Assembly (NCBI RefSeq): GCF_017355915.2
Contig: NZ_JAFEUV020000008.1
Location: 124,001-188,000, forward strand
Source: Telluribacter roseus
GTDB lineage: Bacteria; Bacteroidota; Bacteroidia; Cytophagales; Spirosomataceae
DNA length: 64,000 nucleotides
Direction of reading: 5' to 3'
Each line of letters starts with the position of its first letter. The stretch's first letter is position 1. Made by a program: the position numbers and the translations under genes. The notes under the pieces were generated by a model. It saw only the letters and a program-made list of their open reading frames with translations. It was not told the DNA's origin and ran no database searches. This document shows positions 1 through 64,000 of the stretch, piece by piece.

Positions 1-1
1 T

Positions 2-238
2 TATAACCACGAGCCTCTCCGCGACCGCAAGCTGCTACTGACCAAACGCGAACTACGTCGCCTGAATGATAAGCTGAAAGATCAGGGACTGACCATTATT
101 CCCGTTCGATTATACACCAGCGACCGTGGGCTCGCCAAACTGGAGGTAGCACTGGCCAAAGGAAAGAAACTCTACGACAAGCGGGAGTCAATCAAGGAGA
201 AGGATATCAAACGGGAAACTGACCGGATGGGTTTTTAA
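2..238 (+). CDS. smpB: SsrA-binding protein SmpB, 3' part
   Basis: C-terminal 78 residues of SmpB, cut by the window edge. SmpB binds tmRNA and delivers it to stalled ribosomes for trans-translation. The visible part has the family's conserved blocks: [10 protein letters not shown], a [10 protein letters not shown] strand, [20 protein letters not shown], and the basic tail [14 protein letters not shown] that enters the decoding centre. The stop is TAA at 236-238. The following 149 bases before the next gene show no clear hairpin. Confidence 0.95.
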
Positions 239-387
239 CAACCTGCAGATTACGGGTTGAGAACGACCGTCTGCCAAAGTTATTTCTTCTGCTGCTCTTT
301 GGTGATTTTACCAACATTTAACCTGACTATTACGTTATTAATGAGGGGAAATGCATATATTGGTAGGAAGAAATCATATCTAGATCC

Positions 388-900
388 ATGGGCAGGAAAG
401 TTTTGGTTCTTAATCAAGATTACAGTGCATTAAGTGTTTGTTCGGTACCTAAGGCTTTTTTGCTGGTTTATATGAACAAGGCGGAGTTGTTGGCAGAGTC
501 ATCCACCCATGTACTACGGAGTGTAAGGGAGGTGTTTCCTATGCCTACTGTTATTCGTCTGCATCGCTACGTCCACTTACCCTATCGCGGTGTTATGATG
601 ACACGGCAGAACATCTTTAAGCGGGATGGTAACCGGTGTCAGTACTGTGGTACCAGCGACGATCTTACGCTTGACCACGTACTACCTAAGTCGCGTGGTG
701 GCAAAACCAACTGGGACAACCTGGCTACCGCTTGCAAGCGCTGCAATTCCCGCAAAGGCGACTATACACCCGAAGAGGCGAATATGCCCTTACGTCAGCG
801 CCCCTTCAAGCCTTCTTTCCTGATGTTCCTGCGCGACTTTTCGGGCGTTGTGGACGATGGCTGGCTACCTTACCTGGGCGCCAAAGAAGCCATCTACTAA
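388..900 (+). CDS. HNH endonuclease-domain protein
   Basis: A 170-residue protein with a C-terminal HNH nuclease fold. A zinc-binding pair C84/C87 is followed by D96-H97, then N111 and a second pair C116/C119 next to N120, which matches the ββα-metal HNH layout. The N-terminal ~70 residues (start MGRKVLVLNQDYSALSV) are conserved in a widespread bacterial single-domain HNH family of unknown role. It stands alone between smpB and rpsA with its own strong terminator, so it is not obviously part of a restriction or toxin module. Nuclease activity is inferred from the motif only. Confidence 0.85.
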   Translation: MGRKVLVLNQDYSALSVCSVPKAFLLVYMNKAELLAESSTHVLRSVREVFPMPTVIRLHRYVHLPYRGVMMTRQNIFKRDGNRCQYCGTSDDLTLDHVLPKSRGGKTNWDNLATACKRCNSRKGDYTPEEANMPLRQRPFKPSFLMFLRDFSGVVDDGWLPYLGAKEAIY

Positions 901-924
901 GCAAGCCGATTGTATTATATAGTT

Positions 925-985
925 CAGAGGCTCAAGTTTTTACAGAATTCGTAAAAACTTGAGCCTCTGTGTTTTCCTTTTTTTT
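925..985 (+). terminator. Rho-independent terminator after HNH gene
   Basis: Perfect 19-bp stem (925-943 with 951-969), 7-base loop AGAATTC, followed by a T-rich run (TTTTCCTTTTTTTT). It separates the HNH gene from rpsA. The stem begins 25 bases after the HNH stop codon. Confidence 0.92.
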
Positions 986-993
986 AATTTTCC

Positions 994-1001
994 TATCTTT
1001 G
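994..1001 (+). promoter_or_regulatory. Candidate -7 element for rpsA
   Basis: TATCTTTG matches the Bacteroidota -7 consensus TAnnTTTG and lies just after the terminator, about 95 bases before the rpsA ATG. No good TTG -33 element sits at the right distance, so this is a motif match only. Confidence 0.5.
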
Positions 1002-1096
1002 CGGTCTATTTTTACGAGAGTAATAGCATGTATCACTAATTTTCAGCCTTTTAGCTCGGAGGCTGATGTAGCTCAGAGCGATTCTATAAACTATTT

Positions 1097-2932
1097 ATGG
1101 CAAAAGGAAGACAAAGCCAAGCACTCCCCGACTTCGATTGGGAAAAGGCCGATGACAAAGGTTTCGGCACCGGTTATTCAGCCGCCGAACGTACTCGTTT
1201 GGAGGAAATGTACGAAAATACTCTTTCTCCTATCCAGGAAAAAGAAGTAGTAAAAGGAACTGTGGTAGGTATCACCGACCGCGAAGTTATTTTGAACATT
1301 GGATTCAAATCTGACGGCCTGGTGTCGTACAACGAATTCCGTGACATTCCTAATCTGAAGATTGGAGATGAGGTAGAAGTTTACGTAGAAAATCAGGAAG
1401 ATGCTCAGGGACAGCTGGTGCTTTCACGTAAGAAAGCGAAAGTAATCACTGCCTGGGATAATATTCAGAAGTCATTTGACGAGGATCTGGTGATCGACGC
1501 CACTGTGAAGCGCAGAACGAAGGGTGGTCTGATCGTGGATATCTTCGGTATCGAAGCCTTCTTGCCAGGTTCACAAATCGATGTGAAGCCTATCCGTGAC
1601 TTCGACGTATTTGTTGGTAAGCGCATGGAGGTGAAGGTTGTGAAGATCAACTACGCTAACGATAACGTAGTAGTATCGCACAAGATCCTGATCGAGAAAG
1701 ATCTCGAAGCTCAGCGTCAGCAAATCCTCAACAACCTCGAGAAAGGCCAGGTACTCGAAGGTGTTATCAAGAACATGACCAACTTCGGTGTGTTCATCGA
1801 CCTCGGTGGTGTAGACGGTCTGTTGCACATCACAGATATCTCATGGGGACGTATCAACCACCCATCAGAACTGCTGAGCCTCGACCAGAAACTCAACGTA
1901 GTAGTACTCGACTTCGACGAAGAGAAGAAGCGTATCTCACTAGGTCTGAAGCAGCTTCAGGCTCATCCTTGGGATTCACTGCAGGAAGAAATTCAGGTTG
2001 GTTCCAAAGTATCGGGCCGTATCGTGAATGTAGCTGATTACGGTGCATTCCTTGAGATCCGTCCGGGTGTTGAAGGTCTGATCCACGTTTCTGAAATGTC
2101 GTGGTCACAGCACCTGCGCAACCCACAGGAGTTCATGAGCGTAGGCGACGAGATCGAAGCAGTAGTACTTACCCTGGATCGTCAGGAGCGTAAGATGTCA
2201 CTTGGCATTAAGCAACTGACCGAAGATCCCTGGACTCAGGCTGACCTGAAAGGTAAGTATGCTATCGGTACCCGTCACAAAGGTATTGTTCGTAACCTGA
2301 CCAACTTCGGTCTGTTCATCGAGCTGGAAGAAGGAATCGACGGTCTTGTACACGTATCTGACCTGTCTTGGACTAAGAAGATTAAGCACCCTTCTGACTT
2401 CATCAAAGTAGGTGAGGAACTGGAAGTGGTAGTACTTGAGCTTGATGCCGACAACCGTCGTCTGGCTCTGGGCCACAAGCAGCTCGAAGAAAACCCATGG
2501 GATACTTTTGAGTCTATCTTCGCAGTAGGTTCAGTACACCGTTGTACTATCGTATCTAAAGGTGATAAGTTTGCTACTCTTGAGCTTCCTTACGGAATCG
2601 AAGGTGTAGTAGTTCTGAAAAACCTCGCGAAAGAAGATGGTAGCGTAGCTGAAGTAGGTGAGAGCCTTGACTTCACTGTACTCGAATTCTCTAAGGACGA
2701 GAAGAAGATTGTCCTGTCTCATACCAAGGTATGGCAAGGCGGTGGCGTAGAGGAGAAAAAAGAGGAAAGAGCTAAGAAACCAACTGCTAAAGCCGATGCT
2801 CCTGCCGCTAAAGAAGTAGAGAAAGCTACCTTTGGTGACCTTGACGTTCTGTCTGCTCTGAAAGAACAAATGGAAGAGACAGAAAAGAAAGATAAAAAAG
2901 CTGCGAAAAAAGACGGCAAAGACGAGGAGTAA
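1097..2932 (+). CDS. rpsA: 30S ribosomal protein S1
   Basis: A 611-residue protein made of repeated S1 (OB-fold) RNA-binding domains. Repeats carry the signature G-x-V-x-x-x-x-x-[FY]-G-x-F-[IL]-x-[IL], e.g. VIKNMTNFGVFIDLGGVDGL and IVRNLTNFGLFIELEEGIDG, each ending in a SLGxKQL-type motif. About six repeats can be counted; the first two are more divergent, as in E. coli S1 where they bind the ribosome. The C-terminal ~70 residues are a Lys/Glu/Ala-rich low-complexity tail. S1 recruits mRNA with weak Shine-Dalgarno signals, which fits the poor SD sequences in this genome. Start ATG at 1097 gives MAKGRQSQ. Confidence 0.97.
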   Translation: MAKGRQSQALPDFDWEKADDKGFGTGYSAAERTRLEEMYENTLSPIQEKEVVKGTVVGITDREVILNIGFKSDGLVSYNEFRDIPNLKIGDEVEVYVENQEDAQGQLVLSRKKAKVITAWDNIQKSFDEDLVIDATVKRRTKGGLIVDIFGIEAFLPGSQIDVKPIRDFDVFVGKRMEVKVVKINYANDNVVVSHKILIEKDLEAQRQQILNNLEKGQVLEGVIKNMTNFGVFIDLGGVDGLLHITDISWGRINHPSELLSLDQKLNVVVLDFDEEKKRISLGLKQLQAHPWDSLQEEIQVGSKVSGRIVNVADYGAFLEIRPGVEGLIHVSEMSWSQHLRNPQEFMSVGDEIEAVVLTLDRQERKMSLGIKQLTEDPWTQADLKGKYAIGTRHKGIVRNLTNFGLFIELEEGIDGLVHVSDLSWTKKIKHPSDFIKVGEELEVVVLELDADNRRLALGHKQLEENPWDTFESIFAVGSVHRCTIVSKGDKFATLELPYGIEGVVVLKNLAKEDGSVAEVGESLDFTVLEFSKDEKKIVLSHTKVWQGGGVEEKKEERAKKPTAKADAPAAKEVEKATFGDLDVLSALKEQMEETEKKDKKAAKKDGKDEE

Positions 2933-3004
2933 TCTGAATAATTTATAATTTTGCGCCAGCTTAGCTGGAAGTAGTACCAACTACACCAGCTAAGCGGCTC
3001 ATAA

Positions 3005-3075
3005 GGTTCCGTGGCCGAGCGGCTAGGCAGAGGTCTGCAAAACCTTGTACAGCGGTTCGAATCCGCTCGGAACCT
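3005..3075 (+). tRNA. tRNA-Cys (GCA)
   Basis: Full cloverleaf. Acceptor stem 3005-3011 pairs with 3068-3074 (GGTTCCG/CGGAACC). T-arm stem 3051-3055/3063-3067 encloses TTCGAAT. The anticodon loop 3035-3041 is CTGCAAA with anticodon GCA. The discriminator base is T (3075), the identity base of tRNA-Cys. CCA is not encoded. Confidence 0.97.
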
Positions 3076-3126
3076 CCCCCAAAAGTGTAGGGATTTGATA
3101 CCCTTGTAATGCTTTTCGATAAACGG

Positions 3127-3180
3127 AAAAATACCATTTGTGCTACCCGTACACTGTACATGCACAAATGGTATTTTTTT
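3127..3180 (+). terminator. Terminator after rpsA/tRNA-Cys
   Basis: 16-bp perfect stem (3127-3142 with 3163-3178), a 20-base loop, and a T-run ending the right arm. The remaining ~170 bases up to actA are AT-rich and hold only the promoter candidate at 3291. Confidence 0.85.
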
Positions 3181-3290
3181 TGGTAAATACCTGACGTGCA
3201 AACGCTATTAGGGTAAGTAAAAAGGCTTAAAAAGAAGTTCTGAGATTAGAAAAAGTATAAATAAGTAGGTACTATAAAATATCAAAGAAA

Positions 3291-3298
3291 TACTTTTG
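3291..3298 (+). promoter_or_regulatory. Candidate -7 element for the act/cox operon
   Basis: TACTTTTG matches TAnnTTTG and lies 57 bases before the actA ATG. It is the only clear promoter-like motif between the tRNA-Cys terminator and the respiratory block. No matching TTG is seen about 19 bases upstream. Confidence 0.5.
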
Positions 3299-3354
3299 TG
3301 GATAAAAAATCGTGCAGTAGATTTGTGTGATGAAGAATCAATGAATAACTGATT

Positions 3355-4686
3355 ATGTATAAACAAATTAAAAAAATCTCTCTTTTTGGCCGAAAAATAT
3401 CAGTTAGGACTTCACTATTTACTCTCTTGGTGGCCCTTCTGGTTGGTCTAACACAAGTCTCGGCTCAGGACGCAGCTGCCCCTGCTGATGGAGCTGCTAG
3501 TGGTGCTGCCGCAGATGCAGGCGGAGGAGCATCCGGGGACGCCGCCAAAGGCGAAGCCCTCTTCAAAAACAACTGTGCCGCCTGTCATGCCGTTACAGCT
3601 GAAAAGTCTGTAGGACCAGGTTTGAAAGGAATCACACAACGTCGTGATTTCGATTGGTTAGTAAAGTGGATCCATAACTCACAGGCGGTAATCGCCAGCG
3701 GTGATCCGTATGCGGTAAAGCTTTACAACGAGTACAACCAGGCACAGATGACTCCGTTCCCTAATTTGTCAGAAGACGATATTAGGGGAATTCTTGCTTA
3801 CATCGAGCAGGCCAACGCTGCTCCTGCTGCTGGTGCCGCTCCCGCTGCTGGTGCTGCTGCTGGTGGTGCCGCTGGTGGTGCTACTGTACAGTCAGGCGCT
3901 CCGTCTGATCTTTTTGTACTGGTACTTGTTGCATTACTGGTTGTGATGCTGCTGGTATTGGGTGTGTTGCTGGTTATCGTAACTATTCTTTCTAAAGCCG
4001 TTAGCGGAGATACCACTACTCCCGAAGGAGAGAAGGTAAACTTTGCTGATCGTCTGAAGCGTAATCTGCTTACTGCTGCCAACAACCCTGCTATCCGTTC
4101 TGCTACCATCTGGGTGTTTATCCTTCTGGTTGCAAAAGCTACTATCGATGGTACGTATAGCATCGGTATCCAGCAGGGCTATGCTCCTAAGCAGCCTATT
4201 GCATTTTCTCACAAGCTACATGCAGGAGAGTATGCCATCGACTGTAACTACTGTCACACGGGTGTGAATCGTAGTAAGTCGGCTCACATTCCTTCGGCTA
4301 ACATCTGTATGAACTGCCACGGTGTGATCAAGAACGAATCTCCTGAAATTCAAAAAATATACGCAGCCATCGAGAACAATCAACCTATCGAGTGGGTGCG
4401 GGTTCATAACCTTCCTGACTTCGCGTACTTCAATCACTCACAGCACGTAAATGTTGCGGGTCTGGAGTGTCAGCAGTGCCACGGCGAAATCCAGCAGATG
4501 GAAGTAGTAGAGCAACGTTCATCTCTGACCATGGGATGGTGTATTGACTGTCACCGTAAGACGGATGTCAATACTAAAGGCAATGCTTACTATGACAATC
4601 TGGTGCAGCTGCATGATAAGTATAGCGAAGGTACTTTGAAGGTATCGGATATAGGTGGTTTGGAATGTTCAAAGTGTCACTACTAA
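3355..4686 (+). CDS. actA: Alternative complex III multiheme cytochrome c subunit A
   Basis: A 443-residue membrane-anchored cytochrome with six CxxCH heme sites. One is in an N-terminal class I cytochrome c domain (C74-H78, probable axial Met in QMTPFP near 132). Five are in the C-terminal ActA domain (297-301, 318-322, 372-376, 396-400, 438-442). The last heme motif is one residue before the stop. A signal sequence lies at about 20-38, hydrophobic helices at about 185-212 and 250-263, and Ala/Gly/Pro linkers (40-62, 155-180) flank the mono-heme domain. ActA collects electrons from the ActB iron-sulfur clusters and passes them towards the oxidase; hemes face the periplasm. First gene of a six-gene act set. 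An extra cytochrome c domain in ActA is seen in some Bacteroidota; pentaheme forms are known elsewhere. Confidence 0.93.
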   Translation: MYKQIKKISLFGRKISVRTSLFTLLVALLVGLTQVSAQDAAAPADGAASGAAADAGGGASGDAAKGEALFKNNCAACHAVTAEKSVGPGLKGITQRRDFDWLVKWIHNSQAVIASGDPYAVKLYNEYNQAQMTPFPNLSEDDIRGILAYIEQANAAPAAGAAPAAGAAAGGAAGGATVQSGAPSDLFVLVLVALLVVMLLVLGVLLVIVTILSKAVSGDTTTPEGEKVNFADRLKRNLLTAANNPAIRSATIWVFILLVAKATIDGTYSIGIQQGYAPKQPIAFSHKLHAGEYAIDCNYCHTGVNRSKSAHIPSANICMNCHGVIKNESPEIQKIYAAIENNQPIEWVRVHNLPDFAYFNHSQHVNVAGLECQQCHGEIQQMEVVEQRSSLTMGWCIDCHRKTDVNTKGNAYYDNLVQLHDKYSEGTLKVSDIGGLECSKCHY

Positions 4687-4735
4687 TCGCCTGAGTGAAA
4701 TTCCGAAATACATTTAATTTGTATTGAACAACTTT

Positions 4736-7700
4736 ATGGAAAATAATAAAAAAAGGTACTGGCGGGGTCTTGAAGAGTTACGTAACGACGAAAACTTTGT
4801 CAAGAACGCCGAAAGAGAATTTGCCGAGCTTACTCCCGGTGAAGAAAAAGAATATCAGAGTATAGTCGATGGAACCAATACCCATCGACGTGATTTCCTT
4901 AAGGTACTTGGTTTTGGAATGGCGGCTGTTTCTCTGGCTGCCTGTGATGCTCCAGTTACCAAAGCAGTTCCTTATCTTAATAAGCCTGAGGGTGAATATC
5001 CAACCCTTGACAACTGGTATGCTTCTACCTATGCAGAAGGCAGCGAGTACAACAGCATACTTGTAAAAACACGCGAAGGACGTCCCGTTAAACTGGAGCC
5101 CAACAGCATGTCTAGCCTGACACACGGTGTTAGTGCACGCGTGCAGTCATCTCTACTTGGACTGTACGATGTAGAAAAGCTGAAAGGCCCACAAAAAGGA
5201 GATGATACTAAAGTAAGCTGGGAGATGGTAGATCGCGAGATCACTACTCAACTGGCACAGGTTGCAGGTCGCAATGGCGCTATTCGTATCGTGTCTCCAA
5301 CTATAATGAGCCCTTCTACAAAGGCCGTTATTGCTGATTTCACTGCGAAGTACCCTTCAACAACTCACATCATGTACGATGCGAACTCTCTATCGGCTAT
5401 CAGAAGAGCCAATGAAGAGTCGTTCGGACAGCCCGTGTTCCCTTCGTATGATCTTACTAAAGCTAAGGTTATCGTGGGTATCGATGCTGACTTCCTGGGT
5501 ACCTGGGTTAATCCTGCCTTCTTCGATACGCAATATGCAGCTACTCGTAAGGTAAGCAGTGCTCCTAACGGAAAGAAAGACATGTCTCGTCACTACCAGT
5601 TCGAGTCTGATTTCTCTCTGACCGGTGCTAATGCCGATTACCGTACTCCGGTTAAACCTTCGCAGTCAGCTCTTGTAGTAACAGCTTTATATAATAGAGT
5701 AGCTTCAAAACTGGGTGGTAAGACTATCACTGCACCGGCCATTGAAGTGGCTAACCTGGACAAGGCCGCTACTGACCTGGTAGCTGCACAGGGACAGGCC
5801 GTAGTAATCTGCGGATTGAATGATCCGGCTGCTCAGGTTGTAACCAACGCCCTGAACAGCCTGCTGGGTAGCTACAGCTCTACCATTGACCTGGGAACCC
5901 CATTGAATGTACACCAGGGTAATGACCTTGCCATGAATGGCTTCATCGATGAAGTAAAAGGTGGCAGAATAGGAGCTGTTATTTTCTTAGGTGCTAATCC
6001 GGTATATGATCACCCACGTGGTGCTGAACTGGCGCAGGCACTTCCTAAGGTACCTCTAAGCATTTCAATCGCTGATCGTGCGGATGAAACGGCTTCATTA
6101 GTAAAATATATCTGCCCTGCCCCTCACTACCTTGAGTCATGGGGTGATTCAGAGCCCAGAACTGGCTACTATAGCTTGACCCAGCCTACCATCAGCCGTA
6201 TCTTCAATACGCGTCAGGGACAGGAAAGTCTTCTAACCTGGGCTGGTCTTCCGGCTAATTATCATGAGTACATCAGATCCTTCTGGCGTAGAAACGTATT
6301 TACTCAGGGTGGCGGAGGAAACTTCGACGATTTCTGGGTAAAGTCTCTGCACGATGGAGTATTTGAGCGTAAGGCAGCTCCGGCTGCCGGAGCCACTTTT
6401 GCTGGTAATGTAGATGCAGCAGCTTCTGCTATTGCAAGAACAGGTGCTGCGAGTGGTTCTGCTCAAGGAATTGAGCTTATTATATATGAAAAAGTAGGTA
6501 TGGGTACCGGCCGCTGGGCCAATAGCCCATGGCTGCAGGAGTTCCCTGATCCAATGACCAAGGCTACCTGGGATAACTATGCCAAGCTGTCCAAGAAGAC
6601 GGCCGCAGATTTGGGTGTTGAGCAGGGAGATCTGGTACGCGTAGAGGCCAAAGGTGGCTACGCAGTCGAACTGCCAGTACTGGTTCAGCCCGGTCTTGCG
6701 AATGGTGCCGTAGCAATTGCTATCGGTTATGGCCGCGAGAAAGCAGGGAAAGCTGGAAATGGAGTAGGGGTGAATGCTTACCCGATGGCTGCTTTTGTAG
6801 GTGGTTTCCTTTCCTTCCGTCCGGGTACTGTGAATGTGACTAAAGCGGGTGGATCTCGTGAAATAGCGCAGACACAAACTCACGAAACTGTAATGAGCCG
6901 TGAGTCAGTAATTCAGGAAACGATTCTAAGTGAATATAAGAAAAATAATGCGGCAGGTCGCTTTATTCCGGAAGTAGAAACTTCGGAGGGACCTGTTCAC
7001 GCTCCTGACCTGTCACTGTGGAACGGTCACAAATATCCGAACCACTCATGGGGTATGGTTATCGACCTTAACTCATGTACGGGTTGTGGATCCTGTGTGG
7101 TCAGCTGTCAGGCTGAAAACAACGTACCGGTAGTAGGACGTCAGGAAGTGGCAAGACGTCGCGAAATGCACTGGATTCGTATCGACCGCTACTATAGCAG
7201 CGATGCGGAAGAAGGTGATTTCAAAGGACAAGAAATAGCTGCTGAAAATCCAGCTGTTGTATTCCAGCCTATGCTGTGCCAGCACTGCCAGAACGCACCT
7301 TGCGAAACGGTATGTCCGGTTGCTGCTACGACTCACAGCCACGAAGGTCTCAACCAGATGACCTACAACCGTTGTGTTGGTACCCGTTACTGTGCTAACA
7401 ACTGTCCTTATAAAGTACGTCGCTTTAACTGGTTCAAGTACTTCGATAACGACAATTTCGACTACCACTTTAACAATGACCTTGGTAAAATGGTAATCAA
7501 CCCAGAGGTTACTGTTCGTTCACGTGGAGTTATTGAGAAGTGCTCATTCTGTGTGCAGCGTATCCAGGAAGGTAAACTGACTGCTAAGAAAGAAAGAAGA
7601 CGTCCGAAGGATGGCGAAATCGTTACAGCTTGTGCTCAGTCATGCCCAACAAGTGCGATAGTTTTTGGTGATTTGAACGATCCTACCAGTCTTGTTTCTC

Positions 7701-7870
7701 AGCTAGCCCAAACCGAGAGAAAAGGTGGACGTGGCTTCCAGGTGATCGAAGAGATCAATACCCGGCCACAGATTACTTATCTGGTAAAGGTTAAAAACGT
7801 AGATGCAGATGCCACAGCAACACGCGATGAGGAAGGTGAAGTTAAAACACCTCATACCGTAGATACCTAG
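4736..7870 (+). CDS. actB: Alternative complex III subunit B (molybdopterin-like/Fe-S fusion)
   Basis: About 1044 residues. A Tat-type motif HRRDFLKVLGFGMAAVSLAAC lies near residue 50, so the large domain is probably exported folded. Residues ~60-730 resemble the molybdopterin oxidoreductase fold; in characterised ACIII this part carries no molybdenum cofactor. The C-terminal ~270 residues are a ferredoxin-like domain with four cysteine clusters: CTGCGSCVVSC, CQHCQNAPCETVC, CVGTRYCANNC and CSFCVQR…CAQSC. Literature assigns these as three 4Fe-4S and one 3Fe-4S. ATG 4736 (MENNKKRYW) is preferred over the upstream in-frame TTG at 4724. It links quinol oxidation at ActC to the ActA hemes. The gene starts 50 bases after actA. 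Confidence 0.94.
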   Translation: MENNKKRYWRGLEELRNDENFVKNAEREFAELTPGEEKEYQSIVDGTNTHRRDFLKVLGFGMAAVSLAACDAPVTKAVPYLNKPEGEYPTLDNWYASTYAEGSEYNSILVKTREGRPVKLEPNSMSSLTHGVSARVQSSLLGLYDVEKLKGPQKGDDTKVSWEMVDREITTQLAQVAGRNGAIRIVSPTIMSPSTKAVIADFTAKYPSTTHIMYDANSLSAIRRANEESFGQPVFPSYDLTKAKVIVGIDADFLGTWVNPAFFDTQYAATRKVSSAPNGKKDMSRHYQFESDFSLTGANADYRTPVKPSQSALVVTALYNRVASKLGGKTITAPAIEVANLDKAATDLVAAQGQAVVICGLNDPAAQVVTNALNSLLGSYSSTIDLGTPLNVHQGNDLAMNGFIDEVKGGRIGAVIFLGANPVYDHPRGAELAQALPKVPLSISIADRADETASLVKYICPAPHYLESWGDSEPRTGYYSLTQPTISRIFNTRQGQESLLTWAGLPANYHEYIRSFWRRNVFTQGGGGNFDDFWVKSLHDGVFERKAAPAAGATFAGNVDAAASAIARTGAASGSAQGIELIIYEKVGMGTGRWANSPWLQEFPDPMTKATWDNYAKLSKKTAADLGVEQGDLVRVEAKGGYAVELPVLVQPGLANGAVAIAIGYGREKAGKAGNGVGVNAYPMAAFVGGFLSFRPGTVNVTKAGGSREIAQTQTHETVMSRESVIQETILSEYKKNNAAGRFIPEVETSEGPVHAPDLSLWNGHKYPNHSWGMVIDLNSCTGCGSCVVSCQAENNVPVVGRQEVARRREMHWIRIDRYYSSDAEEGDFKGQEIAAENPAVVFQPMLCQHCQNAPCETVCPVAATTHSHEGLNQMTYNRCVGTRYCANNCPYKVRRFNWFKYFDNDNFDYHFNNDLGKMVINPEVTVRSRGVIEKCSFCVQRIQEGKLTAKKERRRPKDGEIVTACAQSCPTSAIVFGDLNDPTSLVSQLAQTERKGGRGFQVIEEINTRPQITYLVKVKNVDADATATRDEEGEVKTPHTVDT

Positions 7871-7936
7871 GCGCGAGCATTAACAGATCATATCAATTGA
7901 ATAGCGAAAGTTTAAATCATTATAACTAATAGTCGT

Positions 7937-9364
7937 ATGCATGTTACTTCACCCGTAAGACCGCCGCTGGTAACTGGCGGAAAAACATACGCCGATGTTA
8001 CGGAGGACGTATGTCGTCACGTAGAAGGAAAGCCGACCAAAGAGTGGAAGATCGCTTTTATCGTATCTTTAGTAGTATTGATATATGGTACGGCTTGTCT
8101 TTTCTGGACCTGGTGGGAAGGTCTTGGCGTTTGGGGCCTTAATAAAACTGTAGGTTGGGCATGGGATATTACCAACTTCGTATGGTGGGTAGGTATCGGT
8201 CACGCTGGTACACTTATCTCTGCGATCCTTTTGCTTTTCCGTCAGAAGTGGAGAACTTCTATCAACCGTGCTGCTGAGGCGATGACAATCTTCGCGGTAA
8301 TCTGTGCGGCTTCGTTCATCCTGATGCACATGGGGCGTCCCTGGTTAGCGTACTGGGCACTTCCTCTACCTAATACCTTCGGTTCACTGTGGGTTAACTT
8401 CAACTCACCACTTGTATGGGACGTATTTGCGATCAGTACTTACTTCTCTGTATCACTGGTGTTCTGGTATATTGGTCTTATTCCTGACCTAGCTACTATC
8501 CGTGACCGCGCTACCAGCAAGGTGTCTCGTTTTATCTATGGTACTTTTGCCATGGGATGGAATGGCTCGGCCAAGACGTGGTCTCGTTATGAGTACATCA
8601 GCTTGATTCTGGCGGGTCTGTCAACTCCTCTGGTACTTTCGGTACACACGATTGTAAGTATGGACTTTGCTACTTCGGTAATTCCGGGATGGCACACTAC
8701 CATCTTCCCTCCTTACTTCGTAGCCGGAGCGATCTTCTCAGGATTTGCCATGGTACAGAACCTGATGCTGATTACCCGTGTAGTATACCGTCTGGAAGAC
8801 TACATTACCATCGAGCACATTGAGTCGATGAACAAGATCATCACTCTGACCGGATCTATCGTAGGTATTGCTTACCTGACTGAGTTCTTCATCGCGTGGT
8901 ACTCAGGAGTAGAGTATGAAAGCTACGCCTTTATCAACCGTGCTACTGGTCCTTACTGGTGGGCTTACTGGGCCATGATGACCTGTAACGTAATCTCTCC
9001 ACAACTGTTCTGGTCACGTTCACTACGTCGTAGTGTTACCTGGACGTTCTTCATATCGGTGATCGTAAACATTGGTATGTGGTTTGAGCGCTTTGTGATC
9101 ATCGTTACGTCACTGCACCGTGACTACCTGCCTTCTAGCTGGGCTATGTTCTCACCTACTTTCTATGACATTGGTGACTACATCTTCTCTTTCGGTCTGT
9201 TTGGTACCTTGTTCTTACTTTTCTCTAAGTACCTGCCCGTAGTGAACATGGCTGAAGTAAAAGCTATCATCCGGTCATCTTCTGAGCGTTTGCCAAAGAA
9301 CATATCTGGCGTGGCAAAGGGAGCACGAGTAGCAAATCCATCATTTAACAAAGACGCTGAATAA
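7937..9364 (+). CDS. actC: Alternative complex III subunit C, NrfD-like quinol-binding protein
   Basis: A 475-residue polytopic membrane protein of the NrfD/PsrC family with about ten hydrophobic segments, e.g. [39 protein letters not shown] and [15 protein letters not shown]. Conserved features include the [19 protein letters not shown] helix and [20 protein letters not shown]. In ACIII this subunit carries a menaquinol oxidation site next to ActB. It is in the standard place between actB and actD. Assignment rests on family similarity plus gene order. Confidence 0.94.
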
Positions 9365-9429
9365 TCAATAAAGCCAGAGTCGGCAGGGAATAGTACCTGC
9401 CGACCTGCTTGTAAAAGATATAAACATTT

Positions 9430-9957
9430 ATGGCAGAGCTAACCGGAAAATATTTAGTTGGAGTATTTGATGATGATGATGTCATACTCCATGCAATACC
9501 TAAACTCCGTAAAGCAGGTGTGAAGATTCACGAAGTATACTCTCCCTTCCCGATTCACGGACTGGATGATGCACTCGGACATCCCCGCACTCGCATAGGT
9601 ATAGCCGCTTTCCTTTTTGGTCTGACAGGAGCCACTTGCGCTTTGACAATGATGACCTGGATGCTGGGCTATGACTGGCCTATGAACATTGGTGGTAAGG
9701 ATTACATCTCTCTCCCCAACTTCATACCCATTACTTTCGAGTTGACAGTACTTTTTACTGCATTCGGTATGGTGACTACTTTCTTCGTTACGAATGGTCT
9801 GAGTCCTAATCCGGCTCCTGTTTTGTTCGATCCCCGTTCAACTGACAATAAGTTTGTAATGGCCATTGAGATGGGTAAGAATAAGATGAGTGAGGAAGAC
9901 ATCACCAAGGCACTGAAAGACCTGGGTGCTGGGGAAGTCAACATCAAACAATTCTAA
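9430..9957 (+). CDS. actD: Alternative complex III subunit D (DUF3341)
   Basis: A 175-residue protein with two central membrane helices (about 55-80 and 95-120, the second in FIPITFELTVLFTAFGMVTTFF). The soluble N-terminal part begins LVGVFDDDDVILHAIPKLRKAGVKIHEVYSPFP-like, and FPIHGLDDALG is typical of ActD. It is a structural subunit thought to hold the quinol module together; no cofactor motifs are visible. It ends 13 bases before the chosen start of actE. Confidence 0.93.
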   Translation: MAELTGKYLVGVFDDDDVILHAIPKLRKAGVKIHEVYSPFPIHGLDDALGHPRTRIGIAAFLFGLTGATCALTMMTWMLGYDWPMNIGGKDYISLPNFIPITFELTVLFTAFGMVTTFFVTNGLSPNPAPVLFDPRSTDNKFVMAIEMGKNKMSEEDITKALKDLGAGEVNIKQF

Positions 9958-9970
9958 AAACATTGCACTG

Positions 9971-10627
9971 ATGAAATTTCAAGTTATAAATAAGTATGTA
10001 GGAGTTCTGGCAGTTGCTGCCATAGCTTTTACAAGTTGTAAGCGTGACCCGAATGATACTGGTTGGGAGTTTGCTCCTAACATGTACCGTTCAGTAGGCT
10101 ACGAAGCCTATAAGCAGGTAGAGAAGCACCCTATCAACCCCATGGGACTGAACATGCGCGAGCCGGTAAATGGTACTGTAGCTCGTCAGCATTATACCAA
10201 TGTCGGGGGGAGAGATTTTGGTGGAGGTGACTCTACGGCAGCCGTTAACTCCAACTCCACTACTATGGAGGGAAGTACTGATCTGATGGTATACAACATT
10301 CCAAAGGATAGTATCCGTACAGCTGAGCGAGTGCTCAAGAACCCTGTACCTCTGAATGAAAAGACCTTGGCTGAGGGTAAAGTTCTGTTTGAAAGATACT
10401 GCCAGCACTGCCACGGAGCAGAAGGAGAAGGTAATGGACCTGTTGCTGAAGTGTATAAAGGGGTACCTAACTACAAAGCTGCCAACTTCCAGGATATGAA
10501 CGACGGACATATCTTCCATGTGATCACACACGGTTGGGGACGTATGTGGCCTCATAAGTCACAAGTAACACCTGAGGAGCGTTGGGAAATTGTACACTAC
10601 GTACAACAGCTTAAAAAAGGATCCTAA
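9971..10627 (+). CDS. actE: Alternative complex III mono-heme cytochrome c lipoprotein
   Basis: 218 residues from ATG 9971 (MKFQVINKYVG). This start gives a lipoprotein signal peptide ending in AIAFTSC; an upstream in-frame ATG at 9926 would overlap actD and spoil the signal. A single CQHCH heme-c motif lies in the C-terminal class I cytochrome c domain, with a candidate axial Met in WGRMWPH. ActE is a lipid-anchored periplasmic cytochrome of ACIII and probably helps pass electrons to the oxidase encoded just downstream. Confidence 0.93.
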   Translation: MKFQVINKYVGVLAVAAIAFTSCKRDPNDTGWEFAPNMYRSVGYEAYKQVEKHPINPMGLNMREPVNGTVARQHYTNVGGRDFGGGDSTAAVNSNSTTMEGSTDLMVYNIPKDSIRTAERVLKNPVPLNEKTLAEGKVLFERYCQHCHGAEGEGNGPVAEVYKGVPNYKAANFQDMNDGHIFHVITHGWGRMWPHKSQVTPEERWEIVHYVQQLKKGS

Positions 10628-10657
10628 TTTTTTGATAACTGCGTAATTAAAATCATA

Positions 10658-12004
10658 ATGGCATCAGTACACGCGATTCCTTCTATAGAAGAACGATTTG
10701 AATTTACTTCCGGTGCGAAACGAAATCTACTGATTGGTGGAGCCATTGGACTGGCTCTGATCATCATCGGTGCGTTTCTGTTGGCAAACGGTAGTGGACA
10801 TGAAGCTGCTCACGGCGCAGAACATGCTGCGGCTGCCGGAGCAGACCATGGCGCTACTGCCGCTCAGCATGAGGCTGGCGCAGCAGGAGGACACGGTGGT
10901 AGCAGCTGGATGACCCGTATCTGGGCTAACATCTGGCTCAATGCGGTATATTTTACCGGAATTTCAGTAATAGGTATGTTCTTCATGTCCTACAATTACC
11001 TGGCACAGGCAGGATGGTCAGTTGTATTCAAGCGTATTCCTGAAGCTCTTCCTTCTTTCCTTCCTGTTACAGGAGCGGTCATGCTGATCACATTCTTCCT
11101 GGGTGGGCACGATTTGTTTCACTGGACTCACGAAGAACTATATGATGCAAGCAACGAAGGCTTCGATGCAATCATTAATGGTAAGAAGGGCTTCCTTAAT
11201 ACTCCCTTCTTCCTGATACGTCTGGTTCTTTATTTTGTTGGCTGGTACTTTCTATGGACTGTACTCAGAAAAGCCTCTCTGGAAGAAGACCAGATTGGCG
11301 GCCTCACGAACTATGACAAGTCAGTGAAGTATGGTACTGCCTTCCTGGTATTCTTTGCAGTTACTTCGTCTACTTCAGCCTGGGACTTTGTGATGTCAAT
11401 CGAGACACACTGGTTCAGTACTATGTTTGGCTGGTACACCCTGGCAAGCTGGCACGTAACAGGTCTGGCTGTAATCACTCTGATGGTAGTTACTTTACGT
11501 GAAAGAGGATATCTGAAGGCTGTAAACCATAGCCACCTGCAGGACCTTGGTAAGTTTGTTTTTGCATTTAGTATCTTCTGGACCTACGTTTGGTTTGCTC
11601 AGTTTTTGTTGATTTACTACGCTAACTTACCCGAAGAAATTATCCACTATAAGGAGCGTTTTAGCGGTTATGGCGGCATCTACAGAGCACCATTCTTTAT
11701 CAATCTGATACTAAACTTTTTCTTTCCGTTCCTCGTTCTAATGACAAGGGATTCTAAGCGTACTCACAGTATTTTGAAGCTTGCTTGTTGGAGTATTATT
11801 GTGGGTCACTACTTCGATTTCTACAACAACATCATGCCTGGTACAGTAGGTGCTAACGCTGGTTTTGGACCTGTAGAATTCGGCTTCATTCTAGTATTTG
11901 CATGTGCTTTCATCTGGTTTGTTTCTGCACAGTTAGCCAAAGCGAATCTGATTCCAAGGAACCATCCTATGCTGGAAGAGTCATTGCATCATGATATAGC
12001 TTAA
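10658..12004 (+). CDS. actF: Alternative complex III subunit F, NrfD-like
   Basis: A 448-residue polytopic membrane protein, the second NrfD-like subunit of ACIII (annotated as quinol:cytochrome c oxidoreductase quinone-binding subunit). It has about ten hydrophobic helices. An unusual His/Ala/Gly-rich stretch (about 48-85: GHEAAHGAEHAAAAGADHG and following) lies in the first loop after helix 1. That loop could bind metal, or be only a flexible linker. The TSSTSAWDFVMSIETHWFST segment is strongly conserved in the family. The gene lies 30 bases after actE and 23 before coxB. Confidence 0.93.
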   Translation: MASVHAIPSIEERFEFTSGAKRNLLIGGAIGLALIIIGAFLLANGSGHEAAHGAEHAAAAGADHGATAAQHEAGAAGGHGGSSWMTRIWANIWLNAVYFTGISVIGMFFMSYNYLAQAGWSVVFKRIPEALPSFLPVTGAVMLITFFLGGHDLFHWTHEELYDASNEGFDAIINGKKGFLNTPFFLIRLVLYFVGWYFLWTVLRKASLEEDQIGGLTNYDKSVKYGTAFLVFFAVTSSTSAWDFVMSIETHWFSTMFGWYTLASWHVTGLAVITLMVVTLRERGYLKAVNHSHLQDLGKFVFAFSIFWTYVWFAQFLLIYYANLPEEIIHYKERFSGYGGIYRAPFFINLILNFFFPFLVLMTRDSKRTHSILKLACWSIIVGHYFDFYNNIMPGTVGANAGFGPVEFGFILVFACAFIWFVSAQLAKANLIPRNHPMLEESLHHDIA

Positions 12005-12027
12005 TTAGCACAACCTGTTCAATCATT

Positions 12028-13161
12028 ATGGTTTATATTATAGGAATACTTACCCTTGTCTTTCTGGTGCTCACTGTCATGGTGGTCGCAAGATTGCGTA
12101 ATGTTGTTAAAGGTGTAAATGCAGGCACGGAGGAAACTCGACCTGAGAATATCCCTTCAGGCAACCGTTGGAATGCAAATCTCTTTATCTTATTTACAAT
12201 TCTTAGTCTAATTGCCGTAGTAGGAACACACATAGCTGCCAGAGAAGATCTTCTTCCGGTAGCTTCCTCAGTACACGGACGTCGTCTGGATGACCTGTTC
12301 TGGTTTTCTATGGGTGTGTTAGCTATTCCTTTTGTAGCGGTTAACGTTGTATTGTTCTACTTTGCTTACAAGTATCAGTACAAGCCAGGTAGAGTAGCTA
12401 CATATTATCCTGAAAACCATAAGCTGGAGATTATCTGGACTGCCATTCCGGCTGTCGTGATGGCCCTGCTGGTATTCACCGGCTGGAGAGCCTGGTCGGA
12501 TATCACTTCTGATGCTCCCGCTGACGCCGAGGTAATCGAGATAGTTGGAAAACAGTTTAACTGGATTGCCCGTTACGGTGGAGTTGAAGATAACCGTCTT
12601 GGTAACTACAACTTCAAACTTATTGATGCTCAGAATGAGGTAGGTATAGATTTGAGTGATGAAAGCTCACTGGATGATTTTACCAATAATACAGAGCTTC
12701 ATATTCCAGCTGGTAAGCCTGTGCTTCTGAAGATCAGAGCCCGTGATGTACTGCATAGTGTATTTATCCCTCATATGCGGGTAAAGATGGATGCGGTGCC
12801 TGGTATGCCTACTAAGTTTTGGTTTGTAGCAGATAAAACAACCAATGAGATTCGTGCTGAGCTTGGTAAGCCTGATTTTGATTATGAGCTTGCCTGTACA
12901 GAGATCTGTGGTCGTGGTCACTTTGCTATGCGTATGCGCGTTATTGTGGAGGATGAAGCTTCTTACCGTAGATGGGTTTCTGAGCAGAAAACATTCCTTC
13001 AGACATATCCTGAGTATCTGGCCAAAGTGCCTGATAACCTGAAGTCGAAGGCGATGAAGTATCTGCCTGAGCCTACAGCTCCGGCAACAGCCCCAGCTGA
13101 TAGTGCTACAGCTGAGAATGCCGGTTCTGCGGGTGCAGGAGCAAGTGCATCGGTACGTTAA
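12028..13161 (+). CDS. coxB: Cytochrome c oxidase subunit II
   Basis: 377 residues. Four hydrophobic segments precede the periplasmic cupredoxin domain: about 2-23, 50-70, 90-115 and 135-153. The binuclear CuA ligands are visible: His in VLHSVFIPHM, then C290-x-E292-x-C294-x-x-x-H298 and M301. There is no fused C-terminal cytochrome c; the tail is Ala/Pro/Thr-rich. The protein therefore needs an external cytochrome donor, presumably the cytochrome c domain of ActA or ActE. Oxidase genes directly following act genes are typical of Bacteroidota, where ACIII and aa3 oxidase form a supercomplex. Confidence 0.96.
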   Translation: MVYIIGILTLVFLVLTVMVVARLRNVVKGVNAGTEETRPENIPSGNRWNANLFILFTILSLIAVVGTHIAAREDLLPVASSVHGRRLDDLFWFSMGVLAIPFVAVNVVLFYFAYKYQYKPGRVATYYPENHKLEIIWTAIPAVVMALLVFTGWRAWSDITSDAPADAEVIEIVGKQFNWIARYGGVEDNRLGNYNFKLIDAQNEVGIDLSDESSLDDFTNNTELHIPAGKPVLLKIRARDVLHSVFIPHMRVKMDAVPGMPTKFWFVADKTTNEIRAELGKPDFDYELACTEICGRGHFAMRMRVIVEDEASYRRWVSEQKTFLQTYPEYLAKVPDNLKSKAMKYLPEPTAPATAPADSATAENAGSAGAGASASVR

Positions 13162-13191
13162 TTTTCGAAATTTAAAAAAGTAGCAGAAGAT

Positions 13192-15075
13192 ATGTCATCA
13201 TTAGAGACAGGAATTGACATTACAAAGGTGCACGACGATGATCACGCGCACCATGAGGAGTTGAGCTTCTGGCGTAAGTACGTTTTCTCAGAAGATCATA
13301 AAGTGATCGCAAAACAATACCTGATAACAGGTATTTTCTGGTCAATCATCGGATTGGCTATGTCAGTAATATTTCGTTTGCAGTTGGGTTTTCCAGGTAT
13401 TGATATATCATGGCTGAGACCTATACTTGGGCAGTGGATTGATGAGTCGGGTAAACTGGATCCCAACTTCTACCTGGCTCTGGTTACGATGCACGGTACC
13501 ATCATGGTGTTCTTCGTACTTACTGCCGGATTGAGTGGTACTTTCAGTAACTTCCTCATTCCCCTGCAGATTGGTGCCCGCGATATGGCATCAGGGTTCC
13601 TGAATATGCTTTCCTACTGGTTCTTCTTCCTGGCCGGTGTGATCATGTTCATCTCTCTGTTCATTCAGACAGGTCCTGCCTCGGGTGGTTGGGTAGTATA
13701 CCCTCCTTTGAGTGCACTTCCTCAGGCTATGCCAGGCTCGGGCTTAGGTATGTCGCTATGGCTGGTGAGTATGGCGCTGTTTATCGTGTCGCAGCTACTG
13801 GGTGGTATCAACTATATCACAACAGTGATTAACCTGCGTACACGTGGTATGTCCTTCAACCGTCTTCCTCTGACGATCTGGGCATTCTTTATCACGGCCA
13901 TTCTGGGTTTGATTTCATTCCCTGTACTGTTCTCAGCCGCTCTGCTTCTGATCTTTGATCGTCAGTTTGGTACCAGTTTCTACCTGTCAGAGATCTATAT
14001 CAATGGTGAGGCACTGCCAAACGTAGGTGGTAGCCCTATCCTGTATCAGCACTTGTTCTGGTTCCTTGGGCACCCGGAGGTATATATCGTACTTCTACCT
14101 GCCCTGGGTATTACATCTGAGATCATTGCAACCAACTCACGTAAACCTATCTTTGGTTACCGTGCGATGATTGCTTCAATCATAGGTATTGCGTTCCTGG
14201 CATTCATCGTGTGGGCGCACCACATGTTCGTATCAGGTATGAACCCATTCCTGGGATCAGTATTCATGTTCCTGACGCTGATCATTGCAGTACCTTCGGC
14301 GGTTAAGGCGTTTAACTATACTACTACACTGTGGAGAGGTAATATCCGGTTTACACCAGCTATGCTGTTCTCAATCGGTCTGGTATCACTGTTCGTAACG
14401 GGTGGTTTGACTGGTATTATTCTTGGTAATAGTGCCCTTGACATCCAGCTGCACGATACCTACTTCGTGGTAGCGCACTTCCATATTGTAATGGGTGCGG
14501 CATCGGCCTTCGGACTTTTCGCTGGTGTATACCACTGGTTCCCTAAGATGTTTGGCCGTATGATGAATACCACACTGGGACAGATTCACTTCTGGGCTAC
14601 TTTTGTAGGAGTGTATCTGGTGTTCTTCCCGCTGCACTATACCGGTATCGCTGGTTTCCCACGTCGTTATTATACGTTCACCAGCTATGAGTTTACCAAG
14701 AGCTTTACTGATTTGAACGCTTTCGTAACGATTGCGGCTATCTTTACCTTCTTGGCTCAGTGGATATTTGTATGGAACTTCTTTTACAGCATGTTTAAAG
14801 GTAAGCTTGCTTCCAAGAACCCATGGCAGTCAAATACGCTGGAGTGGACTACTCCGGTAGTACCTGGACATGGTAACTGGCCTGGCGAAATTCCTGCTGT
14901 ATATCGTTGGCCATACGATTACAGTAAGCCTGGTGCAAAAGAAGATTTTATTCCTCAAACAGTACCTCACTCTCAGACTCCTGAATCTAACCTGCCTCAC
15001 GAAAATGAGGAGATAGCTATCGAGAAGGATATTGAGGCACAGAATTTCAATGACCAATTCAAAAACGCTCACTGA
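13192..15075 (+). CDS. coxA: Cytochrome c oxidase subunit I
   Basis: A 627-residue heme-copper oxidase core with twelve predicted helices. CuB and heme ligands are visible: HPEVY starting at His294 (the Tyr cross-linked to CuB His in A-type oxidases), the HH pair near 343-344 (VWAHHMFVSGM), and HFH at 429-431 (binuclear-centre heme ligand and helix X). The GHPEVY form points to an A1-type enzyme with Glu in the D-channel region. The N-terminal ~25 residues are His/Asp-rich. It reduces O2 to water with proton pumping. The 3' end overlaps the start of ctaA. Confidence 0.97.
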   Translation: MSSLETGIDITKVHDDDHAHHEELSFWRKYVFSEDHKVIAKQYLITGIFWSIIGLAMSVIFRLQLGFPGIDISWLRPILGQWIDESGKLDPNFYLALVTMHGTIMVFFVLTAGLSGTFSNFLIPLQIGARDMASGFLNMLSYWFFFLAGVIMFISLFIQTGPASGGWVVYPPLSALPQAMPGSGLGMSLWLVSMALFIVSQLLGGINYITTVINLRTRGMSFNRLPLTIWAFFITAILGLISFPVLFSAALLLIFDRQFGTSFYLSEIYINGEALPNVGGSPILYQHLFWFLGHPEVYIVLLPALGITSEIIATNSRKPIFGYRAMIASIIGIAFLAFIVWAHHMFVSGMNPFLGSVFMFLTLIIAVPSAVKAFNYTTTLWRGNIRFTPAMLFSIGLVSLFVTGGLTGIILGNSALDIQLHDTYFVVAHFHIVMGAASAFGLFAGVYHWFPKMFGRMMNTTLGQIHFWATFVGVYLVFFPLHYTGIAGFPRRYYTFTSYEFTKSFTDLNAFVTIAAIFTFLAQWIFVWNFFYSMFKGKLASKNPWQSNTLEWTTPVVPGHGNWPGEIPAVYRWPYDYSKPGAKEDFIPQTVPHSQTPESNLPHENEEIAIEKDIEAQNFNDQFKNAH

Positions 15076-16069
15076 GCGTAGAAATAATAATCGCCTCTTC
15101 CGGCGCCTGGCCCTGGTAACGGTTGCTATTGTTTACCTGCTGATCATGGTAGGTGGTATAGTTAGAAGTACCGGAGCAGGGATGGGATGTCCTGATTGGC
15201 CTAAATGCTTTGGTAGCTGGGTTCCTCCAACGGAGGAGTCCCAGCTACCTTTAAATTATAAGGAGATTTACGGTGCGAAACTGAAAGGAGAAGTGGAGTT
15301 CAATGCCGTAAAGACTTGGACCGAATATGTAAATCGCCTGTTTGGTGCATTTACTGGGTTGATGATTTTTGCTACTCTATTAGCTTCTATTCCTTTCCTT
15401 CGTTCGGATAAAGCTATTTTCTACCTGAGCCTTCTAACCTTTCTTCTGGTAGGCTTCCAGGGCTGGTTAGGTGCGAAGGTAGTTTCTTCGGAGCTGTTAC
15501 CGGTCATGATTACCCTTCATATGCTACTGGCCATTGTTATAGTGTTTATTCTGCTGTATGTACTGGCACGATCCTATGTAGGCACTATTCAGGTAGAAGC
15601 AGTACAGAACAAACCAAAGATCAATAGATTACTTATTGTGGTGCTGGTGCTGTCACTAGCCCAGGTACTGATCGGTACACAGGTTCGAGAAGCTATGGAT
15701 CTGGTCATTGATGATCTGGGCTATTCGGCACGTAACCAATGGATAGATGCACTAGGAGCTACCTTCTACATACACCGCTCCTTTTCTATAATCATAGTAG
15801 GGACCAATGCCTGGTTGTACTACTGGATCTATAAGTACTCGGCTGGTCACGGACCTATACGAATGTTAGCGAAGAGTATCATGGCAATTATTGCTGTGGA
15901 GATACTAACAGGAGTCGTTATGGCCTACTTAGCTGTACCTGCTCTTTCGCAGCCTCTACACCTTACTTTTGCTGTTGCCATGCTGGGGGCACAATTTGTA
16001 CTTTACCTGTTTTTGAACGCAGAAATCGTGTTCAGAACCAGTGCCCACAGTGAACTTAAAGTGGTATAA
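15050..16069 (+). CDS. ctaA: Heme A synthase
   Basis: About 339 residues, COX15/CtaA family, converts heme O to heme A for the oxidase. Visible hallmarks: the first-helix end GGIVRSTGAGMGCPDWPKCF with two Cys, WTEYVNRLFGAFTGL (Glu/Arg catalytic region), a His in ITLHMLLAIVIV, and the second half-repeat HRSFSIIIVGTNAW. Eight helices are expected. I chose ATG 15050, which overlaps the last 26 bases of coxA; an in-frame ATG at 15032 would add six residues. The overlap implies translational coupling. Confidence 0.93.
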   Translation: MTNSKTLTERRNNNRLFRRLALVTVAIVYLLIMVGGIVRSTGAGMGCPDWPKCFGSWVPPTEESQLPLNYKEIYGAKLKGEVEFNAVKTWTEYVNRLFGAFTGLMIFATLLASIPFLRSDKAIFYLSLLTFLLVGFQGWLGAKVVSSELLPVMITLHMLLAIVIVFILLYVLARSYVGTIQVEAVQNKPKINRLLIVVLVLSLAQVLIGTQVREAMDLVIDDLGYSARNQWIDALGATFYIHRSFSIIIVGTNAWLYYWIYKYSAGHGPIRMLAKSIMAIIAVEILTGVVMAYLAVPALSQPLHLTFAVAMLGAQFVLYLFLNAEIVFRTSAHSELKVV

Positions 16070-16120
16070 AAAGATTAAATATATAGACCTTCTTATCAGA
16101 AATTCAGTTCATAGACCGCA

Positions 16121-17014
16121 ATGATATCATCTGAAAGTAGCTTATCAACAGGGGAGAAAATTAGTGGAAAAGTAAAAGCACTATTTGAATTAGTAAAGTT
16201 CAGACTGGCTTCATTGGTGGCATTTTCCGGCGTATTTGGATATTCTTTAGGAGCAGAAGCCATTGACTGGCCCAAGCTGATATTGTTTTCGTTAGCTGCG
16301 ATCGGAATTACAGGAGCATCTAATACTATCAATCAGATCATTGAGAAAGATCTGGATAAGCTAATGAAACGGACGGCTAATCGTCCGCTGCCTAGTGGTC
16401 GGTTGTCGGTTGAGGAGTCTATCCTCTGGGCTGTGTTCTTAGGTGTAACAGCTATGTACATCTTCCTGGTGTACTTTAACCTTACTACCGCACTTCTGGC
16501 ATTGCTTTCTCTGATCCTGTACGGGTTTGTGTATACACCTCTTAAGCGGGTAGGCCCCATAGCTGTGTTTGTTGGAGCTATTCCGGGTGCTTTCCCTCCA
16601 ATGATCGGGTGGATTGCTGCTACCAATCAGTTTGGGCTTGAGCCGGGCATTCTGTTTGCGATTCAGTTTTTCTGGCAGTTCCCTCACTTTTGGGCTATTG
16701 CCTGGGTATTAGATGACGATTATAAAAAAGCAGGTTTTAAGCTGTTGCCTTCGCAGGGGGGAAAGGATCATCGTACGACGATCCAGATTATGATTTATAC
16801 CCTGTTCCTGCTACCGGTGGGATGGTTGCCCTTCGAGCTTGGAATGACTGATATCAATTCAGCTCTTGTAGCAACTGTTTGTGGAGTGTTCTTCCTGGCG
16901 CAAACGTTTCATTTAATGCGTAAGTGTTCTGATAAGACGGCAATGCAACTGATGTTTGGGTCTTTTATTTATCTACCCATCGTCCAGATCGCCTTCCTGT
17001 TGGACAAAATGTGA
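16121..17014 (+). CDS. ctaB: Protoheme IX farnesyltransferase (heme O synthase)
   Basis: 297 residues, UbiA superfamily. It transfers farnesyl to heme B to give heme O, the step before CtaA. The first Asp-rich motif is N71 to R84 (NQIIEKDLDKLMKRT) followed by ANRPLPSGR. Further conserved blocks are YTPLKRVGPIAVFVGAIPG and WQFPHFWAIAWVLDDDYKKA. About eight membrane helices. Its position between ctaA and the subunit III genes fits co-expression of cofactor synthesis with the enzyme. Confidence 0.96.
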   Translation: MISSESSLSTGEKISGKVKALFELVKFRLASLVAFSGVFGYSLGAEAIDWPKLILFSLAAIGITGASNTINQIIEKDLDKLMKRTANRPLPSGRLSVEESILWAVFLGVTAMYIFLVYFNLTTALLALLSLILYGFVYTPLKRVGPIAVFVGAIPGAFPPMIGWIAATNQFGLEPGILFAIQFFWQFPHFWAIAWVLDDDYKKAGFKLLPSQGGKDHRTTIQIMIYTLFLLPVGWLPFELGMTDINSALVATVCGVFFLAQTFHLMRKCSDKTAMQLMFGSFIYLPIVQIAFLLDKM

Positions 17015-17039
17015 TACCTTAATCTATCCTGATCATACA

Positions 17040-17627
17040 ATGGAAAATATTCATCAACTACGTGCACAGCGGGAGCCTGAGGAAACCCTCTCGATGGACC
17101 CCAAGAAGTTTATACTTTGGCTGTTCATACTAAGTATCATAATGATGTTTGCTTCCCAGACTAGTGCCTACCTGGTGCGTAGAGCTGAAGGTAACTGGCT
17201 GGAATATGATATGCCTCAAATATTCTGGTATAGTACGGCTGTACTCGTTGCCAGTAGTATTTCAATGCACTGGGCGTACCTTGCGGCAAAAAAAGATAAT
17301 TTTAAAAGTTTAAGAATTGCAATTTCTATTACTTTTGTGCTTGGTTTGGTATTCCTATGGATGCAGTTCCTGGGTTGGAAGGCGCTGGTAGATATGAAGG
17401 TGTTTTTTGTAGGTAATCCCTCAGGATCCTTCTTTTATGTCTTCACCGGCTTGCATGGTTTTCACCTTATCACGGGGTTGATCGTGCTGGTTTTAGCTTT
17501 GTTAGCCGCTTTCCAGCTTCGTGTACATTCCAAAAACCTACGACGGATACAGATCTGTACAACGTACTGGCACTTTTTGGATATTCTGTGGGTATATTTG
17601 TTTTTCTTTTTATTGACTTTTAATTGA
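17040..17627 (+). CDS. Cytochrome c oxidase subunit III (shorter copy)
   Basis: 195 residues from ATG 17040 (MENIHQLRAQREPEE), 25 bases after ctaB. An upstream in-frame start would run inside ctaB. Five hydrophobic helices, with the family motifs FASQTSAYLVRRAEG, FYVFTGLHGFHLITGL and the C-terminal YWHFLDILWVYLFFFL (the conserved W-H-F-x-D). It is the first of two adjacent subunit III-like genes. Two such genes side by side are common in Bacteroidota; which one is in the purified oxidase, or whether both are, cannot be told here. Confidence 0.92.
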   Translation: MENIHQLRAQREPEETLSMDPKKFILWLFILSIIMMFASQTSAYLVRRAEGNWLEYDMPQIFWYSTAVLVASSISMHWAYLAAKKDNFKSLRIAISITFVLGLVFLWMQFLGWKALVDMKVFFVGNPSGSFFYVFTGLHGFHLITGLIVLVLALLAAFQLRVHSKNLRRIQICTTYWHFLDILWVYLFFFLLTFN

Positions 17628-17643
17628 TTAATTAAGTTAACCA

Positions 17644-18414
17644 ATGGCGTCTACTGCAACGACAACGAGCACGGTAAAACCCAGATTGTGGATGGGTGGT
17701 ATCGAGCCCATGAAAGCAAGCTACGGAAAATTGATGATGTGGTTCTTCCTCATCTCAGATACTTTCACTTTTTCAGCTTTGCTGGTATCTTACGGAATGG
17801 TTCGATTCAGCTACCCTGCTTACGAGGGAGCGGTTGAAGACTTTACCTTCTCCAATCTGTACTGGCCCATCCCTGAAAAAGTATACGAAGCAGTTCCTTT
17901 CCTGCATGGGGTTGAGCTGCCGCTGGTATTCGTAGGTATCATGACCTTCATCCTGATCTTTAGTAGTGTGACGATGGTATTGGCCGTAGAAGCTGGCCAT
18001 CGCATGGATCGTGCTGCTGTCGAAAAGTACATGCTATGGACGCTCCTTGGTGGTGTTACCTTCCTGGGCTGTCAGGCATGGGAGTGGGCACACTTTATTC
18101 ATGGAACTGAATCAGGTACTGTTATCCGCGAACTAGTCAATGGTAGCTGGGTAGAAAGAACGATCTACGGTGCCAACCTGGTGGAGAATCAATACGGACC
18201 TCCGGCTTTTGCTGATTTCTTCTTCTTCATCACTGGCTTCCACGGTACTCATGTATTTAGTGGTGTTGTACTTAACTTCCTGATTTTCTACCGTACTGCT
18301 ACTGGCATGTATGAGCGCCGTGGTCACTACGAAATGGTAGAGAAAGTAGGTCTGTACTGGCACTTTGTGGATCTGGTATGGGTATTCGTATTCACCTTCT
18401 TCTACCTGGTATAA
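17644..18414 (+). CDS. coxC: Cytochrome c oxidase subunit III (longer copy)
   Basis: 256 residues with seven predicted helices. Typical subunit III blocks: KLMMWFFLISDTFTFSALLV, TLLGGVTFLGCQAWEWAHFI, FFFITGFHGTHVFSGVVLNF and the terminal YWHFVDLVWVFVFTFFYLV. It starts 16 bases after the shorter paralog; their C-terminal halves share the HGxHxxxG and YWHFxDxxWV patterns, so they are distant duplicates. Subunit III stabilises proton uptake by subunit I. Confidence 0.95.
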   Translation: MASTATTTSTVKPRLWMGGIEPMKASYGKLMMWFFLISDTFTFSALLVSYGMVRFSYPAYEGAVEDFTFSNLYWPIPEKVYEAVPFLHGVELPLVFVGIMTFILIFSSVTMVLAVEAGHRMDRAAVEKYMLWTLLGGVTFLGCQAWEWAHFIHGTESGTVIRELVNGSWVERTIYGANLVENQYGPPAFADFFFFITGFHGTHVFSGVVLNFLIFYRTATGMYERRGHYEMVEKVGLYWHFVDLVWVFVFTFFYLV

Positions 18415-18452
18415 TATTCAAGACAGACTAATCTTATAAACTGTATAAAGAC

Positions 18453-18779
18453 ATGGCAGATACACACGTACATGATCACGGACATGAGCATGGGGATGGT
18501 TCAGAACAGCGTAAAGCAATCTGGAAAACCTTCTTTATCCTGTCTGCTATCACAGCGGTTGAGTTCTTGATCGCCTTCACACTGGGTGCTGGTTTACTTA
18601 AAGTTGCGATCTTCATCGGATTGACTATTGTTAAGGCCTTCTATATTGTGGCTGAATTTATGCACTTAAAGCACGAGACGAAGTCACTGATCTGGTCTAT
18701 CCTAGTCCCCTGCATTTTTGTGTGTTGGTTACTAGTAGCTCTTATACTGGAAGGTGGTTCCATCTTCGATGTGCGCTAA
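18453..18779 (+). CDS. Cytochrome c oxidase subunit IV-like protein
   Basis: 108 residues with three hydrophobic helices and a His/Asp-rich N-terminus (HVHDHGHEHGDG, residues ~4-16). Resembles the small prokaryotic cytochrome oxidase subunit IV (CyoD/CtaF-type) with the typical KAFYIVAEFMHLKHE segment. Likely a structural or assembly subunit of the oxidase. The His-rich start may bind metal. Short, so family assignment leans partly on position after coxC. Confidence 0.85.
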   Translation: MADTHVHDHGHEHGDGSEQRKAIWKTFFILSAITAVEFLIAFTLGAGLLKVAIFIGLTIVKAFYIVAEFMHLKHETKSLIWSILVPCIFVCWLLVALILEGGSIFDVR

Positions 18780-18785
18780 ATAAAT

Positions 18786-19448
18786 ATGCAAAAGTTTCGT
18801 AAGGCCGGGCTGCTAATACTACTATTAGCAGTACCGGCTTTCATCTTTATTTTCCTTAAGCTCTTCGGGATTAATCATTACGATCTCCCCACCTTTCATC
18901 CGGCTAAGAATCCTACCACAGGTGAAGTTACGTTAAGTAACGGTGATACTGTTTACTATGCTGTCCAGGGACTGAAGCTTCTTAGTAGTAGAGATAGTGC
19001 CATGTTTACAGAGGCTAATCTGCGGGATAAGTTTACAGTAGCTCACGTACTTCCTACTGTTTGTAGCGATACCTGCCAAAAGGCACTGACTCAGCTTTCG
19101 AGGGTACATGATCTGACTCAGTCAATCCCCCAGCTGCAGTTTCTGACTATTACGGAAGGAGGTACCACAGGCCTGGATTCTCTCTCTAATCAGTATGGGA
19201 TGAACTCGGCATCCTGGGTAGTAGTTACCGGGAGTCAGGAAGAGGTGAACAGAGCCGCCGGTGAGGTAATCAGACTAAGTCAGAACATACCGGCCAGCAC
19301 GCAAACTATTTCGTTGAGTAATAGGTTAATTCTTATAGATGGAGTAGGTCATATCCGCGGCTACTACGATGCTCAGGATATAGAAGATGTGGATCGGCTG
19401 ATGGCCGAGATAAAGGTTTTGGAGTATAGTAATTCATTGAAAAAGTAA
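18786..19448 (+). CDS. SCO1/SenC-family copper chaperone
   Basis: 220 residues with an N-terminal membrane anchor (about 8-26) and a thioredoxin-like domain. The copper/redox motif is C93-S-D-T-C97, the CxxxC of SCO proteins; the third ligand is expected to be the His in GVGHIRGYYDAQD near the C-terminus. SCO delivers copper to, or reduces, the CuA site of subunit II. It starts six bases after the subunit IV gene stop and is clearly in the same operon. Confidence 0.92.
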   Translation: MQKFRKAGLLILLLAVPAFIFIFLKLFGINHYDLPTFHPAKNPTTGEVTLSNGDTVYYAVQGLKLLSSRDSAMFTEANLRDKFTVAHVLPTVCSDTCQKALTQLSRVHDLTQSIPQLQFLTITEGGTTGLDSLSNQYGMNSASWVVVTGSQEEVNRAAGEVIRLSQNIPASTQTISLSNRLILIDGVGHIRGYYDAQDIEDVDRLMAEIKVLEYSNSLKK

Positions 19449-19453
19449 CCCTC

Positions 19454-19993
19454 ATGGAAACGTTGGTTCTTGAGAAAAGCCCCAAGTACAATAGATTGAT
19501 CAATATTGTAGCGATACTGATACCCGTAGTGGTGTCGGTGCTACTGGGAGTGCGTCAGAAGGTAGATCTGGGAGAGTGGACAAAGGTACTTCCACACGTA
19601 AATGGTGTTATCAATAGTCTTACGTCACTATTACTGGTGGCAGGTTGGTACTTCGTGAGGAATGGTAATGTGAATGCTCATCGCAAATCAATGACTGCCG
19701 CTTTTGTACTGGGATCACTGTTTCTGGTAACGTACGTACTTTATCATCTTTCAAACGAATCTACCCCTTTTGGTGGAGAAGGTATAATCCGACCTGTGTA
19801 TTACTTCCTGCTCATATCGCACATTGTCTTGTCGATAGTAGTAGTATGGTTTGTACTGAGGGCCGTTTATTTTGCGTTTAGTAATCAGATTAGCGAGCAT
19901 CGTAAAGCTGTAAAGTGGGCGCTCCCGATCTGGTTATATGTAAGTGTAACTGGTGTAATTGTTTATTTACTTATTAGTCCTTACTACCAATGA
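19454..19993 (+). CDS. DUF420 (CtaM-like) oxidase assembly protein
   Basis: 179 residues, five hydrophobic helices, DUF420 family. Conserved His residues: HRKSMTAAFVLGSLFLVTYV, YHLSNESTPFGG, and a His in LLISHIVLSIVVVWFVLRA. The Firmicutes homolog CtaM is needed for maturation of aa3-type oxidases, so a role in heme or copper insertion is likely. It begins five bases after the SCO gene and its stop overlaps the next ATG by four bases (ATGA). Confidence 0.88.
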   Translation: METLVLEKSPKYNRLINIVAILIPVVVSVLLGVRQKVDLGEWTKVLPHVNGVINSLTSLLLVAGWYFVRNGNVNAHRKSMTAAFVLGSLFLVTYVLYHLSNESTPFGGEGIIRPVYYFLLISHIVLSIVVVWFVLRAVYFAFSNQISEHRKAVKWALPIWLYVSVTGVIVYLLISPYYQ

Positions 19994-20277
19994 ATAAGAT
20001 ACTAATGCGATGTGTAGCTATGCTGGTTGTGGTACTACTTACTACGGCCGATGTATGGGCGCAATGCGCGATGTGCCGTGGTTCGGTAGAGAGTACCATG
20101 GGAAATGGCCGCAATAACGTAGGAGTTGGTTTGAATACGGGTATTATGTACCTGTTCTTTATACCTTATCTGGCGGTAGCTATCATTGGGTACCTGTGGT
20201 ACCGCAATAGCAAGAAGCTAAGAGCAGAACGTCAGCTGGTCGCGTCGCGGATACAGCAGGCTTATCCCAAGCACTAA
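19990..20277 (+). CDS. Small membrane protein with N-terminal CAMC motif
   Basis: 95 residues, no family I can name. A Sec signal (about 1-25, ending DVWAQ) is followed immediately by C26-A-M-C29, a short Gly/Asn-rich stretch, one membrane helix (about 49-66, GIMYLFFIPYLAVAIIGYLW) and a basic Lys/Arg tail that should be cytoplasmic. Cleavage would place CxxC at the extreme N-terminus of the mature protein on the outer face. It is the last gene of the oxidase block and overlaps the CtaM-like gene by four bases, so a role in copper or thiol handling during oxidase assembly is a reasonable inference, not shown. Confidence 0.8.
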   Translation: MNKILMRCVAMLVVVLLTTADVWAQCAMCRGSVESTMGNGRNNVGVGLNTGIMYLFFIPYLAVAIIGYLWYRNSKKLRAERQLVASRIQQAYPKH

Positions 20278-20313
20278 TCAGCATGGCTGTACATAGCCAG
20301 CCAACGATACGTA

Positions 20314-20350
20314 ACAAAAAGCCCCGGGCCTTATGCCTGGGGCTTTTTGT
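20314..20350. terminator. Bidirectional terminator between oxidase operon and murI
   Basis: 16-bp stem (20314-20329 with 20335-20350, one G-T pair) around GCCCCGGGC with A-run on the left and T-run on the right, so it can end both the plus-strand operon and minus-strand murI. It abuts the murI stop codon. Confidence 0.92.
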
Positions 20351-21160
20351 TTATTCCCACAGCGGATAGTGGGACAGCTGAATCTGTTTGCCAAAGAATA
20401 GCCGGGTAGATGCCTCAAAGGACTGTGTATAGTCAGATACATAGAACCGGCGCTCGCCGGTACCTTTATCGTTGAGCAGGTAGTGCTGCTCCATCCAGGC
20501 CCTCAGCGACTGCGCTACAATTTCGGAGGTGTCAAGTATCTCTACTGTATCTCCGTAGTACTGCCCGATTTCTTTCTTGATAAGTGGGTAGTGCGTACAG
20601 CCCAGGATCAGTGACTCTATTCCTTCCAGCGCCGGGTCAGACAAGTACGTGGTAATGATACTTTCACTGATAGAATTATCAAAGAAGCCTTCTTCGATCA
20701 TGGGAGCCAGTAGCGGGGTAGCCAGTGACTTCAGCGTGATATTCTTATTTAGTACATCTACTTTCTTTTTATAGACATTTGATAGTACCGTTTGTTTAGT
20801 ACCTATCAGGCCCACAGTTTTACCATCGTACCGGTCTTTGATATAATCGACCACGGGGTCAATGACATTCATAACTTTTGCCTTGCTGCCGACGTACTCA
20901 CGCACCAGTTCATAAGCGGCCGCCGATGCCGAGTTACAGGCGATCAGTATAAGCTTGCACTGCTGCTGAAGCAGCATATTGCAGATCTTGATAGAATACG
21001 CCTGTATAGCGGCGGTAGATTTGTCGCCGTAGGGTAGGTGAGCGGTGTCACCAAAATAGATGGTATTTTCGCGGGGTAACAGCCGGGTAACCGCACTGGC
21101 CACAGTCATGCCACCGATACCGCTATCAAATATCCCAATGGGGGCAGAGGATTCAAGCAT
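20351..21160 (-). CDS. murI: Glutamate racemase
   Basis: 269 residues, Asp/Glu racemase family. It makes D-glutamate for peptidoglycan. The catalytic cysteine pair is visible: C75 in ACNSASAAAYE and C188 in GCTHYPLIK; the N-terminal IGIFDSGIGGMTV is the substrate loop. About normal length. Single gene on the minus strand, converging on the respiratory operon and diverging from the sigma-factor gene at 21251. Confidence 0.96.
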   Translation of the reverse strand: MLESSAPIGIFDSGIGGMTVASAVTRLLPRENTIYFGDTAHLPYGDKSTAAIQAYSIKICNMLLQQQCKLILIACNSASAAAYELVREYVGSKAKVMNVIDPVVDYIKDRYDGKTVGLIGTKQTVLSNVYKKKVDVLNKNITLKSLATPLLAPMIEEGFFDNSISESIITTYLSDPALEGIESLILGCTHYPLIKKEIGQYYGDTVEILDTSEIVAQSLRAWMEQHYLLNDKGTGERRFYVSDYTQSFEASTRLFFGKQIQLSHYPLWE

Positions 21161-21250
21161 AAATTTTTAAATAAAAACGAAAAAAGTTAGGTACCCGTGC
21201 AACTTGTTGGATGCGAATATGCATCTAGTCAATGAAACCACCCCAAAGGT

Positions 21251-21841
21251 ATGGGCAAAATTTTACCATTCTTCAACCAGGAAGCACAACTTGTAAAGGC
21301 GCTGCAGAAAGCTGACCCAAAGGCGCAGCGGCAGGTGTACGAAAAGTACTCCTCCCGAATGCTGGGTGTATGCATGCGCTACGTAGGCGACCGGATGTCG
21401 GCTGAGGATGTGTTGGTAGAAGGGTTTATGCGGGTATTTGACAAGATAGATCAATTTAAGAGTGAAGGTAGCCTGGAGGGATGGATACGGCGGGTCATGG
21501 TCAACGAAGCACTTGGGTACCTGCGCCAGCGCAAACGTCTGCTGGATGATGTGGACCTGGATGAGGCTCAGACGGTACCTGATGCTAGTCCGATAGATCA
21601 GAATCTGGAAGCGCAGGAGCTGATGAATATTATTGAGGGGCTGCCAACCGGCTACCGGACCGTATTTAACCTGTATGCTATCGAAGGGTACTCACATGCT
21701 GAAATTGCGGATTTGCTTGGCATCTCCGAAAGCACATCAAAATCGCAGTTGCACCGGGCCAGAGCTCTGCTGCAGCAGCTTGTAATGGATTGGGAAAATG
21801 GATATAAAAAAAAAGGGACCTATGAAAAAGCATCCAGTTGA
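21251..21841 (+). CDS. ECF-type RNA polymerase sigma factor
   Basis: 196 residues. Region 2 (about 20-90) has YEKYSSRMLGVCMRYVGD…AEDVLVEGFMRVFDKIDQF and GWIRRVMVNEALGYLRQRK; region 4 (about 130-185) ends in GYSHAEIADLLGISESTSKSQLHRARALLQ, a helix-turn-helix for -35 recognition. There is no sigma region 1 or 3, so it is extracytoplasmic-function type. AAAGG lies a few bases before the ATG. A GATGC-N6-GCATC dyad at 21211-21226 lies 25 bases upstream and could be a regulatory site. The two downstream genes are probably its regulator and target. Confidence 0.92.
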   Translation: MGKILPFFNQEAQLVKALQKADPKAQRQVYEKYSSRMLGVCMRYVGDRMSAEDVLVEGFMRVFDKIDQFKSEGSLEGWIRRVMVNEALGYLRQRKRLLDDVDLDEAQTVPDASPIDQNLEAQELMNIIEGLPTGYRTVFNLYAIEGYSHAEIADLLGISESTSKSQLHRARALLQQLVMDWENGYKKKGTYEKASS

Positions 21842-22646
21842 TGATTTGTTCGCCCGAAAGCTAGATGCATGGGAGCCTAAGCCATCGGCCGAAGTATGGC
21901 AACGGATTCAGGCAGGCCAGCAGAAAAAGCAACGCCGTGGGGCAGGGTGGTACTGGTATGCGGCGGCTAGTGTAGCAATACTACTTACAGCAGGCTACAT
22001 AGTGTGGGATGGACCTGCTAATAACCCGACCGGACTTGCAGAAGGGTCTATCGCCAAAGTAAAAAAGACTACTCCGGAAACTTCAACCATACCTGGTACA
22101 CCAGCGGCAGATTCAGAGGCAATAGCAGGTAGCACATCTGTGCCGGTAGAGGATAAGAAGCCGGTGTTAGAGTACAAATCCGCAGAAGCTATCGCCAGAG
22201 GGGCAGATACAAGAAAAGTGGTGCCAATAAAGCCAGGCCAGACAACAGAAGCAGAACCGGCAGAACGAGCTCTGGACGTAGAAGTAGCAGCGCTTGCTAA
22301 GGAAGAAGTACCCGCGAGTACTCCAACTATCAGTTCTCCCGATTTGAATCTGCCCGCTACTCAACCGGTAGGCAGTGTTGATAAAGCCTTACGTGAGAGT
22401 ACAGAAAAGCGGGTGGTAATAGCTCGCGTTGAAGTAGAAGATGATCTTGATGAGGATCATAAATCATCTCGTCTGATCCGGATACTACGGCAACTCAAAA
22501 ATGCCAAAGAAGGAGAGGCTGTTAACTGGAACGAAGTGGGTATTAACCCCAAGAAAATAATGGCGAGAGCTGACGAGCGTATCCGAAACGAAGAAGAAAA
22601 AGTATCAAAACAATATAACACCCTGAAAGAAAAACTAGAACTATAA
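21822..22646 (+). CDS. Putative membrane anti-sigma/regulatory protein
   Basis: 274 residues from ATG 21822 (MKKHPVDDLFARKLDAWEP), preceded by AGGGA; this start lies inside the last 20 bases of the sigma gene. A cytoplasmic N-terminal ~45 residues (EPKPSAEVWQRIQAGQQKKQRR) precedes one helix (about 46-64, GWYWYAAASVAILLTAGYIV), then a long extracytoplasmic Ala/Pro/Thr/Glu-rich region and a charged C-terminal end. I do not recognise a named domain. Overlap with the sigma gene and single-span topology suggest an anti-sigma factor; there is no visible zinc-binding ZAS motif. Confidence 0.8.
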   Translation: MKKHPVDDLFARKLDAWEPKPSAEVWQRIQAGQQKKQRRGAGWYWYAAASVAILLTAGYIVWDGPANNPTGLAEGSIAKVKKTTPETSTIPGTPAADSEAIAGSTSVPVEDKKPVLEYKSAEAIARGADTRKVVPIKPGQTTEAEPAERALDVEVAALAKEEVPASTPTISSPDLNLPATQPVGSVDKALRESTEKRVVIARVEVEDDLDEDHKSSRLIRILRQLKNAKEGEAVNWNEVGINPKKIMARADERIRNEEEKVSKQYNTLKEKLEL

Positions 22647-22657
22647 AACTATTAGCC

Positions 22658-23770
22658 ATGATAAGAACTCTGAAAACATTTTTTATAGGTGCATTATTAG
22701 TACTGTCTGCTATGGCGGCCGAAGCTCATCCTGCCAGTAAAGATTCCATCATCATTACGTTTGGTGATAAGACCCGCCTGATTATCTACGGTGAAGATCG
22801 TCAGGAGCTGGAGAAACTGCTGAAGTATGATCTTAATGCCTTGCTCAGGGATTTGGGAGCACGTCTGGATACAATACAGGGCGATACCAAGATCTACTAC
22901 GATGAACTGGATGGACGTGATTATCTGAAAGACAAGTCGGAGGCCGACAAGGATAAGAACTACGTACGGATTGGCCTGCGGGGCATCCGCATCAAAGATG
23001 GGGATACCGAAGTAAACATAACCAGTCGTGGGGTAGATATAAAAGATGGCGGCGAGCGTGTAAGAATCGGAAGTGTGGATAAAGACTCTACCGATAAGGA
23101 TGATGACGATGAACAGGTAACGCGTATCCGGAAAGTAAACAGGTACTCTAGTCCACGCAAAGGGTTTAATATCAACATTGGCCTGAACGCCTACGGTGAT
23201 AATCAGCCTATGGGGTACAACGTTTCTGATTATGATCTCCGCCCTTTCGGTTCCCGGTTTGTCAGCTTGGGAATAGTAAGAAGCGCTACCATTGCACGTG
23301 GCAACTCCGTAGGTCTGCATATGGATTTCGGCTTGAATGCCTCCTGGTATAATCTGATGTTTGATGGCAGCAACACCGTCGAGAAAATAGCCACTGGAGT
23401 AGCCTTTGTACCTCTGATGAGCCGGGATAATACGCCCCTCGAGTTAGCAAAGAGTAAGTTGACCGTACCTTACATCAACCTGTCGCTAATGCCTACGATC
23501 AGCTTTCCCAAGGCAGCAGTATCGTACATAAGTGCCGGCGTGTACGGCGGGTACCGCCTGGGAGGCTACACCAAGACAAAATTGGCAGGCAATGGCGATA
23601 AAGACCATGTCCGCAGCAACTTTTACTTCAATGACTTCCGCTACGGAGCGGCCTTCGAACTGGGTATTCGTAATTTCCCTGATCTATTCGTGAACTACGA
23701 TTTCAATACCCTCTTCGAAGACAGCCGAGGTCCAGCGGTCAGAATGGTAAGTTTTGGTATACGACTATAA
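22658..23770 (+). CDS. Predicted outer-membrane beta-barrel protein
   Basis: 370 residues. Signal peptide about 1-23 (ending MAAEAHPAS). Residues ~25-160 are a highly charged soluble region with an Asp/Lys run (DKDSTDKDDDDEQVTRIRK). From ~165 the sequence alternates as in a small barrel (FNINIGLNAYGDNQPMGY, VGLHMDFGLNASWYNLMF, YGAAFELGIRNFPDLFVNYD) and ends with RMVSFGIRL, a C-terminal barrel strand. It lies 11 bases after the putative anti-sigma gene, so probably co-transcribed. Function unknown. Confidence 0.82.
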   Translation: MIRTLKTFFIGALLVLSAMAAEAHPASKDSIIITFGDKTRLIIYGEDRQELEKLLKYDLNALLRDLGARLDTIQGDTKIYYDELDGRDYLKDKSEADKDKNYVRIGLRGIRIKDGDTEVNITSRGVDIKDGGERVRIGSVDKDSTDKDDDDEQVTRIRKVNRYSSPRKGFNINIGLNAYGDNQPMGYNVSDYDLRPFGSRFVSLGIVRSATIARGNSVGLHMDFGLNASWYNLMFDGSNTVEKIATGVAFVPLMSRDNTPLELAKSKLTVPYINLSLMPTISFPKAAVSYISAGVYGGYRLGGYTKTKLAGNGDKDHVRSNFYFNDFRYGAAFELGIRNFPDLFVNYDFNTLFEDSRGPAVRMVSFGIRL

Positions 23771-23787
23771 AGTACCTTATTGCCTGT

Positions 23788-23835
23788 ATCACTGGCTGTT
23801 GTGGATGATGCCGCCGCAGCCAGTGATTTTTTTTG
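23788..23835 (+). terminator. Terminator after sigma operon
   Basis: 11-bp perfect stem ATCACTGGCTG/CAGCCAGTGAT (23788-23798 with 23817-23827), 18-base loop, followed by eight T residues. It ends the sigma/anti-sigma/OMP operon ahead of the tRNA cluster. Confidence 0.88.
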
Positions 23836-23856
23836 AGAATATTTTCTAAAAAGTAT

Positions 23857-23886
23857 TTGACAATAATATAAAAGCACATAATTTTG
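23857..23886 (+). promoter_or_regulatory. Promoter of the tRNA-tuf cluster
   Basis: TTGACA at 23857 is the -33 element, then exactly 19 bases after TTG comes TAATTTTG (23879-23886), matching the Bacteroidota TTG-N19-TAnnTTTG consensus. It ends 53 bases before tRNA-Tyr. Confidence 0.8.
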
Positions 23887-23939
23887 TGCCTCCAAAGTGA
23901 ATGACAACGGCATTCACAACTGATTTGAAATACTGACAG

Positions 23940-24022
23940 GGGGGTGTACCAGAGTGGCCAAATGGGGCAGACTGTAAATCTGCTGGCTTATGCCTTCGGT
24001 GGTTCGAATCCATCCGCCCCCA
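23940..24022 (+). tRNA. tRNA-Tyr (GTA)
   Basis: 83 bases, class II with a long variable arm. Acceptor 23940-23946 pairs with 24015-24021 (one T-G pair). Anticodon stem-loop CAGACTGTAAATCTG gives anticodon GTA. T-loop TTCGAAT. Discriminator A at 24022; CCA is encoded at 24023-24025. First tRNA of a Tyr-Gly-Thr-tuf array, the same order as tyrU-glyT-thrT-tufB of E. coli. Confidence 0.96.
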
Positions 24023-24032
24023 CCAAAAGTAC

Positions 24033-24105
24033 GCGGGTGTAGCTCAGCTGGTAGAGCGATAGCCTTCCAAGCTATAGGTCGCGAGTTCGAACCTCGTCGC
24101 CCGCT
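24033..24105 (+). tRNA. tRNA-Gly (TCC)
   Basis: 73 bases. Acceptor GCGGGTG (24033-24039) pairs with CGCCCGC (24098-24104); discriminator T, as is usual for glycine. The anticodon loop CTTCCAA gives TCC. D-arm TAGCTCAGCTGGTAGAGC and T-loop TTCGAAC are normal. CCA is not encoded. Confidence 0.97.
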
Positions 24106-24125
24106 CATTAAGTCTCAATACGTTC

Positions 24126-24175
24126 AAGCGATCAGTGAAAAATTCATTTTTGGACCCTTTCGCTGGTCGCTTTTT
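24126..24175 (+). terminator. Terminator-like hairpin between tRNA-Gly and tRNA-Thr
   Basis: 15-bp stem with two G-T pairs (24126-24140 with 24058+100 frame, i.e. 24158-24172), 17-base loop, then TTTTTAG. It sits inside the tRNA cluster, and no promoter-like TAnnTTTG motif lies between it and tRNA-Thr at 24194. It may attenuate, or mark an RNA-processing point. Confidence 0.65.
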
Positions 24176-24193
24176 AGTTCCGGTTGAGTACAT

Positions 24194-24265
<72 letters not shown>

Positions 24266-24280
24266 CCAGATTGAATAGTT

Positions 24281-24354
24281 GAAGAGCACTTACATAAGTA
24301 AGGAAGAGATCAGGGCTGGTCCGCCGCCGCGGGTCAATTCCCTCAAAGGCTCCA
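24281..24354 (+). pseudogene. Degenerate tRNA-Thr copy
   Basis: Matches the 3' two thirds of the intact tRNA-Thr just upstream: AGAGCACTT, GTAAGGAAGAG-TCAGGG and the last 15 bases CCCTCAAAGGCTCCA are kept. The 5' acceptor strand and D-stem are lost, the anticodon loop is altered (ACATAAG in place of CCTTGG), and a GC-rich insertion of about 15 bases (CTGGTCCGCCGCCGCG) splits the T-arm. It cannot fold into a cloverleaf. Reads as a tandem duplicate that has decayed. Confidence 0.85.
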
Positions 24355-24381
24355 CGAGAGAAGTTGATTATTTTCGATACG

Positions 24382-24389
24382 TAGATTTG
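24382..24389 (+). promoter_or_regulatory. Candidate -7 element for tuf
   Basis: TAGATTTG matches TAnnTTTG, about 98 bases before the tuf ATG. A TTG at 24364-24366 gives a spacer of only 15 bases, shorter than usual. The bases between it and tuf hold no other clear signal. Confidence 0.4.
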
Positions 24390-24487
24390 GCATTGAGCAT
24401 TCCTGCTAGAGGTTTGTCAATGCCAATGGGTGAATCAGCAAACGTTAACAAATTCGTAATAATTTCTAATTTTAAGCGTACATAAAC

Positions 24488-25675
24488 ATGGCAAAAGAGA
24501 CGTTTGACCGCTCGAAACCGCACGTGAATATTGGTACAATCGGGCACGTTGACCACGGTAAAACTACCCTGACAGCTGCAATCACGACTGTACTGGCTAA
24601 CAAGGGTTTCGCACAAAAACGCGACTTCTCATCAATCGATAATGCACCTGAAGAGAAAGAGCGTGGTATTACTATCAATACATCACACGTAGAATATCAA
24701 ACCGAAAATCGTCACTACGCTCACGTTGACTGTCCAGGTCACGCTGACTACGTGAAGAACATGGTTACTGGTGCTGCTCAGATGGATGGTGCTATCATCG
24801 TAGTTGCTGCTACTGATGGTCCTATGCCACAAACTCGTGAGCACATCCTTCTGGCTCGTCAGGTAGGTGTACCTCAGCTGGTAGTGTTCATGAACAAAGT
24901 TGACATGGTGGATGATCCCGAGCTTCTTGAGCTTGTTGAGATGGAAATCCGTGATCTTCTGAGCTTCTACGAGTACGATGGAGACAACATCCCTGTAATC
25001 CAAGGTTCAGCTCTTGGTGCTCTTAACGGCGAAGATAAGTGGGTTAAGACTGTTGAGGCTCTGATGGATGCAGTTGATAACTATATCCCAATTCCTCCTC
25101 GTCAGACAGATCTTCCATTCCTGATGCCTGTTGAAGACGTATTCTCAATCACTGGTCGTGGTACTGTTGCTACTGGCCGTATTGAGCGTGGTGTAATCAA
25201 CTCTGGTGATCCTGTTGAGATCCTGGGTATGGGTGCTGAAAACCTTAAGTCTACTGTAACTGGGGTTGAGATGTTCCGTAAGATCCTTGATCGTGGTGAA
25301 GCTGGTGATAACGTAGGTCTTCTGCTCCGCGGTATCGACAAAGAAGATATCCGTCGTGGTATGGTTATTTGTAAGCCTGGTTCAGTGAAGCCTCACGCTC
25401 ACTTCAAGGCTGAAGTATACGTACTGTCAAAAGAAGAAGGTGGTCGTCACACTCCATTCTTTAACAAGTACCGTCCTCAGTTCTACTTCCGTACCACTGA
25501 TGTTACAGGTGAGATCTCTCTGCCAGCTGGCGTAGAAATGGTTATGCCAGGTGATAACATCACTATCGAAGTAAAACTGATCAATAAGATTGCAATGGAG
25601 AAAGGTCTCCGCTTCGCTATCCGTGAAGGTGGCCGTACCGTAGGTGCAGGTCAGGTGACTGAAATCCTCGACTAA
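24488..25675 (+). CDS. tuf: Elongation factor Tu
   Basis: 395 residues, the normal length. GTP-binding motifs are intact: GHVDHGKT (P-loop, near 20), the switch [18 protein letters not shown] (G3), and NKVDM (G4). Domains II and III follow, with [13 protein letters not shown] and the C-terminal [21 protein letters not shown]-Tu brings aminoacyl-tRNA to the ribosome. It lies after tRNAs and before tRNA-Trp-secE, a widely conserved neighbourhood. Confidence 0.98.
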
Positions 25676-25687
25676 TAATAATTGTTT

Positions 25688-25729
25688 AAAAAACAGGTGC
25701 ATTTCTTTATGGAATGCACTTGTTTTTTA
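25688..25729 (+). terminator. Terminator after tuf
   Basis: 14-bp stem with two G-T pairs (25692-25705 with 25711-25724), 5-base loop, then a T-run TTTTTTA. The end of the stem contains the TTG of the next promoter, so the two signals overlap. Confidence 0.85.
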
Positions 25730-25748
25730 TAAATAGTTCGTATCTTTG
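25720..25748 (+). promoter_or_regulatory. Promoter for tRNA-Trp/secE/nusG
   Basis: TTG (25720-25722), an 18-base spacer and TATCTTTG (25741-25748), a good Bacteroidota promoter. It begins 40 bases before tRNA-Trp and lies partly inside the tuf terminator. Confidence 0.75.
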
Positions 25749-25787
25749 CAGCCCGAAACGACAGTTAATCAGTTGAGGGTAAAACAA

Positions 25788-25858
25788 ACGGGTGTAGTTC
25801 AAGGGTAGAATAGCGGTCTCCAAAACCGTTGATGGGAGTTCGAATCTCTCCACCCGTG
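25788..25858 (+). tRNA. tRNA-Trp (CCA)
   Basis: 71 bases. Acceptor ACGGGTG (25788-25794) pairs with CACCCGT (25851-25857); discriminator G at 25858, the tryptophan identity base. Anticodon loop CTCCAAA gives CCA. T-loop TTCGAAT. It sits 18 bases before secE, the standard position. Confidence 0.97.
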
Positions 25859-25876
25859 CTAAGTGTTTATTAGGAA

Positions 25877-26068
25877 ATGGAAAAATTCACCGCATTTTTA
25901 AAGTCCTCCTGGGAAGAAATAACCCAGCACGTGACTTGGCCTCCTTACAATGAGTTGCAGTCTAACACGACGCTGGTGCTGGTGGGTTCACTCATCTTTG
26001 CCCTGGTTGTAGGTGTAATGGATTTTGTTTTCGAGAACGCACTCAATCTATTTTATCAGTCCTTCTAA
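25877..26068 (+). CDS. secE: Preprotein translocase subunit SecE
   Basis: 63 residues, a single-helix SecE as in most bacteria. The amphipathic segment FLKSSWEEITQHVTWPPYNEL carries the conserved VTWP motif, followed by one membrane helix (about 36-58, TLVLVGSLIFALVVGVMDFV). It clamps SecY in the Sec translocon. Precedes nusG by 36 bases. Confidence 0.95.
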   Translation: MEKFTAFLKSSWEEITQHVTWPPYNELQSNTTLVLVGSLIFALVVGVMDFVFENALNLFYQSF

Positions 26069-26104
26069 GGCATCATTAGCTTTGCCTGAAACCCCCCAAA
26101 CGGT

Positions 26105-26659
26105 ATGAGTGGTGTTAATTGGTATGTACTGAGAGCTGTATCGGGTCAAGAAAAAAAGATCAAGTCTTACATCGAGAACGAGATCACCCGACAGAGCCTC
26201 AACGAATACGTCCCCCAGATCCTGATCCCCGCAGAAAAGGTATATGAAATGCGCAATGGTAAAAAGCGCGTACGGGAAAAGAACTTTTTCCCTGGATATA
26301 TCATTATCTCCGCAGATCTCTCTAAGGGTGAGGTACTTCACATCCTGACCAGCATACCAGGTGTGATTGGTTTCCTGGGAAATTCAGAAGGGGCTTCAAA
26401 GGTACCTGTACCTCTTCGCCAATCAGAAATCAACCGTATTCTGGGTAGAGTGGATGAGGTAGCTCAGGAAGAAGAAGCTCCAAGCATGTCTTTCCTCAAA
26501 GGAGAAAGCGTGAAAGTAGTGGATGGTCCTTTCAGTGGCTTTATCGGTACCGTTGAAGAGGTATTTGACGAGAAGAAAAAACTCAACGTAGTTGTAAAAA
26601 TATTTGGGCGTAGTACGCCCGTCGAACTTAGTTACGCACAAGTAGAAAAGGAAAGTTGA
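26105..26659 (+). CDS. nusG: Transcription termination/antitermination protein NusG
   Basis: 184 residues. The NGN domain at the N-terminus has NWYVLRAVSGQEKKIKSYIE and the FFPGYIII strand; the C-terminal KOW domain (about 130-184) has GESVKVVDGPFSGFIGTVEE. It binds RNA polymerase across the clamp and couples to ribosomes or Rho. Ordinary length for the phylum. Confidence 0.96.
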   Translation: MSGVNWYVLRAVSGQEKKIKSYIENEITRQSLNEYVPQILIPAEKVYEMRNGKKRVREKNFFPGYIIISADLSKGEVLHILTSIPGVIGFLGNSEGASKVPVPLRQSEINRILGRVDEVAQEEEAPSMSFLKGESVKVVDGPFSGFIGTVEEVFDEKKKLNVVVKIFGRSTPVELSYAQVEKES

Positions 26660-26736
26660 GTGTACGTACGGGCAGGATTGCTTCCCCCTGCAAGTGAGCC
26701 GTCCGAACAAGCAACAAACCGACAAATTCAAAAACA

Positions 26737-27192
26737 ATGGCAAAAGAAATAGCTGGATACGTCAAACTCCAAGTGAAGGGTGGCCAGGCCAATCCTTCAC
26801 CCCCAATCGGTCCTGCCTTAGGATCAAAGGGTTTGAATATCATGGAGTTTTGCAAGCAGTTTAATGGCCGTACACAGGATAAAATGGGTATGGTCTTGCC
26901 GGTAGTAATTACATACTACAAGGATAAGTCTTTTGACTTCGTCATTAAGACTCCTCCTGCTGCGATTCTGCTCATGGAAGCAACCAAAATCAAGTCCGGA
27001 TCGGCTCAGCCTAACCGTACGAAAGTAGGTACTGTTTCATGGGATCAGGTTCGTCAGATTGCTGAAACCAAGATGCCTGACCTGAACTGCTTCACAGTAG
27101 ATTCAGCGATGAAAATGATCGCAGGTACAGCACGTAGTATGGGTATTACCGTATCAGGCAAAGCCCCGTGGGAAGAAAACAAAGAAGCGTAA
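26737..27192 (+). CDS. rplK: 50S ribosomal protein L11
   Basis: 151 residues. The N-terminal domain has [20 protein letters not shown] (the thiostrepton-contact proline region) and [16 protein letters not shown]; the C-terminal 23S rRNA-binding domain has KTPPAAILL and [10 protein letters not shown]. Forms the base of the L7/L12 stalk. First gene of the ribosomal protein run after nusG. Confidence 0.97.
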
Positions 27193-27218
27193 ATCATTAC
27201 GCCTAAGCAAACAAGAAC

Positions 27219-27917
27219 ATGGGAAAATTGACGAAAAAGAGAAAAGAGGCTCTTTCGAAATATGACGCAACGCAGTCGTATTCCCTGCATCAGGCTGCCG
27301 AAATTCTTGGCACGATATCAAGTACTAAATTTGACTCTTCAGTAGATATTGACGTTCGTCTGGGCGTTGATCCCCGTAAGGCTGATCAAATGGTACGTGG
27401 TGTAGTAACTCTACCTCACGGTACGGGTAAAGAAGTTCGTGTGCTGGTGTTATGTACGCCTGACAAAGAGGCGGAAGCGAAAGAAGCCGGAGCTGATTAC
27501 GTAGGTCTGGATGAATTTATCCAAAAGATCGAACAAGGCTGGACGGATGTTGATGTGATCATCACTATGCCAAGTGTTATGGCGAAGGTAGGTCGTCTGG
27601 GTAAAATCCTCGGTCCTCGCGGATTGATGCCTAACCCTAAGTCCGGAACTGTAACTACTGACGTGGCAAAAGCAGTACAGGAAGTGAAAGCAGGTAAGAT
27701 TGATTTCAAGGTTGACAAAACCGGTATCATTCATACCAGCGTTGGAAAGGTCTCTTTCGGCCCTGACAAACTTGTACAGAACGCCCAGGAAGTTATTAAT
27801 ACGCTGGTTCGGCTTAAGCCTTCATCAGCCAAAGGTACGTATGTGAAGAGCATTCACTTGTCAAGCACGATGAGTCCGGGTGTTACGATTGATAAAAACA
27901 CGATAGCAGGATTATAA
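27219..27917 (+). CDS. rplA: 50S ribosomal protein L1
   Basis: 232 residues of the L1 fold with the conserved [10 protein letters not shown] block ([20 protein letters not shown]) and [18 protein letters not shown]. It forms the L1 stalk that moves with the E-site tRNA, and in E. coli represses its own operon. It begins 27 bases after rplK and ends two bases before rplJ. Confidence 0.97.
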
Positions 27918-27919
27918 CC

Positions 27920-28456
27920 ATGACACGGGAAGAAAAAGCAGAAATAATTGACGAGCTGAGTCAGAAGTTCTCCAGCACGCCATACTTCTATATCACCGGT
28001 GCAGAAGGCATGTCCGTAGCTGAAGTAAATCAACTTCGCCGTTTGTGCTTTGATCGTGGTATCGAGTATCGTGTGATCAAGAATACGCTGATTAAAAAAG
28101 CACTAGAAACATTAGATACTGATTACGCTCCTTTTGAAGAGAAAGTACTGAAGGGACAGTCAGGAGTAATGTTTCATCCGGAGTCAGGCAAAGTCCCTGC
28201 ACAACTGATCAAAGAATTCCGCAAGAAAGCTGGTAACGATAAGCTGAAGTTCAAAGGTGCTTCGGTAGATTATTCACTCTTCGTAGGTGAAGATCAACTG
28301 GAAACCCTATCTACGCTAAAATCGAAGCAGGAGCTTGTTGGAGACGTTATCGGCTTGCTGCAGTCACCTGCCAAGAATGTACTTTCTGCTCTATTGGGTG
28401 GTGGTAACAAACTGGCCGGTATCCTTAAGACTTTGTCTGAGAAAGAGGAACAATAG
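27920..28456 (+). CDS. rplJ: 50S ribosomal protein L10
   Basis: 178 residues. The N-terminal rRNA-binding domain has MTREEKAEIIDELSQKFSST and VKNT-like YRVIKNTLIKKALE; the C-terminal helix binds L7/L12 dimers. L10 anchors the stalk. The ATG is two bases after the rplA stop, so the genes are likely translationally coupled. The 98-base gap to rplL has only a weak short hairpin. Confidence 0.97.
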   Translation: MTREEKAEIIDELSQKFSSTPYFYITGAEGMSVAEVNQLRRLCFDRGIEYRVIKNTLIKKALETLDTDYAPFEEKVLKGQSGVMFHPESGKVPAQLIKEFRKKAGNDKLKFKGASVDYSLFVGEDQLETLSTLKSKQELVGDVIGLLQSPAKNVLSALLGGGNKLAGILKTLSEKEEQ

Positions 28457-28554
28457 TATTAGAACAACCGCAGGAACTGGCTCAGCCTGTGGGATAATTA
28501 AGGGCCACAAATCATTTTCAACTTATTGTGTAATCACTTAATCAAGAATAAAAA

Positions 28555-28938
28555 ATGGCAGATTTGAAAGCTTTCGCAGAGCAGCTTGTTAACCTGACGG
28601 TTAAAGAAGTGAACGAACTGGCAGCAATTCTGAAAGACGAATATGGTATTGAGCCGGCAGCTGCTGGTGCAGTAATGGTTGCAGGTGGTGCTGCAGGTGG
28701 TGGCGACGCTCCTGCTGCTGCTGAGCAAACGTCTTTTGATGTAATCCTGAAAGAAGCAGGTGCAAGCAAGCTGGCAGTTGTTAAACTGGTAAAAGACTTG
28801 ACTGGCCTTGGTCTGAAAGAAGCTAAGGAACTGGTAGACGGTGCTCCTAAGCCTGTTAAAGAAGGTGTTGCTAAAGATGAGGCAGAAGCTTTGAAGAAGC
28901 AACTCGAAGAGGCTGGCGCCGTTGTAGAAGTGAAGTAA
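28555..28938 (+). CDS. rplL: 50S ribosomal protein L7/L12
   Basis: 127 residues. An N-terminal dimerisation domain, an Ala/Gly-rich hinge (about 40-60) and the C-terminal factor-binding domain with [20 protein letters not shown] and [13 protein letters not shown]. It recruits translation GTPases. Followed by a terminator-like hairpin before rpoB. Confidence 0.98.
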
Positions 28939-28966
28939 TCTTCTTTTCTGCATAGCCGGAATATTC

Positions 28967-29007
28967 CAGGAATAGGCCTGACTATCGTCAGGTCTTTTCC
29001 TGTTTTG
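28967..29007 (+). terminator. Terminator/attenuator between rplL and rpoB
   Basis: 8-bp inner stem (28975-28982 with 28987-28994, loop TATC), a two-base internal loop, then a 6-bp outer stem CAGGAA/TTCCTG, followed by TTTTG. The short T-tract suggests partial termination, the usual way that rpoBC output is set lower than L7/L12. Confidence 0.8.
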
Positions 29008-29175
29008 TATGCAGATGTGAACTAAGAGTGACAGTTACACGTTATACTTAGTGAATCTGTAAAAATGTAACCCTAAAAGAGTGAGCATCAGGATTTGACG
29101 CTTAAAGTAGATTTATCTCTCCTGAGTTCATTATATATCCTATTTCTTCCTTTTGGGAGAGCTTGTCCGAAACAC

Positions 29176-29230
29176 TTCCTTACTCGTAGGAAAGAAGAAG
29201 AGGGACCCGCTTTCCGACATATCCTACGAG
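29176..29230 (+). promoter_or_regulatory. Overlapping inverted repeats in the rpoB leader
   Basis: Within the 391-base gap before rpoB. CTCGTAGGA (29183-29191) pairs with TCCTACGAG (29222-29230). GGAAAG (29189-29194) can instead pair with CTTTCC (29210-29215), and TTCCT (29176-29180) with AGGAA (29188-29192). The partners overlap, so these helices compete. The rest of 29008-29175 holds nothing I can identify. Confidence 0.45.
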
Positions 29231-29233
29231 GCA

Positions 29234-29241
29234 TACGTTTG
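29234..29241 (+). promoter_or_regulatory. Candidate -7 element for rpoB
   Basis: TACGTTTG matches TAnnTTTG and lies 88 bases before the rpoB start codon. No clear TTG at -33. Confidence 0.4.
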
Positions 29242-29329
29242 CGGTTTAAACTGATTAGTGTGTTGTGCTCATTTTAGTCTTGCATCGACACTCCGTTTTT
29301 TGTTCTTACAAACCAAAACAAATATAGCC

Positions 29330-32300
29330 TTGGCTACCAAAACAACTCCCAGAAAAAATTTCGCACGGATAAATCCGGTCATCGATTATCCTGACCTTTT
29401 GGCCGTCCAAGTACAATCATTCAGAGATTTCTTTAGTCTTGATACGTCGGCCGAAGACCGGTCGGAGGAAGGACTGTACAAAGTTTTTGCGGAGAACTTC
29501 CCTATCGCGGACTCTCGTGAAAACTTCGTACTAGAATTTGTAGATTACCTGTTGGAGCCACCAAAGTACTCAGTTGACGAATCAATTGATCGTGGATTGA
29601 CTTATGCCGTGCCTCTGAAAGCAAAGTTACGTCTGATCTGTAATGATCCGGATCACGAAGATTTCGAAACCATTGAGCAGGAAGTGTTCTTAGGAAATAT
29701 TCCTTACATGACTGACAAAGGTTCATTCGTGATCAATGGTGCTGAGCGTGTTATTGTATCACAGCTACACCGCTCACCTGGCGTGTTCTTCTCGATGAGC
29801 AAGCACACCAACGGATCTAAGCTTTATTCAGCTCGTATTATTCCATTCAAAGGCTCCTGGATCGAATTCTCAACGGACGTTAACAACGTGATGTATGCGT
29901 ACATCGACCGTAAGAAGAAGTTCCCGGTTACTACCCTGCTACGTGCTATCGGATTCGGTTCTGATAAAGATATATTGGATCTGTTCGGTCTGTCCGAAGA
30001 GATCGGTGCTACCCCCGCTAACCTTAAGAAGGCGGTAGGTCGTCGTCTGGCTGCGCGGGTACTGCGTACATGGACGGAAGACTTCGTAGATGAAGATACC
30101 GGTGAAGTAGTGTCTATCCAGCGTAATGAAGTACTGCTGGAGCGTGACTCACTTATCACTGCTGATGATATAGAAGTAATTGTAGATTCAGGTCAGAAGT
30201 CGGTAATCCTGCACAAGGAAGACATGAACGTAGCTGACTATAACATCATCTACAATACCCTACAGAAAGATAGCTCAAACTCAGAGAAGGAAGCGGTAGA
30301 GCAGATCTATCGTCAGCTCCGTAATGCCGAGGCTCCTGATGAGCAAACCGCTCGTGAAGTAATTCAGAGCTTGTTCTTCAGTGATAAGCGTTATGACCTG
30401 GGTGATGTAGGCCGTTACCGTATCAACAAGAAGCTGGGATCAGATACCAGCCTTGACGTACGTGTACTGACTACCGAGGACATCGTCTCGATCGTAAAAT
30501 ACCTGATTGGTCTTATTAATGCCAAGGCCGTAGTGGATGATATAGATCACCTCTCCAACCGCCGTGTTCGTACGGTAGGTGAGCAGCTATATGCTCAGTT
30601 TGGAGTAGGTCTGGCTCGTATGGCTCGTACAATCAAAGAGCGTATGAATGTACGGGATAATGAAGACTTTAAACCAGTTGACCTGATCAACGCACGTACT
30701 CTGTCGTCGGTGATCAACTCGTTCTTCGGAACCAACCAGCTGTCACAGTTTATGGACCAGACCAACCCGCTGGCTGAGGTGACGCACAAGCGTCGTATGT
30801 CAGCCCTCGGACCTGGTGGTCTTTCACGTGAGCGTGCCGGTTTTGAGGTTCGTGACGTACACTACACGCACTATGGTCGTCTGTGTACTATCGAAACTCC
30901 CGAAGGTCCGAACATCGGTCTGATCTCTTCGCTATGTACCTATGCTAAAGTAAACGGTATGGGCTTCATCGAAACTCCTTATCGTGTTATTGATGGCAAC
31001 GGTAAGCTGACCGATGAGATCATATATATGACTGCCGAAGAAGAAGATTCCAAGTACATTGCCCAGGCTAACGCTTCGGTTGACAACAGCGGAAACTTTA
31101 CGGTAGATAAAATCAAAACCCGTTTTGAGGGTGACTTCCCAATGGTAGATCCGGCGCAGGCGTCTTATATGGACATCGCTGCCAACCAGATCGTATCGGT
31201 AGCGGCTTCGCTGATTCCGTTCCTGGAGCACGATGATGCTAACCGTGCCCTGATGGGATCAAACATGCAGCGTCAGGCTGTGCCTCTGTTGCGTCCACAG
31301 GCACCAATCGTAGGTACTGGTCTTGAGCAGCGTGTAGCTATGGACTCACGTGCCCTGGTAGTAGCCGAAGGTGATGGTGTGATTGATTACGTAGATGCTG
31401 ACCGGATCGTAGTACGTTATGACCGTACTGACGAAGATCGTCTGGTTAGCTTCGACGACGACTGCATCACGTACGACCTCGTGAAGTTCCGTCGTACCAA
31501 CCAGGATACCTGCCTTAACCTTCAGCCTATGGTTCTGAAAGGCCAGAAAGTGAAGAAGGGGGAGGCCCTGTGTCAGGGATACGGTACTGAAGGTGGTGAG
31601 CTTGCTCTGGGTCGCAATATGATGGTTGCGTTCATGCCTTGGCAGGGATACAACTTTGAGGATGCCATCGTAATCTCGGAGAAGGTGGTACGTGAGGATA
31701 TCTTTACCTCCATCCACATTGAAGAGTTCGAGCTTGAAGTTCGTGACACCAAGCGTGGAGAAGAAGAACTAACCGCTGAAATACCGAACGTAAGTGAGGA
31801 AACTGTTAGAAACCTTGATGAGAATGGTATCGTTCGCATCGGTACTGAAGTGAAAGAAGGAGATATCCTGATTGGTAAGATCACACCTAAGGGTGAGTCA
31901 GATCCAACTCCGGAAGAAAAACTTCTTCGTGCCATCTTCGGTGATAAAGCCGGTGATGTGAAGGATGCTTCCAAGAAAGCGCCACCATCCATGAAAGGGG
32001 TGGTTATTGATACAAAACTTTTCTCTCGTCCTACCAAAGAAGAGCGTGCTAAGCACAAAGATGAGCTGAAAATGCTCATGAAGCGTTACAGCCGCGACCT
32101 TACTATGCTTCGCGATCATATGATCGATAAGCTGGTAGAGCTTCTGGATGGTAAGACAAGCCAGGGAGTGAAGCATAAATTTGGTGATGAGCTGGTAAGC
32201 AAAGGAGTGAAGTTCAACCGCAGAAATATCTCGGAGAACCTGTTCCCATCGGCCAACCCATACCGTGACGAAAGCCAGTACTCCGTAGCCGAAGAAGTAA

Positions 32301-33190
32301 ACCTGATCGGTGATGTACTGACTGACGCCTGGACTGAGGATTCACATCTGAATCGCCTGGTGTCACGTGCCGTACGTAACTACCTCAACCGTCGTAGTGA
32401 GCTGATGGGACGCTTCAAGCGTGACCGTTTTGCTCTCGAAGTAGGGGATGAGCTACCAGCAGGTATCGTGAAACTGGCCAAGGTATACATCGCTAAGAAG
32501 CGTAAGCTGAAAGTAGGGGATAAGATGGCAGGTCGCCACGGTAACAAAGGGGTAGTAGCCCGTATCGTTCGTGACGAAGATATGCCATTCCTCGAAGATG
32601 GTACACCGGTTGACATCGTGCTGAACCCACTGGGGGTACCTTCACGTATGAACATCGGTCAGATCTACGAAACCATTCTGGCGTGGGCCGGTCTGAAGTT
32701 GGGACGTCGCTATGCTACGCCTATCTTCGACGGAGCTACCGAGGATGAAGTAGCAGCTGAGCTGAAAGAAGCCGGCCTACCTGACTGGGGACGTACGTAC
32801 CTGTACAATGGTCTGTCAGGTGAGCGCTTTGACCAGCCTGTAACCGTAGGGCTTATCTATATGATGAAACTGGGTCACCTGGTTGATGATAAGATGCACG
32901 CCCGTTCAATCGGACCCTACTCGCTCATTACGCAGCAGCCACTTGGGGGTAAAGCTCAGTTTGGTGGTCAGCGTTTTGGAGAGATGGAAGTGTGGGCACT
33001 CGAAGCTTTCGGTGCATCTCACATCCTGCAGGAGATCCTGACTGTGAAGTCAGACGACGTGGTAGGTCGCGCTAAAGCTTACGAGGCTATCGTAAAAGGT
33101 GAGAACCTGCCAAAACCAAATATCCCGGAATCATTCAACGTATTGGTGCACGAACTACGTGGTTTGGCACTCGAAATTACGCTGGACTAA
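29330..33190 (+). CDS. rpoB: DNA-directed RNA polymerase subunit beta
   Basis: 1286 residues if started at TTG 29330 ([19 protein letters not shown]), the start that matches the family N-terminus. The in-frame ATG at 29258 would add 24 unrelated residues. Conserved blocks include the rifampicin region ([20 protein letters not shown] and [20 protein letters not shown]), the [13 protein letters not shown] catalytic-side motif and the C-terminal [21 protein letters not shown] normal rifampicin-sensitive-looking region: Gln, Asp, His and Ser positions are wild type by eye. Followed by rpoC after 99 bases. Confidence 0.97.
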
Positions 33191-33200
33191 TACATAGTAA

Positions 33201-33235
33201 AAGCTGGAAGGGCCCGTCAAAGGCTCTTCCAGCTT
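33201..33235 (+). repeat. Hairpin in the rpoB-rpoC gap
   Basis: 10-bp perfect outer stem AAGCTGGAAG/CTTCCAGCTT (33201-33210 with 33226-33235), extended inward by about four pairs around CGTCAAA. No T-run follows, so it is more likely an RNA-processing or stability element than a terminator. Confidence 0.6.
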
Positions 33236-33289
33236 ACCATTCCGAAGTTTATCTAAGGACTATTGACTCACAGAATAACGATCAACAAT

Positions 33290-36200
33290 ATGTCTTTCAA
33301 AAAGAACAAAAAACTCAATAGTGACTTTTCCAGCATAACCATCAGTCTGGCGTCACCGGAGTCTATCCTTGAGAGCTCCTACGGTGAAGTAACCCAGCCT
33401 GAAACCATCAACTACCGGACTTATAAGCCGGAGATGGGCGGGTTGTTCTGCGAGCGCATTTTTGGACCTGTTAAGGACTGGGAATGTCACTGTGGTAAAT
33501 ACAAGCGTATCCGCTATAAGGGTATCATCTGCGACCGTTGTGGTGTAGAGGTAACCGAGAAGAAGGTACGCCGTGAGCGCATGGGACACATCGAACTGGT
33601 GGTGCCCGTAGCTCACATCTGGTACTTCCGCAGCTTGCCTAACAAGATCGGGTACCTGTTAGGATTGTCTACCAAGAAGCTCGATCAGATTATCTATTAC
33701 GAGCGGTATGTGGTAGTACAATCTGGTATCAAAGGAGAAGATGGTGTCAATGCGATGGACTTCCTGACCGAAGACGAGTACCTTGATATCATTGACAAGC
33801 TGCCCCGCGACAACCAGATGTTGCCGGACACAGATCCTAATAAGTTCATCGCCAAGATGGGTGCTGACGCGCTGGAAATGCTGCTGAACCGCATCAATCT
33901 GGACGAACTGTCATATGAACTGCGTCATCAGGCTGCTACGGATACTTCGCAGCAGCGTAAGGCTGAGGCTCTTAAGCGTCTGAAAGTAGTAGAAGCTTTC
34001 CGTGATGCTAATACACGCGTAGAGAACCGCCCTGAGTGGATGGTGATCAAGATGGTACCTGTAATTCCACCCGAATTACGTCCATTGGTACCTCTGGATG
34101 GTGGTCGCTTTGCAACCTCTGACCTGAATGATCTGTACCGTCGTGTAATTATCCGTAACAACCGTCTGAAGCGTCTGATCGAGATTAAGGCACCTGAGGT
34201 GATCCTTCGTAACGAGAAACGTATGCTACAGGAAGCGGTAGATTCACTGTTTGATAACAGCCGTAAGGTAAACGCCGTACGTTCGGAAGGTAACCGTGCT
34301 CTGAAATCACTTTCGGATATGCTGAAAGGTAAGCAGGGACGTTTCCGTCAGAACCTACTTGGTAAGCGGGTTGACTACTCAGGTCGTTCGGTAATCGTAG
34401 TAGGTCCTGAGCTGAAGCTGCACGAGTGTGGTCTGCCTAAGGACATGGCGGCTGAGCTATTCAAGCCGTTCATTATCCGTAAGCTCATCGAGCGTGGTAT
34501 CGTCAAAACAGTGAAATCAGCGAAGAAGATCGTAGACCGTAAGGATCCTGTGATCTGGGATATTCTGGAAAATGTATTGAAAGGACACCCCGTTCTGCTG
34601 AACCGGGCTCCAACGCTACACCGTCTGGGTATCCAGGCATTCCAGCCTAAGCTGATCGAAGGAAAAGCTATTCAGCTGCACCCGCTGGTATGTACTGCGT
34701 TCAACGCCGACTTTGATGGTGACCAGATGGCCGTTCACGTGCCACTTGGACAGGAGGCAGTACTTGAAGCGTCGATGCTGATGCTTTCTTCGCACAACAT
34801 CCTGAACCCTGCCAACGGAGCACCTATCACGGTACCTTCGCAGGACATGGTGTTGGGTCTGTACTACGTAACCAAAGGTCGTAAGAACACACCTGAGTAT
34901 CCTATTGCAGGTGAAGGTATGACTTTCTACGGTCCTGACGAGGTAGTAATCGCTATCAACGAAGGTCGTATCTCTAAGCACGCTCACATCAAGTGTCGTG
35001 TACGGGTACGTAACGAAGATGGTAGCTTCGAAACAAAACTGATCGAAACCGTAGCCGGACGTGTTCTGTTCAACCAGCACGTACCCGACGAGGTAGGATA
35101 TATCAACGAGCTGCTTACCAAGAAGAAGCTGCAGCAAATCATTGGTCAGGTATTCAAACTGGCTGGTGGTGCTCGTACTGCACACTTCCTGGATGATATT
35201 AAGGAGCTTGGATTCCAGATGGCCTTCAAAGGTGGTTTGTCTATCGGTCTTAGCGACGTGATGGTACCTGCCGAGAAGGAGAAACTGGTAGAAGAAGCCA
35301 AGAAAGATGTAGAAGGTGTTTGGAGTAACTACCTGATGGGTCTGATTACGGAGAACGAGCGTTACAACCAGGTGATTGATATTTGGACGCGTGTAAACTC
35401 CCGTATCACCGAGACGCTGATGAAGCAGCTCGAAGCCGATCAGGGTGGATTTAACTCTATCTACATGATGATGCACTCAGGTGCCCGTGGTTCGCGCGAG
35501 CAGATCCGTCAGCTGGGTGGTATGCGTGGTTTGATGGCTAAGCCTCAGAAGAACCTCGCTGGTGGAGCCGGAGAAATCATCGAGAACCCGATCCTTTCTA
35601 ACTTCAAAGAGGGGCTTGACGTACTCGAGTACTTTATCTCTACCCACGGTGCTCGTAAAGGTCTTGCCGATACGGCTCTTAAAACAGCCGATGCAGGTTA
35701 CCTGACCCGTCGTCTGCACGACGTAGCACAGGATGTGGTAGTGGTAGAGGAAGATTGCGGTACCCTGCGTGGTATCCAGATCTCCGCTCTGAAAGACAAC
35801 GAAGATATCGTAGAGCCACTGTCAGAGCGTATTCTGGGTCGTGTGAGCGTTCACGATGTATTCGATCCGTTGAATGGTCAGATGATCGTTGAATCGGGTC
35901 AGGAGATCACTGAAGAGATCGCCGCCTACATCGACGAGACTAGCATCGACAGCGTAGAAATTCGCTCCGTGCTGACTTGCGAAACCCGCAACGGTGTATG
36001 TGCCAAGTGTTACGGACGTAGCCTTGCATCAGGCCGAATGGTAGACAATGGTGAGGCAGTAGGAGTTATTGCTTCTCAGTCTATCGGTGAGCCTGGTACA
36101 CAGCTTACACTCCGTACCTTCCACGTGGGTGGTACCGCTTCAAACATTGCCGTAGATGCCAACATCAAGGCTAAGTTTGAAGGTCTGATCCAGTTTGAAG

Positions 36201-37615
36201 ATCTTCGTCTGGTAGAATCTACCAACTCCGAAGGCGATCCGATCACAGTAGTAATGGGTCGTTCGGGTGAGGTGAAGATCGTACACCCTGAAACGAAGCA
36301 GCTGCTTATCTCTAACAACGTACCTTACGGTGCGCACCTGCAGGTGAAAGAAGGAGATATCGTATTCAAAGGACAGGAACTATGTACCTGGGATCCATAT
36401 AACGCAGTAATTCTTTCGGAGTTTGACGGTTCTGTACAGTTCGACGCTATCGAGGAAGGTATCACCTACCGCGAAGAGTTTGACGAGCAGACCGGTTTCC
36501 AGGAGGCTGTAATTATCGAAACCCGCGACAAGACCAAGAACCCGGCTCTGGTCGTGAAAGGTAAGAGTAACCTGCTGAAAGATCAGACCGAGAAATCATA
36601 TAACCTACCTGTAGGATCACGTCTGGTAGTGAAGAACGGTGCTGCTGTAAAAGCAGGACAGCCGCTGGCCAAGATCCCACGTGTAGTAGGTAAGACCCGC
36701 GATATCACGGGAGGTCTGCCACGTGTTACCGAACTTTTCGAAGCTCGTAACCCATCTAACCCTGCAACCGTGAGTGAAATCGACGGTGTAGTAAGCTACG
36801 GTGGTGTGAAGCGTGGTAACCGCGAAATCATCATCGAATCACGTGATGGCGTACAGCGTCGTTATATGGTGGCTCTGTCGAAGCACATTCTGGTACAGGA
36901 TGGAGACTTCGTACGGGCAGGTGATCCGCTGTCAGACGGAGCTATTACTCCGGCCGACATCCTTTCTATCAAAGGACCTACCGCGGTACAGGAGTACCTG
37001 GTAAATGAAATTCAGGAAGTATACCGTCTGCAGGGTGTGAAGATCAACGATAAGCACATCGAGTGTATCGTACGCCAGATGATGCAGAAGGTGGAGATTC
37101 TTGACGCTGGTGATACCAACTTCCTCGAAATGCAGCCGGTAGATCGCTGGGTGTTCCGCGAGGAGAACGACAAGATCCTTGACATGAAAGTAGTTGAGGA
37201 CGCCGGAGATTCAGAAACTCTGAAACCTGGTATGATCGTGTCGGTACGTCGCCTGCGCGATGAGAACTCAAGCCTGAAGCGTCGTGACCTGCGCCTCGTG
37301 AAAGCACGTGATGCACAGGCGGCGGTAGCAAGACCAACGCTGATGGGTATTACTCAGGCTTCACTGGGTACCGAAAGCTTCGTGTCTGCGGCTTCATTCC
37401 AGGAGACCACCAAAGTACTTAGCGAAGCGGCAGTACGCGGTAAGCGTGACGAACTGAACGGTCTGAAGGAGAACGTGATCGTAGGTCACCTGATCCCGGC
37501 CGGTACCGGTATGCGTCGCTACACCGACCTGATCGTAGGTTCGAAAGAAGAGTTCGATACTCTGGTAGAATCTCGCGAAAAATCAGCTCGTAAGAAGCGC
37601 GAACTGGCCCAGTAA
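33290..37615 (+). CDS. rpoC: DNA-directed RNA polymerase subunit beta'
   Basis: 1441 residues from ATG 33290 ([16 protein letters not shown]); a TTG at 33263 is less likely. The N-terminal zinc site is [19 protein letters not shown]; the catalytic Mg loop is NADFDGDQM; the second zinc site is [14 protein letters not shown]. Also visible: the bridge-helix region [19 protein letters not shown] and the trigger-loop region [18 protein letters not shown]. The β' subunit forms the active site with β. Terminator right after. Confidence 0.98.
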
Positions 37616-37639
37616 TTGCTATTCGTACAGTATAAATAC

Positions 37640-37674
37640 AAAAGCCAGCCTCATTCCTGAGGCTGGCTTTTTAT
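37640..37674 (+). terminator. Terminator after rpoC
   Basis: 13-bp perfect stem AAAGCCAGCCTCA/TGAGGCTGGCTTT (37641-37653 with 37658-37670), loop TTCC, then T-rich sequence. Ends the rpoBC transcript. Confidence 0.93.
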
Positions 37675-37684
37675 TGTAAAAGTA

Positions 37685-37692
37685 TAGCTTTG
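37685..37692 (+). promoter_or_regulatory. Candidate -7 element for DUF3467 gene
   Basis: TAGCTTTG matches TAnnTTTG, 23 bases before the DUF3467 ATG and directly after the rpoC terminator. Confidence 0.5.
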
Positions 37693-37714
37693 TAAAAATT
37701 AACTACTTTGTATC

Positions 37715-38044
37715 ATGAAAGACAATAATCAGGATTTTGAACAGCAGATTAACATAGAGTTATCTGAAGAAATGGCCGAGGGGATATACTCTAACCTGGC
37801 TATGATCGCTCATTCCAACAGTGAATTTATCGTAGATTTTATACGGCTTATGCCCGGAGTACCCAAGGCCAAGGTAAAAGCTCGGATCATTCTGACCCCT
37901 GAGCATGCCAAGCGTCTCCTGTTAGCCCTGAATGATAATATTCGTAAGTATGAAGACGCACATGGTACTATCCAGCAGACTTCCGAAGACGGACCCAGCT
38001 TCAACTTCCCGATGAGCTTCGGAGGTCCCGGAGGTGAAGCATAA
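37715..38044 (+). CDS. DUF3467 domain protein
   Basis: 109 residues, no signal peptide or membrane helix. The conserved core is INIELSEEMAEGIYSNLAMI, followed by HSNSEFIVDFIRLMPGVPKA and LTPEHAKRLLLALNDNI. Function is unknown. In Bacteroidota the gene commonly follows rpoC, as here, which hints at a role linked to transcription, but nothing in the sequence shows it. Confidence 0.88.
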   Translation: MKDNNQDFEQQINIELSEEMAEGIYSNLAMIAHSNSEFIVDFIRLMPGVPKAKVKARIILTPEHAKRLLLALNDNIRKYEDAHGTIQQTSEDGPSFNFPMSFGGPGGEA

Positions 38045-38153
38045 GCGCTGCCAGTGCAGCTCAGGAGCAGGATTTCATAATTAATCCTCTGACTCATTGA
38101 CCAAAAGCTCCTCCGGCTCGTTTAGTATTACAGACAAACCTTTGAGAAAACTA

Positions 38154-40148
38154 ATGAAGATACCAAGCCTACGTCTATGGGTCTTGATCTTTAGCTTATT
38201 GAGCGGACTGAGCGCCTTCGCGCAGGAAGCTGATAAGTCAAAGTATGACCATCATGTACTGTTTCATCCTCTGTTCAACTTTCAGCCCGGTAATGAATAC
38301 CGTACGGGGGGAGGTTCACCCGGCCCGGCCTACTGGCAGAACCGCGCTGATTACAAAATTAATGTGACGCTGGATGAGGCAGCCGCCACCCTGAATGGCG
38401 ATGTAGAAATTACCTATAAGAATAACAGCCCCGAAGCGCTGGAGTTTGTATGGCTACAACTGGATCAGAACGCATTCAGCGCTCATTCGCGTGGTGCCAA
38501 AACTACTCCCATTACCGGAGGCCGCTTTGGGAACCTGGGCTTTGATGGAGGCAATACCATCAAAAGCGTAACAGTACAGCAAGGTAAGGGCAAGGCTACC
38601 GAAGCCAACTACCAAATCACCGATACCCGGATGCAGATCCGCCTGTCGGATCCTGTTAAAGCCAACGGCGATGTCATTAAGATCCGTATTGGCTACTCGT
38701 TCAAGATACCCCAGTATGGCTCAGACCGGATGGGTACCTTACAGACCAAGAATGGGATTATTTACGAGATTGCTCAGTGGTACCCTCGCATGAGCGTATA
38801 TGATGATATCGAAGGCTGGAACCTGCTCCCTTACCTGGGCGCTGGTGAGTTTTACCTCGAGTATGGTGACTTCGAGTATGCCGTTACGGTACCGTGGGAT
38901 CACATAGTAGTAGGCTCCGGCGACCTGATCAACGCCAGCGAAGTACTTACCGGCGAGCAGCTCAGACGCATGGATCAGGCTCGTAAGAGTGACCAGACGG
39001 TCATGATCCGTTCTGCCGAAGAGGTGACCAATCCGGCTTCGCGCCCCAAAAAGTCAGGTACTCAGACGTGGCGGTTCCGCTGTCAGAATGCCCGCGATAT
39101 AGCCTGGGCTACTTCCAAGGCATTTATCTGGGATGCTGCCCGTATCAATCTTCCCAGTGGCAAGACAGCCCTGGCGCAGTCGGTGTATCCGGTTGAGGAC
39201 AGCGGCAGAGAAGGCTGGGGCCGTTCGACCGAGTACGTAAAAGGAAGCATTGAGTTCTACTCCAACTACGTGTACGAATACACCTACCCCGTAGCTACCA
39301 ACGTAGCCGGTATCGTGGGAGGTATGGAGTATCCCGGTATTATATTCTGCAGCCATAGCGACCGTAACGAGGACCTCTGGAACGTAACTGACCACGAGTT
39401 TGGGCACAACTGGTTCCCGATGATCGTGGGTAACAACGAGCGCAAGTACGCCTGGATGGACGAAGGATTCAATACCTTCATCAACTTCCTTTCTACTGAT
39501 AACTTCAACAACGGAGAGTTCCGTAACGATCAGCTGCAGGATCTGCATCGGGTAGCGCCTATGATCCATCGTCCAGGTGCTGACCCTATCATGACCATTC
39601 CGGACGTAGTACAGGCCCGTAACCTGGGCTGGGAGGCCTACTACAAGCCTGCCATTGGTCTGGTGATGCTCCGTGAGCAGGTACTGGGTAAAGAGCGTTT
39701 TGACTACGCCTTCCGCCAGTACGTGAAGCGCTGGGCCTTTAAGCATCCTACTCCTTACGATTTCTTCCGTACTGTTGAGGATGCCGCCGGAGAGGACCTG
39801 GGCTGGTTCTGGAAAGGCTGGTTCTTTGAGAACTACAAGCTGGACCAGGCCGTGAAAGAAGTTACCTACATAGAGCAGAATCCACAGAAAGGTTCAGTTA
39901 TCACCATTGACAATCTGGAGCAGTGGGCTATGCCGGCTACCATCGAACTGGAAGAGGTAAGTGGTAAGAAAACGCGCGTAGAACTGCCGGTGGAAGTATG
40001 GCAGCGCGGTGGAAGCTGGTCTTTCCGTGCTGCTACGGAGCAGCCATTGCGTTCAGTGACGATCGATCCGGACCATAAATTACCGGACGTGAATCCCCGC
40101 AACAATACCTGGAAACCTTCGCCCGTAGGTTCGTCCATGACCAACTAG
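38154..40148 (+). CDS. M1-family metallopeptidase, exported
   Basis: About 664 residues from ATG 38154; [20 protein letters not shown] makes a clean signal peptide ending SAFAQ, whereas an upstream TTG at 38097 would bury it. An N-terminal β-rich domain has [20 protein letters not shown] as in aminopeptidase N. The zinc site is HEFGH ([11 protein letters not shown]) with the third ligand Glu in [11 protein letters not shown] 18 residues on. The usual GAMEN motif is replaced by GGMEYPG ([11 protein letters not shown]), as in bacterial M1 branches. Probably periplasmic peptide turnover. Confidence 0.92.
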
Positions 40149-40185
40149 TATAAATGAGGTAGTTATCTGCCAATAAAGTAGCCGT

Positions 40186-40235
40186 AAGAGCCGCTATGAC
40201 CCGATCATCAGGTCATAGCGGCTCTTGTATTTTTG
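40186..40235 (+). terminator. Terminator after M1 peptidase
   Basis: 16-bp perfect stem AAGAGCCGCTATGACC/GGTCATAGCGGCTCTT (40186-40201 with 40211-40226), 9-base loop, then GTATTTTTG. Confidence 0.9.
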
Positions 40236-40292
40236 TATAGGATATCTACCGGATATTTTGCAAATTTAGGAACAATAGAACAGCCATGAATT

Positions 40293-41537
40293 ATGATAAA
40301 GCTGTTGTTCCTTCTGGCGGCTTCATTATTTTATCTGATCCCGATCTGTTCGCGGGCTCAGCAAAAAGCTTTTGGCTTTCATCTGGTACAGCAGCGGAAG
40401 AGTGTGCGGGTACCTTTCAAGCTCCATGCCAATCTGGTCATTGTACCTGTTCAGATCAACAACTCCGATACCCTGCATTTTATCCTGGACTCAGGAGTGA
40501 GTACCATTATCGTTACCGATCCGGAGATTGCCAAGTTCGTCGATAAGGGATATACCCGTACGGTTACGATTGATGGGGTAGGGAACGAGGCATCCCGAAA
40601 AGCCACTGTTAGTATCGGTAATACATTCCGGATGCCACACATCCAGGCCTTCGATCAGAATCTGGTCGTGCTGGAAAACGATATGCTGAAGCTGTCGGAG
40701 TTTCTGGGTACTCCCATTCATGGTATTTTCGGCTATGAGCTATTTGAGCGTTTTGTCATTACTATTGATTTTCGTCGGCAGGAGCTTATCCTGAGGCCGC
40801 CCGAGCACTACCAGTACCGGCGCAAGTACGGCGACAAGCTCCCGATCCAGATTGAGAACCGGCGTCCCTACCTGAGTACTGTACAGATTACCGATAGGGG
40901 AGAGAAGAAGAATGTACAAATGCTACTGGATACGGGAGCCGGGCACGCGCTGATGCTGGATACCTATTCATCCAATGTTTCACTTCCTGATAAGGTAGTC
41001 CGGGTACAGCTGGGAGTGGGATTGGGAGGAGCTGTGAGTGGGCATCTGGGGCGGTTGCCGAAGCTACAGGTGGGACGATTTGAGCTGCATGATGTACTTT
41101 CTTCCTTTCCTGATAACTCCTCGTTCGGGGCCAAGATCAACTCCATGGGCAGACGACAGGGAAATATCGGAGGAGAGCTGCTCCGTCGCTTTGTGGTCAC
41201 ATTCCATTACAAAGGGCAGTACGTTGTGCTGAAGCCCATAAAAAGCGCTCTACGGGAGACGTTTGAACATGATATGAGCGGGCTGGAGCTCCGAGCCAAG
41301 GGCGACAAGTACAACAGCTACGTAGTAGATCACGTGAAGGAAGATTCGCCCGCGTACTATGCCGGAGTGCAGAAAGATGACAAGCTTATGTTTATCAATA
41401 GTACTCCGGCCAGTAATCTGTCACTTACCGAAATAAATAAAACGCTACAGCGTAAAGAAGGAAAGGAGATAGATCTGGTACTGAAGCGTGGGGATGAACT
41501 GATAGTGACGAGCTTTGTATTGAAACGGATCATCTAA
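40293..41537 (+). CDS. Aspartyl protease with C-terminal PDZ domain
   Basis: 414 residues, signal peptide about 1-22 (MIKLLFLLAASLFYLIPICS). It contains two retropepsin-like active-site triads: FILDSGV (near 66) and MLLDTGAGH (near 211), so the two lobes of the protease are probably in one chain. Residues ~325-414 form a PDZ domain (VDHVKEDSPAYYAGVQKDDK, INKTLQRKEGKEIDLVLKRG). Typical of a Bacteroidota family of exported proteases; substrate unknown. An ATG seven bases upstream is in another frame. Confidence 0.9.
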   Translation: MIKLLFLLAASLFYLIPICSRAQQKAFGFHLVQQRKSVRVPFKLHANLVIVPVQINNSDTLHFILDSGVSTIIVTDPEIAKFVDKGYTRTVTIDGVGNEASRKATVSIGNTFRMPHIQAFDQNLVVLENDMLKLSEFLGTPIHGIFGYELFERFVITIDFRRQELILRPPEHYQYRRKYGDKLPIQIENRRPYLSTVQITDRGEKKNVQMLLDTGAGHALMLDTYSSNVSLPDKVVRVQLGVGLGGAVSGHLGRLPKLQVGRFELHDVLSSFPDNSSFGAKINSMGRRQGNIGGELLRRFVVTFHYKGQYVVLKPIKSALRETFEHDMSGLELRAKGDKYNSYVVDHVKEDSPAYYAGVQKDDKLMFINSTPASNLSLTEINKTLQRKEGKEIDLVLKRGDELIVTSFVLKRII

Positions 41538-41572
41538 CAATCCCGCTTTGAGGGAGTGGTTGTGGTACACGT

Positions 41573-41616
41573 ATCATCCAAACAGGCTGCCTGATAGAGC
41601 AGCCTGTTTGGATGAT
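41573..41616. terminator. Inverted repeat between convergent genes
   Basis: 18-bp perfect stem ATCATCCAAACAGGCTGC (41573-41590) with its complement (41599-41616), loop CTGATAGA. No long T-run on either side. It lies between the ends of the aspartyl protease gene and the fabH-like gene, so it may terminate both. Confidence 0.75.
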
Positions 41617-41635
41617 AAGCTATATTGTAGGCTTA

Positions 41636-42580
41636 CTATACCTCTATGAGCATAGCTCCAAAAGAGTAGCCACCTCCAAATACCGTTACGACGATACGGT
41701 CCCCCTTCTTGAAGCGATCCTGGTTTTCGGACAGGGCTATGGCACAGCCGGCACAGCCGGTGTTTCCGTAACGCTGAATGTTGGAGATGAGTTTTTCTTC
41801 CGGAATACCCAGTGTGTTGATGACATTCAAACTAATGCGGTGGTTGGCCTGGTGAGGGATCAGGTAATCCACGTCATTGATGGTTAGTCCGCAACGCTCC
41901 AGTACCTGCTGGCTCACTTTCGGCATGTAGATACAGGCATACTGGAACACATCACGACCATGCGGCATAATAACGCCCCGTTCGTTGGGACGCAGTACTA
42001 CCCCCTCCGTAGCCTTACCACTGGTAGCGGCACCGCCCGTAATCACCTCCTGAATGTACATATCAGAGTCAGACAGGCGCTCCTTTGACAGCAGCAGAGC
42101 CGAGGCTCCATCTCCCCACAGGTGTCCCGATACGGTATCCCGCTCATTGTTGTAGGCCGTGTTATGATCCGACACCACTACAATAGCTTTGGAGGCTTTT
42201 CCCAGAGCGAAGTACCCCTGCACGACCTCAATGGCGTTGATCAGCGACGAGCAGGCCGACGATACCGATACTACCGGAATATCGGGTACCCCTACATAAT
42301 GCTGCACGGCGTGAGCCAAAGATACGATGGTATCGTAAGGCGTATAGGTAGCTCCTACGATCAGATCTATTTCGTTCTTGCTGTAAGGACTTGATTCAAG
42401 CAATAGCTTTACGGCTTCAATAGCCATCGAGGAGGTGTTCTCTCCCTCGCCAGCTTTACGACGTTCACAGATTCCTGTCCGTGAAATGATCCATTCGCTG
42501 GAAAGATTATTTAATTCTGTAAAATACTCATTGCCAACTACTTCTGATGGAAGATAATGGCTTACTTTATTTATATACAT
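41636..42580 (-). CDS. 3-oxoacyl-ACP synthase III (FabH-like)
   Basis: 314 residues, thiolase fold. Catalytic Cys110 lies in SVSSACSSLINA; His in YLIPHQANHR; Asn in RYGNTGCAGCAIAL. The N-terminus ISRTGICERR and GDGASALLL are KASIII hallmarks. It could start fatty-acid chains or serve a special pathway. It stands apart from other fab genes, so it may be one of several FabH paralogs; I leave the symbol blank. Confidence 0.88.
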   Translation of the reverse strand: MYINKVSHYLPSEVVGNEYFTELNNLSSEWIISRTGICERRKAGEGENTSSMAIEAVKLLLESSPYSKNEIDLIVGATYTPYDTIVSLAHAVQHYVGVPDIPVVSVSSACSSLINAIEVVQGYFALGKASKAIVVVSDHNTAYNNERDTVSGHLWGDGASALLLSKERLSDSDMYIQEVITGGAATSGKATEGVVLRPNERGVIMPHGRDVFQYACIYMPKVSQQVLERCGLTINDVDYLIPHQANHRISLNVINTLGIPEEKLISNIQRYGNTGCAGCAIALSENQDRFKKGDRIVVTVFGGGYSFGAMLIEV

Positions 42581-42677
42581 GGTTAAGAAAATGTCTTTAC
42601 AAGAAGCATTTCAAAATACGGCCGAAAGTTAAATATTTCATAGAGGGCGTGGTATTGTATATTTGAACAATTAAATA

Positions 42678-42704
42678 ATAACTTATTATAATTATAATAG
42701 TTAT
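42678..42704. repeat. AT-rich near-palindrome
   Basis: 27 bases in which ATAACTTATTATAA is followed by its near-complement ending AATAGTTAT, with one unpaired T. It lies between the fabH-like gene and the glycosyltransferase gene, just beyond the latter's stop; weak terminator or binding site. Confidence 0.4.
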
Positions 42705-42719
42705 GACTAATCGTTGTAA

Positions 42720-43862
42720 TTAGCTGGTACCTGCTGATACGGGCCCCGCAATACTGCTGTAAAGCCTCAGAAGAAGGCTTTCTTCCAGGTGCCAGTTATA
42801 CTCTTTTTCTACGGCCTGTCTTCCCCGCTGGCCCATGGCCGCGGCTTCGTCCGGGTGTTCAATCAGCCATTGCAGCGCATCAGCTACGGCATCAGCATTA
42901 TACGGAGAAATACAAAATCCGCACTGGTTATGTTCAACTACCTCACGATACAGTGGGAAATCAGACGTAACGACGGGTAGACCCATAGCCATGTACTCGA
43001 ACAGTTTGGTCGTGTAGGAATCGGGGTAGTCGCCTACGGGTTTGAGCAGCGCTATACCGGCTATGGCACCATGAGCATAGGGCAAGGCAACGCGCAAATC
43101 GGTATAGCCATAGAAAGTAAGGTGCGGCTGTACCAACTCAAAGCCCGGTAGAGTATGCGCCTCCTGCCAGTCGAACTGAACGGGGCCGAAAAAATGTACC
43201 CGGAAGTCAGGATATGTGCTTCTCAATTTAACTAAGGCAGCTACCAGCGTATCAAAGGATCTTTCCATAGATATGACGCCACTATAAAAGAACGTCGGAT
43301 AAGCTGGCGCGGGTGAGGCCGCGCCTTTGTACTGATCCACGAAAGGGAGCGATACATAGTTGTGAATGACGGTAGCCGGGTATCGTGTATTTCGGTACTC
43401 TGTAAGGTAGGCATGCTCGGTCAGGACGTACCTGAAGTGGCGCCTGGCCTTGTGGTCAAACCAGCGGAAGAGCTGCTGAAACAGGGGCTCGTTGTTGTAG
43501 CGCTTAAGCGAAAACTTCTTGTACAGGTTTTCCTGTACTTCGTAGATTACCTCAGAGCCCAGCCATCTGAAAAGAAAAGCCATGGGCAGGAGCTCCGGTA
43601 CGAATATATGGACTACCTCCGGCCGTAGCCTCAGGCATTTCCATAGTACTACCGGGTGGCAGAACAGGAGCCGGAAGAGCAGCCTGCTGAAATAGGGCAG
43701 CCGGATCATGGTAGTATGCCTGCCCGAAACGGAGGAAGCCGTAGCATTAGGTAAGGCACAGTATACCTCATACTCACTAGCGAGAGCCGGAGCTATCTTA
43801 TACACAATGCGCGGATCGGTGGGCGGATGTACAGTACTCAGTAGGAGAACGCTGGGCCTCAT
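42720..43862 (-). CDS. Glycosyltransferase family 4 protein
   Basis: 380 residues, GT-B fold. The N-terminal half begins RPSVLLLSTVHPPTDPRIVY, the usual start of sugar-adding GT4 enzymes; the C-terminal donor-binding half has YTTKLFEYMAMGLPVVTSDF with the conserved Glu of the EX7E region. It probably adds a sugar to an envelope glycan. Its ATG overlaps the deoC stop by four bases, so the two are co-translated although their roles look unrelated. Confidence 0.88.
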   Translation of the reverse strand: MRPSVLLLSTVHPPTDPRIVYKIAPALASEYEVYCALPNATASSVSGRHTTMIRLPYFSRLLFRLLFCHPVVLWKCLRLRPEVVHIFVPELLPMAFLFRWLGSEVIYEVQENLYKKFSLKRYNNEPLFQQLFRWFDHKARRHFRYVLTEHAYLTEYRNTRYPATVIHNYVSLPFVDQYKGAASPAPAYPTFFYSGVISMERSFDTLVAALVKLRSTYPDFRVHFFGPVQFDWQEAHTLPGFELVQPHLTFYGYTDLRVALPYAHGAIAGIALLKPVGDYPDSYTTKLFEYMAMGLPVVTSDFPLYREVVEHNQCGFCISPYNADAVADALQWLIEHPDEAAAMGQRGRQAVEKEYNWHLEESLLLRLYSSIAGPVSAGTS

Positions 43863-44518
43863 GCTTCGGTTACGATGGCTACTCCCGCCGAGGTACCTAT
43901 ACGGTCGGCTCCTGCTTCGATAAAGGCAATGGCCTGCTCGCGGGTACGGATACCACCCGAAGCTTTTATCTTAGTATGAGCGGGCAGAATGGACCGCATT
44001 TGCCGCACGGTATCCAGTTCAGCTCCTTTGGGCGAAAAGCCGGTTGAGGTTTTGACAAAGTCAGCACCGGCTTCAACGCATATTTCGCAGGCGGTGTGCA
44101 GTTCAAAGAGGTCCAGGTAGGCCGTTTCGATGATGACCTTGAGCAGCGCGTTCTGCTCGTGGGAGAGGGTAGCCAGCTGGCGAAGCTCTTCGCGTACGCT
44201 GAGGTACGCCATGGACTTAAACTGCGATAGGTTAATGACTACGTCCAGCTCGGTAGCGCCATCACGCAGGGCATTCTCGGCTTCCCGGAGCTTGGTATCG
44301 GTAGTGGAGTACCCCAGCGGAAATCCTATCACGGTGGCGATCTCAATGCGCACCGGGCAGAACTCCAGCATATCTTTGGTATAACCTACATAGGTAGGAG
44401 CCACGCATACTGCCTTAAACTGTTGTATCCAGGCTTCTTCGCAAAGCTTCCGGACGTCGGTTTCACTGGCAGTGGGACTTAGTAAGGTATGATCTATGTA
44501 GGAAGATAAGCTGTTCAT
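43859..44518 (-). CDS. deoC: Deoxyribose-phosphate aldolase
   Basis: 219 residues, class I aldolase, (β/α)8 barrel. It cleaves 2-deoxyribose 5-phosphate to glyceraldehyde 3-phosphate and acetaldehyde. The Schiff-base lysine is in ADFVKTSTGFSPKGA; the second active-site lysine is in TKIKASGGIRT; the start SYIDHTLLSPTASETDV and AVCVAPTYV are typical. Normal length for the short bacterial form. Confidence 0.94.
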   Translation of the reverse strand: MNSLSSYIDHTLLSPTASETDVRKLCEEAWIQQFKAVCVAPTYVGYTKDMLEFCPVRIEIATVIGFPLGYSTTDTKLREAENALRDGATELDVVINLSQFKSMAYLSVREELRQLATLSHEQNALLKVIIETAYLDLFELHTACEICVEAGADFVKTSTGFSPKGAELDTVRQMRSILPAHTKIKASGGIRTREQAIAFIEAGADRIGTSAGVAIVTEA

Positions 44519-44551
44519 AGGGGTATGCTCAATAGGCGGGAAAGATAAAGC

Positions 44552-44578
44552 AAAAACCCCGTCGGTCCGACGGGGCTC
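44552..44578 (-). terminator. Terminator after DUF5606 gene
   Basis: On the minus strand: stem CCCCGTC/GACGGGG (44557-44563 with 44569-44575), loop of five, then TTTTT (the A-run at 44552-44556 on the plus strand). It lies 43 bases after the stop of the gene at 44622. Confidence 0.85.
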
Positions 44579-44621
44579 GCTTTATGTCATCGATCGGCAC
44601 AGGCCGATCGGATATAGCTGA

Positions 44622-45179
44622 TTAGGCTTTGTTCTTTTTGGCCTTGCCACCTTTTGCTTCGGCTTCGTCGCTGGCTTCTACGGGCGCTGACTCTTCTGTT
44701 TCGGCTGTTTCCACAGTGGCTGTATCCACAGTGGCTGTTTCCTCAGCAGTTGTTTCTTCAGTAGCAGCCTCCGCAGGAGCTACAAAAGCCTCGGGTGCAT
44801 ACTGAGACAGGAGGTTGTACCAGTTGATGATCTTCTTGATATCAGAGATGTATACCCGTGAGCGGTCAAACTCCGGCAGTACATCATTCATAAACTCAAT
44901 GAGGTCCTTGTCAGAGGCAGTCTTAGTGTCCAGCTCTACCTCATTACCGTACTTCTCATTGATCTGCATAAATACATCGGCCAGAGGTACGGAGTCCTCA
45001 GCTCCATCGGTGAATACCGATACATCTTTCAGTACCGATACCCGCGCTGTGGGGCCGATCATTGTTTTCTCTCTTTTTTCATTGAGGCTCTCAACGATCA
45101 CACCAGCGCGGCTGGGTTTGAGAATACGGTACAAGCCACTTTTACCCGAAATATTGGCAATCTCTTTTAACAAATCCAT
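44622..45179 (-). CDS. DUF5606 domain protein
   Basis: 185 residues. The N-terminal ~140 residues are the DUF5606 domain seen in Bacteroidota: starts MDLLKEIANISGKSGLYRIL, then GVIVESLNEKREKTMIGPTA. The last ~45 residues are Ala/Thr/Glu/Val-rich low complexity ending in a basic KGGKAKKNKA tail. No signal peptide, so cytoplasmic. Function unknown. Own terminator downstream. Confidence 0.88.
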   Translation of the reverse strand: MDLLKEIANISGKSGLYRILKPSRAGVIVESLNEKREKTMIGPTARVSVLKDVSVFTDGAEDSVPLADVFMQINEKYGNEVELDTKTASDKDLIEFMNDVLPEFDRSRVYISDIKKIINWYNLLSQYAPEAFVAPAEAATEETTAEETATVDTATVETAETEESAPVEASDEAEAKGGKAKKNKA

Positions 45180-45312
45180 ACCTGCAGATTCTTCTTTTAC
45201 ACTTATTTATATATTGATAACTAGATATTTAGCAAACGGATGAGTACTTGAAATCAGGATGAGGCCCGGTTTCTGTCCGCAAAATAACGGAAAGATTAGG
45301 CGGCAAACAACT

Positions 45313-45930
45313 CTACCGCGACCTTGCCTCTTCAAACGCCAGATTATAGTTCTCTATTGTCTCAAGTAAGGCTTCGCGTCCTTCTCCTTTCTCGGATGAG
45401 GTCACAAATATCGGCGGTAGCTCTTCCCACACTTCCAGTAGCTTCTGTTTGTAGCTTTCTACGTGCGTCAGTACCTGATTACTCTTTTTCAGTTTATCTA
45501 CCTTGGTGAATACTATATGAAACGGTACACCATCCTGCCCCAGCTTCTCCATAAATTCAAGATCAACCCGCTGTGGATCGTGGCGACTATCTATCAGCAC
45601 GAAGGTACACACCAGGTTGGGCCGGTTGCGGAGGTAGTTGTCAATCATAGGCTGCCAGCTTTCCCGATCCGTCTTGCTCACCTTGGCATAACCGTAGCCG
45701 GGTAAGTCTACCAGGTACCAGGAGTCATTGATCATAAAATGGTTGATCAGTTGGGTCTTGCCCGGCTGCTGGGACGTTTTAGCCAGATTTTTGCGATCTG
45801 TAAGCATGTTGATCAGCGAAGACTTACCGACGTTGGAGCGTCCGATAAAAGCATACTCCGGCCTATCCGGCTCCGGACACAGGCGGTAGTCAGTATTACT
45901 TGTTACAAATTTCGCTTCTTTAATCTTCAT
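45313..45930 (-). CDS. engB: Ribosome biogenesis GTP-binding protein YihA/EngB
   Basis: 205 residues from ATG 45930 ([17 protein letters not shown]); a more distant ATG at 45981 is less like the family. GTPase motifs: P-loop G30RSNVGKS37, switch-region Thr in [21 protein letters not shown] (G3), TKVD (G4) and SSEKG (G5). EngB aids 50S subunit assembly. Single gene, divergent from the thioredoxin-like gene. Confidence 0.95.
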
Positions 45931-46179
45931 GATACACCTGGTTTGTAGGTGTACAAAGGTACACCATTTTTGTCCTAACACCGAATGAACCAGCCTTTAT
46001 GGAGTGTGTATGGGTTGATTAATAGTACAATTAAAATTTATTTTATAATTTGGTGGGACAAAATCCGGAACGCCTCACTACCTCTGAATAATCCGCTCAG
46101 GAGCGAAACGAAAGGCAGGGGCAAAGTCGTTATACAGATACTTGTACTTGAATGTATGGATCAAACAAAACCGAATCTA

Positions 46180-46638
46180 ATGAGAACATTTCAGAGAGTA
46201 GCGTGGGTGTGGGGACTAGTACTATTGGTAGCTACATCAGCGTTGGCTGAGGGTGATAAGAAACCAGCCAAAGCGACGGCTGCGGAAGGAATAGAGTTTA
46301 CGGATGCGGCCTGGGCAGCCGTTGTAAAGAAGGCAAAAGCAGAAAAGAAAATCATTTTCCTGGATGCCTACGCCAGCTGGTGTGGTCCCTGTAAGCTACT
46401 CCAGAAAAATGTGTTTACCCGTCCGGATGTGGGTGAGCTATTCAACAAGAACTTTGTGAACGTGAAGGTAGATATGGAGAAGGGCGAAGGACCTCAACTA
46501 TCCCGTATGTTCCCGCTGGAAGCTTATCCTACCTTGTTCTTTATTGATCCGAACGGAAAAGTACTTAAGAAGGTAATCGGCTACCAGTCGCCCGAGACGC
46601 TGATCAGCATCGGTAAGAGCCTTGTCACCAACCAGTAG
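46180..46638 (+). CDS. Exported thioredoxin-like protein
   Basis: 152 residues from ATG 46180 (MRTFQRVAWVWGLVLLVATS), giving a signal peptide cleaved near ALAEGD; an ATG at 46156 would add eight residues. The thioredoxin domain has the W67CGPC71 redox motif and a cis-Pro in EAYPTLFFIDPNG. Probably a periplasmic disulfide reductase or cytochrome c maturation helper. The 5' region 45931-46179 holds its promoter region but no exact TAnnTTTG match. Confidence 0.88.
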   Translation: MRTFQRVAWVWGLVLLVATSALAEGDKKPAKATAAEGIEFTDAAWAAVVKKAKAEKKIIFLDAYASWCGPCKLLQKNVFTRPDVGELFNKNFVNVKVDMEKGEGPQLSRMFPLEAYPTLFFIDPNGKVLKKVIGYQSPETLISIGKSLVTNQ

Positions 46639-46660
46639 TACTCTCAGATATTCATTAGAA

Positions 46661-46688
46661 GCCCGGCGCCAGCGCCGGGCTTTTTTAT
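46661..46688 (+). terminator. Terminator after thioredoxin-like gene
   Basis: 8-bp GC stem GCCCGGCG/CGCCGGGC (46661-46668 with 46673-46680), loop CCAG, then TTTTTTA. Confidence 0.9.
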
Positions 46689-47818
46689 TAGAAAGTACTC
46701 TGGATTATTTCCACAATCCGACTGCGGTCGTGGTCGGTGAGGTTGGAGCCGGAAGGCAGGCAGAGTCCCCGCTCAAAAAGCTCCTCCGCGACCCGACCTC
46801 CAAAATAGGGAGCATCCCGAAATATCGGCTGCATGTGCATGGGCTTCCAGAGGGGCCGCGACTCTATGCTTTCTTCCTCAAGTCGTAGCCTGACCCTTTC
46901 GCGGGTAGTACCACCGGCCTCCGCCGGATCAATGGTGATACAGCTGAGCCAGCGGTTGGAGTAGGAACCTTCGGGCTCCTGCTGGAAGGCTATACCGGGT
47001 AGATGGCCAAGCTCCTGGGTATAGTAGGTGTAGTTGGCGCGGCGCTGGGCTACCCGTTCGTCCAGTACTTCCAGTTGTCCGCGTCCTATGCCCGCGCATA
47101 CATTGCTCAGGCGGTAGTTGTAGCCAATGTGGGAGTGCTGGTAGTGCGGAGCCGGATCACGCGCCTGCGTAGCCAGGAAGCGAGCCTGATTAATCAGGGC
47201 TTTGTCGTTAGAGAGCAGAGCACCTCCGCCGGAGGTAGTAATGATCTTATTACCGTTGAAGGATAATACACTCATAGTACCGAAAGAGCCAAGCTTCCGC
47301 CCCCGGTAGCTGGAGCCCAGGGCCTCGGCCGCGTCTTCGATAAAGGGTACTTCGTACTTCTCGCATACAGCCAGTACTTCGTCCAGCCGGGCGGGCATTC
47401 CGTACAGATGTACTCCAATAACAGCCTTAGGCCTTTGGGCCTGAGCAGAGTACTTTTTGAGCGCCGTTTCGAGTGCTTCGGGACAGATGTTCCAGGTGGT
47501 AGGTTCGCTGTCTATAAACACAGGCGTAGCTCCCTGGTACACGATGGGATTGGCACTGGCCGCAAACGTGAATGACTGGCACAGTACCAGATCTCCCGGC
47601 CCGACGCCAAGCATCACCAGTGCCAGGTGCAAAGCCGCCGTGCCCGATGATAAGGCCGCGGCATGTGCTGTGCCCACGTAGCTGGCCAGCTCTCCTTCAA
47701 AAGCATTGACGTTAGGCCCAAGTGGGGCTACCCAGTTAGTGTCAAAGGCTTCCTGTACGTACTTAAGTTCATGTCCGCCGAGGTGTGGCGACGACAGCCA
47801 TATCTTATCCTGAGGCAT
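46688..47818 (-). CDS. DegT/DnrJ/EryC1/StrS sugar aminotransferase (PglE-like)
   Basis: 376 residues, PLP-dependent fold type I. It aminates a 4-keto nucleotide sugar. The PLP lysine is in LSFNGNKIITTSGGGALL; the N-terminus IWLSSPHLGGHELKYVQEAF and YVGTAHAAALSSGTAALHLA are typical of the UDP-4-keto-sugar C4 aminotransferases used for bacillosamine (PglE). It is followed on the minus strand side by an acetyltransferase and a phosphoglycosyl transferase upstream in transcription, matching a PglC-PglD-PglE set. Confidence 0.9.
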   Translation of the reverse strand: MPQDKIWLSSPHLGGHELKYVQEAFDTNWVAPLGPNVNAFEGELASYVGTAHAAALSSGTAALHLALVMLGVGPGDLVLCQSFTFAASANPIVYQGATPVFIDSEPTTWNICPEALETALKKYSAQAQRPKAVIGVHLYGMPARLDEVLAVCEKYEVPFIEDAAEALGSSYRGRKLGSFGTMSVLSFNGNKIITTSGGGALLSNDKALINQARFLATQARDPAPHYQHSHIGYNYRLSNVCAGIGRGQLEVLDERVAQRRANYTYYTQELGHLPGIAFQQEPEGSYSNRWLSCITIDPAEAGGTTRERVRLRLEEESIESRPLWKPMHMQPIFRDAPYFGGRVAEELFERGLCLPSGSNLTDHDRSRIVEIIQSTF

Positions 47819-47874
47819 TAGGTAGGGCTCTGGTGGTAGGATGAAAGTGAATTAATGAAGTTCCTGGAAAAGTA

Positions 47875-48480
47875 CTACCACTCATGGACCACCTCTACCA
47901 CTTTCCCTGGATTACCCCGCACGACGGCGCCATCAGGTACATCCCTGACTACTACTGTACCCGCGCCTATTTTGCATCCGCGGCCAATGGTAAGGTTAGG
48001 TACTACCACGGCGCCGGCTCCTACCAGCGTACCTTCACCTACCTGTATGTTACCACACAGGATAGCCCCCGGAGCTATGTGTACATAATCGGCTATGCGG
48101 CAGTCATGGTCGACGGAGGCAGCGGTATTGATGATTACATGGCGGCCCAGAGTAGTGTCGGCCTGTACCGTGGCGCGGTGCAGGATGACGGTACCTTCGC
48201 CGATCTTGACGCTGGGATCTACCAGGGCTGACGAATGAACGGCCCGTCCGAAGGGGTGCTGTATCCGCTGAACGATCCTCCGGCGAACGTCATTGTAGCC
48301 AATGGCTACTATAATGGCGCGCTCGTGTTCGTACGCAGGATCGTAAGGACCTACTACCTCAATATTTCCGAGTGTTTTTCTGGCCGGATCATCATCAAAT
48401 ATAGCCTTTACGGTCCGTCCGTTGGAGTGGAGGCAGGAGGCTATTACTTTGGCATGGCCGCTGGCACCGTACAGAAGCAT
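47875..48480 (-). CDS. NeuD/PglD-type sugar O/N-acetyltransferase
   Basis: 201 residues. The N-terminal Rossmann-like part (MLLYGASGHAKVIASCL) binds the nucleotide sugar; the C-terminal part is a left-handed β-helix of hexapeptide repeats (VKIGEGTVILHRATVQADTT, IGRGCKIGAGTVVVRDVPDG) with the catalytic His in AASVDHDCRIADYVHI. It would acetylate the amino sugar made by the adjacent aminotransferase. It lies 56 bases from that gene. Confidence 0.9.
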   Translation of the reverse strand: MLLYGASGHAKVIASCLHSNGRTVKAIFDDDPARKTLGNIEVVGPYDPAYEHERAIIVAIGYNDVRRRIVQRIQHPFGRAVHSSALVDPSVKIGEGTVILHRATVQADTTLGRHVIINTAASVDHDCRIADYVHIAPGAILCGNIQVGEGTLVGAGAVVVPNLTIGRGCKIGAGTVVVRDVPDGAVVRGNPGKVVEVVHEW

Positions 48481-48504
48481 AGGGTCTGAAATTATGAATT
48501 AGTG

Positions 48505-48617
48505 AATGCTGAGTTATGCATGAAAGAAGAGAGAGTAAGTGCGTAAAATATATATCAATACACTCTTTACCCTTAGTAACTAAATAATTCAGAATTATTC
48601 ATTCAGAACTCAGCATT
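48505..48617. repeat. Distant inverted repeat AATGCTGAGTT
   Basis: AATGCTGAGTT (48505-48515) and its exact complement AACTCAGCATT (48607-48617) flank about 90 AT-rich bases between the acetyltransferase and sugar transferase genes. It may be a remnant of a small dispersed element, or just spacer. Confidence 0.4.
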
Positions 48618-48625
48618 ATTTTTCA

Positions 48626-49228
48626 TCAATTCCCCTCAAACTTCTCCATCGTCACGGAAGTGGCGGAGCTGATCCCTTCGCGGCGCAGGGTCTTCCAGAT
48701 GGTTAAGGAAATGATTTTCAGGTCCAGCCCCAGCGACAGGTTGTCTACGTACCAAATGTCGTACTCAAACTTCTGCGTCCAGCTGATGGTGTTACGGCCA
48801 TTGACCTGCGCCCAACCGGTGATGCCCGGACGTACCTGGTGGCGTCGGCGTTGCTGCTCGTTGTACAGGGGCAGGTACTCGACCAGCAGCGGCCTCGGGC
48901 CAATGAGGCTCATGTCGCCCCGGAGTACATTCCAGAGTTGGGGGAGCTCGTCGAGTGAGGTTTTACGAATAAAGCGCCCAACGGGCGTCAGTCGTTCCCC
49001 ATCTGGAAGTAGCTGGCCGCTGGCATCGCGGCGGTCATTCATGGTCTTGAATTTGACCAGCGTAAATACCCTTTCGTGAAGGCCGGGACGCGGCTGGCGG
49101 AAAAAAGGAGAGCCGCGGTTGGCAAGCCAGAGCAACAGCGTAAGTAAAAGCAAAAGCGGCGACAGGACCATTAATCCTGCCGCCGCCGCCGTGGTATCTA
49201 ATAGTCTTTTGCCAAACGCTCTGTACAT
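48626..49228 (-). CDS. Undecaprenyl-phosphate phosphoglycosyl transferase (PglC-like)
   Basis: 200 residues, small monotopic PGT family. One N-terminal re-entrant/membrane segment (about 14-36, AAAAGLMVLSPLLLLLTLLL), then VKFKTMND, the catalytic dyad in SLDELPQLWNVLRGDMSLIG, PRPLLVEYLPLY and the RPGITGWAQVNGRNTISW block. It starts glycan assembly by moving a sugar phosphate onto undecaprenyl phosphate. First gene of the small glycan cluster in the minus-strand order. Confidence 0.92.
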   Translation of the reverse strand: MYRAFGKRLLDTTAAAAGLMVLSPLLLLLTLLLWLANRGSPFFRQPRPGLHERVFTLVKFKTMNDRRDASGQLLPDGERLTPVGRFIRKTSLDELPQLWNVLRGDMSLIGPRPLLVEYLPLYNEQQRRRHQVRPGITGWAQVNGRNTISWTQKFEYDIWYVDNLSLGLDLKIISLTIWKTLRREGISSATSVTMEKFEGN

Positions 49229-49239
49229 GCGCCTATGGA

Positions 49240-51648
49240 TCAGTACAAAGAAGGAAAACGCTGCGGTTCGGCTTCGTGCATAATGGCATAGACCGCCTCA
49301 AATATGTCCTCTATGTTGGGCTTCGAGAAGTAGTCTCCATCAGAACCATAGGCTGGCCGGTGTGGCTTGGCCGAAAGGGTCTGGGGCGGTGAGTCAAGCC
49401 AGCGGTAGGCGTTCTGTCCCTCTACTACCTGTTGCATCATGTAGGCCGACGCGCCTCCCGGTACATCCTCATCCGCAAACAGCACCCGGTTGGTTTTCTT
49501 TACGGACTCCACAATGCGGTGGTTGATGTCAAAAGGCAGGAGCGTTTGTACATCTATGACTTCTACACTTATACCCTGCTGCTCGAGTTGCGCGGCCGCC
49601 TCTAGCACGATACGACACATCGAGCCGTAGGTCACTACGGTAACGTCAGTACCTTCACGGAGTACTTCAGGCTCGCCCAGTGGCAGACACATGTCACCTA
49701 TGTTGGAAGGCAGGCGCTCCTTCAGACGATACCCGTTCAGCGGTTCTATCACCAGGGCCGGATCGTCACCCTTCATAAGGGTGTTATAAAAACCAGCGGC
49801 CTGGGTAAAGCTGCGGGGTACCAGCACGTGCATGCCCCGGAGGCTGCCCAGCATAGCGCCTAGTTGCGAGCCGGAGTGCCAGATGCCCTCCAGGCGGTGT
49901 CCCCGCGACCGGATAATGACCGGGGCTTTCTGGCCGCCTGCCGTACGGTAGCGTAGGGTAGCCAGGTCGTCGGTAAGGGTAGCCAGCGCGTAAAATATAT
50001 AGTCGAAGTACTGAATCTCTACGATAGGGCGGAGGCCACGCATGGCCAGTCCTATGCCCTGACCGATGATGGTCGTTTCGCGGATACCCGTATCGGTAAT
50101 TCGGATCTCGCCGTATTTTTCCTGCAAGCCAGCCATTCCCTGATTTACATCTCCTATATGGCCTACATCTTCACCAAGAGCCACCACGCGGGGGTCCTTA
50201 GTAAAGAGAGCATCGAAGTACGAGCGGATAATGTCACGTCCGTCCAGCAGGGGGCCGGCTTCCTCATAGGTAGCGGCCACAGCCTCTACCTTCAGGGGCG
50301 ATTCGTCCGACTCGCTGTACAGGTTATGGCTGTACCGCAATGTATTATTTTCAAACTCCTGGTGCAGCCAGTTCTGGAGGGGGCGGCGCACTTCCGGTGT
50401 AGCCGTAGCCATTATACGTAGGGCTTTACGAACAGTAGACACACTATCCCGGCGCAGGGGCTGGTAGGTTTTGCGTAGCTCGGTAGCCAGCTCCCGTACC
50501 GCTTCCCCGTTAGGAGTTTCTTCGGCCGCTTTTTCCAGCAGGCCTATCATCTGGCGATGCTCCTCTTCGATATCCTGACGAAATGCTTTCCACGACTTGT
50601 TGCGGCTATCGCGGGCGGTTTCTCTGGCTTCTTTTTCGATAGCCATTACCTCTTCCTCGGTAGCATAGCCATTTTTCAGGATCCACTCCCTGAACCGCTG
50701 GTTGCAGTCGTGCTCCGCTTCCCACTTCAGGCGCTCCCGGCTTTTGTAGCGCTCATGGGAGCCCGAGGTAGAGTGCCCCTGCGGCTGGGTAAGCTCCTGC
50801 ACGTGTACCAGCACTGGTACTTGTTCGTTGCGACAGAGCGCGGCGGCCTTCTGGTACGTTTCAATAAGAGCGGGGTAGTCCCAGCCCTTTACGGTAAATA
50901 TTTCGATACCGGCCTCGTCTTCGGTACGCTGCAGGCCAGCCAGAGCTTTGGAAATACTGCTCTTGGTAGTTTGGTAACGGATAGGTACGGATATACCGTA
51001 GCCATCGTCCCATACCGACATCAGCAGCGGTACCTGTAATACACCGGCTGCATTCATGGTTTCCCAGAACATCCCCTGCGACGTAGAGGCGTCGCCGATG
51101 GTGGCGAATACAATCTCGTTGCCCTGCTTGGAGAAAGTGCTGAGCTGGTGCAGCGTTTCGTTATAGCGGTATAGCTTGGAAGCGTAGGCCAACCCCAGAG
51201 AGCGGGGGATCTGCCCGGCCGTTGGCGAAATATCACATACTGAGTTGTAAAGTTTGGTCTGGTCGCGCCAGTGTCCCTCGTGGTCAAGCCAGCGGGTGGC
51301 GTAGTGCCCGTTCATAGAGCGCCCGCCCGTATGCGGGTCGTGGGCAATATCAGCATGTGCGTATAGTTGAGCAAAAAACTGCTGCCACGTCAGGTTGCCC
51401 AAAGCGGCTTCGACTGTCTGGTCACGGTAGTAGCCCGACCGGAAGTCACCCAGCCGGAAGGCCCGTGCCATAGCTACCTGCGCTACTTCCTTGCCATCAC
51501 CGAATATTCCGAACTTTGCCCGGCCGCCCATCACATCTTTCCGTCCCAGCAGGCTCACCTGTCGACTCTCGCAGGCTATGCGGTAGTCTTCAAGTATCTT
51601 CTCCTGTGTCAGTACACTATTTTCGGGCAGAATATCGTTTATAAGCAT
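49240..51648 (-). CDS. Branched-chain 2-oxoacid dehydrogenase E1, fused alpha-beta
   Basis: About 802 residues from ATG 51648 (MLINDILPENSVLTQEK); an upstream TTG at 51675 would add nine. The alpha part (about 1-400) has the thiamine diphosphate site around GDASTSQGMFWETMNAAGVL and RYKSRERLKWE; the beta part (about 460-802) has VVALGEDVGHIGDVNQGMAG and a C-terminal transketolase-C domain. The two parts are separate subunits in most bacteria; fused E1 enzymes are common in Bacteroidota. The substrate is likely 2-oxoisovalerate-type acids, but pyruvate cannot be excluded. No E2/E3 nearby. Confidence 0.88.
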   Translation of the reverse strand: MLINDILPENSVLTQEKILEDYRIACESRQVSLLGRKDVMGGRAKFGIFGDGKEVAQVAMARAFRLGDFRSGYYRDQTVEAALGNLTWQQFFAQLYAHADIAHDPHTGGRSMNGHYATRWLDHEGHWRDQTKLYNSVCDISPTAGQIPRSLGLAYASKLYRYNETLHQLSTFSKQGNEIVFATIGDASTSQGMFWETMNAAGVLQVPLLMSVWDDGYGISVPIRYQTTKSSISKALAGLQRTEDEAGIEIFTVKGWDYPALIETYQKAAALCRNEQVPVLVHVQELTQPQGHSTSGSHERYKSRERLKWEAEHDCNQRFREWILKNGYATEEEVMAIEKEARETARDSRNKSWKAFRQDIEEEHRQMIGLLEKAAEETPNGEAVRELATELRKTYQPLRRDSVSTVRKALRIMATATPEVRRPLQNWLHQEFENNTLRYSHNLYSESDESPLKVEAVAATYEEAGPLLDGRDIIRSYFDALFTKDPRVVALGEDVGHIGDVNQGMAGLQEKYGEIRITDTGIRETTIIGQGIGLAMRGLRPIVEIQYFDYIFYALATLTDDLATLRYRTAGGQKAPVIIRSRGHRLEGIWHSGSQLGAMLGSLRGMHVLVPRSFTQAAGFYNTLMKGDDPALVIEPLNGYRLKERLPSNIGDMCLPLGEPEVLREGTDVTVVTYGSMCRIVLEAAAQLEQQGISVEVIDVQTLLPFDINHRIVESVKKTNRVLFADEDVPGGASAYMMQQVVEGQNAYRWLDSPPQTLSAKPHRPAYGSDGDYFSKPNIEDIFEAVYAIMHEAEPQRFPSLY

Positions 51649-51873
51649 AGTATTTCGGGTAACTGCAACGTTCAATAATCGTGTAGTTAATATACGGATT
51701 AGAACGTTTTAGGTCAAAAATAAATTAAAATCCTTCTCCTTTCAAAAAAACGAATTCTTATGTTTCTTTGTTGGAAAGGTGCTACAATAGTCAAAAGTTT
51801 GGCAAACCTTTTGTATACTAACCAAGTGTTGTCTTAGCAAACAAATTTTTCACAACTAAATTTTGAGGGTATC

Positions 51874-52278
51874 ATGAAAAAATTTTTTTCGGTTTTGGTA
51901 GTGTTGTTATCAGTAGCAACGTTCAGCTATGCGCAGAAAGGAGTAATGAAGTTCAAGGCAGAAACGCATAGCTTCGGAAAAATCGAGCAGGGTAAGCCTG
52001 TTACGCATGAGTTTACTTTTACCAACACAGGTACTGATCCAATTGTTATCTCTAACGTAAGTGCCTCATGTGGCTGTACTACGCCTAGCTATACCAAAGA
52101 TCCCGTACTACCTGGTAAGACTGGTTCGATCAAAGCTACCTACAATGCCGCTGCTATGGGTTCTTTCAATAAGTCCGTAACCGTATTCAGCAACTCAGAG
52201 TCACCAAGCATTACACTGTTCCTGAAAGGTGAGGTAGTTCCGAAAGAGCAGGCTGTCAAAGCATCGACTAAGAAATAA
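51874..52278 (+). CDS. DUF1573 domain protein, exported
   Basis: 134 residues. Signal peptide MKKFFSVLVVLLSVATFSYA. The mature part is one immunoglobulin-like β-sandwich of the DUF1573/ASPM-like family with FSFGKIEQGKPVTHEFTFTN-type start (here HSFGKIEQGKPV), NVSASCGCTTP and SITLFLKGEVV. The role is unknown; the family is abundant in Bacteroidota envelopes. Own strong terminator. The 198 bases upstream hold an imperfect dyad at 51792-51812. Confidence 0.9.
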   Translation: MKKFFSVLVVLLSVATFSYAQKGVMKFKAETHSFGKIEQGKPVTHEFTFTNTGTDPIVISNVSASCGCTTPSYTKDPVLPGKTGSIKATYNAAAMGSFNKSVTVFSNSESPSITLFLKGEVVPKEQAVKASTKK

Positions 52279-52308
52279 GCCTTCCGGGTTATTTATATAG
52301 CATTTCAA

Positions 52309-52350
52309 CAAGAGCGGCCTCCCCATGTGGGGAGGCCGCTCTTGTTTTGT
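52309..52350 (+). terminator. Terminator after DUF1573 gene
   Basis: 16-bp perfect stem CAAGAGCGGCCTCCCC/GGGGAGGCCGCTCTTG (52309-52324 with 52329-52344), loop ATGT, then TTTTG. It may also serve the convergent lptD-like gene ending at 52386. Confidence 0.93.
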
Positions 52351-52385
52351 AGGGTACTTTCCGTCAGGCAAAGTAGTTGATAGTC

Positions 52386-55373
52386 TTAATATCCGCCCCG
52401 GTCGTAGAAGGAGCGACGGCGGGTGAGTTTGAGATCCTGCAGGATGGACGACTTGGCCTTCAGCGTAAAGTTGTAGTTGCTAACCCGGAACTGGCTACCC
52501 GCGAAGGGAGTCCAGTTGAAGCTCATGTCCCAGCAGTGCAGGTCGCGGTAGAGCGTGAGGGTAGTAATCGAGGGCTTGAAGGCCACAAAGTCAAAGCCCG
52601 ACTGTACGCTTAGTTTCCACTTGGGCGTCAGGCTCAGGTCACCCGTTACGTTTACAGTCTGAATGAGGCTGGGATCCTGCAGACCTATGCGCGACAGGCC
52701 GAAGTTGTAGTTCAGGGTTACGTTCCAGGGTATATTAAAGTCTACGTACAGATCAGGATTCCGTTCGATAAACTCGAGCTGCTCTTCGGTAGCTGTAGGG
52801 CTATTAGGAGGCGTATTGATATTGTTAACCCCGGTTGGAGTGGGCTGGGTCCTGTTGTTCCCCTTTTTGGGAGAGAAACTGGTACCTACCGCCAGGTTCA
52901 GGTTTTGCAGCCGGGCCAGGCCCTGTCCTCTGGTAATGGCAAATTCGTTGATCTTGATCCCGGGAGAGTTGATAAAGGTACTGCCCGTGCGCGTGTCAGG
53001 TACATAGGCGTAGGGATCAAAGTTCATGTTGAAGTTCAGGTTCAGGTTCTGACCGATCCGGGCGTTGGCGTTGACGTTGACGTTGGACAGATTGAGCGAG
53101 TCGGCCAGCATGTTGTACGACCCTCCAATACTCAGGTTGTCGAGCAGGGATACCTTTTCGAACTGGGTCGCTGCCGTATCACTCCTGGACCGGAGCTTCA
53201 TTTCAAAGGAGTTGTTGATACTATACGATACCACACCGGCCGCTCGGGATGAGCCCGACCCAACACCACCATTTAACCCCCGAAAGCGGGACAACATACG
53301 CGTTTCGCCCATATCGTTGATGGTTACCTGCTGATAGAAGCTATTATTGGTAGAGAAATCAGGGGTATAGCTGAACGAGAGTGAGGGGATAACAGTATGC
53401 CGAATAGCCTCCAGTCGACGCCCCCGCACAAAGAAGGTACCGTAGAAACGGGTGTTCATGCCCGCTCCAAAACCGTACGTGTATTGGGTAGCGATGGTAT
53501 TGACGGTATCAATCCGGACTTGGTTGTTGCCCAGGTACGTGTAGTTGTACTTCTTCGTAAATACCTCCCCCTGCAGTGAGATACTGGGTGTAAAGTTGAT
53601 GTAGCGCATCAACTTGAAGTTAGGCAGCGAGATAGGGAGCGAGTACCGTCCCGCAAACTGCGCATCGCGAAGCATGGTAGGCAGATTGGCAAACTCAAAC
53701 GGAATGACTACCTCGGTACTTCTGATTCTTGACGTATCTATCGGATTGGCAATGGTAAAGCCAAGCCGGGCAGAGGAAGTATCAATAGGAGCAAGAGCGT
53801 TTGACAGGGTATAGTTTCCGGTGAATTCCATACCCAGACGGAAGCTCTCGTACCAGCGCCCGATACCGCCGTTGAGGGCAAAGGGAGCGATCTGGTTAAT
53901 ACCAAAGTTAAAGTCGGATGATACGGCCGTTTTGCCTCCTTCACGCAGGCCGGTCCGCTGGTTGTACTGTCCGAAGTTCTGGTTAACCCGTACACTGGCT
54001 CCCGCCCGGGCGTATTGTCCGAAGTTGCGGTTGTACTGCACCGACGAGGTCGCGATGTTGGAGATGTACCGCTGCGTCTCGATGGCGTTAAACTGGTTGA
54101 AGCTGTTGCTCGTGATGTTGACGTTGGCCGAGAAGGTAGAGGTACCTCGTGGCACCGGCGCATGCGACCACAGCAGGCTGAAGTCATTACGGCCAGGTAC
54201 CCGCATGATCCGGTCGATCTCGTCGCCGGAGCGGTTGCGGTTAAAGCGGAACGCAAAGTTACCGTTGTAGCGGTAGCGCTTGGCGTAGGTAGAGGCCACC
54301 CCGGCTCCCCAGCTACCGGTAGAGTAGATCTGCCCGGTAATGGCGGCATTGACATACTTGCTGATGGCAAAGTAGTAGCCTCCGTCGCGCAGGTAGAAGC
54401 CGCGGCCGTTGGGTTCTTCACCGTACTGCGGGAACAGGATCCCCGATGTACCTATCTCTTTCTTTTTGGGAAACGGGAAAAAACCAAAGGGCAAGCCTAT
54501 AGGTAAGGGTACATCGGCTATCACCAGGTTAAAGGGGCCGGACACGACCTGCTTGTTCTCAATGACTTTCAGCTTAGGCGCGTTGATATGAAAGTGCGGA
54601 TGCGTAAGGGTACAGGTGGTATAGATGGAGCCGTGAATAAACAGGTTTCCTTCGTCGTCCCGTTTGACCCGGTTTCCCCGTATATTTCCCTCACCCTGCT
54701 GGGTCACTACCCCGCGACTAATTCCCTTCTTACTCTTGAAGTTATAGCGCATTTCCTGGGCATTGAAAGTCTCCGGTCCATCCTGGAATACCGGGTCCCC
54801 GACTACCTTCTTCGCCGTTGAGTCGTAAGTGCCTTTTGCAAACACTTCGTTCGTTACCCAGTTAAGTCTTATGTAACTTGCTTGCAATTTTATGCTTCCG
54901 TACGTAACTTGTGCATTACCATACAGATGCACCTGCTTGCCGTCAACGTCCATAATGGTGGAGTCTTCGGCGGCATATTCTACTACGGCCTGCAGGTCGC
55001 TCTGCTGGGCCAGCGTATCGGTCTGGGTGGAGTCAGTGGTAACGGCTATACCTGAGGGAGTTCCGCTGGTATCCGCCGGGATCGTATCAGTTCTGGGTAC
55101 ACTAACACCGGGTACCGCCGTACCGGGTACTGCCGTACCGGGTACTGCCGTACCGGGTACTGCCGTACCGGGTACTGCCGTACCGGGTACCGCTGTACCG
55201 GGTGCCGTAGCACGGGGTATACCTGTACCATCCGCCGGACGTATAACCGGACGAGTGGTTTGAGGCTGGCGGGAGAGGCCTGGTAGACGAGGTTTCCGCT
55301 GCTGGGCGTTTGCCTGCCCCATCAGCATCACCATCAACAGGCCCAGCCATATAATAATAGCTTGTTTTTTCAG
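52386..55373 (-). CDS. LptD-like LPS-assembly outer-membrane protein
   Basis: About 995 residues. A Bacteroidota LptD-type protein: signal peptide KKQAIIIWLGLLMVMLMGQANA, a Pro/Thr-rich linker with six PGTAV repeats (about 50-80), an OstA-like N-terminal β-jellyroll domain (ADGKQ-like MDVDGKQVHLYGNAQVTYGS, GPETFNAQEMRYNFKSKKGI), and a long β-barrel to the C-terminus. It would insert LPS into the outer leaflet. The start is uncertain: the frame is open to a TTG at 55445, but a candidate promoter lies inside that extension. CTG 55373 gives a textbook signal peptide (M-KKQAIIIWL). Confidence 0.85.
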   Translation of the reverse strand: MKKQAIIIWLGLLMVMLMGQANAQQRKPRLPGLSRQPQTTRPVIRPADGTGIPRATAPGTAVPGTAVPGTAVPGTAVPGTAVPGTAVPGVSVPRTDTIPADTSGTPSGIAVTTDSTQTDTLAQQSDLQAVVEYAAEDSTIMDVDGKQVHLYGNAQVTYGSIKLQASYIRLNWVTNEVFAKGTYDSTAKKVVGDPVFQDGPETFNAQEMRYNFKSKKGISRGVVTQQGEGNIRGNRVKRDDEGNLFIHGSIYTTCTLTHPHFHINAPKLKVIENKQVVSGPFNLVIADVPLPIGLPFGFFPFPKKKEIGTSGILFPQYGEEPNGRGFYLRDGGYYFAISKYVNAAITGQIYSTGSWGAGVASTYAKRYRYNGNFAFRFNRNRSGDEIDRIMRVPGRNDFSLLWSHAPVPRGTSTFSANVNITSNSFNQFNAIETQRYISNIATSSVQYNRNFGQYARAGASVRVNQNFGQYNQRTGLREGGKTAVSSDFNFGINQIAPFALNGGIGRWYESFRLGMEFTGNYTLSNALAPIDTSSARLGFTIANPIDTSRIRSTEVVIPFEFANLPTMLRDAQFAGRYSLPISLPNFKLMRYINFTPSISLQGEVFTKKYNYTYLGNNQVRIDTVNTIATQYTYGFGAGMNTRFYGTFFVRGRRLEAIRHTVIPSLSFSYTPDFSTNNSFYQQVTINDMGETRMLSRFRGLNGGVGSGSSRAAGVVSYSINNSFEMKLRSRSDTAATQFEKVSLLDNLSIGGSYNMLADSLNLSNVNVNANARIGQNLNLNFNMNFDPYAYVPDTRTGSTFINSPGIKINEFAITRGQGLARLQNLNLAVGTSFSPKKGNNRTQPTPTGVNNINTPPNSPTATEEQLEFIERNPDLYVDFNIPWNVTLNYNFGLSRIGLQDPSLIQTVNVTGDLSLTPKWKLSVQSGFDFVAFKPSITTLTLYRDLHCWDMSFNWTPFAGSQFRVSNYNFTLKAKSSILQDLKLTRRRSFYDRGGY
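55111..55215. repeat. 15-bp tandem repeat in lptD-like gene
   Basis: Six full units of GGTAC[CT]GC[CT]GTACCG (55111-55200), four of them identical, plus one decayed unit (55201-55215). Each codes for PGTAV on the minus strand. Units are a multiple of three, so changes in number keep the frame. The unit is so close to self-complementary that the plus strand also reads PGTAV. Confidence 0.95.
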
Positions 55374-55387
55374 TTGTGTAAATAGAT

Positions 55388-55433
55388 TATTTTTGTAAAA
55401 GGAAGCCAAAATTAGCAGAGAATTCTCTTTCAA
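55388..55433. promoter_or_regulatory. Divergent promoter region, lptD-like and amidase genes
   Basis: Plus strand: TATTTTTG at 55388-55395 matches TAnnTTTG for the amidase gene at 55457. Minus strand: TAATTTTG (55414-55407) with TTG (55433-55431) 16 bases upstream, for the lptD-like gene. Both lie within 45 bases, so the genes may be controlled together. Confidence 0.5.
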
Positions 55434-55456
55434 GTAACGCACCAACCCTAAATTTA

Positions 55457-56257
55457 ATGTTAAAAGTTCTTAAAATCGTAGGCGCAGCAGGTTGTTTGAT
55501 GTTGAGTGTAGCCTTTGCTTTTCAAGAAGAACCCGAGCCTGAAAACGACCCGCGGAAAATTGATGTAGTTGTGATCGATGCCGGTCATGGAGGCCATGAC
55601 ATTGGCACCCGCGGACGGGTAGCCCGCGAGTCACGTACGACCCTCAAAATAGCTCAGGCTCTGGGACGTAAAATTAAGGCAGAAATGCCGGAGGTGAAAG
55701 TACTTTATACCCGGACGTCAGATGTTTTTGTCGATCTGGCCGATCGCTCCGCTTTTGCCAACCGTAACAAGGCCGACCTATTCGTATCCATTCACTGTAA
55801 CTACGCACCGGGCTCCAGCCGCGTCCATGGTACCGAGACCTACGTGATGGGACTTCACAAGACCGAAGGCAACCTGGAAGTAGCCAAGCGAGAGAACTCC
55901 GTTATTCTGCAGGAGGCTAACTACAAGCAAAAATACAAGGGCTTTGATCCTGATTCGCCGCTGGCGCATATCATGCTGGCCAACTACCAGAGTGCCTTCC
56001 TCACCAGCAGTCTGCGCTATGCCGACCACGTCGAGCATCAGTTCCAGACCATCACCCAGCGCGCCAGCCGCGGCGTTAAGCAGGCGGGATTCCTGGTACT
56101 ATGGCGTACAACCATGCCTAGCGTACTGGTAGAGACCGGCTTCCTGAGCAACCCTACCGAAGAGGCGTATCTGAACTCGGATCGGGGACAGGACGAGGTG
56201 GCGGAGTCGCTTTACGCCGCATTTAAACAATACAAGCGTGAGATGGAACGATATTAG
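55457..56257 (+). CDS. N-acetylmuramoyl-L-alanine amidase
   Basis: 266 residues, Amidase_3 family. Signal peptide about 1-23. Zinc ligands are visible: H44 in VVIDAGHGGHD, E58 in RVARESRTT, His in LFVSIHCN; the catalytic Glu is in PSVLVETGFLSNPTEEAYL. It cuts the stem peptide from peptidoglycan in the periplasm, for cell separation. It diverges from the lptD-like gene and is followed by an MCE gene 50 bases on. Confidence 0.94.
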   Translation: MLKVLKIVGAAGCLMLSVAFAFQEEPEPENDPRKIDVVVIDAGHGGHDIGTRGRVARESRTTLKIAQALGRKIKAEMPEVKVLYTRTSDVFVDLADRSAFANRNKADLFVSIHCNYAPGSSRVHGTETYVMGLHKTEGNLEVAKRENSVILQEANYKQKYKGFDPDSPLAHIMLANYQSAFLTSSLRYADHVEHQFQTITQRASRGVKQAGFLVLWRTTMPSVLVETGFLSNPTEEAYLNSDRGQDEVAESLYAAFKQYKREMERY

Positions 56258-56307
56258 TCGTATTTTCGTAGCGAAAATAGCACTTAGTTCTGTCATCACT
56301 ACTGTCC

Positions 56308-57300
56308 ATGAAATTATCAAAGGAAGCAAAAGTCGGACTACTGGCTATCGTTACTATGACGATGCTGTATTTCGGCTTTAATTTTTTAAAAGGTTCTGAT
56401 CTACTTTCCCGCACTAACAAGTACTACGTAGTTTACGATAATATAGATGGTCTTGCCGCGTCTAACCCTGTACTCCTGAACGGTTTATCAATAGGGCAGG
56501 TGAGCGAGATCAGTATCATGCAGAACAGAGGTAACCGTCTGCTGGTTACTCTTGATGTTAACAAAGACATACAGGTACATAAAGGTACCGTAGCGGTACT
56601 GGACGACGGAGGTCTGCTAGGTGGCAAGGTGATCCGGCTGGATATGGCCGCAACCGGACCTCTGCTGGAAGGCCAGGATACGCTCGTAGGTAGAAGAGAG
56701 GCCGGTATCTCTGCCCTGTTACAGGAGAAGGCCCTGCCCGTGATTGATCAGGCCGACTCACTCATGGCTCATCTGAATATGGTAGCTATGGGATTCCGCG
56801 AGACGGGTACCATCCTTAATCAGGTACTTCGCAACTACGACCAGACCGGCCAGGTACTACAGGGTACGCTACAGGATAATCGCGCTAATCTGGCGGCGCT
56901 GACGTCAAACCTTAACCAGCTGACGGCCTCACTGGTACAGACCGAAAAGGAACTGAAACCGCTGATGGTTAAAACCAACACCTTTGCCGACTCGCTCAAC
57001 GCCCTGCGACTGGGTGAAACGCTGGCGGCTACCCGTCAGACCATTAACGAGATGAAGGGGATCCTGACTGAGATCAAGTCAGGAGATGGTACATTAGGTA
57101 AGCTGGCCAATGATCAGGCGCTCTACAACAACCTGAACTACACCCTGCTCAGCATGAACAAGCTGATGACCAACCTACGCGAGAATCCAAGCCGGTACCT
57201 GCACTTCTCGGTGTTTGGTAAAAAGGACAAGGGAACTGCCGAAACGGCTATCGATACTACGGTAAAGATCAAATCGCTGGACCCGGAGCCGACACAATAA
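56308..57300 (+). CDS. MlaD/MCE-family lipid-transport protein
   Basis: 330 residues. One N-terminal helix (about 7-30, AKVGLLAIVTMTMLYFGFNF), then the MCE domain (about 38-120: YYVVYDNIDGLAASNPVLLN, GLLGGKVIRLDM), then a long helical region with coiled-coil-like pattern (about 135-300). MCE proteins shuttle phospholipids between membranes with an ABC transporter; the permease and ATPase genes are not beside it here. Ends in a Thr-rich tail. Confidence 0.9.
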   Translation: MKLSKEAKVGLLAIVTMTMLYFGFNFLKGSDLLSRTNKYYVVYDNIDGLAASNPVLLNGLSIGQVSEISIMQNRGNRLLVTLDVNKDIQVHKGTVAVLDDGGLLGGKVIRLDMAATGPLLEGQDTLVGRREAGISALLQEKALPVIDQADSLMAHLNMVAMGFRETGTILNQVLRNYDQTGQVLQGTLQDNRANLAALTSNLNQLTASLVQTEKELKPLMVKTNTFADSLNALRLGETLAATRQTINEMKGILTEIKSGDGTLGKLANDQALYNNLNYTLLSMNKLMTNLRENPSRYLHFSVFGKKDKGTAETAIDTTVKIKSLDPEPTQ

Positions 57301-57332
57301 GCTACCGGTTGGTCAACATGTATAGATACAGT

Positions 57333-57374
57333 AAGAAGACGTCTGGTGAGAGCCGGACGTCTTCTTTATTTTAG
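57333..57374 (+). terminator. Terminator after MCE gene
   Basis: 14-bp stem with one G-T pair (57333-57346 with 57353-57366), loop TGAGAG, then TATTTTAG. Confidence 0.85.
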
Positions 57375-57473
57375 AACAATGGAAAAGGATATCGATTTAT
57401 AATATATTCACGAGGTGCGTCATCCGATGGCGCTACCAAGTTCTTTTGTTCCAATTACACTTCATCAAGCCCA

Positions 57474-59087
57474 ATGACCAATCAGAAGACTATTCCGCAA
57501 CTAGTAGAAGAATTAAACCAGAAGTACGAAGCAGTCAAGCTGGGAGGAGGACCCAAGAAGATCGAAGCCCAGCACAAGAAAGGAAAGCTTACCGCCCGCG
57601 AGCGCATCCAGTACCTTATTGATCCCGGCACAGAGCTACTCGAAGTAGGTGCCTTTGTGGGCGAAGGGATGTACGAAGCCGAGGGCGGCTGCCCCTCGGG
57701 TGGGGTAGTGGTAGGTATAGGCTATGTGTCGGGCCGCTCCTGTGTGATAGTAGCCAACGATGCTACCGTCAAGGCCGGAGCCTGGTTTCCGATCACGGCC
57801 AAAAAGAACCTGCGGGCCCAGGAGATAGCCATGGAAAACCGCCTGCCCATCATCTACCTCGTCGATAGCGCGGGCGTATACCTGCCTATGCAGTCGGAGG
57901 TATTTGCCGACAAGGAGCACTTCGGACGCATCTTCCGCAACAACGCGCAGATGTCGGCAATGGGTATCGTACAGATAGCTGCCATTATGGGAAGCTGCGT
58001 AGCCGGTGGTGCCTACCTGCCCATCATGTCCGATGAAGCTCTCATTGTGGAAGGTACCGGCTCAGTATTCCTGGCGGGGCCGTACCTGGTCAAGTCGTCC
58101 ATCGGCGAAGACGTAGACGCCGAAACGCTGGGAGGAGCCACCATGCACTGCGAAATATCCGGTGTGACCGACAACAAGTACCCCGACGACCAAAGCTGCC
58201 TCGATGCCATAAAGCGGCACATAGATAGGATAGGGGGGGCGGAGAAAGCGGGTTTTAACCGCACGGAGCCGGTAGCACCCGCTCGAAAGCCGGAGGAACT
58301 GTACGACCTGCTGCCCACCGACCGCATCAAGCCCTACGACATGCGCCATATACTGGAGTGCATCGTGGATGGAGGCGAACTGGACGAGTACAAACCCGAC
58401 TACGGCAAGACGATCCTCTGCGCCTACGCCCGTGTAGACGGCTGGGCGGTGGGCATCGTAGCCAACCAACGTAAGATGGTGAAATCAGGTAAGGGGGAGA
58501 TGCAGATGGGCGGTGTGATCTACGCCGACTCGGCCGACAAAGCCACCCGCTTTATCATGAACTGTAATCAGAAAAAAATACCACTGCTGTTCCTCCACGA
58601 CGTGTCAGGCTTTATGGTAGGCAGCCGGGCCGAGCAGGGAGGTATTATCAAGGATGGAGCCAAGATGGTGAACGCCGTGGCTAATTCGGTAGTACCCAAG
58701 TTTGCGTTCATTGTGGGTAACTCTTACGGGGCCGGCAACTACGCCATGTGCGGCAAAGCCTACGACCCGCGCCTGATCTACGCCTGGCCTACGGCCCAAA
58801 TGGCGGTAATGAGTGGAGCCTCAGCGGCCAAAACTTTATTGCAAATAGAGACGGCCTCGCTCAAAGCCAAAGGAGAGGTAATCACCCCCGAAGCCGAACA
58901 GGAGCTACTGAAAGAAATCACCGACCGGTATAACCGGGAACTATCGCCCTACTACGCCGCCGCCCGCCTGTGGGTAGATGGTATCATTGATCCCGTCGAA
59001 ACAAGGCGGGTAATATCTATGGGTATCGAAGCGGCCAATCACGCTCCTATTACCAAGCCATTCAACGTAGGGGTGATACAAGTGTAG
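57474..59087 (+). CDS. Acyl-CoA carboxylase carboxyltransferase (beta) subunit
   Basis: 537 residues, two crotonase-like carboxyltransferase domains. It transfers CO2 from biotin to an acyl-CoA. N-domain: KKIEAQHKKGKLTARERIQYL, LVDSAGVYLPMQSEVF, GSCVAGGAYLPIMSDEALIV; C-domain: GGVIYADSADKATRFI, FLHDVSGFMVGSRAEQGGII and NSYGAGNYAMCGKAYDPR. The DKEHFGRIFRNNAQMS and GSCVAGGAY pattern is closer to methylcrotonyl-CoA carboxylase beta than to propionyl-CoA, but the substrate is not certain. No biotin subunit gene is adjacent. Confidence 0.9.
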   Translation: MTNQKTIPQLVEELNQKYEAVKLGGGPKKIEAQHKKGKLTARERIQYLIDPGTELLEVGAFVGEGMYEAEGGCPSGGVVVGIGYVSGRSCVIVANDATVKAGAWFPITAKKNLRAQEIAMENRLPIIYLVDSAGVYLPMQSEVFADKEHFGRIFRNNAQMSAMGIVQIAAIMGSCVAGGAYLPIMSDEALIVEGTGSVFLAGPYLVKSSIGEDVDAETLGGATMHCEISGVTDNKYPDDQSCLDAIKRHIDRIGGAEKAGFNRTEPVAPARKPEELYDLLPTDRIKPYDMRHILECIVDGGELDEYKPDYGKTILCAYARVDGWAVGIVANQRKMVKSGKGEMQMGGVIYADSADKATRFIMNCNQKKIPLLFLHDVSGFMVGSRAEQGGIIKDGAKMVNAVANSVVPKFAFIVGNSYGAGNYAMCGKAYDPRLIYAWPTAQMAVMSGASAAKTLLQIETASLKAKGEVITPEAEQELLKEITDRYNRELSPYYAAARLWVDGIIDPVETRRVISMGIEAANHAPITKPFNVGVIQV

Positions 59088-59103
59088 GATGTCATTTAGA
59101 TAT

Positions 59104-59174
59104 CTATGGCACAGTTCTAAACAGTGCCATAGGTCTACTACTACCGGTGCCACGGTTTGAACCGTGGCACCGGT
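59104..59174 (+). repeat. Two related hairpins (GGCAC/GTGCC)
   Basis: Hairpin 1: CTATGGCAC/GTGCCATAG (59104-59112 with 59124-59132). Hairpin 2: ACCGGTGCCACGGT/ACCGTGGCACCGGT (59143-59156 with 59161-59174), loop TTGA. Both share a TGGCAC core beside GTT and AAC, so they look like two copies of one small palindrome. No T-run follows. Possible REP-like elements or a stabilising 3' end for the carboxylase mRNA. Confidence 0.7.
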
Positions 59175-59232
59175 CAATGTCAAATCCAGAAGCTAAAACC
59201 TTAAAAGCTATCAACCTAACCACCTAGCATAC

Positions 59233-60111
59233 ATGTCTGAAAAAATTGCCTTTATAGGTCTGGGAACCTTGGGTACTCCCATTGCGGCTAACCTCATACA
59301 GGATGGCCACGAGCTGACTGTCTGGAACCGTACCAAAGGAAAAGCCCAGTCGCTGCTGGATCAGGGAGCCAGAGAAGCCGATAGTCCCGAGGAGGCCGTA
59401 ACACCCGGTGGAGTAGTGGTATCGGTACTGGCCGACGATGCCGCCGTGGAGGCTACTTTCAGTAAGGAAGTCCTGGAGCGACTGGGTAAAGGCAGTGTAC
59501 ATATTTCTATGAGTACCATTGCGCCAGCTACCGCCCGTCGCCTCGCTAAGCTCCATCAGCAGTACGGCGTAGCCTACATAGCGGCTCCCATCTTTGCCCG
59601 TCCCGACGCTGTATCGGCTCGTGTTGGTAACCTGTGCTTATCAGGTGAAGCTGCGGCTAAGGAGCGGGCCCGGACCGTGGTACAGCCGTTGGTCAAAGGC
59701 GTGTTTGATTTTGGCGAAGAGGTAGGGGCCGCCAACGTGGTCAAGCTGGCTGGTAACTACATGATTGCCGCCAGTATGGAGATGATGGCAGAGGCCTTCA
59801 CCATGGCCGAAAAGAGCGGAGTGGCCCGGCAGGCTATCTACGATATGTTTACGCAAACGCTCTTTGCGGCTCCTATCTTTCAGAACTACGGCCGCATGAT
59901 TGCGCAGAATACCTACGAGCCCGTAGGCTTCAAACTACCTCTCGGTCTGAAAGACCTCAACCTGGTACTCGAAACCGCATCGGAGGTACAGTCGCCGATG
60001 CCCCTGGCAAGTATGCTCCGCGACCGGCTCATTTCGGCCCGCGCCAAAGGCCGCGACCACCTCGACTGGACCGCCCTCGCGCAAGGCGTCTCAGACGACG
60101 CGGGTCTTTAA
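59233..60111 (+). CDS. NAD(P)-dependent beta-hydroxyacid dehydrogenase family protein
   Basis: 292 residues, HIBADH family. N-terminal Rossmann fold FIGLGTLGTPIAANLIQDGH, then VWNRT (the Arg/Thr after strand 2 suggests NADP), VSVLADDAAV, the substrate motif ISMSTIAPATARRLAKLH, and the catalytic lysine in GAANVVKLAGNYMIAASMEM. It may reduce a small aldehyde such as glyoxylate or succinic semialdehyde, or oxidise a 3-hydroxyacid; sequence does not decide. It may pair with the upstream carboxylase, but the hairpins between suggest separate units. Confidence 0.9.
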   Translation: MSEKIAFIGLGTLGTPIAANLIQDGHELTVWNRTKGKAQSLLDQGAREADSPEEAVTPGGVVVSVLADDAAVEATFSKEVLERLGKGSVHISMSTIAPATARRLAKLHQQYGVAYIAAPIFARPDAVSARVGNLCLSGEAAAKERARTVVQPLVKGVFDFGEEVGAANVVKLAGNYMIAASMEMMAEAFTMAEKSGVARQAIYDMFTQTLFAAPIFQNYGRMIAQNTYEPVGFKLPLGLKDLNLVLETASEVQSPMPLASMLRDRLISARAKGRDHLDWTALAQGVSDDAGL

Positions 60112-60129
60112 GGATCTCTTAAAATTACT

Positions 60130-60170
60130 CAGGCTCCCAGCAGTTAATAGGCTGGGAGCCTGCTTTTTTA
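60130..60170 (+). terminator. Terminator after HIBADH-family gene
   Basis: 12-bp perfect stem CAGGCTCCCAGC/GCTGGGAGCCTG (60130-60141 with 60151-60162), 9-base loop, then CTTTTTTA. Confidence 0.93.
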
Positions 60171-60291
60171 TCAGCTGCCCTCTCATCAACGCCGTTAAAT
60201 AACTTTTGTATAAAATAGTTGGTCGTAGTGACAAAAAGTTAGTTCTTGGGCTTGTACTTACTTTAACTGAGTATAACCAAAGCTGCTCTAC

Positions 60292-60885
60292 ATGTTATCT
60301 CTACGCCATTGGCCCGTACTACTTCTGTTCTTTACCGGTTTCTTTTTCAATAGTGCTTGGGCGCAGAGCCGCTTTTCCGTCGCTCCTGTAGTAGCTCCCT
60401 TTTCTTCCTATGCAGAAGCACGCCTGAAAGAGCCGCATCGTTTCCAGTATAGTACCGGCCTTTCGCTAGGAGCTACAGCACACTATCATTTTTCGCCTGT
60501 CTGGTCGCTGGCTACAGGACTTTGGTATCAGTGGGCCTATGTTAATGGCCAGACAGGGACAAATTTTGAGCTTTTTCGAATTAAGGAGCAGTACCTCGAG
60601 TTTCCGCTGCTGCTCAACTACCGTCCTACGGCTAGAAAAGTCTCTCCCTATTTCTCGGCAGGTATGTTGCTCTCCAAGCAACCGGGTTATTATCGATCGC
60701 TGGTATCCAAGGTACAACTGGGTGCGGGGGTGTCGTATCAGCTAAATCAGCGACTCGCAGTGGTAGTGCAACCTACCCTGGTACTTGGCTCCGATAAATA
60801 CGCGCGGCACTACCCGCCCAAGCGGCTCCTTAGCCTACAGACGCAACTAGTATACCATTTAGCCAGACCAAAACAGAAGGAGTAA
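60292..60885 (+). CDS. Outer-membrane beta-barrel protein, paralog 1
   Basis: 197 residues. Signal peptide ending FFFNSAWAQ. The mature part is a small eight-strand-like barrel: SLGATAHYHFSPVWSLATGL, EFPLLLNYRPTARKVSPYFS, AGMLLSK, LGAGVSYQLNQRLAVVVQPT, SLQTQLVYHL. Porin/PorT-type OMP_b-brl family; function unknown. Its stop overlaps the next ATG by one base (TAATG), and it is clearly related to that next gene. Confidence 0.85.
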   Translation: MLSLRHWPVLLLFFTGFFFNSAWAQSRFSVAPVVAPFSSYAEARLKEPHRFQYSTGLSLGATAHYHFSPVWSLATGLWYQWAYVNGQTGTNFELFRIKEQYLEFPLLLNYRPTARKVSPYFSAGMLLSKQPGYYRSLVSKVQLGAGVSYQLNQRLAVVVQPTLVLGSDKYARHYPPKRLLSLQTQLVYHLARPKQKE

Positions 60886-61541
60886 TGAAAATAAATAGTG
60901 TAATTCTAAGAAAAGGAGTGGCCTGGGCTCTAGCGGCTCTACTGCTTGCCGTGATGCACAGCGGCCATGCCCAGAGCCGTTTTTCTGCGTCCCTCACGGT
61001 CGCGCCCAGTCTTACCCGAGTAGTGCATCAGGATGAAGCAGATCTTATTACCCGTAACCCCTATAAACAACTAGGCTACCAACTGGGGACACAGCTGTAT
61101 TATCACTTCTCCGATCAGTGGTCAGTTTCTTCGGGACTGTGGTTGGAATGGAACCAAATTCCGAGTAAGTATTATGACGCTGTACCTGGATCGCTTGCAT
61201 TTGAAAGGTCTTTCCATCATAACTTTCAGATACCCATTCTACTGAACTACCAGACTACTACAAAACGTTTGGCGCCGTACTTTTCAGCCGGCTTGGTATT
61301 ACATAAAGCTAAGTACTCTTATATAGTAATTAGAACCACAACCGGGGAGGAAACCGAACATGGGTCCAACTTTTACAGTCCGATACTCCCGCGTCTGCTG
61401 CTGGGAGCCGGCATAAAGTATCGGCTCAACGAACACCTGTCGCTCATTACGCAGCCAGTTATTATGTATGAAGTAGAAAAGGAGAGAGGTAAGCGCGTCT
61501 TCCAGTACAGCCTCCAGACGCAGCTGGTGTGCCGGTTTTGA
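60885..61541 (+). CDS. Outer-membrane beta-barrel protein, paralog 2
   Basis: 218 residues, tandem duplicate of the gene before it. Shared blocks at matching places: AQSRFS at the mature N-terminus, YYHFSDQWSVSSGLW, FQIPILLNYQTTTKRLAPYF, SAGLVLHK, LLGAGIKYRLNEHLSLITQP and the end SLQTQLVCRF. Signal peptide ends HSGHAQ. It differs from paralog 1 mostly in the loops. Function unknown. Confidence 0.85.
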   Translation: MKINSVILRKGVAWALAALLLAVMHSGHAQSRFSASLTVAPSLTRVVHQDEADLITRNPYKQLGYQLGTQLYYHFSDQWSVSSGLWLEWNQIPSKYYDAVPGSLAFERSFHHNFQIPILLNYQTTTKRLAPYFSAGLVLHKAKYSYIVIRTTTGEETEHGSNFYSPILPRLLLGAGIKYRLNEHLSLITQPVIMYEVEKERGKRVFQYSLQTQLVCRF

Positions 61542-61606
61542 TAGAGCATTAATATCCCGTATTGCCGCATTATTTTCAACCCATAACTACCAATAAAATC
61601 TACTTC

Positions 61607-62197
61607 ATGAAGAAGCTATTCCTTGTTCTTGCTCTATTATTCAACAGCTATTGGGGTATTTGTCAGATGAGTACCCATAGTGTCAAAGCAGGTGTATCCT
61701 ATGTACAATTTGGAAGTGGTGATCTGGTAGGGTTTAACTACTACAATGAGTATAACCAAAGTATTACCCCATATATGACCATTGCCCCATCCCTGCACGT
61801 GGGGTATGGTTCCAGAGATGAGGGGTATGCACGATTCACGAAGGCTTCTATCTCTCTTGATCCCAATTTTTTTGTATCACCCATGCGGTTTGATCGGAGC
61901 AAGATCCGTCTGGGTATTGGTCCCTCACTACGCTATACATCCAGTTCATTGCCAACTTCCTATGGGTATTCACTCGTAGGCCCAATTCCGGATCGTCCCA
62001 CCGATCAGGCTACCTATGCCATTGATCTGAATTATACGCGTCCTATGAACTATTGGGCTATGGGATATACCGTAGCACTTGAAGGCGAAGTAACCCTTGA
62101 CCGCGGGTGGAGTACTGGTATAAGGGCATCATTCCAGAATTATACAAGTGGCGGAATGGTAGCTAACATAGGCTTGAACGTAGGGTATCAATTTTAA
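61607..62197 (+). CDS. Predicted outer-membrane protein
   Basis: 196 residues from ATG 61607 (MKKLFLVLALLFNSYWGICQ), which is the signal peptide; an upstream in-frame start at 61562 would bury it. The mature part has alternating strands (TIAPSLHVGYGSRDEGY, IRLGIGPSLRYTSSSLP, AMGYTVALEGEVTLDRGWST, NIGLNVGYQF) and ends in F, as barrels do. It is not a close copy of the two preceding OMPs but has the same size and style. Function unknown. Confidence 0.78.
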   Translation: MKKLFLVLALLFNSYWGICQMSTHSVKAGVSYVQFGSGDLVGFNYYNEYNQSITPYMTIAPSLHVGYGSRDEGYARFTKASISLDPNFFVSPMRFDRSKIRLGIGPSLRYTSSSLPTSYGYSLVGPIPDRPTDQATYAIDLNYTRPMNYWAMGYTVALEGEVTLDRGWSTGIRASFQNYTSGGMVANIGLNVGYQF

Positions 62198-62226
62198 ATC
62201 CGCATTACTTATCTATTTATGGGATC

Positions 62227-62264
62227 TACTACGAATACACTCTACGTAGCTTGTATTCGTAGTA
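62227..62264 (+). terminator. Hairpin after OMP gene
   Basis: 13-bp perfect stem TACTACGAATACA/TGTATTCGTAGTA (62227-62239 with 62252-62264), 12-base loop. No real T-run, so a weak terminator. The rest of 62265-62502 is AT-rich, with no gene that I can support. Confidence 0.6.
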
Positions 62265-62500
62265 GTAAATCATGTTCGAATGCCACACTCCTACGATAGT
62301 CTTTCCTAAACCTTCTAATATTTTCTCGTTAATACATCTACCTCTCTTCCCTGTTAAATATGGTTGGAGGTTTATTGTCTGCCTAATGATAGCGAAGCAT
62401 CAAAGTGTTCCTTCTGTTCAATGCTATAATGGTATCTTGTCTAATAGCTTTTGTCTATTAAGTCATAGAAAATATAGATTTTCATTATGATGTGGGTTGA

Positions 62501-64000
<1,500 letters not shown>

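Follow-up and report, generated by a model that had tools for sequence, protein, structure and literature searches.

What does a protein of only 95 residues contribute at the end of an operon for a respiratory oxidase? In the window—the whole 64,000-nt stretch of the Telluribacter roseus genome analysed here—the open reading frame at 19990–20277 (+) encodes such a protein, which we call the CAMC protein after its motif C26-A27-M28-C29 (codons at 20065–20076). The original prediction had read the frame in just this way and rated its product a good candidate for an oxidase assembly factor not described before, a view supported by co-occurrence with the oxidase subunit CoxB and with DUF420 in 97 of 97 homolog-bearing genomes.

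The CAMC gene and its operon

Within the part read, the genes of the locus lie on the forward strand in the order ActE-like, ActF-like, coxB, coxA, ctaA, ctaB, coxC, coxC, coxD, SCO, DUF420 and CAMC. The first two (9926–10627 and 10658–12004) we take to encode an ActE-like mono-haem cytochrome c and an ActF-like subunit of alternative complex III, respectively. CoxB (subunit II; 12028–13161) carries the CuA motif CxxxCxxxHxxM and scored 137.3 bits with TIGR02866, below the cut-off of 147.7, while CoxA (subunit I; 13192–15075), CtaA (haem A synthase; 15050–16069) and CtaB (haem O synthase; 16121–17014) were named by sequence; used as a query, the window's CoxA gave E < 1e-60 in 18 of 18 chosen genomes. 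Two tandem subunit III genes, a shorter one at 17040–17627 (PF00510, E = 1.8e-15; searched from 17034) and a longer one at 17644–18414 (PF00510, E = 3e-10), are matched as a pair in most of the linked loci compared. Downstream are encoded CoxD (prokaryotic subunit IV; 18453–18779; PF03626, E = 2.3e-15), a SCO-like protein with a CxxxC motif (18786–19448; PF02630 (SCO1-SenC), E = 3.8e-5, 24.1 bits vs. a cut-off of 22.8) and a DUF420 (CtaM-like) protein of 179 aa (19454–19993; PF04238, E = 2.2e-46).

As predicted, the stop codon of the DUF420 gene and the start codon of the CAMC gene overlap by four bases (ATGA, 19990–19993). The CAMC gene had also been said to follow a SCO gene; there is one upstream, but it ends at 19448 and the DUF420 gene, starting at 19454, sits in between. 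That the CAMC gene closes the operon agrees with an intrinsic terminator downstream of it, a 17-bp stem at 20313–20351 (+) with a folding energy of −29.5 kcal/mol (z −7.1; 0 of 200 shuffles as good). When the entire region was scanned for terminators by a simple method, the sites did not exceed the chance rate (8 vs. a shuffle mean of 9.6), so we count the fold of 20313–20351 alone as evidence. The stem is flanked by A and T runs and might terminate not only the oxidase operon but also the next gene, which is convergent (20351–21160, −) and presumably murI-like.

The CAMC gene is present in one copy in its own genome, where the other four matches had E-values of 0.2 or worse. Its ortholog in Telluribacter humicola encodes a protein of 92% identity, with a dN of 0.042 and a dS of 1.6 over the gene and a dN of 0.012 and a dS of 2.0 over the mature part. 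This was the one pair for which dN/dS could be estimated—five other pairs gave no dS—and it indicates that the gene is under purifying selection. Given the identity within Telluribacter, the dN/dS and homologs in 97 of 392 genomes, 19990–20277 is a real gene.

Architecture and novelty of the CAMC protein

The protein is composed of a signal peptide (residues 1–24), Q25, the CAMC motif, an outer segment reaching to about residue 50, a hydrophobic stretch (~51–71) that forms a single membrane helix after the signal peptide, and a basic tail; one membrane helix and a basic tail had been foreseen. The cleavage site, read by eye, is V22-W23-A24|Q25, so that the predicted mature protein starts with Q-C-A-M-C. 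The cysteine motif, which had been placed at the extreme mature N-terminus, is therefore near that end, but Q25 precedes it and the first cysteine is residue 2. An AlphaFold2 model consists of the signal helix and the membrane helix, the latter spanning residues 44–91 with a mean pLDDT of 80, compared with only 59–66 for residues 21–50. Between the first cysteine and the helix lies a median of 23 residues in the 121 sequences measured, of which 116 have a tail of net positive charge; under the positive-inside rule, such a tail puts the CxxC on the outside.

For closer reading we assembled 106 homologs, 10 from a separate set of loci, which may duplicate species of some of the 392 phylum genomes, and 96 from those genomes themselves. 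In all 106, the signal peptide is followed by the pattern [ASG]Q(G)CxxC, with Q directly ahead of the first cysteine in 105 and QG in one, and the CxxC was likewise retained in 14 of 14 divergent homologs from other classes, although this conservation stems in part from search profiles that themselves conserve CxxC. Homologs lacking the motif, which would have spoken against the original prediction, were thus not what we found. In 13 of the 14 divergent homologs the first cysteine is preceded by alanine; as the CxxC is kept where alanine replaces glutamine, it is the CxxC, not the glutamine, that looks functional. These homologs (L142–L155) begin with ACPxC, ACSTC or SCPMC, and the LTAC of L152 and the VTAC of L154 resemble lipoboxes, so that the first cysteine might be lipidated there. 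Among the 121 sequences, the two residues inside the motif differ (CAMC in 77, CSIC in 9, CPMC in 6, CPNC in 6, and others), one of the 121 (L146; true motif CPSC, then S) having been read at an incorrect CxxC further upstream, and 117 have exactly two cysteines in the mature part. Further conserved positions, G51, I52 and P59, lie at the start of the helix.

The sequence at the cleavage site also bears on the fate of the mature N-terminus. The paper on the Bacteroidetes Q-rule describes how cleavage by signal peptidase I leaves an N-terminal glutamine that is then converted to pyroglutamate, and calls the rule untried on inner-membrane proteins (PMC5837995). The site pattern of that rule, a small residue followed by glutamine, is what [ASG]Q before the CxxC provides in all 106 homologs, and Q(pyroGlu)-C-A-M-C is the most likely mature N-terminus as judged from the sequence. 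We rejected two other readings of the cysteines. In the window's class, a lipoprotein does not fit a site with no small residue at −1 and with Q before the cysteine. A c-type cytochrome is incompatible with the absence of CxxCH, as the residue after the CxxC is R, K, T, S, A, Q, G or I, but never H, in the 121 sequences.

Does the CAMC protein belong to a described family? Searches of Pfam and NCBIfam with a threshold as loose as E 1 gave no match. When 48 diverse members were compared with Pfam, the matches were scattered and weak; among the 25 of 29 matched families listed, the best were DUF334 (E = 2.5e-4, one member) and NdhL (0.001 or worse, six members), both of which we take as helix noise. 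The best NCBIfam match of the 48 members had an E-value of 0.0025, no PDB sequence matched the protein or its family better than E 0.97, PHROGs gave weak, scattered matches only, and a plasmid search for the protein gave no match. Nor did we find a paper describing the family in the literature searched, which left most subscription journals outside. The CAMC protein represents a new protein family within a known kind of process.

Several known factors share single features with it. Cox11/CtaG (PF04442), the CuB factor of proteobacteria and mitochondria, is likewise tied to the aa3 oxidase and has one helix with outer-face cysteines near the membrane; however, the CAMC protein does not match it up to E 1, the family is absent among the 25 of 29 listed for the members, and the CAMC protein has no beta-domain and shows the reverse order, CxxC first and then the helix. 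SCO1/SenC (PF02630) proteins are similarly exported, membrane-anchored, equipped with a cysteine pair and encoded in the same operon, but their CxxxC resides in a thioredoxin fold, whereas the CAMC protein, which has no match to the model, bears a CxxC in a segment of ~23 residues. DUF420/CtaM (PF04238) is a four- or five-helix protein with conserved histidines and without sequence similarity to the CAMC protein, whose single helix contrasts with the four or more of that family and which does not match the model. PCuAC (PF04314) and CtaK/YtkA are also small extracytoplasmic proteins, linked to CuA assembly, yet they are folded domains, and the PCuAC profile matched neither the CAMC protein nor, among the 25 of 29 families listed, its family members. 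CcoS (TIGR00847), finally, is small, membrane-bound and oxidase-linked, but only one of the 48 members matches it (E 0.02 only), and CcoS belongs to the cbb3 oxidase, which the CAMC protein does not follow.

Distribution and gene neighbourhood

Among 392 genomes of the phylum, 103 had a match at E up to 0.01, and the 97 with E-values of 2.8e-7 or better were counted as homolog-bearing; the other six (9.8e-4 or worse) were set aside as chance hits, as were the weak second matches of G103 and G328. All 97 also match DUF420 and CoxB, the latter counted from E 1e-6, where many matches are below the curated cut-off and the control E. coli matches too. Within the window's class, 92 of 105 genomes have the CAMC protein, and the 13 that do not have neither CoxB nor DUF420; these 13 come from three families and so perhaps reflect three joint losses.

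Outside the class the association is looser. A search with a better profile (A2) covered 69 of the 103 DUF420-positive genomes that have no counted homolog, all 69 from other classes (the remaining 34 belong to family f24), and recovered a homolog in 14 but no convincing one in 55. The 14 divergent homologs are full-length matches at E up to 0.003, of which L155 (E 0.003) was accepted on motif and place; L156 was left out of the set, and L157 gave no homolog. Equally, no convincing homolog was found in 11 of 11 CoxB-positive, DUF420-negative genomes, and we recognised no CAMC protein in 20 stretches read around DUF420 in homolog-less genomes. We therefore rejected the notion that the protein always accompanies DUF420 or the aa3 oxidase in the phylum. 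Homologs this short and fast-evolving can be missed outside the window's class; still, the many oxidase genomes of other classes without a homolog imply that the function is dispensable there or performed otherwise.

Which respiratory complex does the protein follow? All eight genomes of family f6 have FixO, of the cbb3 oxidase, and lack both CoxB and a CAMC homolog, FixO is absent as well from the other five CAMC-negative genomes of the class, and it is missing from three of 12 sampled homolog-bearing genomes (G007, G041, G115). Three genomes dissociate the CAMC protein from alternative complex III: G012, the one f6 genome tested for ActF, has it but neither CoxB nor a CAMC homolog, and in G298 and G208 a CAMC homolog occurs alongside cox genes without an ActF match. 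The CAMC protein follows the aa3 oxidase, and not cbb3, alternative complex III or cytochrome c maturation. With ActF present and CoxB absent, the alternative complex III of G012 may feed another oxidase.

Gene order points the same way, as 87 of the 106 homologs are encoded within ~8 kb of cox, ctaA or ctaB; together with the CoxB matches in 97 of 97 genomes, this is the opposite of a family found mostly without cox genes, the finding that would have weakened the original prediction. In 80 of the 106 loci the CAMC gene directly follows DUF420, with a short overlap in 35 of the 80 (a number that depends on the chosen starts). It comes after CoxD in five f21/f28 genomes and at both f48 loci, and after SCO or CoxC at three of four f23 loci and in L185. 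The 14 divergent homologs all lie in cox clusters, behind DUF420 (seven, with a gap in L175), CoxD, SCO or CoxC. A constant place next to DUF420 is thus rejected by the f21/f28, f48, f23 and L185 arrangements and by that of family f5.

Family f5 contributes 14 of the 19 unlinked loci. In 12 of its 14 genomes, coxB, coxA, ctaB, coxC, coxC, coxD, SCO and DUF420 stay together without the CAMC gene; of the two exceptions, L217 shows coxB to coxD without SCO or DUF420, and L210 shows coxA, coxB and ActF only. All 14 nevertheless keep the CAMC protein elsewhere in the genome. The 19 unlinked loci have neighbours that we take to be typA-like in seven cases and coaX-like in six. One of them, G158, is likely unlinked through an assembly break, its DUF420 ending 335 bases and its homolog starting 659 bases from contig ends. 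In family f7, the CAMC gene stays with ctaB-coxC-coxC-coxD-SCO-DUF420, and it is coxA and coxB that are split off; in G021 (L227) the two parts are ~23 kb apart, and in 11 of 12 fetched stretches (L227–L238; eleven f7 genomes and one f10) there was no CoxB within ~20 kb upstream. As f7 separates the structural genes coxA and coxB themselves, leaving the operon is no mark of a factor alone.

The CuA motif was present in CoxB at all 52 read loci with both CoxB and the CAMC protein and at 21 further CoxB loci without a CAMC protein, 76 of 76 CoxB reading frames in all; the CoxB of G021 has it too, f7 being represented in this reading by two genomes only. In DUF420, H76, H123 and H149 are invariant in 126 of 126 aligned proteins and H98 is found in 118. 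A CxxxC occurs in 97 of 113 SCO-like proteins, and 36 of 43 CtaA proteins have a cysteine pair near the N-terminus.

Cox11 (PF04442) was detected in four of 392 genomes (three over the cut-off; the control Caulobacter matches) and in none of the 105 of the window's class. Further searches covered 72 chosen genomes, made up of 40 own-class genomes with and 13 without the CAMC protein and 19 with it from other classes. SURF1 was found in none of the 72, including the 53 of the window's class, PCuAC in five, all from f21/f28 and thus in 0 of 53 own-class genomes sampled, and Caa3_CtaG in three, two over the cut-off, one of them the T. roseus genome itself; two of the 53 own-class genomes have it, and a homolog is present in G033 as well. 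The T. roseus copy (L174:8691-9497, −; G000:C6:327735-328415) adjoins a small membrane protein, and none of the searched cox genes is within ~8 kb of it; that of G033 adjoins a second, divergent CoxA. In G018 and G073, a Cox11 cluster (L172, L173; with ActF, CtaA and CtaB) has no CAMC protein, and a second cox cluster (L130, L124) has the CAMC protein and SCO but no Cox11. This alternation fits a Cox11-like role for the CAMC protein, as seen in two genomes of one genus.

Candidate roles in oxidase assembly

Slightly more likely than not, in our view, the CAMC protein serves the CuA-type aa3 oxidase as a dedicated assembly factor through which copper or thiols are handed on. Sec would export it and signal peptidase I would cut before Q25, which would probably become pyroglutamate; the single helix would anchor the protein in the inner membrane, leaving 20–25 residues outside with the CxxC close above the bilayer. 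At the outer membrane face, the CxxC could act as a Cu(I) carrier or thiol donor, and copper might pass via DUF420/CtaM to the CAMC protein and on to subunit I (CuB), or else to SCO and subunit II (CuA). Copper binding, the partner, the site served and the status of a factor rather than a subunit are what we infer from these comparisons, and a CxxC by itself would also fit a disulfide, a Zn site or a redox pair.

In favour of an assembly factor we count the co-occurrence with CoxB and DUF420, the conservation of the CxxC, the CuA motif, purifying selection, the lack of Cox11, PCuAC and SURF1 in the window's class, the alternation with Cox11 and the retention of the gene elsewhere in f5. Against it we count the DUF420- or CoxB-bearing genomes without a homolog, the split in f7, Caa3_CtaG in the T. 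roseus genome and G033, and PCuAC in f21/f28.

Both S. aureus and B. subtilis need DUF420/CtaM for their aa3-type oxidases, and in B. subtilis haem a and haem a3 form without it (PMC9145763). In a 2026 study on B. subtilis, CtaM is proposed to export copper for oxidases or to support its export, and the exported copper may then bind Sco, a model that the authors call speculative (PMC13344008). Taken with an outer CxxC encoded behind SCO and DUF420, this proposal would make the CAMC protein best read as an acceptor or thiol partner on that route of copper.

Alternatively, the CAMC protein could be a small structural, or supernumerary, subunit, either in the aa3 oxidase itself or in the supercomplex that the oxidase forms with alternative complex III; its CxxC would then engage subunit I, II or III through a disulfide or a structural metal site. 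Respiratory complexes often contain accessory subunits with a single helix, and the strict tie to CoxB in the class, the proximity to cox genes in 87 of 106 loci and the conserved G51, I52 and P59 at the helix start would all suit such a role. We nonetheless hold it to be unlikely: in 12 of 14 f5 genomes the structural genes remain together and the CAMC gene is elsewhere (though f7 splits the structural genes), in 80 of 106 loci it directly follows DUF420, an assembly gene, and no PDB chain is similar, although a model for the oxidase portion of the F. johnsoniae supercomplex may be missing from the PDB.

Less probable still, and in our estimate quite improbable, is a thiol-disulfide partner that never carries copper and whose task is to maintain, in reduced form, the CuA cysteines of CoxB, SCO's CxxxC or a cysteine pair in CtaA. 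Its possible substrates do have such pairs (CoxB in 76 of 76, SCO-like proteins in 97 of 113, CtaA in 36 of 43), and 117 of 121 mature sequences contain two cysteines only, but a thioredoxin fold is too large for an outer segment of 20–25 residues. That the protein merely lies in the cox operon and serves cytochrome c maturation, alternative complex III or cbb3 is exceedingly improbable, for although ActE- and ActF-like genes lie upstream in the window and in many homologous clusters, and ActF occurs in 13 of 15 homolog-bearing genomes tested, the eight f6 genomes with FixO and G012 with ActF have no CAMC homolog, G298 and G208 have one without an ActF match and G007, G041 and G115 without FixO, and histidine never follows the CxxC in the 121 sequences.

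The assembly factor can be given a more specific, and accordingly tentative and rather doubtful, form: DUF420/CtaM would move copper out, and the mature CAMC protein of ~70 residues would take it on its CxxC and deliver it to CuB, standing in for Cox11 in much of Bacteroidota. If true, this would be a copper relay for the aa3 oxidase unlike the Cox11/PCuAC route, and among dedicated oxidase metallochaperones the CAMC protein might be the smallest. Bacteroidota are aerobes that abound in soil and sea, and the protein bears on how copper reaches CuB and CuA in bacteria without Cox11 and PCuAC. As the searched libraries hold no curated family for it, a regular component of these genomes has been invisible in annotation. 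In all 105 genomes of the class the protein is present or absent together with CoxB, and an outer CxxC is found in every homolog read, which offers an entry to this question through a single gene.
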